Below the pieces are notes generated by a model that was not told the DNA's origin, did no database searches, and worked only from the letters and a program-made list of their open reading frames with translations. From Deltaproteobacteria bacterium (lineage in GTDB: Bacteria > Desulfobacterota > Desulfuromonadia > Geobacterales > Pseudopelobacteraceae), in the NCBI GenBank assembly GCA_021781535.1, contig JAJXWO010000017.1, forward strand, positions 1 through 64,000: a stretch of 64,000 nt of DNA, read 5' to 3'. The position numbers and the translations under genes were made by a program. Shown here in pieces: positions 1 to 64,000 of the stretch (within the stretch, counting starts at the first letter, position 1; the number at the start of each line of letters is the position of its first letter).

Positions 1-3
1 GTC

Positions 4-1914
4 TTACGCCAACCCTTCGGCAAGTTCCCGCCAGTGCACGATGTCCAGACGCCTGCAGGCACGGGTAACGCACACATAGAGCAGATTCCGGTCCAGAGTT
101 GACTTCCTGAAATCCTTCGCATTCGGGTCGTACAGGATCACGTTGGCGAATTCCACCCCCTTGACCTGATGGGCAATCGTGACGAGAGCTCCCGGCTCGA
201 AGGTCAGCTCACCCTGTTTATGCAGGCCGTTTATGCCGGTCAATGCACTGTGGAGCATTTTCTCGTCCGATTTTTTCTTGCAGATGACAGCCGTCAGGCT
301 GTGCGGATCTTCGGCCACCAGCTTCTCCACAAGCCGCCGCAACAGTGCCAGTGCGCCCTCCTCATCCGCTCCCTTGTGGTACTCAAGGACGCCGGTATGC
401 CTGCCTATCTGCTCGCTCTCCCTGGTGCTGATCCGTGCCGCCAGCGCCATGATTTCCTTGGGGCAGCGGTAGGAAACGGACAGGGTTTCGTTGCTCACCC
501 CGACCTCCTTCAGATTGCCGCGAAAAATATCGAAGTCGGCCGCATCGACCCACGACAGGATCTTCTGCTTGCTGTCGGCGCTGAGCGTGATGCTGTTGCG
601 CTTGTCCGTTGCCGCGAGAATCGCCTCAAGCTCCAGGAGAGAAAGATCCTGTCCTTCATCGACAATGATATGGGCGTACCAGCCGAGGGCCTCGCGGATC
701 GGGCCGTCCTTCTCGCGCAGCTGGCAGAGCCGCAGCAGTACGCTCAGGTCGGCAAACGACACACCCTGGCTTTTGACCGAGTACCGCCGGCGCAGTTCGG
801 CCAGAAATGTTTCCTTCCCCGTGCCATCCACAAACAGGGCATCCAGGACGTAGGGCTGGCCGTAAAACCGCCACAGATCCTGAAGCGGGTCGGCCTCCTG
901 CACTTCCGTGACATAGCGGGCCAGCAGGCCGGACAACTGCGACGATTTCTTCTGTGACGTCAGGGTATCGCCCACAACAGGCTTGATGACCTTGCCGGTC
1001 AGGGCGGTGATGGCGCTCAATGCCCAGGCGCTGAACGTGTCCACCCGCGTGCTGCCGAGCAGGTCGGAGGAGGTCTGCCTGACGTAGTTGCGGAGCACCT
1101 TGTTGAACATGAGGACCAGGCAGCGATCCGGTGAGAATCGCTCGGGATCGTTGAACTGCAGGCACGACAGCCGATGGAGGCTCACAACGGTCTTGCCGCT
1201 ACCGGCACCGCCGGTGATCAGGGTGCAACCGTCAGTCGCTTCCGAGGTAATCATATGGAACTGGTCGGGAGAAATAAGCGAGACGATATCCACCATGCGA
1301 TGGTCCTGGTTCGCCACCTTGGTGTCGGTGGTCGTATGAAACTCCCTGGCGTTTTTCACCCACGTGTCGCCGGCCAGTTCAAACAACTCTTCGCCGCATT
1401 CCATGCGCCGGAGGGAGCGCTTAACAATTTCCACCGTGTCCCGCCGGGTGACCACCCCCTCCCGCTCTCTCCCCTGAATGGTTTCGAAGTATTCTTCGCC
1501 GGGGTCGAAATCATAGAAAAAACGGGAGATCGGGGCTTTGCGCCAGTCCACGACCAGAGCGCGGTTGTCGTGGGACATGAACCCCTGCTTGCCGATGAGA
1601 TATTCCTTGGCGCCGATCCTGCTGTCGCTGTCGTTGATCCCGACAATCCCGAAGTACGGGCTGTCGGTCATTTCAAACGCAGTGAGATACCTGGTGGGAT
1701 CAAACTTATCGTTCTCGATCAGCTTCTCCGTCAACGAGTTCTTCTCATGCCAGTTGACCGACTCAAGGCGTTCTTTCTCCAGTTCGGTCGTGTAGGCGTG
1801 GTGATGGGCGATCTTCGCCCGGTTCTGCCGAGCTGTTTCCTCGATAGAGGTGAGCACGTCGGACAGACGCAGCTGTTCCTGCATGACTATGTCAAATTGG
1901 GGGTTTTTATTCAT
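4..1914 (-). CDS. HelD/UvrD-like superfamily 1 helicase (ATP-binding protein)
   Basis: 636 aa ORF; Walker A GGAGSGKTVVSLHRL, VDEGQDLS, C-terminal HQVKGVEFANVIL and LLYVCVTRA motifs; N-terminal region with YLIGKQGF...VVDWRKAPISRFFYD resembling HelD. Confidence 0.85.
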   Translation of the reverse strand: MNKNPQFDIVMQEQLRLSDVLTSIEETARQNRAKIAHHHAYTTELEKERLESVNWHEKNSLTEKLIENDKFDPTRYLTAFEMTDSPYFGIVGINDSDSRIGAKEYLIGKQGFMSHDNRALVVDWRKAPISRFFYDFDPGEEYFETIQGREREGVVTRRDTVEIVKRSLRRMECGEELFELAGDTWVKNAREFHTTTDTKVANQDHRMVDIVSLISPDQFHMITSEATDGCTLITGGAGSGKTVVSLHRLSCLQFNDPERFSPDRCLVLMFNKVLRNYVRQTSSDLLGSTRVDTFSAWALSAITALTGKVIKPVVGDTLTSQKKSSQLSGLLARYVTEVQEADPLQDLWRFYGQPYVLDALFVDGTGKETFLAELRRRYSVKSQGVSFADLSVLLRLCQLREKDGPIREALGWYAHIIVDEGQDLSLLELEAILAATDKRNSITLSADSKQKILSWVDAADFDIFRGNLKEVGVSNETLSVSYRCPKEIMALAARISTRESEQIGRHTGVLEYHKGADEEGALALLRRLVEKLVAEDPHSLTAVICKKKSDEKMLHSALTGINGLHKQGELTFEPGALVTIAHQVKGVEFANVILYDPNAKDFRKSTLDRNLLYVCVTRACRRLDIVHWRELAEGLA

Positions 1915-1968
1915 AGAGAGTCGAAGTCGATCCTGTTGTTTATTGAATGAGGGTTAAAAAGGCTGGCT

Positions 1969-2244
1969 TCAATACACCGTATCGTGGTCGCCGACGTTTA
2001 CCGGAATGATTTCCTGATCATTAAGCAGAAACTCCAGGGTGATACGATAGGAGAGGTTAATTGAAACCGAGTGTAATCCGGACAGTCGCCCCGACAGCGG
2101 ATGCAGACGCAATGAGGGATGGAACGGGTTGGCTTCCAGCAGTTGCAGGGTTTTCAGATACTGTTTTTCAAGCTCCGGGTGGTGCCTGATAAACCGCAGC
2201 GCGCGTTTCTCGTACTGTTCGGTAAATACCAGAGACCAGCCCAT
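1969..2244 (-). CDS. RelE/YafQ-type toxin (type II TA, mRNA interferase-like)
   Basis: 91 aa; RFIRHHPELEKQYLKTLQLLEANPFHPSLRLHPLSG...SYRITLEF typical of the YafQ/RelE fold; overlaps a small upstream ORF. Confidence 0.8.
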   Translation of the reverse strand: MGWSLVFTEQYEKRALRFIRHHPELEKQYLKTLQLLEANPFHPSLRLHPLSGRLSGLHSVSINLSYRITLEFLLNDQEIIPVNVGDHDTVY

Positions 2245-2516
2245 CAGGCAGCCTTCAGGCGGGCCAGGTGATCTTCAACGCTCCCCTTGACAAACCGACC
2301 TTCGGCAAGATCGGCCCGGGTCTGGGCAAGAGCAGACTCCAGTTCGCATTCTCGCAGATAATGGTAATGGTCCATATCCATCACGACAAACCGCTCCTTG
2401 CCGCGCACGGAAATGACCGCTTCCGGCTGGGTGGCAAGGAGCGCTTCAATGGCGGACACTCCTTTTGTTTTCAGATCGTTTGCAGATATATGCGGCATTG
2501 CGAACCTCCGTACCAT
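2244..2516 (-). CDS. Phd/YefM-like antitoxin
   Basis: 90 aa; ISANDLKTKGVSAIEALLATQPEAVISVRGKERFVVMDMDHYHYLRE; stop/start overlap with the downstream RelE-like gene. Confidence 0.75.
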   Translation of the reverse strand: MVRRFAMPHISANDLKTKGVSAIEALLATQPEAVISVRGKERFVVMDMDHYHYLRECELESALAQTRADLAEGRFVKGSVEDHLARLKAA

Positions 2517-2603
2517 TCTTTATAGCACATTTAATCATACTGTTAACAGTGCTGTCAATGGCGTTGTAAAGAGCTTTCCGGGGCGGCACGAGACGGTGCA
2601 CTG

Positions 2604-2801
2604 CTACCGAAACGAACCGCGCCCGCCCGGTTGCCAGCGCATTGCCGGGCAGGCGCTGAAACGTTTCTGGTGCTCGGAGCAGAAGATCTGGCCGTTGAAC
2701 CGCCCGGTATTTGCGAGGCAGAAATCGCGTTCTTCCTCGCTGATTTCCTGCCCGCAGAGAGCACAGGTCGGCTGTCCCCGGTCACTCATGATCAGCCTCA
2801 T
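2604..2801 (-). CDS. small CxxC zinc-ribbon-like protein
   Basis: 65 aa with CALCGQE and FCSEHQKRF; overlaps the upstream ORF 2798-2989. Confidence 0.5.
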   Translation of the reverse strand: MRLIMSDRGQPTCALCGQEISEEERDFCLANTGRFNGQIFCSEHQKRFSACPAMRWQPGGRGSFR

Positions 2802-2989
2802 TTTTCATGGGCTTTTTTCCCGTGTACCCGTTCATAGGCTTTGCAGAAGGGGCAGATGTCCTGCTCGACGTTCTTCACAAAGTCAAACACCATCCCCTTC
2901 TGGTGATGGCGGGCGTGGAGGCAGACCGGGCAGAGTTCGCATATTTTTGCCAGGGATCTGTCCAGAGCTGAAGGTTCCGTGCTGTTCAT
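2798..2989 (-). CDS. small CxxC protein of unknown function
   Basis: 63 aa; CELCPVCLHARHH and CPFCKAYERVHG. Confidence 0.5.
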   Translation of the reverse strand: MNSTEPSALDRSLAKICELCPVCLHARHHQKGMVFDFVKNVEQDICPFCKAYERVHGKKAHEK

Positions 2990-2993
2990 AAAT

Positions 2994-3773
2994 TCACCCT
3001 ATCCTCACTGATTGCATCGAGATGGAGCCAAGTACGACCTGATCTGCAAAAACGGAAACCGGGTCGGCGGTTGTCCGAAGTGCAAGGGAGTAGAGAAGCG
3101 GCAGATAGTGCTCACTGGTGGGAATTGACAGCCGTGCCGCCTCTCCAAGCGCCGCATAATCGGTCAAACGGTCAAGATCCCCTCCACGGATGAGCCCTGT
3201 CGCCACCGCATCGAATTCGGATGCCCACGGATAGGGGGAATCGTCATGCCAGTGCATCAGCGGCAGGTTGTGTACGATGTTACCGCTTCCGATGATAAGT
3301 ACCCCCTCATCGCGAAGCGGCAGCAGCTGTTTCGCCAGTGCGACATGCTCGCGGGGGGACTTTTGCCGGTCGAGTGACAGCTGCATCACCGGTATGTCGG
3401 CCTCCGGATACATCCGCCGGAGCACTGACCAGGTGCCATGATCCAACCCCCAGGATTCGTCGGCTTTCACTTCATTGTCCTTGAGCAGTTCCATCACACG
3501 GTTTGCCAGTTCCGGAGCACCGGGCGCAGGATACTCGACGTGAAAAAGCTCCTCGGGGAAACCGTAGAAGTCGTGAATTGTCCGGGGCGACTTCATTGCG
3601 GTAACCATGCTGCCATCGGTTTCCCAGTGAGCAGAAACAGAGAGGATCGCCTCCGGGCGGGGGATTGTCAGGGCAACGTCCCTCCATGCCGCGGTAAACG
3701 GGGTTTCCTCTATGGCGTTCATCGGGCTGCCGTGACCGATGAACAGAGCCGGCATTCGTTGTTCCGTAGTCAT
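2994..3773 (-). CDS. ygiD: 4,5-DOPA-extradiol-type dioxygenase (LigB family)
   Basis: 259 aa; ALFIGHGSPMNAIE, SAHWET, LDHGTWSVLRRMYP, GSGNIVHNL motifs. Confidence 0.9.
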   Translation of the reverse strand: MTTEQRMPALFIGHGSPMNAIEETPFTAAWRDVALTIPRPEAILSVSAHWETDGSMVTAMKSPRTIHDFYGFPEELFHVEYPAPGAPELANRVMELLKDNEVKADESWGLDHGTWSVLRRMYPEADIPVMQLSLDRQKSPREHVALAKQLLPLRDEGVLIIGSGNIVHNLPLMHWHDDSPYPWASEFDAVATGLIRGGDLDRLTDYAALGEAARLSIPTSEHYLPLLYSLALRTTADPVSVFADQVVLGSISMQSVRIG

Positions 3774-4537
3774 GATGATTTACCTCCATCGGCCATTGTA
3801 TCAGCTTTCACAGAGTTGTTTCCACAATACTTTTTCCCGATCAATCCCGGTTCAGCCAGCAGCAGTCTGTTTTTCGGAGTAATATCCTCCGGGATCAACT
3901 GAGTAAATACCCTGTACCCCTGAGAACGCAACCGGGACACCCTGGCTGCATCCATTGCCAGAGGACCATCCATCCACCCCTGAAGGCCACCGAGGTCGGC
4001 ATCCTTCAGGTTATGACAACAGGGCAATACGGCAACGACAGCCCCGGCTTCAACCGCCTTGTCGAGAATTACATCGGTGAGGCTGCCGCAAGCATGAGCA
4101 GAGACGACAATGTCATGGTGATGCAGCTCCACGTTACAAATATCAGTTTCAACAAACTGGATGCGATCCCTTAAACGCGGCCAACCGGTTTTCAAGGATG
4201 TTGCGAGAGTTGCAGCACTCTTGGGAATACGCCGATCCACGGCCAGAGCCACTGGGGAACTGTCATCCAGCAACAAAAGGATCTGAGCCAGCAGTCCATG
4301 ACCACATGCTAGATCGACAATCCGCCCACCTCTGAAACGGCGACGCACCCGGCGAGCAACCTCCCACGCTTCGTACAACTCCTTGCGCGGCAGGCAGCCG
4401 GCATGGCAGACCGCCCGGGCAATGGCATCAAACAGGGTGTCTCCGCAAAATTTGTGGAGATCTTTTTCGGTAAGCCGGTTGCGTGACGAGCGGTCCAAGG
4501 AGCTAACGGATTCCTGTTCAGGGTTTGATGTATGCAT
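3770..4537 (-). CDS. SAM-dependent methyltransferase-like protein
   Basis: 255 aa; IVDLACGHGLLAQILLLLDD motif I and SAHACGSLTD. Confidence 0.75.
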   Translation of the reverse strand: MHTSNPEQESVSSLDRSSRNRLTEKDLHKFCGDTLFDAIARAVCHAGCLPRKELYEAWEVARRVRRRFRGGRIVDLACGHGLLAQILLLLDDSSPVALAVDRRIPKSAATLATSLKTGWPRLRDRIQFVETDICNVELHHHDIVVSAHACGSLTDVILDKAVEAGAVVAVLPCCHNLKDADLGGLQGWMDGPLAMDAARVSRLRSQGYRVFTQLIPEDITPKNRLLLAEPGLIGKKYCGNNSVKADTMADGGKSS

Positions 4538-5228
4538 TTAATCCTATGGTGATCGGTTTTCCGTCCACTTCGGCGGTGGTAATATATTTGTCTTGAGCTG
4601 TTTCACTTTTGCGGGCGCATGTCACCGGATATTCGACGCCGCTGTTTATGGCGATTATGGTTTTGCTCAACTCTTCATACACCCCTTCGATATTCCGTTT
4701 CACATCGTTATTGCTGAAACGGACCACCCGCAATCCGAGCGAGCCGAGAAACCTCGTTCGTTCTGCGTCATACTCTGCTGTTTCGGCGTGGCTGTCGCCG
4801 TCGATCTCGATTACCAGCTGCAGTCCGGCGCAATAAAAATCTACGATATAACCACCAACAGGTTTTTGCCGCAGGAATTTATAGTCGGCAAACTGCCGCA
4901 TCCGCAGTACTTTCTGCCAGATTCGGTTTTCGGCGACCGTTGGGTTGTTACGATTTTCACGGGCGAGAGCGGTGAGGTTTTTGTTGTAGGGGAGGTAGGC
5001 GGAGTTTAAGGAAGGCGCTGACCCGGAGTCAGAAGGCAACCCCTCCCCGGCCCTCCCCTTATCAAGGGAGGGGGACAAGCTATGGCTTCCCCCCTGATAA
5101 GGGGGGATTGAGGGGGGTTGGTTTTGACTCAAGCTTTGTTCTCCGTGAAAATACTCATATGACATTTTTACCGGACTAACTGCGCCCGCCCGCATAAATG
5201 CTGATACATGCTCCTCCAACCAGCACAA
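4518..5228 (-). CDS. DUF559 (Vsr-like endonuclease fold) protein, N-terminus read through a G-rich repeat
   Basis: Core LPYNKNLTALARENRNNPTVAENRIWQKVLRMRQFADYKFLRQKPVGGYIVDFYCAGLQLVIEIDGDSHAE...GLRVVRFSNNDV; the true start is probably well downstream of 5228. Confidence 0.8.
   Translation of the reverse strand: MCWLEEHVSAFMRAGAVSPVKMSYEYFHGEQSLSQNQPPSIPPYQGGSHSLSPSLDKGRAGEGLPSDSGSAPSLNSAYLPYNKNLTALARENRNNPTVAENRIWQKVLRMRQFADYKFLRQKPVGGYIVDFYCAGLQLVIEIDGDSHAETAEYDAERTRFLGSLGLRVVRFSNNDVKRNIEGVYEELSKTIIAINSGVEYPVTCARKSETAQDKYITTAEVDGKPITIGLNAYIKP
5036..5122. repeat. G/C-run palindromic repeat (CCCCCCTCAATCCCCCCTTATC..GATAAGGGGAGGG type)
   Basis: Two hairpins arranged as an overall inverted repeat: (minus strand) aaccaacccccctcaatccccccttatcaggggggaag...cttgtccccctcccttgataaggggagggccggggaggggtt. 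Confidence 0.75.
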
Positions 5229-5307
5229 CGTCGATACCCTTGTTGTTCAGGTGATCGGCAACAAAAGCAGCCAACTCACCAATGGAAAGTCCACTCAGTG
5301 CGATCAC
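5176..5307 (-). pseudogene. nucleotidyltransferase-family gene remnant
   Basis: Reads VIALSGLSIGELAAFVADHLNNKGIDVVLVGGACISIYAGGRS*; a homologous SIFTENK motif appears in another frame just before the DUF559/repeat unit. Confidence 0.55.
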
Positions 5308-5633
5308 AGAGGTTTTCCTCTCCGACGCGGGCGTCGCCTGTTGAGGAGAAGCCTGTCTTGAAGATCCTGTTCATAGAATAAAATAGCTTTATCGAGAAAT
5401 GCGGTCAGTTCGGCCAGAAATGGATATCGTGGATTGAAGTTGTACAGGCGGGTACGTCCGGCAGTCCGGCTGACAAGAACACCGCCAGCCTCAAGCTTGT
5501 CGAGTTGATTTTGAATCGGCGCAAGAGAGGTTGTAAAGAAGCTCGCGATCTCACGGGCGTATCCTTCATCCCTGGCGGTAAGAAAGACAAGAACCCGTTC
5601 GCAGCTTATGGACCCAAGTATGGATTCGAGCAT
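5304..5633 (-). CDS. winged-helix regulator paired with the nucleotidyltransferase remnant
   Basis: 109 aa; IASFFTTSLAPIQNQLDKLEAGGVLVSRTAGRTRLYNFNPRYPF; GTGA overlap with the downstream remnant. Confidence 0.7.
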   Translation of the reverse strand: MLESILGSISCERVLVFLTARDEGYAREIASFFTTSLAPIQNQLDKLEAGGVLVSRTAGRTRLYNFNPRYPFLAELTAFLDKAILFYEQDLQDRLLLNRRRPRRRGKPL

Positions 5634-5656
5634 ATAGCTTACCCGTAGATAGATTG

Positions 5657-5672
5657 TAGGTCATATGACCTA
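5657..5672. promoter_or_regulatory. 16-bp perfect palindrome TAGGTCATATGACCTA, candidate operator
   Basis: Perfect self-complement 24 bp upstream of the wHTH start codon. Confidence 0.45.
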
Positions 5673-6020
5673 TATAATAAGTCAATATATCAGGTCGTAA
5701 TGTTTGTCAAGAACAGAAAACATGAATTGAATGACAGAAAGTCAAACCTGACCATGGAGCTCTCTTATAGGTTCATTGCAATCATCAGTTCATCGGTTGT
5801 CCAAGGTTTGCCGCTTGCCATTTAACTCACTCCTCACCACCCACCATTGCCCAACTGTCTTCAATCTCTCTGGTTCCAGCAAACGATCCAGCCCTTTATT
5901 GCCCCGCTTAATACCAGAAATTGTGCCAAATAGCCATGGCAAACCCTTTTAATTTGAATGGTTGTTAATCTCTACGACATCCAAAGCCTCACGCCCCTGA
6001 GCAATCCAGAACAGTAATTG

Positions 6021-6049
6021 TTGACAGATGAATAAATAATCCGTATAGG
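6021..6049 (+). promoter_or_regulatory. putative sigma-70 promoter of lexA (TTGACA-17-TATAGG)
   Basis: TTGACA 6021-6026, 17 nt spacer, TATAGG 6044-6049. Confidence 0.5.
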
Positions 6050-6070
6050 TAGTCATATGACTACCTATAC
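6043..6070. promoter_or_regulatory. 28-bp perfect palindrome GTATAGGTAGTCATATGACTACCTATAC, candidate LexA operator
   Basis: Self-complementary over 28 bp, centred at the lexA start codon. Confidence 0.6.
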
Positions 6071-6695
6071 TCCACAAGCCGGCAATAAACTCACTCAACG
6101 CCAGAATCAGGTGCTGCAGTTCATCACCTCGTTCAGTGGCGATAACGGCTATGCACCCAGCCAACGGGAAATTGCCGGCCACCTGAATGTTTCGGGAACG
6201 CTGCCGGTTATGAAGCATCTTGGTGCTCTGGAGCGGAAGGGGTACATCAGGCGGGATCATGTCAACCGGGGAATTACCCTGACGGCGGCGGCGAAGGAAC
6301 CGGTTATTCCGTCGGTGTCTCTGCCGATTGTCGGCACTGTTCGGGCCGGTCATCTTGCCCCGGCTATTGAGGATATTCAGGGGTACTTCTCCGTTGACCC
6401 GATGGCCGTCAAGGGCAATGACTGCTTTTTTCTAAAGGTCAGCGGTGAGTCAATGATCAATGCCGGTATCTTAGATGGCGATCTGGCGCTGGTGCGGCCA
6501 CAGCCGACGGCCGATAACAGGGATACCGTCGTTGCCATGCTTGATGGCGAGGTGACGCTCAAATATTTTTATCGCGAGCAGGATCATATTCGACTGCAGC
6601 CGGCGAACCCGGCCATGGGGCCAATCATCATTCGTCCCGAAGATGGCGAGGTGAGCATTGTCGGCAAGGTGATTGGCGTGTACCGGCGGATGTAA
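6057..6695 (+). CDS. lexA: LexA repressor / S24 peptidase
   Basis: 212 aa; N-terminal wHTH QREIAGHLNVSG, A-G autocleavage site VRAGH, catalytic SGESMINAGI..GDL and VTLKYFY. Confidence 0.93.
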   Translation: MTTYTPQAGNKLTQRQNQVLQFITSFSGDNGYAPSQREIAGHLNVSGTLPVMKHLGALERKGYIRRDHVNRGITLTAAAKEPVIPSVSLPIVGTVRAGHLAPAIEDIQGYFSVDPMAVKGNDCFFLKVSGESMINAGILDGDLALVRPQPTADNRDTVVAMLDGEVTLKYFYREQDHIRLQPANPAMGPIIIRPEDGEVSIVGKVIGVYRRM

Positions 6696-6933
6696 AAGGG
6701 TATGAGCGGCTTGGCAGGGTTCAGCAGATCGAACAGTTTATGAATGATTAAAAATGACGGGAGCGTGAATAATGGAACCGATTACCCTGTGCGGTGCAGT
6801 AATTGTTGTATTTGGCTTGTGGGTGGAGTTTGAAGCACCCATCATGAAGGGTGCACGAGCACTTTCCGGAAGCGCAATTATGATGACTCTGCGGTCATTA
6901 ACGAAAGAGCAGCGACCTGTTGTTTCCATATCA

Positions 6934-6973
6934 CCAGGCGGTTGCCGCAGTTACCGTACCGGCAACCGCCTGG
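6934..6973. repeat. 14-bp perfect inverted repeat hairpin (CCAGGCGGTTGCCG/CGGCAACCGCCTGG)
   Basis: Direct reading; 12-nt loop. Confidence 0.7.
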
Positions 6974-7014
6974 CGTATCGGCTGGCGAGGAGCTGATTCG
7001 CCCGTTGCGGGGTG

Positions 7015-7647
7015 TCACTCCTCAATCAAATCCGGGAGTTCGTTGCTGTCGTCTTTCCGGTGCGGAAAGTGCTGTTTAAGGATATCGCCCACTTCAGTTA
7101 TGGTGGTGACCAGTGTGTCCACCATGCGTCCTTCGCGTATCCCCACGGCCAGGGCGGAAGCCAGAGCACTCCAACGCTCCGGCGGGATGACCTTGTTGAT
7201 GCCACGGTCGCCCAGTATCCATACCTTGCGCTCCAGCAGGGAGATGAAGATAAGGATGCCGTTTTCCTCGCGGGTACGGTGCAGACCCTTTTCGTGAAAG
7301 GCGCGCACGGCCCGTTGCTGTACGATGGCACGTACCCGTGCCGTCGGGGTGAAGGCGAGTTTGAGTGAGGGGAGGCGGAGGGCCAGAGCCAGCAGCGGCA
7401 GGTAGAAGATAAAGGTGAGGGGGATAAAGAGCCAGACCGAGGTGTCATGGCTGATGAGCCCGGCGATCAGCGCCAAGAGGGTGGCCATGATCATGGCGAA
7501 ATGTACGGCGGCTTCGCGATAGTCGTCGCTCTCCGCCACCAGCATCGGAGCGATTTCTCCCGACGTGCCGGATTCGGCTTGTTTGACAGCCTCCCGGATG
7601 AGGGCCTCTTGTTCATCGTTCAGATGCTTTGAAGTTGTCTTCGTCAT
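7015..7647 (-). CDS. TPM-domain membrane protein
   Basis: EQEALIREAVKQAESGTSGEIAPMLV, two TM segments, ILGDRGINKVIPPERW. Confidence 0.8.
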   Translation of the reverse strand: MTKTTSKHLNDEQEALIREAVKQAESGTSGEIAPMLVAESDDYREAAVHFAMIMATLLALIAGLISHDTSVWLFIPLTFIFYLPLLALALRLPSLKLAFTPTARVRAIVQQRAVRAFHEKGLHRTREENGILIFISLLERKVWILGDRGINKVIPPERWSALASALAVGIREGRMVDTLVTTITEVGDILKQHFPHRKDDSNELPDLIEE

Positions 7648-7652
7648 GATCG

Positions 7653-8531
7653 TCACCACCCATCGGAAGCGCCGCCGCCGTCAAAGCCGCCTCCGCCTCC
7701 GGAAAATCCACCGCCACCGGATGAAAAACCGCCGCCGCCAAACCCACCGCCAAAGCCGCCCCCTCCGTAGAAGCCACCACCACCGCCGCCTCCGAACAGG
7801 GACAGGAAGGCGATAAGAAAACCGGCGCCAAGGCCGACAGCGCCCAGTACGAGCAGAAATATCAGGGAAAGGCCGGGGAAAATTGTGGAAACGGCCAAAG
7901 GAAGCCCGATGGCACCGGCAATACCACCCATGAGGCGTGAGATGGAGCCGAGGGCCGCCGCTGCGATGACCGTGAAGAGCAGAATGGTGAGAAACCGGGA
8001 GGCATCTCTCTGTTTCGGGCGCTGCGTCTGTTCTCCGGGCGTTGCCGTGAACTCTCCCTTGGTGGCGGCCATGATCGCTTCAATACCCGCATTGACGCCA
8101 CCGTCGAAATCGCCGTTGCGGAGGTAGGGGCGCATGACGTCACGGATGATGCGGCCGGCGGTAATATCCGGCAATACCCCCTGGAGCCCCATCCCCACCT
8201 CGATGCGCACCTTCTGCTCGGCCTTGGCCAGGATGAGGATCACGCCGTTGTCTTTTCCTTTCTGGCCGATCTTCCACTGATCCGCGACGCGAATGGCAAA
8301 CTGGTCGATATCATCGCCCTGCAGCGACGGAACCGTCAGCACGACCACCTGCGTTGACGTGTCCTTCTCGAAGGCGGCCAGTTTCTGTTCCATCATGGCT
8401 ATCGCTCCGGGAGAAAGAATCCCGGCGTAGTCGTTGATCCGTCCCGAAAGCTGCGGGACGTCCAGCGCAACTGCCGTTATCGGCACGAGCACCAGCATGA
8501 TCAGAATAAGAAAGCGTTTCAAACGGTGCAT
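7653..8531 (-). CDS. YgcG-like TPM-domain protein with Gly-rich C-terminus
   Basis: LSGRINDYAGILSPGAIAMMEQKLAAFEKDTSTQVVVLTVPSLQGDDI; GGGGGGFYGGGGFGGGF tail. Confidence 0.88.
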   Translation of the reverse strand: MHRLKRFLILIMLVLVPITAVALDVPQLSGRINDYAGILSPGAIAMMEQKLAAFEKDTSTQVVVLTVPSLQGDDIDQFAIRVADQWKIGQKGKDNGVILILAKAEQKVRIEVGMGLQGVLPDITAGRIIRDVMRPYLRNGDFDGGVNAGIEAIMAATKGEFTATPGEQTQRPKQRDASRFLTILLFTVIAAAALGSISRLMGGIAGAIGLPLAVSTIFPGLSLIFLLVLGAVGLGAGFLIAFLSLFGGGGGGGFYGGGGFGGGFGGGGFSSGGGGFSGGGGGFDGGGASDGW

Positions 8532-8674
8532 TGGTAACCCCGGAAAAACCTGTTGATCCAGTTTGAGAACAAAAAGGTATCTTCTGATTGTCGTTCTAGT
8601 AATGGTACCTTATTCAGCATCATTTTCAAGTGAGGTGCGCGGGAATAAATCCGGCTTGGAGTTTTCCGTGCCGG

Positions 8675-9565
8675 TTACGGCAACCGCCCTTCCCGGCGAA
8701 GTTTTGCAAGGATTTCATTGATCCTGGGCATGGCAGCCAGGGTCGCCTTTTCCCCTTCCATGATCGCCTCGTTGCGGTGACTGAAATCCGCTGATCCGAC
8801 AAACCCCACGATTGGCTTGATAACCACGTCGGCCTGGCTGATCGGAATCAGGGACATCTTGCTGTACATGATCTGTATCGATTTCATGATGGTGTCAATC
8901 GTCGAGGTCGGGACAACAGAATCTACGCCGGAAGAGATGTCAACGGCGATCACGATGTCGGCACCATACTGTCTGGCTACATCGACCGCCAGCGGATCGA
9001 CGACGCCACCATCGACATAGCTGGTCCCGGAAAATCTTGCCGGCTGAAACACTCCCGGAATAGCACAGCTTGCCTGGACGGCCATGCCGGTATTACCGGA
9101 ATGAAACACAACTTGCTCGCCGGTTTTGATATCGGTGGCAACGGCATAAAAGGGAATTTTAAGTTTCTCGATCGCAGCATTATGTACTTTCGTGTTGATA
9201 AAGTTCCGCAGACGATCTCCGCTCAGGAAGCCGTTGTCGGGAATTACCAGTTCGGCGACGTCACTTCTCTCGATCGACATGCTGATCTGCTGCAGCGCGT
9301 AGGCATCATACCCATAGGCAGACAGGCTTCCGACAAAGCTCCCGACACTTGTGCCGACGATCATCTGGATCGGCACCTTGTTGTTCTCAAGGATTTTCAG
9401 GACGCCGACGTGGGCAAACCCTTTTGAGGCGCCGGCACCAAGGACGAGCGCAATTTTAGCGGGGCGTTGCGGCTGTGTTTGCACCGGGGGCGTTGTAGCG
9501 CACGCGGAAATGATCAGGCTGCAACAGACACATACGTATAGTTTTATCGTTTTGACAGTCATCAT
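8675..9565 (-). CDS. patatin-like phospholipase (RssA-like)
   Basis: LVLGAGASKGFAHVGVLKILE, GTSVGS lipase box, DGGVVDPLAVD. Confidence 0.88.
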   Translation of the reverse strand: MMTVKTIKLYVCVCCSLIISACATTPPVQTQPQRPAKIALVLGAGASKGFAHVGVLKILENNKVPIQMIVGTSVGSFVGSLSAYGYDAYALQQISMSIERSDVAELVIPDNGFLSGDRLRNFINTKVHNAAIEKLKIPFYAVATDIKTGEQVVFHSGNTGMAVQASCAIPGVFQPARFSGTSYVDGGVVDPLAVDVARQYGADIVIAVDISSGVDSVVPTSTIDTIMKSIQIMYSKMSLIPISQADVVIKPIVGFVGSADFSHRNEAIMEGEKATLAAMPRINEILAKLRREGRLP

Positions 9566-9719
9566 GGTGACCTCGTTACTGACGATGCTCTGGACTCCGT
9601 AATTATCATGACTATATACCTTAACAGAGGGGTGTACACAATACAACCTGGTCGCGAGAAATCGTGCCGCGTGAACTCTGACGTGGTACCGTCCCGCCGT
9701 ACCTCAGTCAAGACGGGAA

Positions 9720-10022
9720 TCAGCATAACTCCAGCTGTCCTATGACTGATGGCAGGTGTTTGGGCGCTTTGATCCGCAGCTGTTTATTGACATTCATTCT
9801 GCCGAATACAACCTGAATGTCGCTGGCCGCGACGCCGAACTCTTCAGCCAGAAAACGAACCATATGGTCGGTCGCTCTCCCCGAGTGCGGCACTGCTGTT
9901 ACGCTCACGCAGAGCTGATGGCCCTTAACCTTGCCGATTGCGTCTCGTTTAGCATTGGGTGTGCCGAGGATATTAAGGACAAGGGTGTCCCCCTCCCAGG
10001 TAAAAAACGGTTGTTTCATCAT
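9720..10022 (-). CDS. DUF167/YggU family protein
   Basis: LVLNILGTPNAKRDAIGKVKGHQLCVSVTAVPHSGRATDHMVRFLAEEFGV. Confidence 0.85.
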   Translation of the reverse strand: MMKQPFFTWEGDTLVLNILGTPNAKRDAIGKVKGHQLCVSVTAVPHSGRATDHMVRFLAEEFGVAASDIQVVFGRMNVNKQLRIKAPKHLPSVIGQLELC

Positions 10023-10216
10023 CCCTCCGGTGGGTGCGTGAGTAAACGTCTCCCGGGTGACGCGAGGTGATCTTCCGGATGCTGCCATTGTTACTCCGGC
10101 GTCGCCTGCCTGTCAACGGATCGCATCAACCGGCAACACCCTGACGGCTGACGTTCGTGCCGTTTGTCAAACCGGCGTTTTCAGGTTACAGTCTCTATGC
10201 GGGGGAACGAGTACGC

Positions 10217-13200
10217 ATGAATGACACGGCAGCGGGAAAAAACAGATACAGGACGGTACAAAAGCTGCTGATCCGCAGCTTCCTGGTGGTGGTGTGTCTC
10301 TGCACGCTCGGCGCTATTTTCCTGAAAATCTATCTGGGAACACCGCATGCGTCTTCCCTGCTGTCCAGAACGCTGACCTCCTATCTCCACCAGTCGGTCC
10401 GTGTCACCTCCCTGCACACCGCAGGCGGTTCCCTCTATCTCACGGGGGTCTCGCTGGGCAACCCGCCTGATCTCCCGCCCGGTAATCTTGCCGAGGCTGA
10501 TTCCATCATTATTGCGCCAAATTGGGGAGCCCTGCTGACCGGGAGGCGGAGTGTGCGGCTTATCGCTTTCGAAGGGGTGAAGCTCAATCTTCAAAAAAAT
10601 AGCGCCGGCGTCTGGAATTTTTCGAGGCTGCTGCATCTTTTCGCCGATAAAAAAACTACCGGCACGGAGCTGTTCGTTGGGCAGCTTATTGTCAAAGATG
10701 GCGCCTTTCAGATTAACGGGCGCGGAGCGAAAGGGATTTCGCTGCAGCTGCTCAATCTGGCGACCAAGGGATCTGATAACGCCCGGATCAAACTGTCATT
10801 CGAGGATGCCGCACGGAATAACTACACCGTCACCGGAACAACCCGCCCCGGACCCAGACCCACGTTTGATCTGACACTGGCGGCGCCGTCCCTCTCCTTG
10901 AACAGCCTCGCCGCACTGCTGAAGCAGAAAAACACTCCTCTTTCCGGAGAGAGCAACGGGAGCTTGCAGGTGACTGCCGTTCTCCAGGACGGCCGGCTTC
11001 GCGCCGGCGGCAGACTGGATTTCAGCCGTTTGCCCGTTCCTTTACCCAAAAGAGCGCTCCCCGTGACCGGCAGCATCACGTTCGCTGCGGTCTATACCAG
11101 CAACACGGATGAAGCCCGCCTGGAGTCCCTCTCCGTAACTGCCGACAACATCATGAAAGGGCATGCCTCCGGAACGATCTCCAGGGTGAGTAGTGAACGG
11201 CGCTTTGCCGTTGAAGTCGGCATTGACGAGCTGAATCTTGCCGCGCTGGCGTTGCTGCTCCCTGAAGTGGAACGCGCAAAAACGGCACTAGGCGGCACAC
11301 TGCGCAGCTCGGGGCTTCGCGTTTCAGGATCCGGCGGCCAGGGGCTCACCAGCGCACGCGGCGTGGTGATGCTGAAAAACTGTTACCTTGAGAGAGCGGG
11401 ACAACCCATCTTCACGGCGCTCACGGGTACGGCCCGTTTTTCACCTGTTCCGGCCGGGTTTCTGGTAAAAGGAAGGTTTTCTCAAGGTGAGACACGCAGT
11501 GCCGCTCTCCTCGAAACGCTGCAGGCCCCGTTTGAAATCACTCTGTCCCGTCGGATGAAACTCCTCAAGGGCGGGATTTCGTCTCTGAGCGCCACCGTCA
11601 TGGGTCTTGCGGTTGACGGCCGTCTCGGGTACAGCGCAGCGGCGCCCGCTCCCTTCACCGCCGCACTCCGGATATCGTCCGCGCGGTTTTCATCACTGCA
11701 TCACCTCCCTGAAAAACTTCATCTGCAGCTGGCTTCCGGCAGCGGTTTTCTCGATCTGGAGGCCGCGGGGCGCGGCGTGCGGGATTTTACCGCTGCGGCG
11801 ACAGCCCGGGTTTCGGCCGTGCAGGGGACACGGAGCGGCACACGCTTCGGCATAAAAACCGGCGTCATGGATTCCCGCATCATCAGGAAAAACGGACCGG
11901 TCAGCGCCACGGGAAATGCCCGCTTCACCGGTCTTTCGCTTGACGGCAGGGAAGGGGATGCGCGGTTTTCCTACCGGATTGCGAATCGGACGGCTGTTCT
12001 TGACGATACCGTATTCAGTTTCGCCGGCATCTCCGGTGCCATTGCCCGCCTTACGGCAGTGATTCCCGCAAAAGAAGCCACTGCTGCAACGGTGCGCTAC
12101 CCGCTCTCCCTTGATGTTGCCGGCGGGGAGCTTCGGCGGGGGCAGGTTGATCTGCACGGTTTTTCCGGCACCGTACGTGGCAGCTATCGTTCAGACTCGC
12201 GCGGCAGATGGCTGGAAGGGACGGCAGATGGTTCATTCGCGCGGGTCGCCTGGCAGGGGAGTACGGTTGCTTCGCCGGCTGTGCATGTCACGTTGTCCCG
12301 GACAGGAGGGCGGGGAACTGTCAGCGGCACGCTGCTGGAGGGAGCGCTGAGCGGAAAGATCGCATTCAATCCATTTTTCCTGCGTGAGGGGGGTGGGTTC
12401 GAGCTGGGTGTCAGGAGCGCGCGGCTGCAGGATCTCGGGAAGGTACTGTCCCGGCGCGGGGCGGCGACTCTTTCGAATGGAGCGCTCGACGCTGCCGTTA
12501 GCGGGAGTTATACCGCAGCCGCAGGTCTTGTCTGCCGTTTTGAAGCGAAGGGAAGCGATGTTGCGCTTACCGGCAGCGGTGGTAGGACTCTCTTCGGCGG
12601 CGGAGCGGTCACGCTGTCCGGCGGCATATCCGGACCGAGGGTCACCGTCAGCAATGCGCTTCTTTCGGCCGGAAAAGGGGTGGTGCTGCAGGTGAAGGGA
12701 GATGTTGACAATCCTCTCACGCCGCAGCGGGCAGGGACTCTTACCTTCTCACTTCCCCGGACATCCCTCACGAGTATCATCGACCCATTTGTGAACATGC
12801 TCCCGCGAGTGATCCAGGAAGCAACGGTGGATGGATCGATAGCATCCGAAGGCACGCTTACCCTGCGTGGCGGCAAACAGCTGCTGGACGGGGCCCTGAT
12901 GTTGAAGGGTGTTCAGCTTGAAGTGCCGTCACAGCAGTTAAGAGCGGCAGACATTAATGGCCGCATTCCTTTTTCTCTCGATCTCTCCGGAAATACCCCC
13001 GTTACCATCACGGAGGCATCACGCTTTACCCGGGAAAACTATCCTCTGCTCCTGAAACAGCTTCGTGCTGCACCGGTCAGCGCCCAGCCGTTCACCATCG
13101 GCAGCGTCGATTTCGGCTCGGTAACGCTTGGAGAAGTGCTGCTGCAGATCAGCGCCGGAAACGGAGTTACAAGGATCGAATCCCTGCGGTCGTCACTCTA

Positions 13201-13759
13201 CGAAGGGGCCCTGTTCGGCACCGGTTTCGCAGCGGTGAAGAAAGGGATCAGCTACCGGGCGGACCTGCTTATCAACGGACTCAGCCTGAAACGGTTCTGC
13301 GCGACAATTCCCAAAATAAAGGACTATATCTCTGGCCGTCTCGATGGCGTCATCAGTCTCAACGGCGAAGGGGCAACCATGGCGGGGGTGACCGGATTTG
13401 CCGACCTCTGGGTACGCGAGGGGGCCGGGGAAAAGATGCTCGTCAGCAAGGAATTTCTCCAGAAGTTGTCGGGCAAGAAACTGAGCGGGTTTTTCTTCAG
13501 ATCGGATCGCCCTTTTGACAGTGCGGAGATTGCCGCTATTCTGGAAGATGGTAATCTGACCTTCAACAGGCTTGATATTATGCACACCAATTTTTTCGGG
13601 GTCCGGGACCTGAGCGTTTCGATTGCACCGACCCAAAACCGGATTGCTCTCGATCATCTTTTCACTGCCATCAAGCAGGCTGCGGCCCGCGGCAAAGCTA
13701 GCACCGGAGAAAGCCCCGCTCCCGCTCCCGCTGAACAGGAATTCAAGTGGCAGGAATGA
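10217..13759 (+). CDS. large AsmA-like/YdbH-like intermembrane protein
   Basis: About 1180 aa, single N-terminal TM, repetitive beta-rich sequence; directly upstream of a DUF1318 gene as in ydbH-ynbE-ydbL operons. Confidence 0.75.
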   Translation: MNDTAAGKNRYRTVQKLLIRSFLVVVCLCTLGAIFLKIYLGTPHASSLLSRTLTSYLHQSVRVTSLHTAGGSLYLTGVSLGNPPDLPPGNLAEADSIIIAPNWGALLTGRRSVRLIAFEGVKLNLQKNSAGVWNFSRLLHLFADKKTTGTELFVGQLIVKDGAFQINGRGAKGISLQLLNLATKGSDNARIKLSFEDAARNNYTVTGTTRPGPRPTFDLTLAAPSLSLNSLAALLKQKNTPLSGESNGSLQVTAVLQDGRLRAGGRLDFSRLPVPLPKRALPVTGSITFAAVYTSNTDEARLESLSVTADNIMKGHASGTISRVSSERRFAVEVGIDELNLAALALLLPEVERAKTALGGTLRSSGLRVSGSGGQGLTSARGVVMLKNCYLERAGQPIFTALTGTARFSPVPAGFLVKGRFSQGETRSAALLETLQAPFEITLSRRMKLLKGGISSLSATVMGLAVDGRLGYSAAAPAPFTAALRISSARFSSLHHLPEKLHLQLASGSGFLDLEAAGRGVRDFTAAATARVSAVQGTRSGTRFGIKTGVMDSRIIRKNGPVSATGNARFTGLSLDGREGDARFSYRIANRTAVLDDTVFSFAGISGAIARLTAVIPAKEATAATVRYPLSLDVAGGELRRGQVDLHGFSGTVRGSYRSDSRGRWLEGTADGSFARVAWQGSTVASPAVHVTLSRTGGRGTVSGTLLEGALSGKIAFNPFFLREGGGFELGVRSARLQDLGKVLSRRGAATLSNGALDAAVSGSYTAAAGLVCRFEAKGSDVALTGSGGRTLFGGGAVTLSGGISGPRVTVSNALLSAGKGVVLQVKGDVDNPLTPQRAGTLTFSLPRTSLTSIIDPFVNMLPRVIQEATVDGSIASEGTLTLRGGKQLLDGALMLKGVQLEVPSQQLRAADINGRIPFSLDLSGNTPVTITEASRFTRENYPLLLKQLRAAPVSAQPFTIGSVDFGSVTLGEVLLQISAGNGVTRIESLRSSLYEGALFGTGFAAVKKGISYRADLLINGLSLKRFCATIPKIKDYISGRLDGVISLNGEGATMAGVTGFADLWVREGAGEKMLVSKEFLQKLSGKKLSGFFFRSDRPFDSAEIAAILEDGNLTFNRLDIMHTNFFGVRDLSVSIAPTQNRIALDHLFTAIKQAAARGKASTGESPAPAPAEQEFKWQE

Positions 13760-13845
13760 CGGATCTATGTGCCGAAGACGAACGGTACTTTTCTTGTCGA
13801 AGCGTTATGCTATAGTTAAAAAAATATCTGACCGGGGAGGCTCCT

Positions 13846-14511
13846 ATGCGCGTAACATGTATCAAATGGCTGGTGGCGGGGATGTGTGGTCTTCTTGCCG
13901 CGTGTGCAATAATCACCGTCAACGTCTATTTTCCTGAGAAGGCGGTGAAAGAGGCCTATAAATCGCTGGACGATGTGCTTCTGAAAAATGGTGCCGAAAA
14001 AACGCCGGATGTCGGAAAACCGCCGGCGGCAGAACCGGGCGCGACTGATGGCAAGCCGCAGAGCAATCTGTTCAAAGACCTGCCTGTTTTTTCGTTCTGC
14101 GCGGTTGCCCATGCCGCTGAAAACTACGCCGATGATCTGGCGATCGAGCTGGCCAGCATGCCGGAAGTCATAAAAGCCTACGAAGGCATGAGCAAGAGGT
14201 TGCCCCGGCTCACCGCGCTGTTCGACAGCGCTGCGGTCGGTCTGACGAACCAGGGACTGGTAACGGTGAGAGACAAGACGAAAATTACCGCCCAGGACGT
14301 GGAACTGGTAAACCGTGAAAACCAGAGCCGTAAGGTGGTCGTCACCAGCATGGCAAAGGCGATTTTAAAGATTACGAAAGTGAAAGAATCAAAAGAAGCG
14401 CTGGCTCAGGTTCTGGGAAAAGCAGCGGCAACCTACGCCGATACCAGGCGCGAAGAGGCGAAACCGGGATGGTGGATCCAGCTTGCAAATGGCCGCTGGA
14501 TCCAGAAATAG
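13846..14511 (+). CDS. DUF1318 (YdbL-like) lipoprotein with YnbE-like N-terminus
   Basis: Lipobox LLAACAIITVNVYFPEKAV; C-terminal GLVTVRDKTKITAQDVELVNRENQSRK. Confidence 0.8.
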   Translation: MRVTCIKWLVAGMCGLLAACAIITVNVYFPEKAVKEAYKSLDDVLLKNGAEKTPDVGKPPAAEPGATDGKPQSNLFKDLPVFSFCAVAHAAENYADDLAIELASMPEVIKAYEGMSKRLPRLTALFDSAAVGLTNQGLVTVRDKTKITAQDVELVNRENQSRKVVVTSMAKAILKITKVKESKEALAQVLGKAAATYADTRREEAKPGWWIQLANGRWIQK

Positions 14512-14541
14512 CACCTGAAAGAGATCGGTTTGCTGATCTGG

Positions 14542-15453
14542 TCAGTTGTTTCGCTTGATATACATGCTGATCAGGCGGCTCTCGATACTCAGGCGGAACA
14601 ACAGCGGCAGGAGGGCGGCCAGAAAGATGATGCCGCAGCCGAGCCATTCCCGGCTGTTCAGCCTCTCCCCCAGCACGAAAAAACCGGCGATCAGGCTCCA
14701 GATCGGGTCGAGGGTGTAGATCAGCCCGGCCCGGGTGGGGGTGACGTAGCGCTGATAGATGTTCTGGAGGGTGAAACAGAACACTGTCGGGAGGACAGCG
14801 CAGTAGACGACCGACAGAACGGCGGGCGGGGTGAAGCTGAAAGCGGGGAGGGGGAGCAGCAGTGTGGTGGCTCCGGCGATCAGCGAGACGGTGGCGAACT
14901 GAACGAGCGTGATCAGAAAAACATCATCGTCCTTCAGGACTTTGGACACCGAGATAATGTGGCAGGCGATCAGAAAGGCGCAGAATGTCGAGAAGATGTC
15001 TCCCCGGTTGAATCCGCTTCCGCCGCCGGTTGCCAGCAGTGCGATGCCGGCCACCGCCAGGGCGATGCCGGCCATGTTGACCCGCCCGATCCGGTCGCGC
15101 CAGATAATCCTGGTGATCATCGGGATGAAGAGTACGAAGAGGTTGTTGAGAATCCCGGCGCGCGAGATACTGGTCGCCTGGATGCCGAAGACGAAGCTCA
15201 AGTTGGTCAGCCCGAGGGCGGTTCCTACGATCATGCCGCGCATAAGAATCCCGGAATCCAGCTTTTTCAAGCGTCTGGAGCAAACCAGCAGCATGATCAG
15301 CGTGGCCAGAATGAACCGGCACAGCACAAACAGCTGTGGCGGGATCGTGGCGACGCCGATTTTGGTGAAAAGAAAACTGCCGCCCCAGAAGAAGGTGGTC
15401 AGTACGAGAAAAAAGTATACCCGGTTCATGGCGGGGGCTTTCGAGGTTGTCAT
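14542..15453 (-). CDS. EamA/DMT-family transporter
   Basis: About 10 hydrophobic segments; FFWGGSFLFTKIG, YTLDPIWSLIAGFFVLGERLN. Confidence 0.88.
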   Translation of the reverse strand: MTTSKAPAMNRVYFFLVLTTFFWGGSFLFTKIGVATIPPQLFVLCRFILATLIMLLVCSRRLKKLDSGILMRGMIVGTALGLTNLSFVFGIQATSISRAGILNNLFVLFIPMITRIIWRDRIGRVNMAGIALAVAGIALLATGGGSGFNRGDIFSTFCAFLIACHIISVSKVLKDDDVFLITLVQFATVSLIAGATTLLLPLPAFSFTPPAVLSVVYCAVLPTVFCFTLQNIYQRYVTPTRAGLIYTLDPIWSLIAGFFVLGERLNSREWLGCGIIFLAALLPLLFRLSIESRLISMYIKRNN

Positions 15454-15860
15454 GAGGGAGTGTTCTTTGCGGCAATCACCATATAATCGCCGATAACCGG
15501 CAGGTCTGCAGCGGCCCAATCCAGCTCCGTCATTCGCTCTGGCTCGATCCATTGCAGGGCGTGGTGCTCATGCGGCGTGATGATGCCGCCCGCCAGAGTG
15601 CAGGTGAACGGGTGGAGGGTGACGGTAAAATTTGTATACTGGTGGGTCGCCGGGGGTAGCGTCGCGCCGATACGGACGCTGACGCCAAGTTCCTCCATCA
15701 GTTCGCGGTGCAGGCACTCCTCGGGGGATTCGCCGGCTTCAATCTTGCCCCCCGGAAATTCCCATTTGAGCGGCAAGGCCATTGAGGCGCTCCGCTGCGC
15801 TGCCAGAACCTTCCCGTTCTGTTCTATGATTGCACAGGCCACGTGGAGATGGCGCATCAC
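15450..15860 (-). CDS. mutT: NUDIX hydrolase, MutT-like
   Basis: GGKIEAGESPEECLHRELMEELGV Nudix box. Confidence 0.92.
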   Translation of the reverse strand: MMRHLHVACAIIEQNGKVLAAQRSASMALPLKWEFPGGKIEAGESPEECLHRELMEELGVSVRIGATLPPATHQYTNFTVTLHPFTCTLAGGIITPHEHHALQWIEPERMTELDWAAADLPVIGDYMVIAAKNTPS

Positions 15861-16750
15861 AGGACCGCCGCATGATGCTGTTTCAACATCTGTTTGCCGA
15901 CCCAGCGGCAGGCGAACTGATAGGCGATCCGGCCGCTATTGTCCCCTTTGTCATATCCCCACTGTATTGCCGCTTCCCGTGCTTCATCGTCCCAGACAAG
16001 CGATGATCGCTGTTTGGCAAAGAGCTTTTCGACCCATTGCCGCGTGACGCTGATGTATTGCTCCTGGTTGAAAGGGTGAAAGCCGACCCAGAGTCCGAAC
16101 CGGCCGGAAAGTGAAATCTTTTCCTCAATCGCCTCGCCGTGGTGCATTTCGTTGTTTATCAGCATCGCGCCGCGGTTGTCGGTTTCAAACTCAGGCAGCA
16201 GGTGGCGGCGGTTTGAAGTGACGTAGATCAGGACGTTGCCGGGCGGTGCATAGACGGCGCCATCCAGGGCGCTTTTAAGCATTTTGTAGCTCGACTCCCC
16301 AACTTCGAACGAAACATCGTCGGAGAAGATAATAAAGCGGTACGGCAACCGTTTGATGCTGTCGACGATGTCCGGCAAGTGGATCAGGTCATTCTTGTCA
16401 ACCTGGACAATCCGCAGCCCCTGCACAGCATAATTGTTGAGCAGGGCCCGGATCAGCGACGATTTGCCGGTGCCGCGCGTACCCCAGAGCAGGGTGTTGT
16501 TGGCGGGATACCCGGCAAGAAACTGGCGGGTGTTCTCTTCAACGACCTGTTTCTGTTCTTCGATGCCGAGAAGGTCGTCCAGGCTGATCTGCTCGATACT
16601 CTCTACCGGTTCCAGGTAACCGGCGAAGGAGTGTCGCCTCCAGTTGGCGGCGTGGCAGAGCGCCCAATCGATATCGGCCACCGGTTTCGGCAGCAGAAGC
16701 TGCAGTGATGTGAGTACCTGTTTGAGTTGTGATGCCAGTTCATTGTCCAT
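15857..16750 (-). CDS. DUF815-family ATP-binding protein
   Basis: LLWGTRGTGKSSLIRALLNNY Walker A, FIIFSDDVSFEVGE, VTSNRRHLLPE. Confidence 0.88.
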   Translation of the reverse strand: MDNELASQLKQVLTSLQLLLPKPVADIDWALCHAANWRRHSFAGYLEPVESIEQISLDDLLGIEEQKQVVEENTRQFLAGYPANNTLLWGTRGTGKSSLIRALLNNYAVQGLRIVQVDKNDLIHLPDIVDSIKRLPYRFIIFSDDVSFEVGESSYKMLKSALDGAVYAPPGNVLIYVTSNRRHLLPEFETDNRGAMLINNEMHHGEAIEEKISLSGRFGLWVGFHPFNQEQYISVTRQWVEKLFAKQRSSLVWDDEAREAAIQWGYDKGDNSGRIAYQFACRWVGKQMLKQHHAAVL

Positions 16751-16898
16751 AGTGCCGCCTCGCGTGCCAGTTTATGAGCAGATGAACGTCAGAAAATGCG
16801 ATTGACGTTTCATTGGTAATAACATATTGTTTTTTGCACGTCAGCCAGAATTACCGGTTGATTACGTGATGTGACGCTAGTATCCGGAGAGTCGTACG

Positions 16899-17576
16899 AT
16901 GTTTTTAAAGGTTACCGATATTGCCGCCGCCATCGGCGTTGATGAAAAAACCGTGCTCAACTGGGTGAAAACCAAGGGACTTCCGGCTCACAAGCAGGAT
17001 GACCGTTATCGCATCAATCGGGTAGACCTCCTGGAATGGGCCACGAACCATGGGATCACAATTCCTCCCGAGATCTTTGCCGCCGGTGACGAAACTCCGG
17101 ATCGACCGCTTGTGTCCGATGCGCTGCTCCAGGGAGGGATCTTTTACGACCTGCCTGGCGATACCCCGGAATCGGCACTGCGTGAGGTTGTTTCCCGTCT
17201 CAAACTGCCCCGGAGCCTTGATCCGGAGTTCCTGCTGCAAACCTTGCTGGCACGTGAAGCGCTCGGTTCAACCGCCTTCGGAAACGGCATTGCCATCCCG
17301 CACGTGCGCAATCCGATTGTCGGGCAGACCGGTGAATCTGCCATCAGCCTCTGCTTTCTCAAGAATCCGATCGACTTTGATGCGATTGACGGCACGCCGG
17401 TTACAATCCTCTTTACCCTGGTAACTCCCAACGTCAAGGCGCATCTGCATCTGCTGGCCAAGTTGGCGTTCCTGCTGCATGACCAACGTTTTCAGGCTCT
17501 CCTGCACCGCCCCGGGACAGAAAACGAGATCATGACGGCTGTCCGTGAGCTGGAGGAAACCATCATCAGAAAGTAA
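16899..17576 (+). CDS. MerR/excisionase-type HTH fused to PTS EIIA (PtsN-like)
   Basis: KVTDIAAAIGVDEKTVLNWVKTKGLPAHKQDDRYRINRVDLLEW plus EIIA core REALGSTAFGNGIAIPHVRNP. Confidence 0.85.
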   Translation: MFLKVTDIAAAIGVDEKTVLNWVKTKGLPAHKQDDRYRINRVDLLEWATNHGITIPPEIFAAGDETPDRPLVSDALLQGGIFYDLPGDTPESALREVVSRLKLPRSLDPEFLLQTLLAREALGSTAFGNGIAIPHVRNPIVGQTGESAISLCFLKNPIDFDAIDGTPVTILFTLVTPNVKAHLHLLAKLAFLLHDQRFQALLHRPGTENEIMTAVRELEETIIRK

Positions 17577-17663
17577 GAAGTTATTTTCTGCTCTTTTAGT
17601 ACGATAGAAATAATTTCATGAATGTACTTATCCCGTTTATTGGGGCCGGCATAAAATAACTTC
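17577..17663 (+). repeat. 87-bp MITE/REP-like element with perfect 11-bp terminal inverted repeats
   Basis: GAAGTTATTTT...AAAATAACTTC termini; diverged copy at 61756-61841 in inverse orientation. Confidence 0.6.
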
Positions 17664-17709
17664 GTTTACGTACGTATCCTGTTTATCAGGGCCAGGAGGT
17701 GAGTGCATC

Positions 17710-19719
17710 ATGGTGCAGGAGTTGGCGTCCGCAGGTACACTGATTTTCGCCGCGACATTGCTGGCCGCCCTCTCCGGTGTTCCGTTGCTGGTGCCCAGGC
17801 TTCTGAGTGCTTCCCGTGGTCAACTGCTGTCGATTGTACTCATGCTGGCGGCTTCAGGTGTTGGCCTGAGCGGTGCTGCCCTGGCACTGGTTACCGGCCG
17901 TTCTGAAGTCTATCAATGTGCCTGGACGCTCCCGTTCGGCCCGGCCGGGTTTGGCGTCGATCCCCTTTCAGCCTGGTTCCTGATTCCCATCTTTCTGATC
18001 ACCGGCTGTGCTGCACTGTATGCCCGTACCTACTGGCATGCCGACCAATATCCCCACAACGTCCGCAAGATGACCTTCTTTTTCGGATTGATGGCCGCCG
18101 GCATGAGCGCGGTAGTCCTTGCACGTGACGGCATTTCCTTCCTGTTTGCCTGGGAGATCATGGCGCTGGCCGCTTACTTTCTGGTGTCAACTGAAGATGA
18201 AAAGCCTGAGGTCAACGAAGCCGGCACGCTCTACATGATTACCACTCACATCGGGACACTCGGTCTGTTTGCCCTCTTTCCACTCCTGAACCTGATGACC
18301 GGTTCCTGGTTTTTCCCGACCGCCGGTTCACTGGCCGCTACCTCGCCCCTGGCTGCCGCGATTTTTCTGCTTGCCCTGTTCGGTTTCGGCATGAAAGCAG
18401 GCATCATGCCGCTTCACATCTGGCTCCCTTCGGCCCATGCCAATGCCCCCAGTCATGTGTCAGCCGTCATGTCCGGCGTGATCCTCAAAGTCGGGGTGTA
18501 CGGGGTGATCAGAACGCTTTCCTTCTTTGACACCATACCGCTCTGGTGGGGGTGCACCGTATTGACTCTGGGGGTTGTCTCCGGCGTGGTTGGTGTCGCC
18601 TTTGCCATTGGACAACACGACCTGAAGCGGCTTCTTGCCTATCACAGTATCGAAAATATCGGTATCATCTTCATGGGACTCGGTGTGGCTCTGGTCGGGC
18701 AGTCGGTCGGTTCTCCGGCCATGATGCTGCTCGGTATGTGCGGGGCCCTGCTGCATGTCCTCAACCACTCACTGTTCAAGGCGCTGCTCTTTCTCGGTGC
18801 CGGTTCGGTCATTCATGCCACCGGCACCCGGGAAATCGATCTGATGGGGGGAGCGTCCCGGCGTCTTCCTTATACGGCCCTGTTATTCGGGGTCGGTGCC
18901 GTGGCGATCTGCGGCCTGCCTCCGCTCAATGGTTTTGTCAGTGAACTGCTGATCTACCTCGGTTTTTTTCAGGGAATCCAGGGGGCAGGGGCGGCTGCAG
19001 CTGCAACGGCTCTCGCCGCTCCGGCGCTTGCCCTGATCGGGGGGCTGGCGGTGGCCTGCTTTGTCAAGGTATACGGCATCGTATTTCTGGGGGTGCCACG
19101 TACAGAAAAGCATGAGGCACGGCATGAAGCCGGGTGGCAGATGCTGGCACCGATGCTGCTGCTGGCGGCGCTCTGCATAGCCATCGGTCTGGCTCCCACT
19201 CTGGTTGCCGACTTGTTGGGGCGCACCACTCCGACGGTTCTGCCACTGCTTGCTAGTATGGCGGGGCCCCCATTGCAGGAGCTGGTCCCATTGACGATGA
19301 TAACGCTTTCGGGAGTGGCGCTCCTTGCACTGATTGCTGTCTGTGCTCTCTGGTACCGGCGCCGGGTGGCGTTGGCTCCCCGCAGCGAAACCGTTACCTG
19401 GGGGTGCGGCTATCAGCGGCCTGCACCCCGGATACAGTACAGTGCTTCATCATTCGCCGAACTGCTGACATCGCTTTTTGCGTTCGTGCTCAAGACTCGA
19501 AATCACCTGCCGGGCAAAATGACGGGCCTTTTCCCCGGTCGCTCACGTTTTTACAGCCATGTTCCGGAAGCGATGCTGGAGATGGTGTATATTCCGGCGC
19601 TGAAGCGCCTGTACCAGCGTTTTTCCGGCGTCCGCAGGTTGCAGGGCGGCATCTTGCAGCAATATGTGCTTTATTCTCTGCTTACCCTGATTGTACTGCT
19701 GGTCGCCAGCTACCAGTAG
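17710..19719 (+). CDS. NuoL/HyfB-like proton-translocating antiporter-type subunit (candidate DabB-like partner)
   Basis: 669 aa polytopic; FGFGMKAGIMPLHIWLPSAHANAPSHVSAVMSGVILKVGVYGVIR; paralogue of 24110-26107. Confidence 0.88.
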   Translation: MVQELASAGTLIFAATLLAALSGVPLLVPRLLSASRGQLLSIVLMLAASGVGLSGAALALVTGRSEVYQCAWTLPFGPAGFGVDPLSAWFLIPIFLITGCAALYARTYWHADQYPHNVRKMTFFFGLMAAGMSAVVLARDGISFLFAWEIMALAAYFLVSTEDEKPEVNEAGTLYMITTHIGTLGLFALFPLLNLMTGSWFFPTAGSLAATSPLAAAIFLLALFGFGMKAGIMPLHIWLPSAHANAPSHVSAVMSGVILKVGVYGVIRTLSFFDTIPLWWGCTVLTLGVVSGVVGVAFAIGQHDLKRLLAYHSIENIGIIFMGLGVALVGQSVGSPAMMLLGMCGALLHVLNHSLFKALLFLGAGSVIHATGTREIDLMGGASRRLPYTALLFGVGAVAICGLPPLNGFVSELLIYLGFFQGIQGAGAAAAATALAAPALALIGGLAVACFVKVYGIVFLGVPRTEKHEARHEAGWQMLAPMLLLAALCIAIGLAPTLVADLLGRTTPTVLPLLASMAGPPLQELVPLTMITLSGVALLALIAVCALWYRRRVALAPRSETVTWGCGYQRPAPRIQYSASSFAELLTSLFAFVLKTRNHLPGKMTGLFPGRSRFYSHVPEAMLEMVYIPALKRLYQRFSGVRRLQGGILQQYVLYSLLTLIVLLVASYQ

Positions 19720-19740
19720 CTTACCCGAGGAGACCGCGCC

Positions 19741-20811
19741 ATGACCCCGCTCGGCACAATTCATGAGCAACCGATAGCACGCCGCATAAACTGGGTTTTT
19801 GATCTGGCCCGGAGATACTCGGCCGAGTTCTGTTCTCCGGAAGCCTTTCTCGCCCGAGAACGCTATCTTGCGCTGCATCCGACCGCCATTGCCGTCATGA
19901 AATGCATGGACGGCCGGATCAATATTCCGGTCGCTACCAGAACGCCTCCCGGTATTATGCAGCCGTTCCGTAACCTGGGCGGGATGTTCGATATGGGGTG
20001 GCCCCATCTTGGTGAGGTGCTGGCCCAGTATGTCCAACGCATGGTGAAAAGTGGCCGGAGGGTTCTGATCCTGATCACCTACCACTTTTCACGCGGTGAT
20101 ATTCACCGGGGCTGTTCCGGCTTCGGTTGCGATACGGCCGCGGCAATAGCCCATACGCGCCAGATCCAGCGCCAGATGGAAGCAATCTTCGGTGCTGCCC
20201 ATGACAGCGTCTATCCGCTTATCTGCGGTTTCGAAACTGACGAAGATGCCCTGCTGCTGCACAGTTCCGACGGCCAAATACTGGATCTGTCCGCTGACAT
20301 ACCGGTAGATGAGCTTGAGGCTGCGTTGGCGCAGCGCTTTCATGACATGCCACAAGAAATGCGCTGCGACCTTCTGCCGCTGCTGGCCGGGAATCTTTCC
20401 CACATCAAAGGATTACGTCAGGAACGGCGTGCGCTCACCGTTGAGCATCGTGAATGGATGATCTGCCTGGGGCGCGGTTTTGATTTTCTGCATACCCCGA
20501 ACCTGGCCCTGATCGTCGGACCATATAGTCCGGATCTGGCCGATCCGATCCGTAAGGCAGCGGCAATTATTGAAAATAATATGGCGGCCGGGAGAATCCC
20601 CGCCGACGGGTTCCTGCTGCTCGCTTCGGTGCCGTACGATGAAATTGGTGTTGACCGGGCTCGCGCTGTCATGAAATCCCATTTCCTGTCCAAATTTGCT
20701 GCCGAAGTGATTGAACGTGAGTTCCCCGATCTGGCCGGGAAAATGATCCGCCACACTGCGGTGCTCGACTGGAATTCACGCAGGATAGAGACGCTGTTTG
20801 AGCCAAGCTGA
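19741..20811 (+). CDS. soluble protein with beta-carbonic-anhydrase-type zinc motifs (CsoSCA/DabA-reminiscent)
   Basis: 356 aa; KCMDGRIN (CxDxR) and YHFSRGDIHRGCSGFGCDT (H..HxxC); 21 nt after the NuoL-like stop. Confidence 0.6.
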   Translation: MTPLGTIHEQPIARRINWVFDLARRYSAEFCSPEAFLARERYLALHPTAIAVMKCMDGRINIPVATRTPPGIMQPFRNLGGMFDMGWPHLGEVLAQYVQRMVKSGRRVLILITYHFSRGDIHRGCSGFGCDTAAAIAHTRQIQRQMEAIFGAAHDSVYPLICGFETDEDALLLHSSDGQILDLSADIPVDELEAALAQRFHDMPQEMRCDLLPLLAGNLSHIKGLRQERRALTVEHREWMICLGRGFDFLHTPNLALIVGPYSPDLADPIRKAAAIIENNMAAGRIPADGFLLLASVPYDEIGVDRARAVMKSHFLSKFAAEVIEREFPDLAGKMIRHTAVLDWNSRRIETLFEPS

Positions 20812-20838
20812 GTGGGCTGTCGGGCGCTCAAAAAGGGG

Positions 20839-21027
20839 CGCAGGCTCTATCCGAACGAGGCACTGCTGACAAAAGGGGTAGCCGGCCTGGAGGCTGATTC
20901 AATAGTACTTGCCCACCAGATTCGTACCATATCCAAGCAGCGCCTGATTATCTGCCTGGGTGAGATTCCGGATGCAAATCTTCAATCCCGGATCAATGAT
21001 GCGCTGCGTGTTCATCTCAATCTGTGA
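20839..21027 (+). pseudogene. MazF/PemK toxin C-terminal remnant
   Basis: ALLTKGVAGLEADSIVLAHQIRTISKQRLIICLGEIPDANLQSRINDALRVHLNL matches the MazF C-terminal half; no N-terminal half upstream. Confidence 0.65.
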
Positions 21028-21223
21028 ACATGAAGGACGAATGAAGGGGGACCGGTTTCCACCTCATCCTATCTCTCTTCATCAGAATGGCTGTCAAGAG
21101 AACGATTAAGAATGTTGGGCACGTTTCACTTCGCCCAACCTATGGGCCATCAATTAAGTATCGGTAATAACGAATTTATAGTGCACATATTTTTAATGTG
21201 CATAAACTAAATATTCCATTTGG

Positions 21224-21265
21224 GTTACTCACCGGTTCATGCGCGCGCGTGAACCGGTGAGTAAC
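21224..21265. repeat. 16-bp perfect inverted repeat around a (GC)n loop
   Basis: GTTACTCACCGGTTCA-tgcgcgcgcg-TGAACCGGTGAGTAAC. Confidence 0.8.
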
Positions 21266-21329
21266 GAGTTGGGCAGGCCAGAGGAAGAGAAATAAAACCG
21301 ACTGATAGATAGGGAAAAGGTCAATTGTT

Positions 21330-22142
21330 ATGCAAGAAGAGCATCCGGACGATCCGCTGAAGATGCCGCCCCCATATTGGGAGGATAGCGGAGCGTTAGA
21401 TCAATTTATTCGGTCGATGGAAATGGTAAAGGATCTGCTACCTGCACTTGCAGATGAGATCAATAAAATTGAACCGCTTATTAACGACTACCATGACAGG
21501 CGAGACAATTTCGGTGAAGAATATGACCCAGAATACATAGAATTTGGAAAGATCACAGGCGACTTCATGAACTATGAAGCGTCAATTGCTTCGTATGCCG
21601 ATTTGTGTGTCTTGATGGGAGCAATATCTGTCGAGACTTTGATTAATAAATTCTGTGTCTACAACTTGCATCGTGAAATAGCTGAAACTCTTGAACGACT
21701 CACCACTCCAGAAAAATTGATAATTTCATCGGCATTGGTAGGACATCCAGGCGTTAAATCCCGCGCTCCATATGAGGCCGTAAAAGCACTGACAAAATGG
21801 CGAAATGCTTTTGCACATGGTCACTGCATCGACCGACCAACTCAATCTATTCATAGAAACCATCTTAGAAAAAATACGAGCGGAATCCGTGGTGCTCACT
21901 TTTCCATTAATATACTAACAGAAGCAGTGAATCGCTATCTTTGTATTCATGACTATCTAAATGAAATCACTCAAAACCCGTATGTAGTTGACGTGGACGA
22001 CTTCGAGGACACAACCAAAATTAGACAAATTTTAGCGGAAATACAGGCGTATAGTTTCAGTGATATAGAATATTTCCCATATTCGCTAGAAAGGCAAAAC
22101 GAGAACACCGAAGTGGTCAATCAGCCCTTAAAAGTGGAATAA
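21330..22142 (+). CDS. hypothetical protein with HEPN-like RX4H motif
   Basis: 270 aa all-alpha-looking protein; WRNAFAHGH motif, AT-richer composition. Confidence 0.5.
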   Translation: MQEEHPDDPLKMPPPYWEDSGALDQFIRSMEMVKDLLPALADEINKIEPLINDYHDRRDNFGEEYDPEYIEFGKITGDFMNYEASIASYADLCVLMGAISVETLINKFCVYNLHREIAETLERLTTPEKLIISSALVGHPGVKSRAPYEAVKALTKWRNAFAHGHCIDRPTQSIHRNHLRKNTSGIRGAHFSINILTEAVNRYLCIHDYLNEITQNPYVVDVDDFEDTTKIRQILAEIQAYSFSDIEYFPYSLERQNENTEVVNQPLKVE

Positions 22143-22156
22143 TCTGAAAATTCGAT

Positions 22157-22232
22157 ACCCAACAAGCCGGTCGGACCGTGACCGGGGGCATAAAGACCGC
22201 CCCCGGCAGGTCAACCGGGCACCCCGTTGGCG
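22157..22232. other. candidate attC-like imperfect palindrome
   Basis: ACCCAAC...GCC-GGTCGGACC..CCGGGGGC / GCCCCCGG..GGTCAACCGGGC...GTTGGCG; bulged stem between genes. Confidence 0.35.
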
Positions 22233-22243
22233 AGAAAAAGAGA

Positions 22244-22435
22244 ATGACAATACTAAATCGGCTGAAATACGCGTTTGCTATGAATGTGATATTCGTGGGA
22301 GTTGGTGTAGTTATCGCCATGATTTTTACTTTGGATATTGGAGAGGTGCTATTTTCTGGAAAGGTATTTTATCCTCTGTTGGCAGTAAGTTTTTTGGTTT
22401 CACCACTGCTTGAAAGGCATTTGAAGTTCAAATGA
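22244..22435 (+). CDS. small two-TM membrane protein
   Basis: MTILNRLKYAFAMNVIFVGVGVVIAMIFTLDIGEVLFSGKVFYPLLAVSFLVSPLLERHLKFK. Confidence 0.45.
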   Translation: MTILNRLKYAFAMNVIFVGVGVVIAMIFTLDIGEVLFSGKVFYPLLAVSFLVSPLLERHLKFK

Positions 22436-22495
22436 AAATTGAAATAAATCAGGGAGCACCCAAAAGGCGGCTCCCTTGCGTGGAATCAGATAGAG

Positions 22496-22810
22496 TCACG
22501 AATGCTGAGGTATCAGTTTGATCTCCAGTTTGCAGTTGACAGCGGCAGCGTACTTGCGGAGCATCTCCAGAGAGGGAGAATGACGGTGAGAACCGAGCGA
22601 TGCCTCTACCCTCGCCAACGATGGCTGTGAAACGCCCATTTTAGCCGCCACTTGTTCCTGGGTCATCCCAGCCTGACGCCGCGCCGACAGCAGGGCATCC
22701 AGAGCGGCAAACTCATCATCCAAGGCTTCCCAAGCTTTCTTGAAATTGGGGTCTTGAAGCTCATTCTTCAATTTTTTCTTGGGGTGGTACGAAACCGGCT
22801 TATAGCTCAT
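22496..22810 (-). CDS. XRE-family antitoxin (HigA-like)
   Basis: 104 aa; RRQAGMTQEQVAAKMGVSQPSLARVEAS HTH. Confidence 0.85.
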   Translation of the reverse strand: MSYKPVSYHPKKKLKNELQDPNFKKAWEALDDEFAALDALLSARRQAGMTQEQVAAKMGVSQPSLARVEASLGSHRHSPSLEMLRKYAAAVNCKLEIKLIPQHS

Positions 22811-23132
22811 GACTTATTACCTCCTTCTGCCGAGTGAGCGCTATATCGAGTTCCCGTTTTGGTGTCTTGTCCGTCTTTTTGATGAAACTGTGAAGAATAA
22901 CAATCTTTCGTCCGACCATGGTGCAGAAAAATACTCTTCCAATTCCTTCTTCTGCTTTGGCGCGAATTTCAAAAAGGCCATTACCAAGCGCACGTGTATG
23001 CGGCATTCCCAGGTTGGGACCGTATTCTTCCATGCGCACAGACAATGCTCGAAATCGAGCACGCAAGCCAACAGGCCAAGCATCAAGCTCTGCTTCGACA
23101 GTTTCATTGTAATATGAAAGGCGGTAAACCAT
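22800..23132 (-). CDS. HigB/Gp49-like RelE-superfamily toxin
   Basis: 110 aa; LFEIRAKAEEGIGRVFFCTMVGRKIVILHSFIKKTDKTPKRELDIA. Confidence 0.87.
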   Translation of the reverse strand: MVYRLSYYNETVEAELDAWPVGLRARFRALSVRMEEYGPNLGMPHTRALGNGLFEIRAKAEEGIGRVFFCTMVGRKIVILHSFIKKTDKTPKRELDIALTRQKEVISHEL

Positions 23133-23183
23133 GACTCTAATATACCACGAATGTTATAAAAGTAAAGGATTGTAAAATCGAGG

Positions 23184-23238
23184 ACTCAACCATCGACAAG
23201 ACCCGCCGAAGGCAGGTCTTGTCGATGCCACGTTAGAT
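23184..23238. other. candidate attC-like palindrome ending in GTTAGAT
   Basis: ACTCAAC-CATCGACAAGACCcGCC-gaa-GGCaGGTCTTGTCGATG-ccac-GTTAGAT (GTTRRRY core). Confidence 0.4.
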
Positions 23239-23252
23239 AGAAGGAGAATTCT

Positions 23253-23975
23253 ATGGCCTACAGACCGCACGCCAATCGAAAGCCGAAACGGTCGTCCGCC
23301 GGCGGACCACTCCTGTCATGGCAGATCCCGACCGACCCCGAATCGCGATGGCCGGCCTTTGGCGCGGCCGTTGTGGTCATTGCTGGCCAGGCATGGGTGG
23401 CCGTAAGCCTCTCGCTCAGTCCTGTCTGGCTATTCCCGGCCATCTCTGCGGTTCTTCTGGTTGCCTCAGTGGCTGTCTACCTGCCTCAACGGGCGGAGCC
23501 GAGTCAGATCATGCGTGCGCTCGCGGTGAGCCTCGTCGGTATGCTTGTTATCGCAAACGCCGTCAGTCTGGTAGAGCTCGTGCGGAATATTTTTGTTGGG
23601 GTAGCGGGGATCACCCCGGTCGGTCTGCTTCTCGTGGGCATTGTTCTGTGGGTCGTCAATATTGCAATATTTGCCTTGGTATACTGGGAATTGGACGGTG
23701 ACGGACCCGATATGCGCGCCGACGGCTACCGGGACTTCCCTGACCTCGTCTTCCCGCAGCAGCAACCCGACCAACACGGGCTGGCTCCTGCCAATTGGAA
23801 GCCGACCTTCCCCGACTATCTGTACGTGTCGCTAACGGCCGCTACCGCTTTCTCGCCGACCGACGCAATGCCATATTCGAAGCGGGTCAAACTTGTTATG
23901 GGTATCGAAAGCACCATGTCCTTGGCAATCGTTGCAATGATCGTAGCCCGAGCCATCAATATTGCCCGCGGGTAG
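23253..23975 (+). CDS. DUF1345-like integral membrane protein
   Basis: 240 aa; repeated TM segments and conserved-looking FPDYLYVSLTAATAFSPTDAMPYSKRVKLVMGIES. Confidence 0.65.
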   Translation: MAYRPHANRKPKRSSAGGPLLSWQIPTDPESRWPAFGAAVVVIAGQAWVAVSLSLSPVWLFPAISAVLLVASVAVYLPQRAEPSQIMRALAVSLVGMLVIANAVSLVELVRNIFVGVAGITPVGLLLVGIVLWVVNIAIFALVYWELDGDGPDMRADGYRDFPDLVFPQQQPDQHGLAPANWKPTFPDYLYVSLTAATAFSPTDAMPYSKRVKLVMGIESTMSLAIVAMIVARAINIARG

Positions 23976-24109
23976 AATAAATAGCCTGTAATCGTGGCAG
24001 TTTTTAATTGACACGTATACGCTTCAGGTTCAGTATCTGTCCCCGTTGGTAACGTTTTAGCCCGTCTCTTGTTTGACCTGTTCAGACCTAATCACAAGGA
24101 GTTCATAAT

Positions 24110-26107
24110 ATGCATTCCTTACTGCAGGGAGCCTTTGACCCTGCGCTCGTGGCGCTGGTCGCCGCGCTTGTTATCGGCTGTGCCGGCATCCCCGGCCTGT
24201 TCCTTCGAAAACCGGGTCCCGGACAGATCCTGTCGGTTGCAGCGACTGTTCTTGCTGCCATGGCTGGTGTGCCGGCGTCCCTGCAGCTCCTTTTCAGCCA
24301 GACAACGACCACCTATTTTCTCGAATGGAGCCTGCCATTCGGTCCCTGCGAGCTTGTCATCGATCCCCTTTCCGCGTTCTTTCTGCTTCCGGTCTTTATT
24401 GTCCCCGCCGCTCGCTCACTCTTTGCGATTGGGTACTGGCCGGCGGCCGAACATCGCACTACCGAACGCGGATTGACCTTCTTCTACGGTCTGCTGGCCT
24501 CATCGATGGCGATTCTGCTCATGGCCCGTAACGGGGTCTTTTTTATCATGGTGTGGGAAGTTATGGCGCTTTCCGCCTACTTTCTGATCGTTACGGAGCA
24601 TGAACGGGAAAATGTCCGGCGCGCCGGAATTGTCTACTTGATTGCAACACACACCGGGACGGCGGCTCTGTTTGTCTATTTCTCGCTGCTGGCGGCCCAA
24701 ACCGGTTCGTTCCTGCTTCCGGCGGCCGGTTCCCTCTCGGCGCTCTCTCCCTACGCCGCGATCATTGCACTGGCGGCTTTTATCGGCTTTGGAGCAAAGG
24801 CCGGCATCATGCCGCTCCATATCTGGCTTCCCTCGGCCCATGCCAACGCCCCCAGCCATGTCTCGGCGGTGATGTCGGGCGTCATGCTGAAAATGGGGCT
24901 GTACGGCATCTTCCGTACCCTGACATATTTTTACGACCCACCACTGCTCTGGGGGGCGGTGCTGACGGTCTGTGGGATAACTTCGGCACTGCTGGGGATT
25001 GCCTTCGCGGTGGCCCAGCGCGATCTGAAACGCCTGCTGGCCTGCAGCAGTATCGAGAATGTCGGCATCATCACCACCGGCCTCGGAGTTGCCCTGCTGG
25101 GGGTGTCAAGCCACACGACGGTCCTGGTGTATCTCGGTCTGGCGGGAGCCCTGCTCCATATCCTTAATCACAGCTTTTTCAAGCCGTTACTGTTCCTTGG
25201 CTCCGGGGCCATTATCCATGCCGCCGGAACGCGTGAAATGAACCTGATGGGGGGCCTCGGCAAAGGTATGCCCCGCGTGGGCTTTCTCTTTCTGGTCGGA
25301 TCGGTTTCTATCTGCGGCATCCCTCCCCTGAACGGCTTTGTCAGCGAATTCCTTCTGTATCTCGGTTTCTTTTCGCAGCTCAAGGCTGGCAGTCTGGTCT
25401 ATCTGGCGCTACTGGCCCCGTTGCTGGCACTGGTCGGCGGATTGGCCGTAGTCGCCTTTACCAAGTTGTACGGCTCGGTCTTTCTCGGCACTCCGCGCAG
25501 CTCCGAAGCGGTTCATCCGCACGAAGCGGGGGTGACGATGCTGGTGCCGATGGCTTTTTTCGCCCTGCTCTGTCTGTTGATCGGGGCGGTTCCGCAGCTG
25601 GCGCTGCGTCTGGTTTCTCCCGCCATCCTATCATCCTATCCACAAACGGCTTTAGCGGCTTTTCCTGCAGAGTATGGCGCCATCATAAGCAGGCTCTCGC
25701 TGGCTGGAATTCTGCTGCTGTCGGCTGCCGTTATCGTGACGCTCCTCTGGAGATGGCGGCTTGGTAAAGCTCCGGCAGCCTCCGCTCCAACGTGGGGATG
25801 CGGCTATCAGCGCGGTACATCCCGGATACAGTATGGTGCTACATCGTTTTCCGAACTTGCCGCTTCGGTCTTCAATGGTATTATGCGCCAGCGGGTCGAG
25901 CGCCCGAAGTTGACCGGGCTTTTTCCCCGAGAATCACGCTGCAGTGACGTCCCGACTGAAACGCTTCTTGATCGGGTCATTAGGCCACTCTTTTCCATGG
26001 CCGGGATGTTGTTCTCTTTTCTGCATCGGTTGCAGCATGGCTTGATGCAGGTATATATGCTCTATATCTTTGCCACTCTTTTTATTTTGATGCTGTGGGC
26101 GCACTGA
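24110..26107 (+). CDS. HyfB/NuoL-like subunit of Ehr complex
   Basis: 665 aa; FGAKAGIMPLHIWLPSAHANAPSHVSAVMSG; first gene of a HyfB-C-E-F-G-I-like operon. Confidence 0.88.
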   Translation: MHSLLQGAFDPALVALVAALVIGCAGIPGLFLRKPGPGQILSVAATVLAAMAGVPASLQLLFSQTTTTYFLEWSLPFGPCELVIDPLSAFFLLPVFIVPAARSLFAIGYWPAAEHRTTERGLTFFYGLLASSMAILLMARNGVFFIMVWEVMALSAYFLIVTEHERENVRRAGIVYLIATHTGTAALFVYFSLLAAQTGSFLLPAAGSLSALSPYAAIIALAAFIGFGAKAGIMPLHIWLPSAHANAPSHVSAVMSGVMLKMGLYGIFRTLTYFYDPPLLWGAVLTVCGITSALLGIAFAVAQRDLKRLLACSSIENVGIITTGLGVALLGVSSHTTVLVYLGLAGALLHILNHSFFKPLLFLGSGAIIHAAGTREMNLMGGLGKGMPRVGFLFLVGSVSICGIPPLNGFVSEFLLYLGFFSQLKAGSLVYLALLAPLLALVGGLAVVAFTKLYGSVFLGTPRSSEAVHPHEAGVTMLVPMAFFALLCLLIGAVPQLALRLVSPAILSSYPQTALAAFPAEYGAIISRLSLAGILLLSAAVIVTLLWRWRLGKAPAASAPTWGCGYQRGTSRIQYGATSFSELAASVFNGIMRQRVERPKLTGLFPRESRCSDVPTETLLDRVIRPLFSMAGMLFSFLHRLQHGLMQVYMLYIFATLFILMLWAH

Positions 26108-26160
26108 CGTCTGCTCAGCAAATTATCGCACGTATCCTGTTATCAGGCTTGGGAGCTACC

Positions 26161-27069
26161 ATGATGAACGGTATCATCCATATTTTTCTGGCCATCGTGA
26201 TGCCGCCGCTGCTGTTGGGGGTAATAGGTAAAACGAAGGCGGCGTTTGCCGGGAGGGTCGGTGCGCCGTTTTTACAACCGTATCACGATATCATCCGTTT
26301 GCTGCAGAAAGGGAGCGTGTTCAGCACGACCACCAGCTGGGTTTTTCGTGCCGGACCGATTGTCGCGCTGGCAACGGCCGCAGTCGCCGCACTGCTGATT
26401 CCGTTTGGCGCACATCCGTCGCCGATCTCTTTTGATGGCGACATGATCCTGTACGCCTATCTGTTTGCGCTGGGACGCTTCTTTACGATGGTCGCCGCTC
26501 TGGACACCGGGTCAAGTTTTGAAGGAATGGGATCGGCCCGCGAAGCGACGTATTCCTGTCTGGCCGAGCCGACGCTCTTTTTTGCGTTGATTACACTGTC
26601 CAAGTTGGCCGGGTCATATTCCCTGTCGGGGATGCTGGTCAATATCAGCTTCGGCGTATGGCTGAACAACGGGGCTGCGCTGCTGCTTCTCGTCGGCGGA
26701 ATGTTCATCGTCCTGCTGGCAGAAAACTGCCGCATCCCGTTTGACGACCCCACCACACATCTTGAACTGACCATGATCCATGAGGTGATGGTACTTGACC
26801 ACAGCGGCCCGGCTCTGGCGATAATTCACTACGCCGCAGCGCTCAAGCTGTTTGTGCTCGGGGCGTTTTTTGTCCACCTGGCACTTCCCTATGCGACCGG
26901 CAATCCTGCGCTTGACTGGGGGCTCTTCATCATCTCCATGCTGGAATTGGCTGTTGTCATCGGAGTAGTCGAGTCGGCCATGGCCCGTCTCCGCCTCATT
27001 CGTGTTCCACAACTGCTGGTTGCTGCTGCCATACTGGCAGCGTTCTCTACTCTGCTTGTCATCAGGTGA
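26161..27069 (+). CDS. HyfC/NuoH-like membrane subunit
   Basis: GRVGAPFLQPYHDIIRLLQKGS, ENCRIPFDDPTTHLELTMIHE. Confidence 0.9.
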   Translation: MMNGIIHIFLAIVMPPLLLGVIGKTKAAFAGRVGAPFLQPYHDIIRLLQKGSVFSTTTSWVFRAGPIVALATAAVAALLIPFGAHPSPISFDGDMILYAYLFALGRFFTMVAALDTGSSFEGMGSAREATYSCLAEPTLFFALITLSKLAGSYSLSGMLVNISFGVWLNNGAALLLLVGGMFIVLLAENCRIPFDDPTTHLELTMIHEVMVLDHSGPALAIIHYAAALKLFVLGAFFVHLALPYATGNPALDWGLFIISMLELAVVIGVVESAMARLRLIRVPQLLVAAAILAAFSTLLVIR

Positions 27070-27073
27070 TGCA

Positions 27074-27715
27074 ATGATTGCTCTGGCCGATCAACTTCTT
27101 GTTCTGGTGCTGCTGATTAACTTCGTCTCGCTCGGCACCAGCCGTCTGATCTTTTCCATCCGTGCAGTAGCGGTTCAAGGGGTTATCCTGGGGATTCTCC
27201 CGGGGATGATTCATCCGTTCACCTGGCACCTGGTCGGGATTACAGTCGTAAATATCACGGTCAAGGGGTTTGTGATTCCCTTCATGCTGGTCCGGGCTGT
27301 CCGTTCCGCGGAGATCAAACGTGAGGTGGAGCCGTTTCTGGGGTATGTCCCCACGCTGCTGCTCGGGGCGGTCTTCACGGCTCTTTCGTTCGGCTTTGCC
27401 GGCAAGTTGCCGATGCTGCAGGAACACCAGAATTTCATGTTCGTCCCGGCGTCGATTGCCACGCTGATGACCGGCTTTCTGATTTTAACGACTCGCCGCA
27501 AGGCAATTTCGCAAGTGATCGGGTATCTTATCCTTGAGAACGGCATTTTTATCTTCGGCCTGCTGCTGGCGGAGGCGATGCCGATCATGGTTGAAGCGGG
27601 AGCGCTGCTCGACCTCCTGGTCGGCACCTTCGTGATGGGGATTGTTATCAACCAGATCAGCCGTGAGTTCTCCTCGCTGGATACCTCGCGCTTGACCTCC
27701 CTGAAAGAGGAGTAG
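27074..27715 (+). CDS. HyfE-like membrane subunit
   Basis: Polytopic; VIGYLILENGIFIFGLLLAEAMPIMVEAGALLDLLVGTFVMGIV. Confidence 0.87.
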   Translation: MIALADQLLVLVLLINFVSLGTSRLIFSIRAVAVQGVILGILPGMIHPFTWHLVGITVVNITVKGFVIPFMLVRAVRSAEIKREVEPFLGYVPTLLLGAVFTALSFGFAGKLPMLQEHQNFMFVPASIATLMTGFLILTTRRKAISQVIGYLILENGIFIFGLLLAEAMPIMVEAGALLDLLVGTFVMGIVINQISREFSSLDTSRLTSLKEE

Positions 27716-27719
27716 TCCC

Positions 27720-29153
27720 ATGTTTGCTGCCCTGATCATACTCCCGCTCATCGGAGCCGCCGTAACCTGGCTGATTCCGTTTGACCGGATGCGCCCCAAG
27801 ATCCTGGCGCTCTTTGCTTTTGCGCATTTTGGCATCACAATCAGGATGTTGATCGTCACCCCTCCCGAATCTCCGGGTGGCTGGTTCCATCTGGATGCGC
27901 TCGGAAAAATTGTGCTGTTAAGCACCAGCGTTCTTTTTCTGACCTGCGCCGTGTACTCGATCGGCTACCTGTATTATCGTCGTGAACGTTCCAATCGCAT
28001 GCTCTGCGTATGGCTGCTGGTCTGCCTGTCGGCAGCCTCGATGGTTACCATTACCCACCATCTGGGACTGATGTGGGTGGCGCTTGAAACCACGACCATA
28101 TCCATGGCCCCGCTGATATACTTCAACCGCAATGCCCGCTCTATCGAGGCGACCTGGAAATACCTGCTGATCTGCTCGGTCGGGGTTGCCCTGGCTTTGA
28201 TCGGCCTCTACTTTCTGGCATACGCCACGATTGTCGCCAGGGTTGAACCGTCGCTGCTGCTGGATGATCTCATCCGGGATGCGGGTAAACTCTCCTCCGG
28301 CTGGGTTCATGCCGCCTTTGTCTTCCTGTTGGTCGGTTTCGGCACAAAGATGGGGCTGGCGCCGCTCCATACCTGGAAGCCGGATTCCTATGGGGAGGCT
28401 CCCGGTCTGGTTGGCGCCCTGCTGGCCGGCGGGTTGGTCAATCTGGCTTTTCTGGCCCTGGTGCGTGTCTATCAGGTCTGTATCGCTACCAAGGAAATCG
28501 CTTTTTTTCAGAATGCACTCGTTGTCATGGGGCTCGTTTCAATGGTTTTTGCCGCTATATTCATGGCGCGCCAGACCGATTTCAAACGGATGCTGGCGTA
28601 CTCCAGCGTTGAACATGTCGGCATCATGGCGGTGGCACTTGGCCTGGGCGGTACGGCGATCTTCGGCGCGCTGTTCCATGTTCTTGCCAACGGCCTGACT
28701 AAAGGAGTGCTGTTTCTCTCTTCCGGCAATATTCACCGCTCTTACAACAGCAAGAATACCGATCATGTGCGGGGTGCCTTGCGCCGTCTTCCCTGGTCGG
28801 GGGGTCTCTTTATGGCCGGATTCATCGCGATCACCGGTTCGCCGCCTTTTGCACCTTTCATCAGCGAATTTACCATTATCAGCAGCGCTTTTATTCAAGG
28901 GCGGATGCTGGTTGGCGCTATCTTTCTGGTTGCGCTGACGTTTATTTTTATCGGCATGGCGTTAACTGTTCTGCCGATGCTCATGGGTGACGTTCCCCCG
29001 GAGAGCGAGACAACATCCTATCGTGATACGATCTGGACCGTCGGTCCGCCACTGGCCCTTCTGCTGGTGGTGTTCCTGCTGGGAGTGTGGATACCCGGCC
29101 CGTTGATGACCCTGCTGCGCGACGGATCGGCACTTCTGGAGGTGCCCCGATGA
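27720..29153 (+). CDS. HyfF/NuoN-like antiporter-type subunit
   Basis: 477 aa; GFGTKMGLAPLHTWKPDSYGEAPGLVGALLAGGLVNLAFLALVR. Confidence 0.88.
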   Translation: MFAALIILPLIGAAVTWLIPFDRMRPKILALFAFAHFGITIRMLIVTPPESPGGWFHLDALGKIVLLSTSVLFLTCAVYSIGYLYYRRERSNRMLCVWLLVCLSAASMVTITHHLGLMWVALETTTISMAPLIYFNRNARSIEATWKYLLICSVGVALALIGLYFLAYATIVARVEPSLLLDDLIRDAGKLSSGWVHAAFVFLLVGFGTKMGLAPLHTWKPDSYGEAPGLVGALLAGGLVNLAFLALVRVYQVCIATKEIAFFQNALVVMGLVSMVFAAIFMARQTDFKRMLAYSSVEHVGIMAVALGLGGTAIFGALFHVLANGLTKGVLFLSSGNIHRSYNSKNTDHVRGALRRLPWSGGLFMAGFIAITGSPPFAPFISEFTIISSAFIQGRMLVGAIFLVALTFIFIGMALTVLPMLMGDVPPESETTSYRDTIWTVGPPLALLLVVFLLGVWIPGPLMTLLRDGSALLEVPR

Positions 29154-30670
29154 GCTACGGCATGAAAACGTTTTATAACGGCACTTCGTTCCCCCGTAGT
29201 GAGATCCCGGTGCCGGATAACGACACCTTTTTCCAAGGGGTTATGGATGCTATCTCGGCAGGCTGGCGGGTGTGCACTTATTTCGGCGTTCCGACTGCTG
29301 CCGGTGCAATGCTGTATTGCGTCATGTCCTCCCGGGCCGGGAGCGGCACGCTCGGAATTAGTGCCACGCCGGTCGGGCGTTCCTTTCCGTCACTGGCGAC
29401 CGCCTGTCCGCAGTTGCACCTGTTTGAACGGGAGATAGCCGAGCAGTGCCTGGTCAGGCCGGAAGGACACCCCTGGTTCAAGCCGGTCCGTTTTCAAAAA
29501 CCGCTGTGCGAGGGAGAAGGATTCTGGAGCGAGAGCGATGGTGGCGGTCTGCTTCCGGGCGTGATGGATTTCTATCGCGTCGAGGGGGATGAAGTTCACG
29601 AAGTTGCGGTCGGTCCGGTACACGCCGGTATCATAGAACCGGGGCACTTTCGCTTTCAGTGTCATGGCGAAGAGGTGTTCCACCTGGAAATTGCACTCGG
29701 CTTCCAGCACCGCGGTATCGAACGGGTGCTGATCGGCGGACCGACGCCACGAACCATGCATCTGATGGAAACGATAGCCGGTGATACGACGATCGCCCAC
29801 GGCCAGGCCTATTGCATGAACATGGAGTCACTCGCGGGGGTATTTGCGTCGCCACGTGCCGAAACGGTGCGTGGAATCGCTCTGGAGCTGGAACGTCTGG
29901 CCAATCATACGGGGGATCTCGGCGCCATTTCCGGGGATGTCGGGTATCTGCCGACCGCTTCATTCTGCGGCCGGATACGGGGTGATTTTCTCAATATGAC
30001 CGCCCTGTTGTGCGGCAGCCGCTTTGGCCGTGGCCTGCTCAGGCCGGGTGGGCTTGGTTATGATTGTGATGCTGCAATTGCGGAGGAGCTGTACAAACGG
30101 CTACAGGCTGCACGGGAAGATCTTGCCGGCGCAGTTAAGCTCCTCTGGGATTCCCCTTCGGTTATGGCACGTCTGGAAGAAACCGGCACGGTTACGAAAG
30201 AGGACGCCCGCCAGATCGGCCTCGTTGGTCCCCCAGCCCGTGCGTGCGGCCTGAATCGTGATGTCCGGCGGGATCATCCTTTCGGGATATTCCGGATGAG
30301 CCAGATACCGGTCATTACCACAACCACGTGCGACGTTGCTGCCCGCACGCTGCTTCGCTGGCTCGAGGCGGAGCGCTCTCTCGATTTTATCGCTGAACAG
30401 ATCCGTCATCTGCCGCGCGGCGGCTATCGAACGGAGATGAAACCGATTGCTGCCGATCGCTGTGCCGTGGCGTTAACCGAGGGGTGGCGCGGTGAAATAT
30501 GCCATGTCGCACTGACTGACGGGCAAGGGTGCTTTGAACGCTACAAGATCGTAGACCCTTCGTTTCATAACTGGGGCGGGATGGTGCTGGCCCTGCGCAA
30601 TCAGCAGATTTCTGACTTTCCGCTCTGCAACAAGAGTTTCAACCTGTCGTATTGCGGGTTTGATTTGTAA
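29150..30670 (+). CDS. EhrL-like hydrogenase-related large subunit (NuoCD-like, no Ni ligands)
   Basis: EVFHLEIALGFQHRGIER, METIAGDTTIAHGQAYCMNMESLAG where hydrogenases have RICGxCxxxH; C-terminus FPLCNKSFNLSYCGFDL lacks DPCxxC. Confidence 0.82.
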   Translation: MSYGMKTFYNGTSFPRSEIPVPDNDTFFQGVMDAISAGWRVCTYFGVPTAAGAMLYCVMSSRAGSGTLGISATPVGRSFPSLATACPQLHLFEREIAEQCLVRPEGHPWFKPVRFQKPLCEGEGFWSESDGGGLLPGVMDFYRVEGDEVHEVAVGPVHAGIIEPGHFRFQCHGEEVFHLEIALGFQHRGIERVLIGGPTPRTMHLMETIAGDTTIAHGQAYCMNMESLAGVFASPRAETVRGIALELERLANHTGDLGAISGDVGYLPTASFCGRIRGDFLNMTALLCGSRFGRGLLRPGGLGYDCDAAIAEELYKRLQAAREDLAGAVKLLWDSPSVMARLEETGTVTKEDARQIGLVGPPARACGLNRDVRRDHPFGIFRMSQIPVITTTTCDVAARTLLRWLEAERSLDFIAEQIRHLPRGGYRTEMKPIAADRCAVALTEGWRGEICHVALTDGQGCFERYKIVDPSFHNWGGMVLALRNQQISDFPLCNKSFNLSYCGFDL

Positions 30671-30682
30671 AATGGAGCCTGT

Positions 30683-31447
30683 ATGCTAAAAGCGATTATG
30701 ACACGTTTCCGCCAGGGACATCGCACCTTCAAGTATCCCGATGCGCCGCTGCCACTACCTCCCCGTTTTCGGGGCCTGCCGTTGCTGGACGCCTCGCGCT
30801 GCGGTGATGATGGGTGTCGCGCCTGTGCCGCCGCCTGTCCCTATGGAGCGCTTTCCGCCTCCGGCCCGCTGGCGCTCGATATGGGCAAATGTCTATTCTG
30901 TGCTGACTGCGTTGCCGCGTGCCCTCAAGATGCGCTCGCGTTTTCAACAGATGCCCGGCTTGCAAGCCGGAGCCGTGAAGGGCTGGCGGTGACTGCCGGC
31001 GAACAGTATCATCCGGCACAGGCGCTGGAGGGCACGCTGTTGAAGCTTTTCGGACGATCGCTCAAGCTGCGTGAGGTCAGCGCCGGCGGCTGCAACGCCT
31101 GTGAGGCGGATACCAACGTCCTCTCTACCATCGGTTGGGACCTGGGGCGTTTCGGCATTCAGTTCGTTGCCAGCCCCCGCCATGCTGACGGTCTCTTTAT
31201 CACCGGCCCGGTTACTGAAAACATGCGCCTGGCGCTGCTGGACACGCATGCGGCAATTCCTGAACCCAAACTGGTCATCGTCGCCGGCGCCTGCGCGATC
31301 AATGGCGGTCCATTCAAGGATCACGCCGAAGTGCATAACGGAGCTGATGGTCTTGTGCCGGTAGATCTCTATATCCCCGGCTGTCCTCCCAGCCCCCTGA
31401 CGATTCTGGACGGGCTGCTGCGCCTGGTGGGGCGGATCCGGGAATAA
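30683..31447 (+). CDS. EhrS-like 4Fe-4S ferredoxin/NuoB fusion small subunit
   Basis: Two ferredoxin clusters (CRACAAACPYG, CLFCADCVAACP) and NuoB-like GGCNACEAD...GACAINGGPF...YIPGCPPSPLTIL. Confidence 0.87.
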   Translation: MLKAIMTRFRQGHRTFKYPDAPLPLPPRFRGLPLLDASRCGDDGCRACAAACPYGALSASGPLALDMGKCLFCADCVAACPQDALAFSTDARLASRSREGLAVTAGEQYHPAQALEGTLLKLFGRSLKLREVSAGGCNACEADTNVLSTIGWDLGRFGIQFVASPRHADGLFITGPVTENMRLALLDTHAAIPEPKLVIVAGACAINGGPFKDHAEVHNGADGLVPVDLYIPGCPPSPLTILDGLLRLVGRIRE

Positions 31448-31490
31448 ACAAACGTGGAATGATGGATGCGGAAACAATTCAATTAAGGAG

Positions 31491-32942
31491 ATGAGTATGG
31501 ATCAGCAAAAACAGGTTGCCTATCTGCAGGAGTGGAAGGAGCATGAAACATGTGCCGAACAGATGTTGCCGATTATCGGCCGTCTGTACCGTGACCATAA
31601 TATTATTCTGACCCTGTACGGGCGCACTCTGGTGCATAGCACGGTTATCGATATTTTAAAGGCGCACCGCTTTGCCCGTTTGATTCTGGATTCCGAACTC
31701 ACCGTCATGGAAACCTATCCGCTGCTGGCGGCAATGGATAAACTTGATCTTGCCCCGGGGCGGGTTGACCTCGGCAAATTGACAATCCAGTATCAAAAAA
31801 TGGCGGATAAACTTTCAGTTGAGGAATTCATCACGAAGGAACTCGCCAGAATCAACACCGGCCGCAGCGCCGTGCGCGCAGAGCCTCAGGATATTGTACT
31901 GTATGGATTCGGACGTATCGGGCGGCTGCTGGCCCGTATCCTGATTGAAAAGTCTGGCAGTGGTGAAAAACTGAGGATCAGGGCGGCCGTCGTGCGCAAG
32001 GGGGGGGCGGATGATCTGCTGAAACGGGCCAGTCTGCTGCGCCGCGATTCTGTTCATGGCCAGTTCAACGGCATTATTACAATCGATGAGGAAGAAAATG
32101 CCATCATTGCCAACGGCAACATGATCCGGATTATCTACGCCGATGCTCCCGAACATGTCGATTACACCCAATATGGCATTCATGATGCTATCCTTATCGA
32201 CAATACCGGCAAGTGGCGTGATCGCGAGGGGCTCGGACGGCATCTGCAGGCGCCCGGCATTGCAAAGGTCATTCTGACTGCCCCCGGCAAGGGGGATATT
32301 CCCAATATTGTCGCCGGCATCAACAATAGCCTGATTACCGAAGATGAACGGATTTTCTCCGCTGCCAGCTGTACGACCAATGCGGTTGTTCCGGTGATGA
32401 AGGCGATCAACGATCGTTTCGGCATTGTTCACGGGCATCTGGAAACCTGCCATTCCTACACCAATGACCAGAACCTGATCGATAACTATCACAAGGCTTC
32501 CCGCCGTGGCCGCAGCGCCCCCCTGAACATGGTCATCACGGAAACCGGAGCTGCCAAGGCGGTTGCCAAGGTCATTCCCGAGCTGTCGGGCAAGCTGACA
32601 GGAAATGCGATCCGGGTGCCGACCCCGAACGTTTCCCTGGCGATCATGAATCTGGAACTGGCGCATGCTGTTGACGTCGAAACAATCAACAGCTATCTCC
32701 GTAATATGTCTCTCGATTCTCCGTTGCAGAACCAGATCGATTTCACCAATTCACCTGAAGTCGTTTCGAGCGATTTTGTCGGTTCACGCCATGCCGGGGT
32801 TGTGGATTCATTGGCGACAATCGCCGAGGGGAACCGGTGTGTGCTGTATGTCTGGTATGACAATGAATTTGGCTATAGCTGTCAGGTTGTGCGCATGGTT
32901 CAACAGATGGCGGGATTGGAACTTCCGACCCTGCCGAGTTGA
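31491..32942 (+). CDS. gap: glyceraldehyde-3-phosphate dehydrogenase, long N-terminal-extension type
   Basis: 483 aa; FSAASCTTNAVVPVMKAINDRFG active site, WYDNEFGYSCQVVRM; about 130 aa extension before YGFGRIGRLLARI. Confidence 0.92.
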   Translation: MSMDQQKQVAYLQEWKEHETCAEQMLPIIGRLYRDHNIILTLYGRTLVHSTVIDILKAHRFARLILDSELTVMETYPLLAAMDKLDLAPGRVDLGKLTIQYQKMADKLSVEEFITKELARINTGRSAVRAEPQDIVLYGFGRIGRLLARILIEKSGSGEKLRIRAAVVRKGGADDLLKRASLLRRDSVHGQFNGIITIDEEENAIIANGNMIRIIYADAPEHVDYTQYGIHDAILIDNTGKWRDREGLGRHLQAPGIAKVILTAPGKGDIPNIVAGINNSLITEDERIFSAASCTTNAVVPVMKAINDRFGIVHGHLETCHSYTNDQNLIDNYHKASRRGRSAPLNMVITETGAAKAVAKVIPELSGKLTGNAIRVPTPNVSLAIMNLELAHAVDVETINSYLRNMSLDSPLQNQIDFTNSPEVVSSDFVGSRHAGVVDSLATIAEGNRCVLYVWYDNEFGYSCQVVRMVQQMAGLELPTLPS

Positions 32943-32994
32943 ACGGCCGGTGCTGTTCTGACCGGTTACCCAGTCCGCCAAGGAGTAGTTACGT

Positions 32995-33708
32995 ATGACG
33001 CTGCAGACTAAATCCTCCCGCTCTGCGGGGGGTGATTATAACGCCCATTTTGAACATCTGGCTTCCAGCAGTGGACATGACGACAACCCGCTGATGATTG
33101 AATATCGGCTGCTGTATGATGAATACAATACGCTGAAACAACGGGTCGTGCTGCTGGAGAAGGAAAAAGGGGGTCTTATCAGGCAGTTGACCGAGATGGA
33201 CCGCTCCCTTGATCTGGCAACCAGGGTCGATCCGATGACCGGGTTGGCGAATCGGCGTGATATCATGGAGAAGATGGAGCGGGAATTAAGTCGCTCCGAA
33301 CGTCACCAGAGAACGTTTTCCGTCATGTTGGTTGATCTGGATAACTTCAGTCAGCTTAACAAGAAATACGGCTACAATGACGGTGACGATGTGCTGGTTG
33401 AGGTGGCCCGGGTATTGAAAGGATGCGTCAGGAGCGAGGACGTCTGTGCCCGCTGGGGAGGTGAGGAGTTTCTCTTTCTGCTTACGGAGACGAACATCAA
33501 GGGGGCCCTGACTCTTGCCCGCAAGGTACTCGAATCCATATCGATGACGGAATTCAAGGCCAACCGCCCCGGAATCCACATTACCGCAAGCATCGGATTA
33601 TGTGAATATCAAGCGGGACAGTCAATCCGCGACAATGTTGCCCGTGCCGGCCAGGCACTTCGGCAGGCCAAGGAGGAGGGGAAGAACCGCTTCGTTGTTG
33701 CGTCGTGA
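32995..33708 (+). CDS. GGDEF diguanylate cyclase
   Basis: DPMTGLANRRDIMEKM, CARWGGEEFLFLL. Confidence 0.92.
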   Translation: MTLQTKSSRSAGGDYNAHFEHLASSSGHDDNPLMIEYRLLYDEYNTLKQRVVLLEKEKGGLIRQLTEMDRSLDLATRVDPMTGLANRRDIMEKMERELSRSERHQRTFSVMLVDLDNFSQLNKKYGYNDGDDVLVEVARVLKGCVRSEDVCARWGGEEFLFLLTETNIKGALTLARKVLESISMTEFKANRPGIHITASIGLCEYQAGQSIRDNVARAGQALRQAKEEGKNRFVVAS

Positions 33709-33710
33709 AT

Positions 33711-34055
33711 TTACTCGGCAGTGTCCCGCCCGAAATGCACCGCCAGCCAGATTGTCTTCTGCGTTGTGTCGGTGTGCTCCACCCGATGGCGGCATCCGGC
33801 CGGGATCATCACATGGTCGCCAGGTTTCAGAACCAGAGGGGTGATGTTGTCATCAAAGCGCAGCGTCGCCCCTCCGGAAACCATTAGCACCCACTCATCC
33901 CATCCCTGATCATACCACTCACCCGGTGGCGTTACATGTCCAGCAGATACGATACGTTCGATCCGGACCGTCCCTGTTTCAGCCAGAGTCTGAAATAGCT
34001 CTTCCTGAAGTACGGGCGGGATGTCGTTGAACAGGTTGTGTGCGTGGGATGCCAT
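33711..34055 (-). CDS. cupin-domain protein
   Basis: GEWYDQGWDEWVLMVSGGATLRFDD...LKPGDHVMIPAGCRHRVEHT. Confidence 0.87.
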   Translation of the reverse strand: MASHAHNLFNDIPPVLQEELFQTLAETGTVRIERIVSAGHVTPPGEWYDQGWDEWVLMVSGGATLRFDDNITPLVLKPGDHVMIPAGCRHRVEHTDTTQKTIWLAVHFGRDTAE

Positions 34056-34259
34056 TGCTGCCCTCTTGATTACGTGAAATTTCCCTCTGGAGTACTGAAA
34101 AGTTTAAACGCGAAAATTGGTGCGGTAATTCACAAACCGGTACCATATTGTACACAATTTAATGCTGGTTTGTTGTTACGTACTTTGCTATAAAACGGTT
34201 GCAAAATCAATTTATTAACTCAGCCGTTCCCTGTCGGGACGACTGATGGGGACCACGTC

Positions 34260-34778
34260 ATGTCACCATCTGCCGAGAAACTGAAAAGCGATTGTATCCT
34301 TGACGAACTTAAGAGACGGCAGCGTTCTAAAGAGGTAGTCGATGTTGAGGAGGAGCGGGTCAAGGTCGTTATCTTCCGCTGCGGCGTAAACCTGTATGCG
34401 TTTTATGGCAGGGATATCAGAGAAATACTCCCTGCGTGCGATATATCCTGGGTCCCCTCTCTTCCTGACTATCTTCCCGGCCTTATCAATGTACGGGGGG
34501 ATATCGAATCGGTTATTGATATCCGTTATTTTCTGGGGGAGAAGAAGTCCGGTAATGGTGCCAATCCTATTGCGATGGCTGTCCGGGGGGGCTTTCATTC
34601 CGGTATTATGATTGATTCAATTGAGGATGTGATTGATATCCCGCTGAGCATGATACATCCACCACTGACGACGTTGAATGGGGCGGTCCGGGACCTGGTG
34701 ATCGGCGAAATCGAGAATGCCGGCGCTGTAATAACATTGCTGGATATTGAGAAACTGTCAGCCAAAATATTTGTATGA
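34260..34778 (+). CDS. cheW: CheW-like protein
   Basis: CGVNLYAFYGRDIREILP...LPDYLPGLINVRGDIESVIDIRYFLG. Confidence 0.88.
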   Translation: MSPSAEKLKSDCILDELKRRQRSKEVVDVEEERVKVVIFRCGVNLYAFYGRDIREILPACDISWVPSLPDYLPGLINVRGDIESVIDIRYFLGEKKSGNGANPIAMAVRGGFHSGIMIDSIEDVIDIPLSMIHPPLTTLNGAVRDLVIGEIENAGAVITLLDIEKLSAKIFV

Positions 34779-35182
34779 GCGCCAACGAAGACACATGCCT
34801 CAACCTGCTCCTGTTTTCTGTCGGGGGAGTTTATTTCGGGATTGATGCTGAGTTGACAGCGGGAATAACCGAATACCGGGGCGAAGAGGCCGAAGACCTG
34901 TTCTGGTTTCACGACGTGGTCGGCTACGGCGGCAGTATTCCGCTCTATAGTACGCCGACCATCGTAACGGTCAGGCTGGAAGGCCACCATTCATACCGGG
35001 TGATTATCGACAAGATGGAAGCAATTGCGGAGATCTGTTCTGGAGATATCCGGCCATTTCCGCCATTGATGGAGGCGTTTGCCCTGCCCAAGGGGATGTG
35101 GGGTATCACCGTGCGGGAGGGGCATATGGTTCTGCTAATGGATTTTACACGGCTCGTGCGATATAAACCGGGTACTGCATAA
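34775..35182 (+). CDS. divergent CheW-like protein
   Basis: FSVGGVYFGIDAELTAGITEY; overlaps the cheW stop. Confidence 0.7.
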   Translation: MSANEDTCLNLLLFSVGGVYFGIDAELTAGITEYRGEEAEDLFWFHDVVGYGGSIPLYSTPTIVTVRLEGHHSYRVIIDKMEAIAEICSGDIRPFPPLMEAFALPKGMWGITVREGHMVLLMDFTRLVRYKPGTA

Positions 35183-35203
35183 TTTATCGGAGGTAGCAGC
35201 TTT

Positions 35204-37240
35204 ATGATAATCGTTCAACCGGCAATCCGTCTTATGAACAGGCTTTCCTACTCACGCAAGATGTTCGTCGCCGCTCTTTTCTTCTGCGTTCCCATCGCCC
35301 TGCTCTCCTACTTTCTCATCAACAACATACTGGAACAGATGGAATTCTCCACCAAGGAACGGTATGGCGTACAATACGATGTACCTCTTGTCAAGCTGCT
35401 TGAAGGCGTTCTTGAAGAACGCAATACTGCACTGTCCGGTGGGGGCGGGGCGGGCGGTCGCGCTTCTTCAGAGCGGTTGCTTGCCGGGGTTGACCTCGTC
35501 GATGCGCGGCTAGGTGAAACGCTGGCGGTAAAAAAACCGCTACAGGCGCTGAAGCTGAAGCTGGGCCAACTGAACGAGATGCACGGGACGACGGCGCGGC
35601 AGACTTTTGAAAGATATAACGCCTTTTCCGCTGAACTATTGGGGCTCATCGTGCTTGTGGCAGACAATTCCAACCTGACCCTCGATCCGGATATTGACAG
35701 CTATTACCTCATGGATACGTTCGTTACAAAGCTTCCGCCTCTTGCAGATGCGCTAACGCGCGCCAACCTCATTGCATCGCGTCTCTCAAATCCGTCTGCA
35801 TCTTCTCTCGGCGACAGAACTGATCTGATTGTACTTGCAGGGCAGATCAGGTCGCTTGTCGATGCAACGAACAAAAATTTCCGGGCGGCCTGTGGAAAGA
35901 ATGCGGATCTATGCGGCCGTTTGCAGCAGCCATTTCAGGACGTTGAAGCCACTGCCGGGGCGTTTTTGAAGGTTGCAGCCGCTTCAAGAACGGGTGGCGG
36001 TGCACTCCCTGCAACTATCACTGCAAAGGCAGCCAACAATGCCACTGGGGCGGTTTTCAGAGCCCATGAAGCCGTGTCCCGGGAACTGGACGGTCTGCTC
36101 GCTACTCGTATTGCCGGGTTCCGGGCACGAATGATATCGTACCTGTCCATTTCTTTCATTGCATTTCTTCTCGGTATTTATCTGAACATTGGCTGCTTTC
36201 TTTCTGTAAGCAGAGGGATCGTTTCGGTCAAGGAGGTTTCCGTCAAGGTGGCAGACGGCGACCTGACTGCCGAGGCGCCGGTGCTCTCCCAGGACGAACT
36301 GGGCGATATGGCACGAATGTTCAACACCATGACAGGAAGCCTGCGTCATATAATTGTTACGCTATCTGATGTGGCCGGTGGAGTGCATTCCTGTGCCGGA
36401 AAACTCTCCGAGAGTGTTGACCAGCAATCCGGTTTTTCTACCCAACTGTCCAGCTCTGTGGTGGAAATTTCATCTACCATGGAGGAGTTTTCTTCCACGG
36501 CGAGCCAGATAGCCCAGCATAGCCAAAGAGTTGTTGAAAGAGCCGACAAAACTTTGGAAGATTCAAAGTTAGGAGCCGCCGAGGTTGAAAATCTCAGCTT
36601 CAAGGTCAACGACCTGAGCCAAAACCTGCAGGAAAATCTGAATGAGATCGTTCAGTTGGGCAGGAAATCAAAAGAAATCAACAAGGTTATGGAAATTATC
36701 AACAATATTGCCAACCAGACCAAGCTGATTGCATTCAATGCCGCGCTTGAGGCCGCCAGTGCCGGTGAGGCAGGAAAGCGGTTTGGCGTTGTTGCGGTCG
36801 AGATCAGGCGTCTGGCCGACAGTGTGGTGGAGTCGACCTCTGAGATCGAGGGTAAAATTACCGAAATTCTTGATTCGGTGAACCGGTTGGTCATGTCTTC
36901 TGAAAAGAGTTTTCAACTGATTCAGGAAGGGCAGGAATATGCTGCCCATACGGTATCGATGCTGATAGAAAGTGTGGATGGCATAGAGGAAACTACCAAC
37001 GCCGCCCGCCAGATATCTCTCTCCACTCAGCAGCAACAGATCGCCAGCAGCCAGGTGGTCCTGGCGCTTAAGGATATTGAACAGGGAGTTCGCTTTGCAA
37101 CCGATTCGATCCATCAGACAAACAATGTGACCGATGAACTGCTGGAGCTATCCGAGAAGATGAGTGAACTGGTCATGACGTTCAAGATCGGCAAAGAGAA
37201 TGACAGGCCGGGAATCCCGGCAGCAGTTGAAAACTGTTAA
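35204..37240 (+). CDS. methyl-accepting chemotaxis protein
   Basis: HAMP region and EIINNIANQTKLIAFNAALEAASAGEAGKRFGVVAVEIRRLAD hairpin tip. Confidence 0.93.
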   Translation: MIIVQPAIRLMNRLSYSRKMFVAALFFCVPIALLSYFLINNILEQMEFSTKERYGVQYDVPLVKLLEGVLEERNTALSGGGGAGGRASSERLLAGVDLVDARLGETLAVKKPLQALKLKLGQLNEMHGTTARQTFERYNAFSAELLGLIVLVADNSNLTLDPDIDSYYLMDTFVTKLPPLADALTRANLIASRLSNPSASSLGDRTDLIVLAGQIRSLVDATNKNFRAACGKNADLCGRLQQPFQDVEATAGAFLKVAAASRTGGGALPATITAKAANNATGAVFRAHEAVSRELDGLLATRIAGFRARMISYLSISFIAFLLGIYLNIGCFLSVSRGIVSVKEVSVKVADGDLTAEAPVLSQDELGDMARMFNTMTGSLRHIIVTLSDVAGGVHSCAGKLSESVDQQSGFSTQLSSSVVEISSTMEEFSSTASQIAQHSQRVVERADKTLEDSKLGAAEVENLSFKVNDLSQNLQENLNEIVQLGRKSKEINKVMEIINNIANQTKLIAFNAALEAASAGEAGKRFGVVAVEIRRLADSVVESTSEIEGKITEILDSVNRLVMSSEKSFQLIQEGQEYAAHTVSMLIESVDGIEETTNAARQISLSTQQQQIASSQVVLALKDIEQGVRFATDSIHQTNNVTDELLELSEKMSELVMTFKIGKENDRPGIPAAVENC

Positions 37241-37243
37241 CCG

Positions 37244-38284
37244 ATGATAAAACCGGAAAAAATCATTCGGGTGCTGCTGGTAGATGACAGCAGAATGGTA
37301 CGCGATATGATCCGTGCCATTCTGGAGTCCGAGCCCGGCATTGTTGTTGTTGGTGAGGCGTCGAATGGTGCAGAGGCGATCACCAAGGTTGTCTCGCTCA
37401 AGCCGGATATCGTGACCATGGATATTGAAATGCCCGTTATGGGTGGGTTAGAGGCCATTGAAAAGATCATTGCCGTACATCCCGTACCAATACTGGTAGT
37501 CACTGCCCTGACTGGAGTTCGTACCGCCTTTGCAGCGGTATCCAAAGGCGCTCTGGATGTTATTGAAAAACCGGACATCGACCCGGATAATGTGCGGAAT
37601 CTTGTACAAAAGATCCGGATTCTGTCGAGAGTGAATGTTTCTACCCACCTGCTGGCCATGAGAGGACAGACGGGCATATCAGCTGCAAGCAGGGCGGCAA
37701 TACCGAACGGTTGTTCAACCGGGGGCGTCGTTGCCATCGCTGCCTCAACCGGGGGGCCGCAGGCAATTAATGCCATTTTGTCGCAGCTGCCCGCCAATTT
37801 CCCCGTCCCGATTGTCATAGCCCAGCATATGGCAGAGGGGTTTACCAAAGGGATGGTGGATTGGCTGAATACGGGAACGCCACTTAACGTACGGGAGGCG
37901 GAGGATGGTGACCATCTTGCCGCAGGATGCGTGTACATTAACCCGGCAGAACATTCGATGGTGATTACCGGGCAGGGTATGGTTGTCCTCGGCGCAGGCG
38001 ATGCCCGTCAGATTTATCATCCTTCCTGTAATACACTCCTCTCTTCAATTGCTTCGGCATACCGAACAACGGCAATCGGTCTTATTTTGAGCGGCATGGG
38101 GGACGACGGCGTTTCCGGCATGGAGGCAATCCGGAAGGCCGGAGGTGCCACCATGGCCCAGGATGCCACAAGTTCCGTGATCTTCGGCATGAACCGGCTG
38201 GCGGTGGAACGTGGCTGCATCGACAGGGTGCTGCCACTCGCGGAGATCCCTGGTGGGCTGATTCAACTGGCCGGAGCCAGATGA
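37244..38284 (+). CDS. cheB: CheB methylesterase
   Basis: REC VDDSRMVRD...PDIVTMDIEMPVMGG; AASTGGPQAI, GMGDDGVSGM. Confidence 0.95.
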   Translation: MIKPEKIIRVLLVDDSRMVRDMIRAILESEPGIVVVGEASNGAEAITKVVSLKPDIVTMDIEMPVMGGLEAIEKIIAVHPVPILVVTALTGVRTAFAAVSKGALDVIEKPDIDPDNVRNLVQKIRILSRVNVSTHLLAMRGQTGISAASRAAIPNGCSTGGVVAIAASTGGPQAINAILSQLPANFPVPIVIAQHMAEGFTKGMVDWLNTGTPLNVREAEDGDHLAAGCVYINPAEHSMVITGQGMVVLGAGDARQIYHPSCNTLLSSIASAYRTTAIGLILSGMGDDGVSGMEAIRKAGGATMAQDATSSVIFGMNRLAVERGCIDRVLPLAEIPGGLIQLAGAR

Positions 38285-38297
38285 TGATGAAAACGGA

Positions 38298-39818
38298 ATG
38301 CCCGGAATGACGAGCGGAGATATGAACCTTGCCCCTTTCAAAGAGCTGCTGTTGCGCACGTGCGGGCACAGCTTTGAAAAGGACCGGGAACAGACACTTT
38401 TGGCCGGAATGATTCGCCGGATGGAGGTGACGGGTATTGATGAGCACGATGTCTATCTTGCCCTGTTGTTGCGCGATAGCGATGAGCTGCTCCGGCTGAC
38501 CGAATTGATTACCGTCAATGAGACGTATTTTTTCCGTGAACCGGATCATCTGAACATGATGGTCGATTCTTTGGTGCCGGAGTTCATGGCAACCCGCAAC
38601 CAGAAGCCGATCAGAATTGTCAGTGCCGGTTGTTCCACTGGCGAGGAGCCGTATTCAATAGCCATCATGCTTCGGGAGCGGTTTGGAGCCGCGAGCGAGC
38701 GGCTGTTTGACATCATCGGCGTGGACATTGATTCTACCGTTATCGCCTCGGCACAGCGGGGTACATACGGAAAGAACTCGTTTCGTGGCATGAACCAGTC
38801 CCTTCTTGAACGTTATTTCGAGCCGTGTGGACCAGGCAGGTTTCAAGTCAGGGATTTTGTCAGAAAACAGGTCGGGTTCGAGGTAGTAAACCTGCTGGGT
38901 GCGTCCTATCCCGACCTGATGCGGCAGCCGGATATTATCTTGTACAGGAACGTCTCCATCTACTTTCCCGGCCACGTGCAGCGGGAAATTTTCGGCAAAC
39001 TGGCGGAACTTCTCGCCGATGGTGGCGGGTTACTCGTTGGTGCTGCGGAAACAATCCAGCACAACGTTGGAATTCTTTCCCTCGTAAAACGTGATTCGCT
39101 CTTTTATTATCGTAAGACGCCACCGCTTGTTTTTGAAGAGCGCCGGACTTTAAGTCGTTTTTCTTCAGTGGCGGAACGGCCACAGGTCAGGACTCCGCGG
39201 ACGGTTCCCGATTTTGCTGCGACAACTCGTCAAATCCGGCCGGTGGAGAAGCATGGGTGTGAACAACCCCGTACGCAACTGTACCCGCCACCGATGATCG
39301 ATGCCAAAGTGCGTTTTGATGAAGCAATCACGCTGGCTCACAACAAACAGTATGATAAAGCCCTTGATATTCTCGCAGTCATCATCGCGCAGGACAGTAC
39401 TTTTGAGAAAGCGTACTGTCTGAAAGGCAGCCTGCTCCTGAATCTGTCGCGTTTCGATGAGGCGCGCATCGTGTGCAATGCTATTCTGGAGCGTGATCCT
39501 CTCTGTCTGGAAGCGTACCTCATGCTTGGGATGATCGCGCGCCAGCAAGGAGACAACGATGATGCCATCAGGCGATTCAGGGAGGCGATCTACCTGGACT
39601 CATCCTGCTGGCTGGCTCATTTTTATACCGCGGAAATACTGTTCGCCCAACGGGACGAAAAAAGGGCGCGCAGTTGCTATGAAGCGGCAGTCCGGACCCT
39701 GGAGAAAGGTTCTCTTCAGAAACATGGGCAGGATTTTTTCCCGCTTTCATTTAATGCGGAACAATTCATCGTTATCTGTCGACATAAATTGTCACTGCTA
39801 GCCCCCGCTAAGGGATAA
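38298..39818 (+). CDS. cheR: CheR methyltransferase with C-terminal TPR
   Basis: VNETYFFREPDHL, SAGCSTGEEPYSIAI, C-terminal TPR-like repeats. Confidence 0.93.
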   Translation: MPGMTSGDMNLAPFKELLLRTCGHSFEKDREQTLLAGMIRRMEVTGIDEHDVYLALLLRDSDELLRLTELITVNETYFFREPDHLNMMVDSLVPEFMATRNQKPIRIVSAGCSTGEEPYSIAIMLRERFGAASERLFDIIGVDIDSTVIASAQRGTYGKNSFRGMNQSLLERYFEPCGPGRFQVRDFVRKQVGFEVVNLLGASYPDLMRQPDIILYRNVSIYFPGHVQREIFGKLAELLADGGGLLVGAAETIQHNVGILSLVKRDSLFYYRKTPPLVFEERRTLSRFSSVAERPQVRTPRTVPDFAATTRQIRPVEKHGCEQPRTQLYPPPMIDAKVRFDEAITLAHNKQYDKALDILAVIIAQDSTFEKAYCLKGSLLLNLSRFDEARIVCNAILERDPLCLEAYLMLGMIARQQGDNDDAIRRFREAIYLDSSCWLAHFYTAEILFAQRDEKRARSCYEAAVRTLEKGSLQKHGQDFFPLSFNAEQFIVICRHKLSLLAPAKG

Positions 39819-39893
39819 GCGCGTTCGCACTATTATTTTCTGAGTAACATGCAGAAATAATGTCTGAACCGCGAAAAGGGGAACGGATACTAC

Positions 39894-42137
39894 ATGGCAT
39901 TCGATTACTCGAAATTTCTGGCACGTTTTGTCGAAGAGGCACGTGAGCATTGTTCCCGGATGAGCGATGGACTGCTTAATCTGGAACAGTCGCCTGGTGA
40001 TGCCGAGATAATAAACGGTCTGTTCCGGTCGGCCCACACCATCAAAGGCTCCTCTCGCATGATGAAGCTTTCCGGTGTTACCGAGCTTGCCCATAAAATG
40101 GAAGATGTCCTTGATGCGGTCCGCGGGGGGAAAATCCTGTTGGCTGCTTCTGTCTCCGAGTCACTTTTCCGGGGAGTGGATGCATTGTCGGATCTGCTGG
40201 ACCGGATAACTGCAGGTGAAACACCGGTAGCGGCCCCCGAAGCTCTTTGCGATGAGCTTGGCCGCGCCGCTCTGCCATCGGGTTCGGAGACTGCGCCGGA
40301 GTCTCCGGCTGAATCGGACCCGGCTGCTGCCATCGTCGAAACGATCCCCTTGTCGCCATCCGTTGGACAGACAATTGCCGTTCCGGCTGCCGCTGTACCT
40401 GTTGAACCGGCCTCACCACCCCAAACCGCCAAAAAGCGCCCGGTAGAATATCTCAGGGTTGATGCCGCCAAACTTGATGATCTGATCAGGCTCATGGGAG
40501 AGATTGTCTCCGAGCATGGCAGATTCAGGAGGCAAATCGGCAGGCTCGGTGATATCGAACGGTCAGCTGCCCGGCATTTGAAGGCCGTTGCCGGACAGCT
40601 TCATGCCGGTGGCAATGAGCACGAACAGTTGGTCGAGGCCGGTGCCGCCGTGCAGCTTTCCCTGCGCCAGTCGGTGCGAGCCATGTACGACGCATCCCTG
40701 CTGCAGGAACACCTCGTCGGTGATTTGCAGGAAACGTCGCTCAGGATGCGCATGCAGCCGCTTTCAACCGTTTTTGACCCACTCCGCCGCACGGTTCGTG
40801 ACCTTGCCCATGAGCAGGGCAAAGATATTGATTTTGTTGTTGACGGAGGGGATACCGAACTGGACAGGAAGATTATCGATCGTATCGGTGATTCTCTCAT
40901 GCATATGATCCGTAATTCACTGGATCATGGATTGGAAAACGCTGAAGAACGGGTCGCGGCCGGAAAACCACCCAAGGGAACCATCAATCTCTCCGCATTT
41001 TACGATAGCGGTTGTGTTACTATTTCCTTGAGCGATGATGGCAAAGGGTTGTCCGTTGACAAAATCCGCGAAAAGGCGCTTGCAAGGCGGCTATTTGAGG
41101 CCGATGCGCTCACCGGTATGTCCCGGGCGGAAATCACCGACCTGATCTTCATGCCCGGTTTTAGCACCAGCCCGATCATTACCGACATTTCCGGCCGCGG
41201 TGTGGGCATGGATGTTGTCAGAAAAAGTATCGTCGATGAGCTCAAAGGAACCATCATTATCGATTCCGCGGAGGGGGAAGGAACAACCTTTCTGCTGCGT
41301 CTGCCGCTCAACCTGGCGGTGTTCCCGCTGTTCATGCTGTCAACAGGCGGCAAGATATGTGCACTGCCGGCCACCTCACTCGTCGAAATGCTCTCGGTCA
41401 AGCGGGAGGATATTATTGAGATTGTCAACAAACGCGCCATCCGTCTGCGGGAACAGATCATTCCGGTCGAGAACCTGGCAACTCTTCTCAGGCTTGCGCC
41501 GGAAGTACCTGACGAGACAGGAGAGGCGCTGATCGTTATCATCAGGGATGGAGAAGAAAAACTGGGACTGGAAGTGGACGAAATTATTCGCAGGGAGGAG
41601 ATGGTGGTAAAGCCGTTGCCCTCCCATCTGAAGAACCTCCGTATGGTTTCGGGCGTCACTATTGGAGAACAGGACAGCATTATCAATGTCCTCCACGTTC
41701 CGGAGCTGATCAGGCAAGCGAGGGAAACAGCAGAACCGGGGCGGCAACGCGCCGTTGTCAAGGAAGATCGTGCGGCGACGGTGCTGGTGGTTGATGATTC
41801 CATCAATACCCGGGAGATTGAAAAGAGTATCCTCGAAGCCTACGGTTATACCGTGGTCACTGCGGAGGACGGCGAAGAAGCGTTTGAAAGAACGCGCGAA
41901 ACGCTGTATGACCTTGTCATTACCGATGTGGAGATGCCGAGGCTCGACGGATTCTCTCTGACCAGGCAGCTGCGCGATGATGATCGTTACCGGCACGTAC
42001 CGATCATTATTGTCACCTCGCTGGAGAAAGATGTAGACAAAAAACGTGGTATTGCGGTCGGGGCTAATGCCTACATCGTCAAAGGGGCATTCGATCAGTC
42101 CAATCTGATTGAAACGGTCCGCAGCCTCATTGGATAA
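39894..42137 (+). CDS. cheA: CheA histidine kinase with C-terminal REC
   Basis: Hpt FRSAHTIKGSSRMM, HMIRNSLDHGLE, GRGVGMDVVRK, C-terminal VLVVDDSINTREIEK. Confidence 0.95.
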   Translation: MAFDYSKFLARFVEEAREHCSRMSDGLLNLEQSPGDAEIINGLFRSAHTIKGSSRMMKLSGVTELAHKMEDVLDAVRGGKILLAASVSESLFRGVDALSDLLDRITAGETPVAAPEALCDELGRAALPSGSETAPESPAESDPAAAIVETIPLSPSVGQTIAVPAAAVPVEPASPPQTAKKRPVEYLRVDAAKLDDLIRLMGEIVSEHGRFRRQIGRLGDIERSAARHLKAVAGQLHAGGNEHEQLVEAGAAVQLSLRQSVRAMYDASLLQEHLVGDLQETSLRMRMQPLSTVFDPLRRTVRDLAHEQGKDIDFVVDGGDTELDRKIIDRIGDSLMHMIRNSLDHGLENAEERVAAGKPPKGTINLSAFYDSGCVTISLSDDGKGLSVDKIREKALARRLFEADALTGMSRAEITDLIFMPGFSTSPIITDISGRGVGMDVVRKSIVDELKGTIIIDSAEGEGTTFLLRLPLNLAVFPLFMLSTGGKICALPATSLVEMLSVKREDIIEIVNKRAIRLREQIIPVENLATLLRLAPEVPDETGEALIVIIRDGEEKLGLEVDEIIRREEMVVKPLPSHLKNLRMVSGVTIGEQDSIINVLHVPELIRQARETAEPGRQRAVVKEDRAATVLVVDDSINTREIEKSILEAYGYTVVTAEDGEEAFERTRETLYDLVITDVEMPRLDGFSLTRQLRDDDRYRHVPIIIVTSLEKDVDKKRGIAVGANAYIVKGAFDQSNLIETVRSLIG

Positions 42138-42150
42138 GCAGGAGGATCGT

Positions 42151-42525
42151 ATGAGTGAAATACCAACAACAATTCTGGTGGTTGACGATGATGAGTTTAC
42201 CGCCGAGCTGACCGGGATGGTTCTCGAAGCTGCCGATTACACTGTCGTGATTGCGGTAGGCGGCATGGAAGCCCTGGAAGTTATGGCGCAAGACCCTACG
42301 GTCCGCATGGTGGTGTCGGATATGAACATGCCGTTCATAAACGGGATTCAACTTTTCTCGGAATTACGGGAGCAGGGGTATAACCAACCGTTTATACTTC
42401 TTACCGGAGATGATGCCGCTCCTCTCAGGGTGGCTCATCCGGATATGGACGCCGTGCTGACGAAGGATGAAGATCTGCAGGAAGCGCTGCCGAATCTTGT
42501 GGAATCGCTCCTTTTGCGCGACTGA
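42151..42525 (+). CDS. response regulator receiver (CheY-like)
   Basis: ILVVDDDEFTAELT, VVSDMNMPFINGI. Confidence 0.9.
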   Translation: MSEIPTTILVVDDDEFTAELTGMVLEAADYTVVIAVGGMEALEVMAQDPTVRMVVSDMNMPFINGIQLFSELREQGYNQPFILLTGDDAAPLRVAHPDMDAVLTKDEDLQEALPNLVESLLLRD

Positions 42526-42591
42526 CATGAGCGGCCTGGAAAGAATAAGAAATCATGTTGTTGTATGCTCTGTGAGCGTACATGAAAGGGT

Positions 42592-43590
42592 TTGACCATG
42601 CCTGACAAACCAAAACTGGCTGTTTATTGGGCTGCGTCGTGCGGCGGGTGTGAAATTGCCATTGTCAACCTGCACGAGAAAATCCTGGATGTGGATGCGG
42701 CGCTGGATTTCATGTTCTGCCCCTGTCTGCTTGACACCAAGAAGAAAGACCTTGAGGCGCTCCCGGACCGGGCCATAGCCATAACTCTCTTCAACGGCGC
42801 CCTCCGCACCGGGGAGAATATTGAAATTGCCCGCCTGCTGCGAAGGAAATCACAAATCCTGGTGGCCTTCGGTTCGTGCGCCAAAGGGGGGTGTATCCCG
42901 GCCTTGGCCAACTTCACCACGAAAGACGAACTTCTCAATACCATCTATATTGACAATCCCTCGGTTGATAACCCTGCATCGATCATTCCCTCCGGCACGA
43001 CCGGTTTTCCCGAGGGGGATATGTCCCTGACGCCGCTGCTGGAGCGTGTGAAGCATCTGGCTCAGGAGGTGGAGGTTGATTATTATATCCCCGGCTGCCC
43101 CCCCGAGTCGCACCAAATCTGGAATGTGATTTCGGCGATCCTGGCAGGCGATCTGCCTCCCAAGGGGAGCACAATCGGCTGCGGCACTCTGACCGTCTGT
43201 GACGACTGCGCCCGGACAAAAGAGGAAAAGCGCATTACCGCCTTCCGCCGCAATTACGAATTTTATCCTGATCCCGAAGCCTGCCTGCTTGAACAGGGGC
43301 TGCTCTGTATGGGAATTGCTACCAGAAGCGGCTGCGGTGCCCCCTGTACCAAGGCCAACATGCCCTGCAGCGGTTGTTACGGCGCACCGGAGGGGATCAG
43401 CGACCAAGGGGCAAAGATGGTGGCGGCGCTTGGTTCGGTCATGGACATCGGTGACACTACCGGTCTTTCGGAAGAGGCAATTGCCGCCCGGGTGGACGAC
43501 TTTCTGAAAACGATTCCCGACTATGCCGGCCTGTTTTACAAATACACCCTGGCCAGTTCAATACTGGGCGGTCGCGTGGGGAGGAACTGA
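42592..43590 (+). CDS. MvhG-like NiFe hydrogenase small subunit
   Basis: AVYWAASCGGCEIAIVN, AFGSCAKGGCIPALAN, YIPGCPPESHQI. Confidence 0.88.
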   Translation: MTMPDKPKLAVYWAASCGGCEIAIVNLHEKILDVDAALDFMFCPCLLDTKKKDLEALPDRAIAITLFNGALRTGENIEIARLLRRKSQILVAFGSCAKGGCIPALANFTTKDELLNTIYIDNPSVDNPASIIPSGTTGFPEGDMSLTPLLERVKHLAQEVEVDYYIPGCPPESHQIWNVISAILAGDLPPKGSTIGCGTLTVCDDCARTKEEKRITAFRRNYEFYPDPEACLLEQGLLCMGIATRSGCGAPCTKANMPCSGCYGAPEGISDQGAKMVAALGSVMDIGDTTGLSEEAIAARVDDFLKTIPDYAGLFYKYTLASSILGGRVGRN

Positions 43591-45083
43591 TGGCGCGTAT
43601 TGCGATTGACCCGATCACCCGTCTTGAAGGGCACGGCCGGATAGACATCTTCCTGAACGATCAGGGCACGGTGGAGAACACGTACTTCCAGATCCCGGAA
43701 CTGCGCGGCTTCGAGCAGTTCTGTGTCGGGCGCATGGCTGAGGAGATGCCGGTCATCACCAACCGCATCTGCGGAGTCTGCCCGGAGGCGCACCATCTGG
43801 CAGCAACCAAGGCGCTTGACCGAGTCTTTGGCGCCGAGCCGACTCCCGTGGCAAAAAAGCTGCGCGAGATCCTCTATATGGCATTTTTTGTCACCGATCA
43901 TACGACTCATTTTTATGCTCTCGGTGGGCCGGATTTTATCGTCGGGCCGGATGCTCCCCCCTCGGAGCGTAACATCCTGGGGGTGGCCCGCACGGTTGGT
44001 CTCGATGTTGCCGGCGAGGTGATCGCCTGCCGCAAGCGCAACCACGAGATCATCACCTTTCTGGGGGGGAAGTCGATTCATCCGGTGGCCGGTGTCCCCG
44101 GCGGCTGGAGCCGCGCCATTACTGCGGAGGAGAGAGCGCAGATTGAAGATACGGCGCGCAAAAATATCGAGTTTGCCCGCTTCTCCCTCTCCCTCTTCGA
44201 AAAGATCGTGCTGAAAAACCCGGTTTACCTGGAGATGGTGACTTCGGACATCTATCTGCACCGCACCTATTCGATGGGGACCGTGGATGCGAACAATCAG
44301 ACCAACTTCTACGACGGTATGATCCGGGTAGTGGATCAGGAAGGGAACGAGTTTGTCAAATACCACCCGTCGGACTATCGCGAGCATATTGCCGAGCGGG
44401 TGGAAGCGTGGACCTACCTGAAATATCCCTATCTGAAAAAGGTCGGGTGGAAGGGACTCACCGACGGAATCGGTAGCGGCGTTTATACCGCGACACCGCT
44501 GTCGCGGCTGAATGTTTCCGAAGGACTGGCGACGCCGCTGGCCAATGCCGAGTACCAGCGGATGTATGAAGCCTTCGGCTGCAATAAAATTACGGCGGCA
44601 CGCTACGAGCCAATCCATCACCGCCTTGCCACTCACTGGGCGCGGTTGATCGAACTGCTCTACGCCTCGGAACGGATGCTGGAACTGGCGCTCGATCCTG
44701 AAATCACGTCACCGGAAACCCGCAACATTCCCGATCCGGCCCTGTTCACCGGTGAGGGGATCGGTTCGGTCGAGGCTCCTCGCGGAACATTGACCCACCA
44801 TTTTGTCACCGATGAACGGGGGGTGCTGACGAAGGTTAATATGATCGTCGGCACCACCAACAACTACGCTGCCATATCCATGTCGATCAAGCGTGCTGCG
44901 GAGAGGCTTATCACCAGCAACGCCCCGGATGAAGCGATCCTCAACCGGGTGGAGATGGCCTTTCGTTTGTACGATCCCTGCCTCTCCTGTGCAACCCATT
45001 TTCTCCCCGGCAAGATGCCGCTGACGGTCTCGATACGTGACAGTCAGGGCGGACTTCTGCGGGAGATGCGGAGGAAGGGATGA
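43590..45083 (+). CDS. MvhA-like NiFe hydrogenase large subunit
   Basis: Both Ni ligand pairs: NRICGVCPEAHH and DPCLSCATH. Confidence 0.93.
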   Translation: MARIAIDPITRLEGHGRIDIFLNDQGTVENTYFQIPELRGFEQFCVGRMAEEMPVITNRICGVCPEAHHLAATKALDRVFGAEPTPVAKKLREILYMAFFVTDHTTHFYALGGPDFIVGPDAPPSERNILGVARTVGLDVAGEVIACRKRNHEIITFLGGKSIHPVAGVPGGWSRAITAEERAQIEDTARKNIEFARFSLSLFEKIVLKNPVYLEMVTSDIYLHRTYSMGTVDANNQTNFYDGMIRVVDQEGNEFVKYHPSDYREHIAERVEAWTYLKYPYLKKVGWKGLTDGIGSGVYTATPLSRLNVSEGLATPLANAEYQRMYEAFGCNKITAARYEPIHHRLATHWARLIELLYASERMLELALDPEITSPETRNIPDPALFTGEGIGSVEAPRGTLTHHFVTDERGVLTKVNMIVGTTNNYAAISMSIKRAAERLITSNAPDEAILNRVEMAFRLYDPCLSCATHFLPGKMPLTVSIRDSQGGLLREMRRKG

Positions 45084-45568
45084 AATCGTGCTTTGATGGG
45101 GGAACCGTCATCATCGGGATGGGGAATCCGCAGCTCTCCGATGACGGTGTCGGGCTTGCCGTGGCCGTGGCCGTGGCGGAACTCCTGAAGCAGCGCATGA
45201 CGCTGACCGTGACCGAGTTGAACACCGGGGGGATCCGGCTGATGGAGGCGATGGCCGGTTTCAGGCGGGCGGTGGTTGTCGATGCGATGCGGAGCGGCGC
45301 GCCTCCCGGCACAATTCAGCGCTTTGACCCGAATGAATTCGTCACCACCAAGAATACGTTTTCGAGCCACGATACCGATTTTGGAACGGCCTATGACCTG
45401 GGGAAGATGGCGGGCGTTTCCCTGCCGGAGCAGGTTTCCTTCTGGGTAATCGAGGGCCGTGAGTTTGACCTTTTTGGCGAACGACTTACCGCCGAGGTGG
45501 CTGCGGCGGTGCCGGCGGCCGTGGAGCGGATCGTCGCCCAGATCACTGCATGGGAGGGGGGAGCATGA
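45080..45568 (+). CDS. hydrogenase maturation protease (HycI/HoxW-type)
   Basis: IIGMGNPQLSDDGVGLAVAVAVAEL, LNTGGIRLMEAMAGFRRAVVVDA. Confidence 0.88.
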   Translation: MKSCFDGGTVIIGMGNPQLSDDGVGLAVAVAVAELLKQRMTLTVTELNTGGIRLMEAMAGFRRAVVVDAMRSGAPPGTIQRFDPNEFVTTKNTFSSHDTDFGTAYDLGKMAGVSLPEQVSFWVIEGREFDLFGERLTAEVAAAVPAAVERIVAQITAWEGGA

Positions 45569-47517
45569 AGATAGGCCTCTATTTTTGCAACTGCGGCAGC
45601 AACATCGCCGAAAAGATCAGCTCCGCAGCGGTGGCTGAAGCGGCCGCATCCTTTCCGGACAGCCCCTATGTAAAAATTGTGGATTTTATCTGCTCGGAAG
45701 ATGGCACGCTGCAGTTTGAGGAAAGCCTGAGGTCGGAACAGCCGGATCGGGTCGTCGTTGCCGCCTGCTCACCACGAGACCATGAGGCGACTTTCCGCCG
45801 CTGCCTGACCAATGCCGGAATGAATCCCTACCTGATGCAGATGGTCAATATCCGCGAACAGATCGCCTGGGTGACGGAAGACCCGGCGGTTGCGACCGAA
45901 AAAGCGATAGCGGCCATCCGGGGGGCGGTCTGCCGGGTACGGCTGCAGCAACCGTTAGAGAAAAAACTGCTGGAGGTTTGCCCCGATGCGCTCGTGATCG
46001 GCGCCGGTCCGGCCGGTATGAAAGCGGCTTTGTCGCTGGCCGAAGCGGGGCGTTCCGTGGTGCTGGTGGAGCGGACGCCGTTTGTCGGCGGACTGCCGGT
46101 CCGTTTCGAAGATCTGTTTCCGGCCCTGGAGTGCGCCCCCTGCATGCTGGAACCACTGATGGGGGATCTGCTTCACGGTGACCATGCCGGGAAGATCGAG
46201 CTGATGACTATGGCGGAATTGGTTGAGGTGACCGGTTTTTATGGTAATTTTATTGCAAAAATCCGCCGGAAGCCACGCCATGTTTCGCTGCATGAATGCA
46301 TCGGCTGCGGCGAGTGTGTGGAGGCCTGCCCCGCAACAACAAGGAATGAATTCAACAGTAACGCCAGCGAGCGCAAAGCGATTGATTTCGCTTTTACCGG
46401 GGTTCTGCCGAACGCTCCGTTCCTGATGGAGGAAATCTGCATCCGCTCGAAAGGAGAGGAGTGCCGGGCCTGCAAGGATGCCTGCCCCATGGGCGAAGAT
46501 GTCGTCGCCCTCGATGAGGTTGAAACGACTGTCGAACGCCGAATCGGCTCCATCATTTTGGCCACCGGCGCCGGGCTGTATGATGCCTCCCGGGTGGCGG
46601 GTTTGGGGATGGGAACGCAGCCTGATGTGTATGACGCCCTGCAGTTTGAACGGATGCTCTCATCGACCGGGCCGACCGGCGGAGAGATCGTGACCTCGGA
46701 TGGCACTGCCCCGTCATCGGTGGCGATTATCCATTGCGTCGGGAGCCTGGATGAAGATCATAAACCGTACTGCTCCGGCATCTGCTGCCAGTACGCTTTC
46801 AAGTTCAACCATCTGATCACTGCGAAACTTCCGGAGGCATCGATCACCCATTATCACCGTGAACTGGTGGTGCCGGGCAAAGAGGCGCATGCCCTGCTCC
46901 GGCACGCCGCCGGGAACAGGAACTCCTCCCTGAAACGATACGGCGGTATCAAGGATCTTGCCGTCACACGTGACAGGAGCGGCAGGCTGCAGGTGAGCGC
47001 CAGAGGGGATGTGACTTCTGCGGATATGGTCATTCTCTGCCCGGCGGTGATTCCGGCAGAAGGTGCTGACAGGCTGTCCTCTCTGCTGGATGTCAGTTGC
47101 GACCCATTCGGGTTCTTCCAGGAGTTGCACGGACGGTTGGACGCAGCCCAGAGTACCCTCAAGGGGGTCTATCTGGCCGGAGCCTGTCAGGAGCCGATGG
47201 ATATCCGGAGTGCGATGCTTGAAGGGATGGCCAGCGTCGGCCATACGCTGGCAGGGCTTCAGCCGGGGCGGATGATTGAGATCGATCCTGCCACCGCCGA
47301 GGTTGATGAAACCCGGTGCGCCGGCTGTCGCCTCTGTGTGTCTGTCTGCCCTTATCACGCCATAACGTTCGACAGTGAACACCATGCGTCGCATATCAAC
47401 GCCGTCCTGTGCCGTGGTTGCGGCACCTGTGTGACCGCCTGCCCGGCCGGGGCCATTACCGGCCACCACTTTACCAATGAGCAGATTATGGCCGAGATGG
47501 AAGGAGTCCTGAAATGA
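45565..47517 (+). CDS. HdrA-like FAD/FeS oxidoreductase
   Basis: FCNCGSNI, ALVIGAGPAGMKAALSLAEAGRSVVLVE, several CxxCxxCxxxC clusters. Confidence 0.92.
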   Translation: MKIGLYFCNCGSNIAEKISSAAVAEAAASFPDSPYVKIVDFICSEDGTLQFEESLRSEQPDRVVVAACSPRDHEATFRRCLTNAGMNPYLMQMVNIREQIAWVTEDPAVATEKAIAAIRGAVCRVRLQQPLEKKLLEVCPDALVIGAGPAGMKAALSLAEAGRSVVLVERTPFVGGLPVRFEDLFPALECAPCMLEPLMGDLLHGDHAGKIELMTMAELVEVTGFYGNFIAKIRRKPRHVSLHECIGCGECVEACPATTRNEFNSNASERKAIDFAFTGVLPNAPFLMEEICIRSKGEECRACKDACPMGEDVVALDEVETTVERRIGSIILATGAGLYDASRVAGLGMGTQPDVYDALQFERMLSSTGPTGGEIVTSDGTAPSSVAIIHCVGSLDEDHKPYCSGICCQYAFKFNHLITAKLPEASITHYHRELVVPGKEAHALLRHAAGNRNSSLKRYGGIKDLAVTRDRSGRLQVSARGDVTSADMVILCPAVIPAEGADRLSSLLDVSCDPFGFFQELHGRLDAAQSTLKGVYLAGACQEPMDIRSAMLEGMASVGHTLAGLQPGRMIEIDPATAEVDETRCAGCRLCVSVCPYHAITFDSEHHASHINAVLCRGCGTCVTACPAGAITGHHFTNEQIMAEMEGVLK

Positions 47518-47963
47518 CCGCCGTGGCAGATTTTGAGCCTAAAATCATCGGTTTCCTCTGTAACTGGTGTTCCTATGCCGGGGCTGATAAGGCGGGGGGG
47601 ATGCAGGAGACGTATCCACCGAATGTCCGTATAATCCGGGTCATGTGCAGTGGCAGAGTCGATCCTCAATTTGTGCTTTCAGCCTTTGAAAAGGGGGCCG
47701 ACGGTGTTATTATCCTCGCCTGTCACCCCGGAGACTGCCACTACAAAGAGGGGAATTGCCGTGCTCTGCAGCGTCACGGGATGTTGAACTTGATGCTGGA
47801 GCAGTTGGGTGTTGAAAAAGAACGGTGTCGGCTGGATTATGTCTCCGCAGGAGAAGGGGAAAAGTTCAGCAGGGTTATCCGCGAGATTGTTGAATCAGTT
47901 CGTGCGCTGGGTCCGCTTTTGCTGGCTTCGGACCACAACGCAGAAATTCTATCGACTGAATAA
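47514..47963 (+). CDS. MvhD-like (delta) 2Fe-2S subunit
   Basis: GFLCNWCSYAGADKAG, VMCSGRVDPQFVLSAFEKGADGVIILACHPGDCHYKEGN. Confidence 0.93.
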   Translation: MTAVADFEPKIIGFLCNWCSYAGADKAGGMQETYPPNVRIIRVMCSGRVDPQFVLSAFEKGADGVIILACHPGDCHYKEGNCRALQRHGMLNLMLEQLGVEKERCRLDYVSAGEGEKFSRVIREIVESVRALGPLLLASDHNAEILSTE

Positions 47964-47983
47964 ACCACAAGGAGAGATATATT

Positions 47984-48205
47984 ATGGCTGTTTCAGTACT
48001 TGATGCCCGAGGTCTCAAATGTCCCCAACCAACACTCAAGATCACCGTTTTATCGGTCAAGATGAAGCCGGGAGATGTTCTTGAAGTCGTCGCCGATTGT
48101 CCTACATTTGAAAAAGATGTGCGCGATTGGTGTTCACGTGCAAGAAAAACCCTTTTATGGGTCAGGGATGAAGGAACGGCAAAGAAGGTGCAAATCCAGT
48201 TCTGA
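47984..48205 (+). CDS. TusA-family sulfurtransferase
   Basis: LDARGLKCPQPTLKITVLSVKMKPGDVLEVVADCPTFEKDV. Confidence 0.92.
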   Translation: MAVSVLDARGLKCPQPTLKITVLSVKMKPGDVLEVVADCPTFEKDVRDWCSRARKTLLWVRDEGTAKKVQIQF

Positions 48206-48249
48206 TTGCCATGCTGCTGGCGTAAACTTACCCAAAAGGATCTACTGTC

Positions 48250-49929
48250 TTGAACACGAAAACAGCCGTCATCGCGGCAAAACTGAAAAAAATCCGCGAG
48301 TCCTATATAAAACAGCTTCCCGGGCAACTGGAAACCATTCGGGCGGCCTACTCTGCCTTTGTCCTGGGAGAGCAGGGAAATGCCCCGCTGGAGGATTTGC
48401 ATCGGCGCATTCATACCATGAAAGGGGCGTCCGCTTCGTTCCGGCTGGGTATATTGAGCTCGATCGCCATGACGGGGGAAAACCTGGCGAAGGAGGCGTT
48501 GCGGACGGCGGAGCCTTTGGGCACATCATGGCATCAGAAGATGCAGGAAGTGTTTGACCGCATAGAACACGCAATTTCCTCCATTGATTCTTTGCAGGGC
48601 ATGGAGTTGCAGATTCAGGAGCTGGCAATAGCCGCCGAGGAAACGACCGAAAGAGAACGGAAGCTCGTGTATCTGTGCGAGGATGACTCATATCAACGCC
48701 TGACACTTGCAACGCAGATTGGCTGTTTCGGTTTTGAAGTGCTCTCTTTTGGCGAGCTGGAGCATTTGATCAATGCCGTGCAGAGTGCTCCGCCCGACGT
48801 GATCGTTATGGACATGATCTTTCCCGATCGGCCGCTGGGAGGTGCTGAGGTCATGCAAACCATTCAGGCTGGCCGCGAAAATCCGATCCCAACCGTCTTT
48901 ATTTCATCTCAGGGATCGCTGTCCAACCGTCTGTCGGCCGTGCGTGCCGGGTCCAGTGCCTATTTCGTAAAACCGCTCAACGTGACTGAACTCTGTTCAA
49001 CCCTCAGTCTGCTTACCTCGGCGGTGAAACCGGAACCGTACCGGGTCATGATTGTGGATGACGAACCGCGACTGGCCGAATATCACGCCTTGATACTTCA
49101 AGAAGCGGGAATGAGAACCCTGGCGATAAACGATCCGCTGCAGGTCATGTCACCATTGTTCGAATTCAAGCCGGACCTGATTTTAATGGATATGTATATG
49201 CCCGGCTGCAATGGTATGGAGTTGGCAAAGGCTATTCGGCAGATCGGCGCCTATTTCAGTATTCCCATCGTGTACCTTTCCAGCGAAACCGATCTCGAAA
49301 AACAGTTTCAGGCCCTGCAGACCGGGGGGGACGCGTTCCTGACCAAACCGATCAAGCCCGAACGGCTGGTCTCCTCGGTCGCAGCTCGTGCCGAGAGGAT
49401 GAAGATCATCCGTTCGTACATGGTGCGGGACAGCATGACCGGCCTGTTCAACCATACTGCCACCAAGGAACATCTGGATACGACCATTGCCCTTGCTCAG
49501 CGGAAGCAGGAAGAAGTCTGTTTTGCCATGATCGATGTCGATAAATTCAAGTTGGTGAACGATACCTATGGCCATCCGATCGGAGACCGGGTTTTGATTG
49601 CCCTTGCGCGCCTCATCAGGCAACGGGTGCGTAAAGCGGATACCGTCGGCCGGTTTGGTGGCGAGGAGTTTGCCGTTATTCTTCCAGGTTGCAGTCTCAC
49701 TGAGGCGGTTGTTCTTCTTAACGAGTTGCGGGAAAGTTTTGCCGCTGTCTGTTTTCAGGCTAAAGATGAAACCTTCTCATGTACCTTCAGTTGCGGTATT
49801 GCCGCACTCTCGCTCTATGGAGATGCGACCGCGCTTACCACGGGGGCTGACGAGGCGCTCTATGCTGCCAAGGATGGCGGGCGCAATCTGGTTGTTGCCG
49901 CAGGGGGAATTGGCGGAATGAAAAAATAA
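48250..49929 (+). CDS. Hpt-REC-REC-GGDEF multidomain protein
   Basis: HTMKGASASFRLG; VIVMDMIFPD and LILMDMYMPGCNG; GRFGGEEFAVILPG; TTG start. Confidence 0.88.
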   Translation: MNTKTAVIAAKLKKIRESYIKQLPGQLETIRAAYSAFVLGEQGNAPLEDLHRRIHTMKGASASFRLGILSSIAMTGENLAKEALRTAEPLGTSWHQKMQEVFDRIEHAISSIDSLQGMELQIQELAIAAEETTERERKLVYLCEDDSYQRLTLATQIGCFGFEVLSFGELEHLINAVQSAPPDVIVMDMIFPDRPLGGAEVMQTIQAGRENPIPTVFISSQGSLSNRLSAVRAGSSAYFVKPLNVTELCSTLSLLTSAVKPEPYRVMIVDDEPRLAEYHALILQEAGMRTLAINDPLQVMSPLFEFKPDLILMDMYMPGCNGMELAKAIRQIGAYFSIPIVYLSSETDLEKQFQALQTGGDAFLTKPIKPERLVSSVAARAERMKIIRSYMVRDSMTGLFNHTATKEHLDTTIALAQRKQEEVCFAMIDVDKFKLVNDTYGHPIGDRVLIALARLIRQRVRKADTVGRFGGEEFAVILPGCSLTEAVVLLNELRESFAAVCFQAKDETFSCTFSCGIAALSLYGDATALTTGADEALYAAKDGGRNLVVAAGGIGGMKK

Positions 49930-50001
49930 CAGCACTATTTGGTTTGTGGTGAGTTCCGGTGCGGTTTGCAGTGTGGCAGTATTTCGGGGGCGTACGTATA
50001 C

Positions 50002-51666
50002 TTACCTCTTTGCGCTGGCGGCCAGCATTTCGGTCGCATGCGCCAGGGCGGATTGGCTTATGGTTGCTCCGGCCAGCATTCGGGCGATTTCGCGGGTACG
50101 CTCGTCCTGGCCAAGTTCAAAAATGCGGGTGGATGTCCGTCCACCTTCAACCAGTTTTTCCACCCGCAGCTGCTGATCGGCACAGGCTGCAACTTGCGGC
50201 AAATGGGTAATGCAAAGTACCTGTTGGCTGTCAGCGACGTTTTTAAGTTTTCTTCCGACCAATTCAGATGTCGCTCCGCCGATGCCGGTATCGACCTCGT
50301 CGAATACCAGCGTCGGGACATCACCCTCCGGCAATACCTGCTTGATCGCCAACATCAATCGGGACAGTTCGCCACCCGATGCGATCCTGCCCAACGGACG
50401 TGGGACTTCCCCCGGGTTTGGCGAAAAGAGGAACTCAACCCTTTCAAAACCGTTTGAACGGGGCTCCGTCAGCAGCTCAAGCGCCGGTTCAATGATCGCA
50501 CCTTTCATGGCCAGCTGGTGCGCCTCACTTTCAAGCGCCTGTTTAAGTTTTCCGGCGGCGTGGATTCTGGTTGCAGTAAGCTCCTCACCCACCAGTTTCA
50601 GCGCATCATCGAGAGCGTCACGCTCGGTTTCCAGAGCATGTCTGTTTTGCTCTCCGTCCTGCAGTTGTTCAAGTTCGGCGTCGATTCCTGCCTTGTAGTC
50701 AAGTATCTCTTCCACCGTCGGCGCATATTTTTTCTTCAATCTGCCGATCTGGTCGAGCCGGTCGTCAATCTGCTGCAGCGCGACCGGGTCGGACTCAATG
50801 CGAGAGGCGTAGTCACGCAGGGTTATTGCGGTGTCTTCCAGCTGCAGATAGGCACCTTCAAGTGATGCGGCCGTCTCCTGCAGCGAGTGGTCGATGGTTG
50901 ATATTTCAGTTATTGAGGTGGCAATACGCCTGAGCTGTCCTAAAAGTGTTCCGTCACCGCCGTAAAGTCGATCAAATGCTTCACTGCTGACTCCTCCCAG
51001 CTTTTCGGCACTTGCCAGAAGCTGGCGTTGCTCCTCGAGATGTTCCTCTTCACCCGGTTTGAGTGCTGCCTTGGCAATTTCTTCCGACTGATATGACAGC
51101 AGGTCACGGCGTCGTTCTGCCTCTCGTTCGGCATTTTCAAGCCCCGCCAGAATGGTGCGTACAGACGCCAGTCGGCTGAACAGTTGGCTGAACTTTTGCC
51201 GCAGCTCTCCACAGCCGGCAAATTCATCCAGCAGACGCAGGTGATTTTCCGGTTTGAGCAGAGTCTGGGAATCGTGCTGGCCGTAGATATTGATCAGTCG
51301 CGGAGCTATGTCAATCAGGAGTGCCAGCGTGGCCATGCCGCCGTTGATGAAGATTCGATTTCTGCCTCCTCGCGACAGGGAACGTTTAATCAGCAGCTCA
51401 TCGGCAGCATCGAAACCGGCTTCCGTAAGTTGCCGCTTGATATCCGACTGTGCAGAAATATCGAAGAGTGCCTCGACGACCGCCTCCTCCTCGCCGGAAC
51501 GGATCAGGTCGCTGGAGGCACGATTGCCCATGATCAGTCCGACCGCATCGATAATGATCGATTTCCCGGCACCGGTTTCCCCTGTCAGCACGGTCAGCCC
51601 GGCTTTGAAGGCAATGTGCAGGGTGTCAATAATTGCGACATTTTTAATTGTGAGGTCGGTTAACAT
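50002..51666 (-). CDS. recN: DNA repair protein RecN
   Basis: MLTDLTIKNVAIIDTLHIAFKAGLTVLTGETGAGKSIIIDAVGLIMGNRA; FDEVDTGIGGATSE. Confidence 0.96.
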   Translation of the reverse strand: MLTDLTIKNVAIIDTLHIAFKAGLTVLTGETGAGKSIIIDAVGLIMGNRASSDLIRSGEEEAVVEALFDISAQSDIKRQLTEAGFDAADELLIKRSLSRGGRNRIFINGGMATLALLIDIAPRLINIYGQHDSQTLLKPENHLRLLDEFAGCGELRQKFSQLFSRLASVRTILAGLENAEREAERRRDLLSYQSEEIAKAALKPGEEEHLEEQRQLLASAEKLGGVSSEAFDRLYGGDGTLLGQLRRIATSITEISTIDHSLQETAASLEGAYLQLEDTAITLRDYASRIESDPVALQQIDDRLDQIGRLKKKYAPTVEEILDYKAGIDAELEQLQDGEQNRHALETERDALDDALKLVGEELTATRIHAAGKLKQALESEAHQLAMKGAIIEPALELLTEPRSNGFERVEFLFSPNPGEVPRPLGRIASGGELSRLMLAIKQVLPEGDVPTLVFDEVDTGIGGATSELVGRKLKNVADSQQVLCITHLPQVAACADQQLRVEKLVEGGRTSTRIFELGQDERTREIARMLAGATISQSALAHATEMLAASAKR

Positions 51667-51672
51667 GCTGAA

Positions 51673-52539
51673 TCAGCGTTCTCCCCATTTCAGTTTGGTG
51701 CGTAATATTTCAAAATAGTCACGGCTGCGCGACATAACCAGAGAGGTTGTTTTCAGCGCCTTGCGTACCTCAACCGAGTCCCCCTCCTGTAGTTCGAAGC
51801 CAACCTGGCCATCCAGCGTCAGATATACCTTTTCGTCAAATGATGAGGTAACGGTAATAGAGATGATAGATTCATCGGTGACGACAATCGGTCGGTTGGT
51901 TAATGTGTGCGGACAGATCGGGGTGATTGCAATGCAGCTCATCAATGGGTGGATAATCGGGCCGCCGGCGGAAAGAGAATAGCCGGTGGAACCGGTCGGG
52001 GTTGACACGATCAGGCCGTCCGCCTTGTAGGTGGTCAAAAAATGGCGGTTGACCTTGGTTTCCAGGTCCACGATCCGGGCCAGCGCCCCCTTATTGATAA
52101 CCATGTCATTCAAGACATGGTGCTTCTCAATTTCCAGTCCTTCCCGGTGGAGGGTTACTTCCAGCATCATCCGATCCGAGACGCGCGGATTTCCTTCCAG
52201 ACATTTTTCCAGACGGGTGTACAGTTCCTCAACGGTAATCTCCGTCAAAAAACCGAGACTTCCAAGGTTTACCCCAAGGATCGGCACGTCTTTGCCGCTG
52301 AAGAGGCGTGCCACCGAGATCAGTGTGCCGTCCCCCCCAAGAACCACCACCAGTTCAGCCTGATCGCGGATCTCTTCTTCCGTTAATGCTTTCGGGTAAC
52401 CGAGCTGGTGTGTCAGTTCGGATTCGGCCATGGGGGTGCAGCCGCGCTCCTCAAGCCAATTGATCAGGTCGCTGGCAACCCCAAGGCAGCGGGGGTCATG
52501 AACCTTGGCAAATATGGCGACATTCTGGATTAGTTGCAT
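51673..52539 (-). CDS. nadK: NAD kinase
   Basis: VVLGGDGTLISVARLF, DGLIVSTPTGSTGYSLSAGGPI. Confidence 0.96.
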   Translation of the reverse strand: MQLIQNVAIFAKVHDPRCLGVASDLINWLEERGCTPMAESELTHQLGYPKALTEEEIRDQAELVVVLGGDGTLISVARLFSGKDVPILGVNLGSLGFLTEITVEELYTRLEKCLEGNPRVSDRMMLEVTLHREGLEIEKHHVLNDMVINKGALARIVDLETKVNRHFLTTYKADGLIVSTPTGSTGYSLSAGGPIIHPLMSCIAITPICPHTLTNRPIVVTDESIISITVTSSFDEKVYLTLDGQVGFELQEGDSVEVRKALKTTSLVMSRSRDYFEILRTKLKWGER

Positions 52540-52547
52540 GATTGCAC

Positions 52548-55208
52548 CTATTTGAGTTTTCTTATGTTCTTCAGACTCTCTTCCAGTACCAGTTTCTTCC
52601 CGTTTACGTCCACCAGTTTCTGGCGCTCTTTGGCGACAATCTCGGCCGGAGCACGGTCCACAAAGGCGGGGCTCTCCAGTTTTTTGGAGAACATCTCTAT
52701 TTCTTTGTCGATCTTGCCGATCTCTTTCAGCAGGCGTTCTTCTTCGGCGGCGACGTCTACCATCCCCTTGAGCGGAACATATATGTGGACATCGCCGGCC
52801 ACCTGTATGGAGGCGTCTTCCGGTTTTTCGATTCTGTGGCCGATGGCAAGGTCGGAAACTCTCGCCAGGCTGATGATGGCACTTTCATTGTGCTTCATCA
52901 GGAGCCGGCTCGCTTCGCTGTCGCAGGAGAGAATGACCGCGATCTGTTTCGCCGGAGGGACCTCCATCTCGCCGCGGATATTGCGAATCCCGCTGATAAC
53001 CGCCATCACCTGTTCCATGTCGGCGGCGTCCTGCGGGAAGGAACAGGCATCACGGGGGGCGGGGTAGGGAGCCTGCATGATGGTTGGCGTCGTTTTTGTC
53101 CCCGGCAGTGCCTGCCAGATTTCTTCGGTAATAAAGGGCATAAACGGGTGCAGCAGACGGAGCAGGTTTTCGAGCGTGTACCAGAGAACATACTGGGTGG
53201 CCAGTTTCCGTTCGGGTGTGCCGTTGTAAATGTCCTGTTTGGACAACTCCAGGTACCAGTCGCAGAATTCGCTCCAGGTGAACTGGTACAGGGTCATGGC
53301 ACTTTCATTATAGCGGTAGCCGGTCAGCGTCTCATCGACAATTCGTGCTGTTTCATTCAGCCGGTGCAGGATCCATCTGTCCCCTTGGGAAAACTCCAGT
53401 GTTTCGTGCTGTACATTGTCAGGGTTAAACCCTTCAAGGTTCATGAGGGTAAAGCGGGCTGCATTCCAGACCTTGTTGCAGAAGTTGCGGTACCCGGCGA
53501 TGCGCTCTTCGGCCAGCTTGATGTCGCGACCCTGGGCGGCAAAAGCGGCCAGCGTGAAGCGGAATGCATCGGTGCCGTACTGGTCGATGACCGTCAGCGG
53601 GTCGATTACGTTTCCTTTTGATTTGGACATCTTGTGCCCCTGGGCATCGCGCACCAGGGCATGGATGTAGACATCCGTGAAAGGGACTTCATTCATGAAA
53701 TGCAGGCCCATCATCATCATGCGTGCAACCCAGAAAAAGAGGATGTCGAAACCGGTCACCAGGCAGGCGGTCGGGTAGAATGTTTTCAATTCGGCGGTCT
53801 GGTCCGGCCACCCCATCGTAGAGAAAGGCCAGAGAGCCGATGAAAACCAGGTGTCCAGCACATCGGTTTCCTGGCGAAGTTCGTCGCTGCCGCACTTTGA
53901 GCATGTGGTCGGCGCTTCCATCGCGACGGTTATTTCGCCGCAATGATCGCAGAACCAGGCCGGGATGCGGTGGCCCCACCAGATCTGGCGCGAGATGCAC
54001 CAGTCGCGGATATTTTCCATCCAGTCGTAATAGGTGTTTTCCCACTGTTTGGGGAGAATGCGGGTTTTCCCGCTCTTTACGGCGTCAAGAGCGCGCTCGG
54101 CCAGTGGCGCCACTTTTACATACCATTGCAAGGAAAGATACGGCTCGACCACGGTCTTGCAGCGGTAGCAGCCGCCCACCGACATCGGGTGATCATCAAT
54201 TTTTTCCATGAGTCCGGCGGCTTCCAGTTCGGCCACAATGCGCGTACGGGCGGCAAAGCGGTCCATTCCCTCATACTGGTGCCCGGCTGCGTTGATGACG
54301 CCGGATTCGTCGAGAACGTTGATCTTGTCCAGGCCGTGGCGCAGGCCGACTTCAAAGTCGTTGAAATCGTGGGCCGGGGTAATCTTGACCACGCCGGTGC
54401 CGAACTCGCGGTCGACATAGTCATCGGCGACAACCGGAATCTCGCGGTTCACGAGCGGCAGCAGCACCTTTTTTCCAACCAGGTCGCTGTACCGTTCATC
54501 TTCAGGATGCACAGCAACGGCAGAATCTCCCAGCATTGTTTCCGGGCGGGTTGTCGCGACAACCACAAAGCGCCCTGGTTCGCCGACTACCGGGTAGCGG
54601 ATGTACCAGAGATGCCCCTTGTGATCTTCGTGCTCGACCTCGATATCGGAAAGGGCGGTGTGGCAGCGGGGGCACCAGTTGATCAGACGGTTGTCGCGGT
54701 AGATCAGGCCGTCTTCGTACAGCTTGACAAAAACGGTACGCACCGCTTTCGAGAGCCCCTCATCCATCGTGAAGCGTTCGCGCTCCCAGTCGCACGATGC
54801 CCCAAGCCGTTTCAGCTGGCCGATGATCTGGCCGCCGGACTCCGCCTTCCATTTCCAGACCCGCTCGATAAAGGCTTCGCGCCCCAGATCATGACGGTCC
54901 TTCCCTTCGGCGGTCAGCTGCCGTTCGACCACGTTCTGGGTGGCGATTCCTGCATGGTCGGTGCCCGGCATCCAGAGGACATTATACCCCTGCATCCGTT
55001 TCCAGCGGCAGAGAATGTCCTGCAGCGTGTTGTTGAGGGCATGCCCCATGTGCAGGGCACCGGTTACGTTCGGGGGAGGGATGACTATGGAGTACGGTTT
55101 TTTGTCCGACGTAGCGGCGGCATGAAAATAGCCCTTCGTTTCCCACTCGGAGTACCATCTCTTTTCAACATCATGGGGCTCGTACCCCTTGGCGAGTTCT
55201 TTGGTCAT
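52548..55208 (-). CDS. valS: valine--tRNA ligase
   Basis: PPPNVTGALHMGHALN (HIGH-like), MSKSKGNVIDP (KMSKS), C-terminal coiled coil. Confidence 0.97.
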   Translation of the reverse strand: MTKELAKGYEPHDVEKRWYSEWETKGYFHAAATSDKKPYSIVIPPPNVTGALHMGHALNNTLQDILCRWKRMQGYNVLWMPGTDHAGIATQNVVERQLTAEGKDRHDLGREAFIERVWKWKAESGGQIIGQLKRLGASCDWERERFTMDEGLSKAVRTVFVKLYEDGLIYRDNRLINWCPRCHTALSDIEVEHEDHKGHLWYIRYPVVGEPGRFVVVATTRPETMLGDSAVAVHPEDERYSDLVGKKVLLPLVNREIPVVADDYVDREFGTGVVKITPAHDFNDFEVGLRHGLDKINVLDESGVINAAGHQYEGMDRFAARTRIVAELEAAGLMEKIDDHPMSVGGCYRCKTVVEPYLSLQWYVKVAPLAERALDAVKSGKTRILPKQWENTYYDWMENIRDWCISRQIWWGHRIPAWFCDHCGEITVAMEAPTTCSKCGSDELRQETDVLDTWFSSALWPFSTMGWPDQTAELKTFYPTACLVTGFDILFFWVARMMMMGLHFMNEVPFTDVYIHALVRDAQGHKMSKSKGNVIDPLTVIDQYGTDAFRFTLAAFAAQGRDIKLAEERIAGYRNFCNKVWNAARFTLMNLEGFNPDNVQHETLEFSQGDRWILHRLNETARIVDETLTGYRYNESAMTLYQFTWSEFCDWYLELSKQDIYNGTPERKLATQYVLWYTLENLLRLLHPFMPFITEEIWQALPGTKTTPTIMQAPYPAPRDACSFPQDAADMEQVMAVISGIRNIRGEMEVPPAKQIAVILSCDSEASRLLMKHNESAIISLARVSDLAIGHRIEKPEDASIQVAGDVHIYVPLKGMVDVAAEEERLLKEIGKIDKEIEMFSKKLESPAFVDRAPAEIVAKERQKLVDVNGKKLVLEESLKNIRKLK

Positions 55209-55286
55209 TACGCGGTTCCTTTTTATGAAAAATCTGAGCGTAAACATATACTACTGTTGGCTGATTCAGGTCAAGTGTGGTCTTGG
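55189..55286. repeat. direct repeat copy A (valS 5' end/promoter) flanking the cas island
   Basis: cttggcgagttcttt...catatactactgttggctgattcaggtcaag..tcttgg, partner at 57759-57856. Confidence 0.75.
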
Positions 55287-55333
55287 AAGAAGTGGAAAAC
55301 GTTTCAGTAGATAATGAAGGTAAAGCTTGAAAG

Positions 55334-55415
55334 ACAAATCCCCCCCGACTCCCCTTTGCAAAAGTGGGGTGAAAAACAAGTCCCCCTTTTTGAAGGGGGA
55401 TTTAGGGGGATTTGC
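55334..55415. repeat. G/C-run palindromic repeat upstream of DUF559
   Basis: aaatcccccccgactcccctttgcaaaagtggggtgaaaaacaagtccccctttttgaagggggatttagggggattt. Confidence 0.8.
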
Positions 55416-56521
55416 TTTTAGAAGGAGCTGACATGATCGAATACAGTCGCAACCTGAAACCGCCGTCTCGTGAGCTTCGCAAAAATATGACCGAGGCCGA
55501 ACGGGTGCTATGGTCACGGCTGCGCGGAAAACAACTGCTCGATGTCCAGTTTTACCGCCAGAAGCCTCTTGGCCCTTTTATTGCCGATTTCTACTGCCAC
55601 GCTTGCGCGTTGGTTATTGAGGTCGATGGGGGACAGCATTATGAAGCTGAACATGCCAAGAGAGATGTGGAGCGGGATAAATACCTTGCAGCAGTTGGAT
55701 TACAGGTCGTGCGTTTCAATAATGTGCAGGTTCTTCAGGAGACGGATGCTGTGGTTGAGGAGATATTGAAGGTGATGCATGAAAGGCAAATCCCCCCTTG
55801 CCCCCCTTTAAAAAGTGGGGTAAAGGCGAATTCAAAGTCCGCCATCAGCATGGAGAATTCAGAGATTGATGTGATTTTAAAGTCCCCCTTCAGTAAGGGT
55901 GATTTAGGGGAAGTTGCTTTCGATCCAATCCCCATCTCCGCTCTGGAGCACTATGTCTACTGTCCGCGCCAGTGCGCCCTGATTCACGTCGAGCGGGTGT
56001 GGGATGAAAACCTGTACACCATGCGGGGCAGGGATGTGCATGAACATGTGCATGACGACTCGTCCCATGAATTGGCGGGGGTGCGAATGGAACGTTCCCT
56101 GCCGATCTGGTCACGTCGGTTGAGTTTAACCGGCAAGGCCGATCTGGTCGAGTTTCACAGTGATTGCCCCTATCCGGTGGAGTACAAGTCGGGACGGCAC
56201 CGCAAGGGGAATCCGGAGTCCATTCAACTTTGCGCCCAGGCGCTAAGTCTGGAGGAGATGTTTGCTGTTTCCGTACCGAAAGGGGCCATCTTTTGGCACG
56301 GCTCGCAGGAGCGCCGCGAGATTGAATTCACCGATGCCATGCGTCAACAGGTGGAAGAAGTGGCTGCTGCCGTGGGTGATATGCTGGAAAGGCGCATCGT
56401 GCCGCCGCCGGTGAACGACAAGCGGTGTGAAGGGTGTTCTCTGAAAGAATCCTGTATGCCCGCCGTGATCGCTGACAAGGGGCGCTGCCGACGGGCGGCG
56501 CGGGAGTTGTTTGCAATTTGA
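55412..56521 (+). CDS. in-frame DUF559 endonuclease-Cas4 nuclease fusion
   Basis: DUF559 core (LRKNMTEAERVLWSRLRGKQLLDVQFYRQKPLGPFIADFYCHACALVIEVDGGQHYE) joined through repeat-encoded peptide to Cas4 (PISALEHYVYCPRQCALIHVERVW...VEYKSGRHRKGN...CEGCSLKESC). Confidence 0.85.
   Translation: MLLEGADMIEYSRNLKPPSRELRKNMTEAERVLWSRLRGKQLLDVQFYRQKPLGPFIADFYCHACALVIEVDGGQHYEAEHAKRDVERDKYLAAVGLQVVRFNNVQVLQETDAVVEEILKVMHERQIPPCPPLKSGVKANSKSAISMENSEIDVILKSPFSKGDLGEVAFDPIPISALEHYVYCPRQCALIHVERVWDENLYTMRGRDVHEHVHDDSSHELAGVRMERSLPIWSRRLSLTGKADLVEFHSDCPYPVEYKSGRHRKGNPESIQLCAQALSLEEMFAVSVPKGAIFWHGSQERREIEFTDAMRQQVEEVAAAVGDMLERRIVPPPVNDKRCEGCSLKESCMPAVIADKGRCRRAARELFAI
55786..55920. repeat. split G/C-run repeat at the DUF559-Cas4 junction
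   Basis: Half units caaatccccccttgccccccttta..aaagtgggg and aaagtcccccttcagtaagggtgatttaggggaa either side of about 50 bp. Confidence 0.7.
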
Positions 56522-56531
56522 GGAGGTGAAA

Positions 56532-56774
56532 ATGGAGAAGAAGTTGGTGGTGTTTCAGAACAAAGAAATACGTCGAACACTTCACGATGGTGAATGGTCG
56601 TTCTCGATTACAGATGTGATCGGGGTGCTGGTTGAGAGTTCTATTCCTCGTCGCTACTGGAGTGACCTGAAGCGAAAGCTTACCAATGAAGGCTACAACG
56701 AGTTGTACGAAAAAATCGTACAACTGAAATTGCCTTCAACTGATGGGATTTCTCCATGTGCCTCGCCCCGGTAG
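56532..56774 (+). pseudogene. Bro-N/prophage antirepressor-like N-terminal fragment
   Basis: MEKKLVVFQNKEIRRTLHDGEWSFSITDVIGVLVESSIPRRYWSDLKRKLTNEGYNELYEKIVQLKLPSTDG, then joins cas1-derived DNA. Confidence 0.7.
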
Positions 56775-57087
56775 ACCGTCGCTTGGGCTTGATCTTATGG
56801 AGGAGTTTCGTGCTTTCCTGGCCGACCGGTTGGCTATCACGCTCATCAACCGCAAGCAGGTGACGATTGAACATTTCGAGCCGCGTCCCGGCGGCGCGGT
56901 CTATCTGAATGAAAAAGGGCGCAAAGAGGTGGTGGCGGCATGGCAGAAGCGCAAGCAGGAAGAGGCGGATCATCCACTGCTGGCTGAAAAGTCTCCGATC
57001 GGCCTGTTGCCTCATCTTCAGGCTCGCTTGCTGGCGCGGCATCTGCGCGGTGATCTGGAAAGTTATGTTCAGTATATACATCCGTAA
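56743..57087 (+). pseudogene. cas1: truncated Cas1 (C-terminal third only)
   Basis: GFLHVPRPGRPSLGLDLMEEFRAFLADRLAITLINRKQVTIEHFEPRPGGAVYLNEKGRKEVVAAWQKRK. Confidence 0.88.
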
Positions 57088-57089
57088 AA

Positions 57090-57184
57090 TGAAATCCCCC
57101 TAAATCCCCCTAAATCCCCCTTCAAAAAGGGGGACTTCTAGACTCCTCCCTTTACAAAGTGGGGGGGGCGGGGGGATTTCCTTT
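57090..57184. repeat. G/C-run palindromic repeat between cas1 remnant and cas2
   Basis: aaatccccctaaatccccctaaatcccccttcaaaaagggggacttctagactcctccctttacaaagtggggggggcggggggattt. Confidence 0.8.
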
Positions 57185-57204
57185 TCAGATTATGAGGTAT
57201 CTGT

Positions 57205-57498
57205 ATGTGGATTGTTGTCTGTTATGACGTTAATACTGAAACACGCGATGGCAGGAGGCGCCTGCGGCGGGTGGCGCAGGCCTGCAAGGACTTCGGCCAG
57301 CGGGTGCAGAAATCGGTGTTCGAGTGCCAGGTGGACGAGATGAAGTTTGAGCAGCTCCGGCGACGGTTACTAAAAGAGGTAAAGCTGGAATTGGATAATT
57401 TGCGTATCTACCGCCTGACAGAGCCGAGAGAAAAGCGTGTTGAGGAGTATGGTTCAACCAGAACCATGTTCTTTGATGAGGAAACACTGGTGGTTTAG
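57205..57498 (+). CDS. cas2: CRISPR-associated Cas2
   Basis: 97 aa; MWIVVCYDVNTETRDGRRRLRRVAQACKDFGQRVQKSVFECQVDEMKFEQLRRRLLKEV. Confidence 0.94.
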   Translation: MWIVVCYDVNTETRDGRRRLRRVAQACKDFGQRVQKSVFECQVDEMKFEQLRRRLLKEVKLELDNLRIYRLTEPREKRVEEYGSTRTMFFDEETLVV

Positions 57499-57670
57499 GG
57501 TGCGCGAACCTGGTGTGTTCACAGGAAATGGGGGGTGTTCGCGATGTTGGAAAATCAGAGGGTTAGAAGTAAAATGGGAGTACATTGCTCGCTGCAGATG
57601 CGACTTTTACGTCAGGTTCGCGATATTGATGGAATAACATGCTGGAAACTGACCTCTTTTTAAGGGGGCA
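57499..57670 (+). promoter_or_regulatory. CRISPR leader-like sequence (type I-C-like)
   Basis: GGTGCGCGAACC...GTTCACA...GGTTCGCGAT signature directly after cas2. Confidence 0.55.
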
Positions 57671-57707
57671 GAGCGCCCGTCCTAGCTGGACGGGCGAGGA
57701 TTGAAAT
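57671..57707 (+). CRISPR. single (orphan) CRISPR repeat
   Basis: GAGCGCCCGTCCTAGCTGGACGGGCGAGGATTGAAAT: internal palindrome and ATTGAAA[C/T] end; no second copy seen. Confidence 0.7.
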
Positions 57708-57758
57708 ACTGCAAATTCTCGGGCAGTGCAGTGGTCGGGCCTCATGAGGGGCGGATCA

Positions 57759-57856
57759 CTTGGCGAGTTCTTTAGATATGCTATAATCCTTTTATCAAGT
57801 ATTCTGAGCATATTCATATACTACTGTTGGCTGATTCAGCTCAAGCGCGCTCTTGG
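57759..57856. repeat. direct repeat copy B (valS 5'-end relic)
   Basis: cttggcgagttctttagatatgctataatccttttatcaagtattctgagcatattcatatactactgttggctgattcagctcaagcgcgctcttgg. Confidence 0.75.
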
Positions 57857-57982
57857 GACTGACAGGGGTAATTAATCTTCGGTTGGTTGACGATGTAAAA
57901 ATTACACCCAGTCGCCGCCCAGATAGTATATGTGTTATATACAAACTGCACTGCACTGCACTACCACTTCGCGGGGGACTCC

Positions 57983-60900
57983 ATGTCGAAACAGAAAAAA
58001 ATGGCCATTATTGCCGGCGTAATTCTTGTGGTGTTGCTCGTTTTCAGCGTGACCATCCTGCCGATACTCGTCAAAAACAAGGTCATAGAGGCTATCCAGC
58101 AAGCCACCGGGCGGACGGTCCATATAGAATCGGTATCCATAAATCCCTTCTCTGTGGCGGTCAACGTCAAAAAGTTTGCCATTGAAGAAAAAGGGGGTGG
58201 CCCCTTTGTCGCGTTTGCCGGTCTCCGTGCAAATATCAGCCTGGCATCCATCTACAAACGTGCCCTGATACTCTCCGAGGTTACTCTGGAGTCCCCCTCG
58301 ATCAGCATAGCCCGCACCGCCCCCAACCGCTACAGCTTTACGGATATCATTGAGCGCCAGCAGGCGCAAAAAAAACCGGCGTCACAAAAACCGCTGCTTT
58401 TTTCCATCAACAACATAACTGTTTCCAACGGTACGGTTGATTTTGACGACCAGGCTGTGGACGGTGGCAGGAAGCATACAGTCCGCAATATGGAGATCGC
58501 TGTCCCGTTCATCAGCAATATTCCGTATTTGATGGATAAATATACTGATCCAAAGTTTTCGGCGGTAATTGACGGTGCCCCTTTCAGTTTTGCCGGTAAG
58601 GTCAAGCCGTTCAGCACGTCCATGGAAACGGAACTAACCATACAATTTGATCACCTCAATCTGCCGCGGTTAATGGCATATTCACCCCAGATCCCCCCGA
58701 TTGAACTGGCAACGGGAGTGCTGGGCGTCAATATGAATGTGAACTATCGCATCTCTGCCGACAAGGTGCCGGAGTTGCAGATCAAGGGGCGCGCCAGGCT
58801 GGACAATATCGTCGTAACTATGAAAGACGGCTCGCCTTTGATGAAACTTCCTGTTCTGGAAGTAAAGGCTTCGAAACTGGAGGTGTTTGCCCGGATATTT
58901 GAATTTGAGGCGATCACTCTGGACGGTCTGGAGCTGTTTGTAAGCCGGGATGCAAAAGGACAATGGATGTATGAACGGTTGCTGACACGGAAAAAAACAG
59001 ACGCTCCGGCGGGAAATGCCCGTGACCAAAAGAACGAGCCGGTTAAGGCGGGGCGACAACCGCTTGTCCAGGTCTCTGCTCTGACTGTCACCAACGGTCA
59101 CGTCCACCTCCATGATGCTGTACCCAAAGGCGGTTTCAGAGGCTCAGTGGAAAATATCGATTTCAAACTGAAGCACTTCACCACCGCTGCGGATAAATCA
59201 GCTGAATATGACCTGTCCCTCCTGGTGGGCAATAAAACAACACTCTCCTCTGGCGGCAGTTTCTCAATTGCTCCCCTGGCGGTAAAATCTTCTCTCACGC
59301 TGGCCGGTTTGAACCTGCGGAGCGGGTGGCCCTACCTCGCCAGGTTCCTGACGGCACCGCTCAACGGCGTACTCGATCTGTCCGGGGATGTCAGTTTCAG
59401 CACGGATAATGGCCTGACAGCAGAAAATGGTATCCTTACCCTGAAAAACCTCTCTACCCGCTATGGCGACAAGGACGGGCTAAACTTGTCTCTGCTCACG
59501 GTGAACGGAGCCTCCTTCTCACAGAAGAAATACAACATGGAGATAGGTGAGGTCAAACTGACGAAAGGGAATATCAGGGTCTCCCGCGAGCCTGATGGGC
59601 AGATCTCGATACTCTCATTGCTGGTGAAACAGCCGGATAGGCCGGTACAAAAAATACGTCCCGCAGCCGTGGTGCCAAAGAATACTCTGCAGAAAACCGG
59701 TGCCGAGCGGCATAAAAGTGGAGAAAAGGTTTTTTCTTACCGTCTGAAGCATTTCCGGGCGGATAAACTTAATCTGCAGTTTCGCGACAAGAGCCGTTCC
59801 GGAAAACCCACATTCTCGTTGCGGAACACCAGCATCTCTCTCGCAAATCTGAACGGACCTCGCTTTACTCCGGCCCGGCTTCGTTTCGCGTCGACGTTCG
59901 GCAAGCGGACTCCACTTAAAGCCGTCGGCGATATCACGCCGTTGCCATTTCGCTATAAGGGGAGTGTCAATATCGACCATCTTCCTATCAGGGATTTTGA
60001 AGACTATTTCCCTGACAACCTGAATGTTTTTATTGTCGGCGGTTATCTGGATACTGCGCTGCAGTTGGATGTTGCACTCAAGGACGGTAAACCGGTTGGT
60101 ATATTCAGAGGGAGCGCCGGGATACGCGCCTTTCACAGCATTGACACGGTTGCGGAAGAGGATCTGCTTAAATGGGAAAGCCTGCAACTGGATGACTTTC
60201 GGGGCAGCCTGGCGCCGTTTTCCCTGAACGTGCAAGAGGTTGCCCTGAATGGTGTCTATTCACGGATCATTATCCGCAAGGATGGAACGCTCAATTTGCA
60301 GAATCTTGTACAAAGCCCGTCGCCGGTTGCCGCACCGGCACATGTGGAGGGGGGCGCCTCTTCGGCTGCATCCGCCGAGACTGCTGTTGCTGCCCCGTCT
60401 GCTTCGTCTGCTTCGTCTGCCTCGCAGCAGGATACTCGCGCCAAGAACCGGATACGTATCGGAGCTGTGACCATTCAGGCCGGTACGCTTTCATTTACTG
60501 ACAATCATCTGCCGCAACAGTTTGCTACAACCTTTTATAACCTGGGGGGAAGTGTCAGCGGCCTGTCATCAGAAGATTCTGCCTTTGCCGATGTTGATTT
60601 GCGCGGCAATCTTGAAAACCACTCACCACTGCAGATCACCGGAAAGATTAATCCGTTGCGTAACGACCTCTTTGTGGATCTGAAGGTTTCATTTCATGAT
60701 ATCGAGCTCTCTCCAGTTTCCCCTTACTCGGGCACCTATCTGGGATATTCGATTGAGAAAGGAAAACTGTTTCTTGATCTGAAGTACCACATCGAAAAGA
60801 AGCTGCTGAGTTCAGACAACAAGATATTTATAGACCAGTTCACCTTTGGCCATAAAGTGGAGAGCGACAAAGCCACCAGTCTGCCGGTAAAGCTGGGTTT

Positions 60901-61651
60901 GGCACTGCTTAAGGACCGCAAGGGAGAAATCCACCTGGATGTCCCGGTCACCGGCCGCACCGACGACCCGAAGTTCAGTGTCTGGAAGCTTGTCTTTCAG
61001 GTTTTGAAAAATCTGCTGGTTAAGGCGGTTACCTCGCCTTTTACACTGCTCTCGTCCATGTTCGGTGGTGGCGAGGACTTCAGTTTCATCCAGTTCGGCT
61101 ACGGCACAAGCATTATTCCACCTGCGGAAGAACAGAAACTGAACGCCTTGTCCAAGGCTCTGCTTGATCGTCCGGCCCTGAAGGTGGAGCTTAAAGGCTA
61201 TGTGGATCGCGAGAAGGATACCGAGGCGTACCGCCGGGAACTGCTTAATCGCAAACTCAAGAATGAAAAATTCCTGACGCTTGCAAAAGAAGGCCTCTTG
61301 AAAGCGGGCGAAACGGCTGATACTATCCAGGTACTGCCGGAAGAATATGCCACCTACCTGACTGCGGTGTACAGGAAGGAAAAGTTTCCCAAGCCGCGAA
61401 ATGTTCTCGGCCTGATCAAAACTCTGCCGCCCGAAGAAATGAATAAGCTGATCATTACTCATACTACCGTTGGCAGACCGGAGCTTCAGGCTCTGGCACA
61501 TGAACGGGTTGTGGCCGTCATGAACTATCTCGTCAGGAAGGGAAATGTTCCGGCTGCGCGGATATTCCAGAGGGATGATGACGTGTTCAAGGCGCCGGAG
61601 AAAGAGTCCATTCCCCGGAGTCGGGTCGAGTTAAACGCCATTGTGCAATAA
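57983..61651 (+). CDS. DUF748/AsmA-like envelope protein
   Basis: About 1220 aa; N-terminal TM, IQQATGRTVHIESVSINPFSVAVNVKKFAIEE, C-terminal EEQKLNALSKALLDRPALKVELKGYVD. Confidence 0.87.
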   Translation: MSKQKKMAIIAGVILVVLLVFSVTILPILVKNKVIEAIQQATGRTVHIESVSINPFSVAVNVKKFAIEEKGGGPFVAFAGLRANISLASIYKRALILSEVTLESPSISIARTAPNRYSFTDIIERQQAQKKPASQKPLLFSINNITVSNGTVDFDDQAVDGGRKHTVRNMEIAVPFISNIPYLMDKYTDPKFSAVIDGAPFSFAGKVKPFSTSMETELTIQFDHLNLPRLMAYSPQIPPIELATGVLGVNMNVNYRISADKVPELQIKGRARLDNIVVTMKDGSPLMKLPVLEVKASKLEVFARIFEFEAITLDGLELFVSRDAKGQWMYERLLTRKKTDAPAGNARDQKNEPVKAGRQPLVQVSALTVTNGHVHLHDAVPKGGFRGSVENIDFKLKHFTTAADKSAEYDLSLLVGNKTTLSSGGSFSIAPLAVKSSLTLAGLNLRSGWPYLARFLTAPLNGVLDLSGDVSFSTDNGLTAENGILTLKNLSTRYGDKDGLNLSLLTVNGASFSQKKYNMEIGEVKLTKGNIRVSREPDGQISILSLLVKQPDRPVQKIRPAAVVPKNTLQKTGAERHKSGEKVFSYRLKHFRADKLNLQFRDKSRSGKPTFSLRNTSISLANLNGPRFTPARLRFASTFGKRTPLKAVGDITPLPFRYKGSVNIDHLPIRDFEDYFPDNLNVFIVGGYLDTALQLDVALKDGKPVGIFRGSAGIRAFHSIDTVAEEDLLKWESLQLDDFRGSLAPFSLNVQEVALNGVYSRIIIRKDGTLNLQNLVQSPSPVAAPAHVEGGASSAASAETAVAAPSASSASSASQQDTRAKNRIRIGAVTIQAGTLSFTDNHLPQQFATTFYNLGGSVSGLSSEDSAFADVDLRGNLENHSPLQITGKINPLRNDLFVDLKVSFHDIELSPVSPYSGTYLGYSIEKGKLFLDLKYHIEKKLLSSDNKIFIDQFTFGHKVESDKATSLPVKLGLALLKDRKGEIHLDVPVTGRTDDPKFSVWKLVFQVLKNLLVKAVTSPFTLLSSMFGGGEDFSFIQFGYGTSIIPPAEEQKLNALSKALLDRPALKVELKGYVDREKDTEAYRRELLNRKLKNEKFLTLAKEGLLKAGETADTIQVLPEEYATYLTAVYRKEKFPKPRNVLGLIKTLPPEEMNKLIITHTTVGRPELQALAHERVVAVMNYLVRKGNVPAARIFQRDDDVFKAPEKESIPRSRVELNAIVQ

Positions 61652-61755
61652 GCGGGTCAATGTCAATTTTCGTATCAATCTTTTATATGAAAAGATATGA
61701 GGTATTCTCTTTGCTTGACGGGCGGTCACAGGTGTATTATTCTAACACGACAAAA

Positions 61756-61841
61756 GATGTCTTATTATGCTGGCCCTGATAAACGGGATAAGTAAGTTGT
61801 CGAAATTATCTTCGGCAAAAGAACCGCAGAAAATAATTTCT
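61756..61841 (-). repeat. diverged copy of the 87-bp MITE-like element
   Basis: ttatgctggccctgataaacgggataagta..gaaattat.tc..caaaagaaccgcagaaaataatttct aligns to the reverse complement of 17577-17663. Confidence 0.55.
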
Positions 61842-61862
61842 AACTTACGAAGGAGGGGTACG

Positions 61863-63281
61863 ATGACGCAAATCACCTTTGGAACATCCGGCTGGCGCGG
61901 CATCCTCTGCGAGGATTTCACCTTTGATAATGTGAAGGTCGTTGTCCAGGCAATAGCCGATACCATTAAGGCATCAGGTGAGCAGGAGAAGGGTGTGGTC
62001 ATCGGCTGCGATACCCGGTTCATGGGGCAGCGTTTCGTTGAAGCGTCAGCCAGGGTCCTGGCCGGGGCCGGTATCAAGGCATATGTTTGTGAACGTGATA
62101 CACCAACTCCGGTTATTTCGTTTGAAATATTGCGGCGTGGAGCCGCCGGCGCCATCAACTTCACCGCCAGCCACAACCCTCCCGAATACAACGGTGTCAA
62201 ATTTTCACCATCATGGGGCGGGCCGGCCCTGCCGGAAACCACGGGTGAAATTGAGCGCCGAGCTAATGCAACCATCGGGACCGAATGTTACCAGGAGTTA
62301 TCTCTTGAGGATGCCGGTAAACAGGGATTGGTCGAGAAGATAAACCCTCAGGACGCGTATCTGAAATCCCTGGAGCAAAAAGTCGACTTTGATGCCATCG
62401 GCACCCTCGGTCTGGTGGCTCTTAACCCACTCTACGGCACTGCCCGTGGTTATCTGGACGGGCCGCTTCGCAAGCGCGGCATCCCGTACACCATTATCAA
62501 TGACCGGCTTGACCCCTATTTCGGTGGCCAACCGCCGGAACCATCCGAAACGCATATACCTGATTTTATTGCACTGGTGAAGAATAATCCCGATATCAAG
62601 CTCGGTCTTGCGACCGATGGCGACGCTGACCGTTTTGGTGTTCTGGATGCCGACGGCAGTTATATCGAGCCGAATTATATCATTGCCCTGTTGCTGGATT
62701 ACCTGATTCGGGTGCGCAAGCTTGAAGGTGGTGTGGCGCGCTCTGTCGCGACCTCGCACCTGATCGATGCCGTCGCGAAGAAACATGGCGTGCCGGTGTA
62801 TGAAACGCCGGTCGGCTTCAAATATATCGGTGAACTGATCAGTCAGGACAAGCTGGTGATCGGCGGGGAAGAAAGTGCCGGCCTGACCATCAGGGGACAC
62901 GTCCCGGAGAAAGACGGGATTATGGCCTGTTTCCTCGTGGCTGAAATGGTTGCCCGTGAGGGACAGAGCATCCGGCAGCTTCTTGACCGACTGTACGGCG
63001 AGGTGGGGCGGTTTGTCACCCGCCGCGACAACCTCACGCTGTCGCCGGAGCTGGAAATTGCTTACAAAAATAAGATTAATGCGGTTCCCGTCGAGGTTGC
63101 CGGGTCAAAAGTCACGGACGTAGTCAGGATCGACGGGACGAAACTGCTGCTCGATGACGGCAGCTGGATGTTGTTCCGTAAATCGGGTACCGAGCCGGTA
63201 GTGCGGCTGTATGGTGAGGCGGGCAACGATGCACGTCTTGCAGAAGTGATGGACGCTGGCCGGAAGTTTATTCTAGGTTGA
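61863..63281 (+). CDS. phosphoglucomutase/phosphomannomutase
   Basis: FGTSGWRGILCEDFT, FTASHNPPEYNGVKF, LATDGDADRFGVLD, FRKSGTEPVVRLY. Confidence 0.95.
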   Translation: MTQITFGTSGWRGILCEDFTFDNVKVVVQAIADTIKASGEQEKGVVIGCDTRFMGQRFVEASARVLAGAGIKAYVCERDTPTPVISFEILRRGAAGAINFTASHNPPEYNGVKFSPSWGGPALPETTGEIERRANATIGTECYQELSLEDAGKQGLVEKINPQDAYLKSLEQKVDFDAIGTLGLVALNPLYGTARGYLDGPLRKRGIPYTIINDRLDPYFGGQPPEPSETHIPDFIALVKNNPDIKLGLATDGDADRFGVLDADGSYIEPNYIIALLLDYLIRVRKLEGGVARSVATSHLIDAVAKKHGVPVYETPVGFKYIGELISQDKLVIGGEESAGLTIRGHVPEKDGIMACFLVAEMVAREGQSIRQLLDRLYGEVGRFVTRRDNLTLSPELEIAYKNKINAVPVEVAGSKVTDVVRIDGTKLLLDDGSWMLFRKSGTEPVVRLYGEAGNDARLAEVMDAGRKFILG

Positions 63282-63314
63282 ATTCAATAAACAAGTTTTG
63301 GAGGAGATGCTTTT

Positions 63315-64000
63315 ATGTGGGATTATACGCCGATAGTTAAGGACCATTTTTTGAACCCCCGCAATGTGGGGGATATACCTGATGCCGATGCGGTTGGAGA
63401 AGTGGGTAGCCTTGCCTGCGGTGACGCTCTTAAGCTGTATCTCAAGCTGGATGACAATAAGGAAAAAATTGTTGATGCCAAGTTTCAAACCTTTGGTTGT
63501 GCCAGTGCGATTGCCTCTTCATCTGCATTGACCGAGATGGTTAAAGGAAAGACTCTCGATGAGGCGCTGGCCGTCAGCAATCAGGATATTGCCGATTTTC
63601 TGGGGGGGCTGCCCGAAGAAAAGATGCACTGTTCGGTCATGGGACAGGAAGCGCTGGAAGTGGCAATTTTAAAATATCGCGGGATGGAGATTCCTCAACA
63701 TGACAGTGAACATGATCATGGTCATGCGTACCCTGATTTTGAGGGGGAGATTGTCTGCAAATGTTTCGGCATTACCGACACGTTCCTCAAAAAAGTGATT
63801 GAGACCAACAGGCTGACAACGGTCGAGCAGGTGACAAATTTCACCAAAGCGGGTGGTGCCTGCGGCGGCTGTATTCCCAAGATACAGGAGCTGATCGCCC
63901 AGGTGCTGGGCGATGCAGATATTCAACCGCGCAAGCGACCTGAAAAACTCTCCAATATGAAGAAGATGCAGCTGATCCAGGAGGTTCTGGAACGCGACAT
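63315..64000 (+). CDS. NifU/IscU-like Fe-S scaffold (runs off window)
   Basis: [73 protein letters not shown]-like CKCFGITD...[12 protein letters not shown]. Confidence 0.93.

Follow-up and report, generated by a model that had tools for sequence, protein, structure and literature searches.

Does a small nuclease gene of the DUF559 family, found beside C-run/G-run palindromes, form with them a mobile unit? The question is raised by a stretch of 64,000 nucleotides (the window), which belongs to a 3.8-Mb draft assembly of 133 contigs with 8.9% contamination, probably Geobacter-like to judge by its genes. The first-pass annotation had proposed that DUF559 genes and such repeats occur together at two places, and this is borne out: both genes belong to PF04480, and the repeats are denser than chance would allow, with the pattern AAATCCCCCN{0,12}CCCC occurring 11 times in the window where 0.05 occurrences are expected. 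The features concerned are these:

55303-55333, plus strand: copy of the 3' end of the DUF559 gene, abutting the upstream repeat and resembling 55755-55785 (direct repeat)
55334-55418, no strand: upstream two-hairpin repeat unit (sequence and repeat search)
55433-55792, plus strand: DUF559 (YcjD-like, Vsr-fold) nuclease gene (PF04480, E 4e-34)
55783-55920, no strand: downstream repeat unit (sequence and repeat search)
55914-56521, plus strand: cas4 (PF01930, E 2.5e-24)
57088-57185, no strand: solitary gene-less repeat unit between the cas1 remnant and cas2 (pattern search and sequence)
4659-4979, minus strand: second DUF559 (cluster 4), the domain portion of ORF 4518-5228 (PF04480, E 8e-34)
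about 5037-5127, no strand: repeat unit 5' of the second DUF559, of sequence type CCCCCTCAATCCCCCCTTATCA, which differs from that of the first locus

At the first locus a repeat lies on either side of the gene, as had been claimed. The upstream unit is made up of an L half (CAAATCCCCC..CCCC-loop-GGGG) and an R half (CCCCC-loop-GGGGGATTTAGGGGGATTT), with the R half facing the gene and the pattern AAGGGGGATTTAGGGGGATT found at 55393. The gene starts with an ATG at 55433, preceded by a good ribosome-binding site (AGAAGGAG at 55420), and its 3' end is overlapped by the downstream unit, in which an L half (CAAATCCCCCCTTGCCCCCCTTTAAAAAGTGGGG) lies toward DUF559 and is followed by the R half at 55878-55920. 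DUF559, the downstream repeat and Cas4 are read as a single in-frame ORF of 369 amino acids (55412-56521) with the repeat as the linker; the usual start of cas4 is lost, and translation enters it in frame via DUF559 and the repeat. The repeat search also matched 55303-55362 to 55755-55814, with 78% identity over 60 nt, about 30 nt of which are coding.

The second DUF559 protein is 46% identical to the first and has a repeat on its 5' side only, which is partly translated as an N-terminal extension. The genome holds two DUF559 genes, both in the window, and solitary units of the type seen at 5 kb are present at four other places in it, three of which were read in sequence, with a related unit on its contig C83; the solitary units in L127, L129 and C53 are of the 5-kb type. 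Together with the solitary unit at 57088-57185, the fusion of the ORF to Cas4 and the 3'-end copy, these counts go beyond what the first-pass annotation had described. An Rfam scan of the window gave zero matches.

The surroundings of the solitary unit are themselves unusual. In place of the N-terminal two thirds of cas1 there is (56511-57087) a fragment that by eye is Bro-N-like (MEKKLVVFQNKEIRRTLHDGEWSF...) and that has no match in Pfam or NCBIfam; a similar fragment precedes cas4 in L142. The adaptation module of the window looks broken, because just the C-terminus of cas1 is left. After cas2, at about 57672-57708, there is one CRISPR-repeat-like sequence (GCCCGTCCTAGCTGGACGGGCGAGGATTGAAAT) without an array.

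The association was examined in DUF559 loci from 60 genomes of the family to which the window belongs, with up to 8 kb of flank on each side. Within 150 bp of DUF559, upstream and downstream alike, runs of at least five C or G occur at 22 per kb, and at a distance of 2-8 kb they occur at 2.4 per kb. Enrichment of repeats near DUF559 had been set beforehand as a check, and it was found: a C4+/G4+ hairpin lies within 220 bp of 74 of the 83 DUF559 genes, compared with 74 of 498 control ORFs (Fisher p=2e-41, kinship between genomes being ignored). Size-matched ORFs have one in 25 of 192 cases, and taking one DUF559 locus per genome leaves 34 of 40. In 49 of the 83 loci the hairpin is on both sides. 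Nine loci lack the hairpin. In two of them (L073 and L085) the DUF559 domain is part of a long intein-like (HINT-like) frame that no repeats flank, where the nuclease apparently serves homing; most of the others have a palindrome of another sequence type.

The repeats are also arranged in a fixed way around the gene. The half-repeat nearest the gene on its 5' side is R (C-block, G-block, G-block), seen as CGG/GGG in 50 of 56 loci, and that nearest on the 3' side is its reverse complement L (C, C, G), seen as CCG/CCC in 49 of 54; these counts include the truncated forms GGG and CCC, and the background of orientations is balanced. Gene-less units run L then R, gene-bearing ones R-gene-L. When the upstream flank is compared with the reverse-complemented downstream flank, the flanks of the same gene score 26.3, mismatched flanks 13.8 and control intervals 10.2, the best permutation mean being 16.4. 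The similarity of the repeats follows the identity of the DUF559 proteins (Mantel r=0.68, reached by 0/1000 permutations, kinship ignored), the relation showing a step near 60% amino-acid identity. Part of this correlation has to reflect the shared ancestry of orthologous loci, which is still included in r.

If the gene and the repeats belong together, the number of gene-less copies in a genome is of interest. The motif CCCCCTNNNNCCCCC alone was tried as a genome-wide counter and gave 10 in the window's own genome against 12 for the reversed control; being unenriched, so loose a motif is invalid for this purpose. Tighter patterns, for which the reversed controls are near zero, were used to count the cognate repeats of three DUF559 clusters in all genomes of the family, excluding copies within 1 kb of any DUF559. 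Solitary repeats numbered 8.3 in genomes with the cognate gene and 1.8 in those without (p=6e-5) for one cluster, 5.8 and 1.3 (p=8e-4) for the second and 4.2 and 0.7 (p=0.002) for the third, kinship being ignored in all three comparisons, and every one of the three repeat types is at its maximum in genomes holding its own DUF559 cluster. Many genomes of the family hold repeats without the cognate DUF559, so that either gene loss or another mobiliser is required; such genomes are, as expected, compatible with loss of DUF559.

Presence/absence polymorphism had likewise been set beforehand as a check and was found at three sites: cas4, cas1-cas2 and a DNA methyltransferase gene. At cas4, three of the 21 orthologs (the window, G027 and G028) carry a repeat-DUF559-repeat unit at or inside the first cas4 codons. 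The insertion is absent from the other 18, of which 17 are empty as read from the upstream sequence and the last, G014, was scored as empty because its frame of 206 amino acids has no room for it. The Cas4 of one empty genome (G061) is 90% identical to that of the window, and those of the two other occupied genomes are 88% and 77% identical. Between cas1 and cas2, the solitary unit is present in the window, G027 and G022, degenerate in G068 and missing from six relatives.

The methyltransferase ORF of G015 contains a repeat-DUF559-repeat unit in frame. At this site seven orthologs run on without interruption, and hence are empty, and eight have other inserts, mostly palindromic. In L158, L161 and L163 this spot is taken, likewise in frame, by palindromes of another family (CTTCGACTCCGCTCAG...CTGAGCGGAGTCGAAG). 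Since the site accepts other types of palindrome, it may simply be permissive. Further gene-less units are found in frame at two more places. Both the gene-bearing and the gene-less form have inserted in unrelated genes. Where units have inserted in frame, a few bases of the host seem to have been replaced, which is not what classical transposition does; target-site duplications are not definable at the occupied and empty sites, because genomes that differ at species level are too divergent.

The arrangement extends beyond the family. Across phyla, inverted pairing exceeded the 95th percentile of the controls in 26 of 30 DUF559 loci, and inspection revealed palindromes beside DUF559 in Azospirillum, Synechocystis, Pseudanabaena, Picosynechococcus, Deinococcus, Neisseria, Sinorhizobium and E. 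coli. Most full-length DUF559 matches in viral contigs have palindromes beside them too; carriage by phages was considered and set aside, as DUF559 is present in only 2 of 50,697 phage records.

The DUF559 gene of E. coli is ycjD, present in 3,370 of 5,426 genomes. The repeat just 3' of ycjD in K-12 is identical in every letter to TMECO no. 9 in an earlier study (PMC4666352), that is, a BoxC element. A BLAST search over all E. coli placed BoxC at a median of 19 places per genome (range 2-35). E. coli was considered as a clean empty-site test and set aside, because ycjD is an alternative to the eef operon (PMC12817139): strains negative for ycjD carry eefRABCD between sapF and fabI. In K-12 a nearly perfect, unrelated palindrome (CACCTCATTCTGACAAAAGATTAAATCTTGTCAGAATGAGGTG) lies directly 5' of ycjD (L208, 1612-1657), and an incomplete duplicate of the gene's 3' end is found downstream of it beside a degenerate palindrome (L208, 2051-2088), comparable to the copy upstream of the first DUF559 in the window. 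A coarse scan for such copies beside DUF559 loci found 0 of 87 at a threshold so strict that the copy in the window was itself missed, so the feature is known from the window and K-12 only.

The two window proteins score 117 and 116 bits against the PF04480 cut-off of 20.6, which places both in the family. All catalytic residues are conserved: E22, D51, E62, D64, H68, D77 and R80 show no variation across 32 sequences that include both. The AF2 model of the first DUF559 has a pLDDT of 89, and the structures closest to it are NGO0050 (3hrl, E 9e-36) and the catalytic domain of the homing endonuclease I-Bth0305I (3r3p), with Vsr further down; an earlier profile study had grouped YcjD with Vsr (PMC1189080). 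The only Pfam domains in ORF 55412-56521 are DUF559/PD-(D/E)XK-type and Cas4, with no transposase domain in the unit. A role in defence was also considered and set aside, the PADLOC matches (DpdF, mREase_II) being only weak.

Among the known systems closest to this one is REP/REPIN-RAYT (TnpA-REP), where one gene lies between inverted palindromes, gene-less copies are many and repeat and protein co-diverge. The initial analogy with it is strengthened here by the inverted pairing, the fixed orientation, the co-divergence of protein and repeat and the larger number of solitary copies where the cognate gene is present. A flanked gene and dispersed gene-less copies were found, as in REP/RAYT, whereas a Y1 HUH partner was not: RAYT is an IS200-like Y1 HUH transposase, and DUF559 is a PD-(D/E)XK Vsr-like nuclease that lacks any HUH/Y1 domain. 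The repeats differ too, REPs being GTAG/CGTC-tagged and those of DUF559 being C/G-block palindromes. Rickettsia palindromic elements resemble the present repeats in lying in frame in protein genes, though their sequence differs, and we know of no nuclease partner for them. Papers on Geobacter genomes report palindromic families in multiple copies, of which one is inserted in genes without a frameshift, with no mention of a nuclease.

Knowledge of BoxC/PIT repeats goes back to the 1990s. In the sequence of their blocks (C-block, G-block, G-block, often as inverted pairs) the DUF559 repeats are like BoxC/PIT and the intrastrand triplex elements (TMECO), whose consensus is CCCTCNCCCN3-6GGGNGAGGGN3GGGNGAGGG; the repeats of the window and of other lineages share this layout but not the exact consensus. 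The E. coli BoxC-type motif forms a stable intrastrand triplex in vitro and is linked to raised local sequence variation, and its contexts never showed mobility-providing activities in the 5,246 genomes and plasmids surveyed in 2015 (PMC4666352). BoxC/TMECO was described without an associated mobility gene (PMC4666352), whereas here DUF559/YcjD is linked to one layout in many sequence types. A link of DUF559/YcjD to triplex repeats was not found in the literature searched, which left out most subscription journals.

It seems probable, then, that DUF559 and its flanking palindromes are a minimal single-gene mobile system of the REP/RAYT kind run by a PD-(D/E)XK nuclease. Pairing, orientation, co-divergence, the dose relation between gene and solitary copies and presence/absence polymorphism are all observed; we infer that DUF559 binds or cuts the repeats and thereby drives their spread, and likewise how targets are chosen and copies made. 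Of the proposed pairing of nuclease and repeat, it is thus the association that is established, and action of the nuclease itself on the repeats remains conjectural. Such a unit would be bounded by an R half-repeat 5' of DUF559 and its reverse complement L on the 3' side. The nuclease, of 110 amino acids with a Vsr/I-Bth0305I-like PD-(D/E)XK fold, would most likely recognise the repeat family that belongs to it, probably folded into a hairpin or triplex, and would introduce a cut or nick at these repeats or at some target. During repair of this break, new sites could then receive a copy of either the unit with the gene or the L+R units that lack it, as is thought for RAYT/TnpA-REP. A broader proposal, which we hold to be about evenly balanced, is that DUF559/YcjD single-domain nucleases are dedicated mobilisers of the C/G-block palindromes (BoxC/PIT/triplex), a large class that crosses phyla, probably by hairpin or triplex cutting and repair, with no known transposase needed and with the gene-less units as the non-autonomous form.

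The main rival to a mobile system is that DUF559 is a free-standing, homing-type nuclease that parasitises pre-existing palindromes, cleaving near or in them and spreading by repair, the gene-less repeats not being mobilised. Its nearest characterised relative is indeed a homing endonuclease, two DUF559 domains of the family sit in intein-like proteins without repeats, and repeats persist where the cognate DUF559 is absent. The likeness to the EDxHD/Vsr-fold enzyme I-Bth0305I is structural, in fold and core residues; unlike I-Bth0305I, the DUF559 genes here were not seen in introns, are bounded by palindromes rather than by a homing site and have many dispersed gene-less copies. Insertion of the gene inside an L-R unit predicts L-gene-R, whereas the order seen is R-gene-L, outside a solitary unit. 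Gene-less copies being most numerous in genomes with the cognate gene, and the insertion of both forms in unrelated genes, also speak against it, and we regard homing of this sort as rather unlikely.

Two readings in which DUF559 moves nothing fare worse. The repeats might be host terminators or extragenic palindromes and DUF559 a hairpin- or triplex-processing nuclease useful to the host, nearby by chance or for regulation. The stability of BoxC-type triplexes in vitro and the association of the motifs with raised local variation in E. coli (PMC4666352) would suit this, as would the retention of ycjD in so many E. coli genomes, but the arrangement is lacking at size-matched genes, in-frame insertion in coding genes and patchy presence would be unexpected, and the inverted pairing and co-divergence are left unexplained, making it an improbable account. 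MITEs need a transposase in trans, and single-gene units with terminal inverted repeats resemble them; gene and repeats could therefore have been moved jointly by an unrelated recombinase or transposase encoded elsewhere, with DUF559 as a passenger. This MITE-like look is set against the same passenger occurring with a matching repeat type across phyla, in a unit without room for another gene, and against the repeat type following the DUF559 subgroup, so that a passenger role appears highly improbable.

A dedicated mobile system would give DUF559, a widespread 'domain of unknown function' family, a likely role, and makes it the first concrete enzyme candidate for the spread of BoxC/intrastrand-triplex elements. 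The link between DUF559 and BoxC makes the long-standing question of how these repeats spread testable at the bench, as the gene is carried by ordinary E. coli K-12 (ycjD). If the proposal is true, it would represent a second, independent solution of the REP/RAYT type that relies on another nuclease fold, and proteins would gain in-frame insertions from it.
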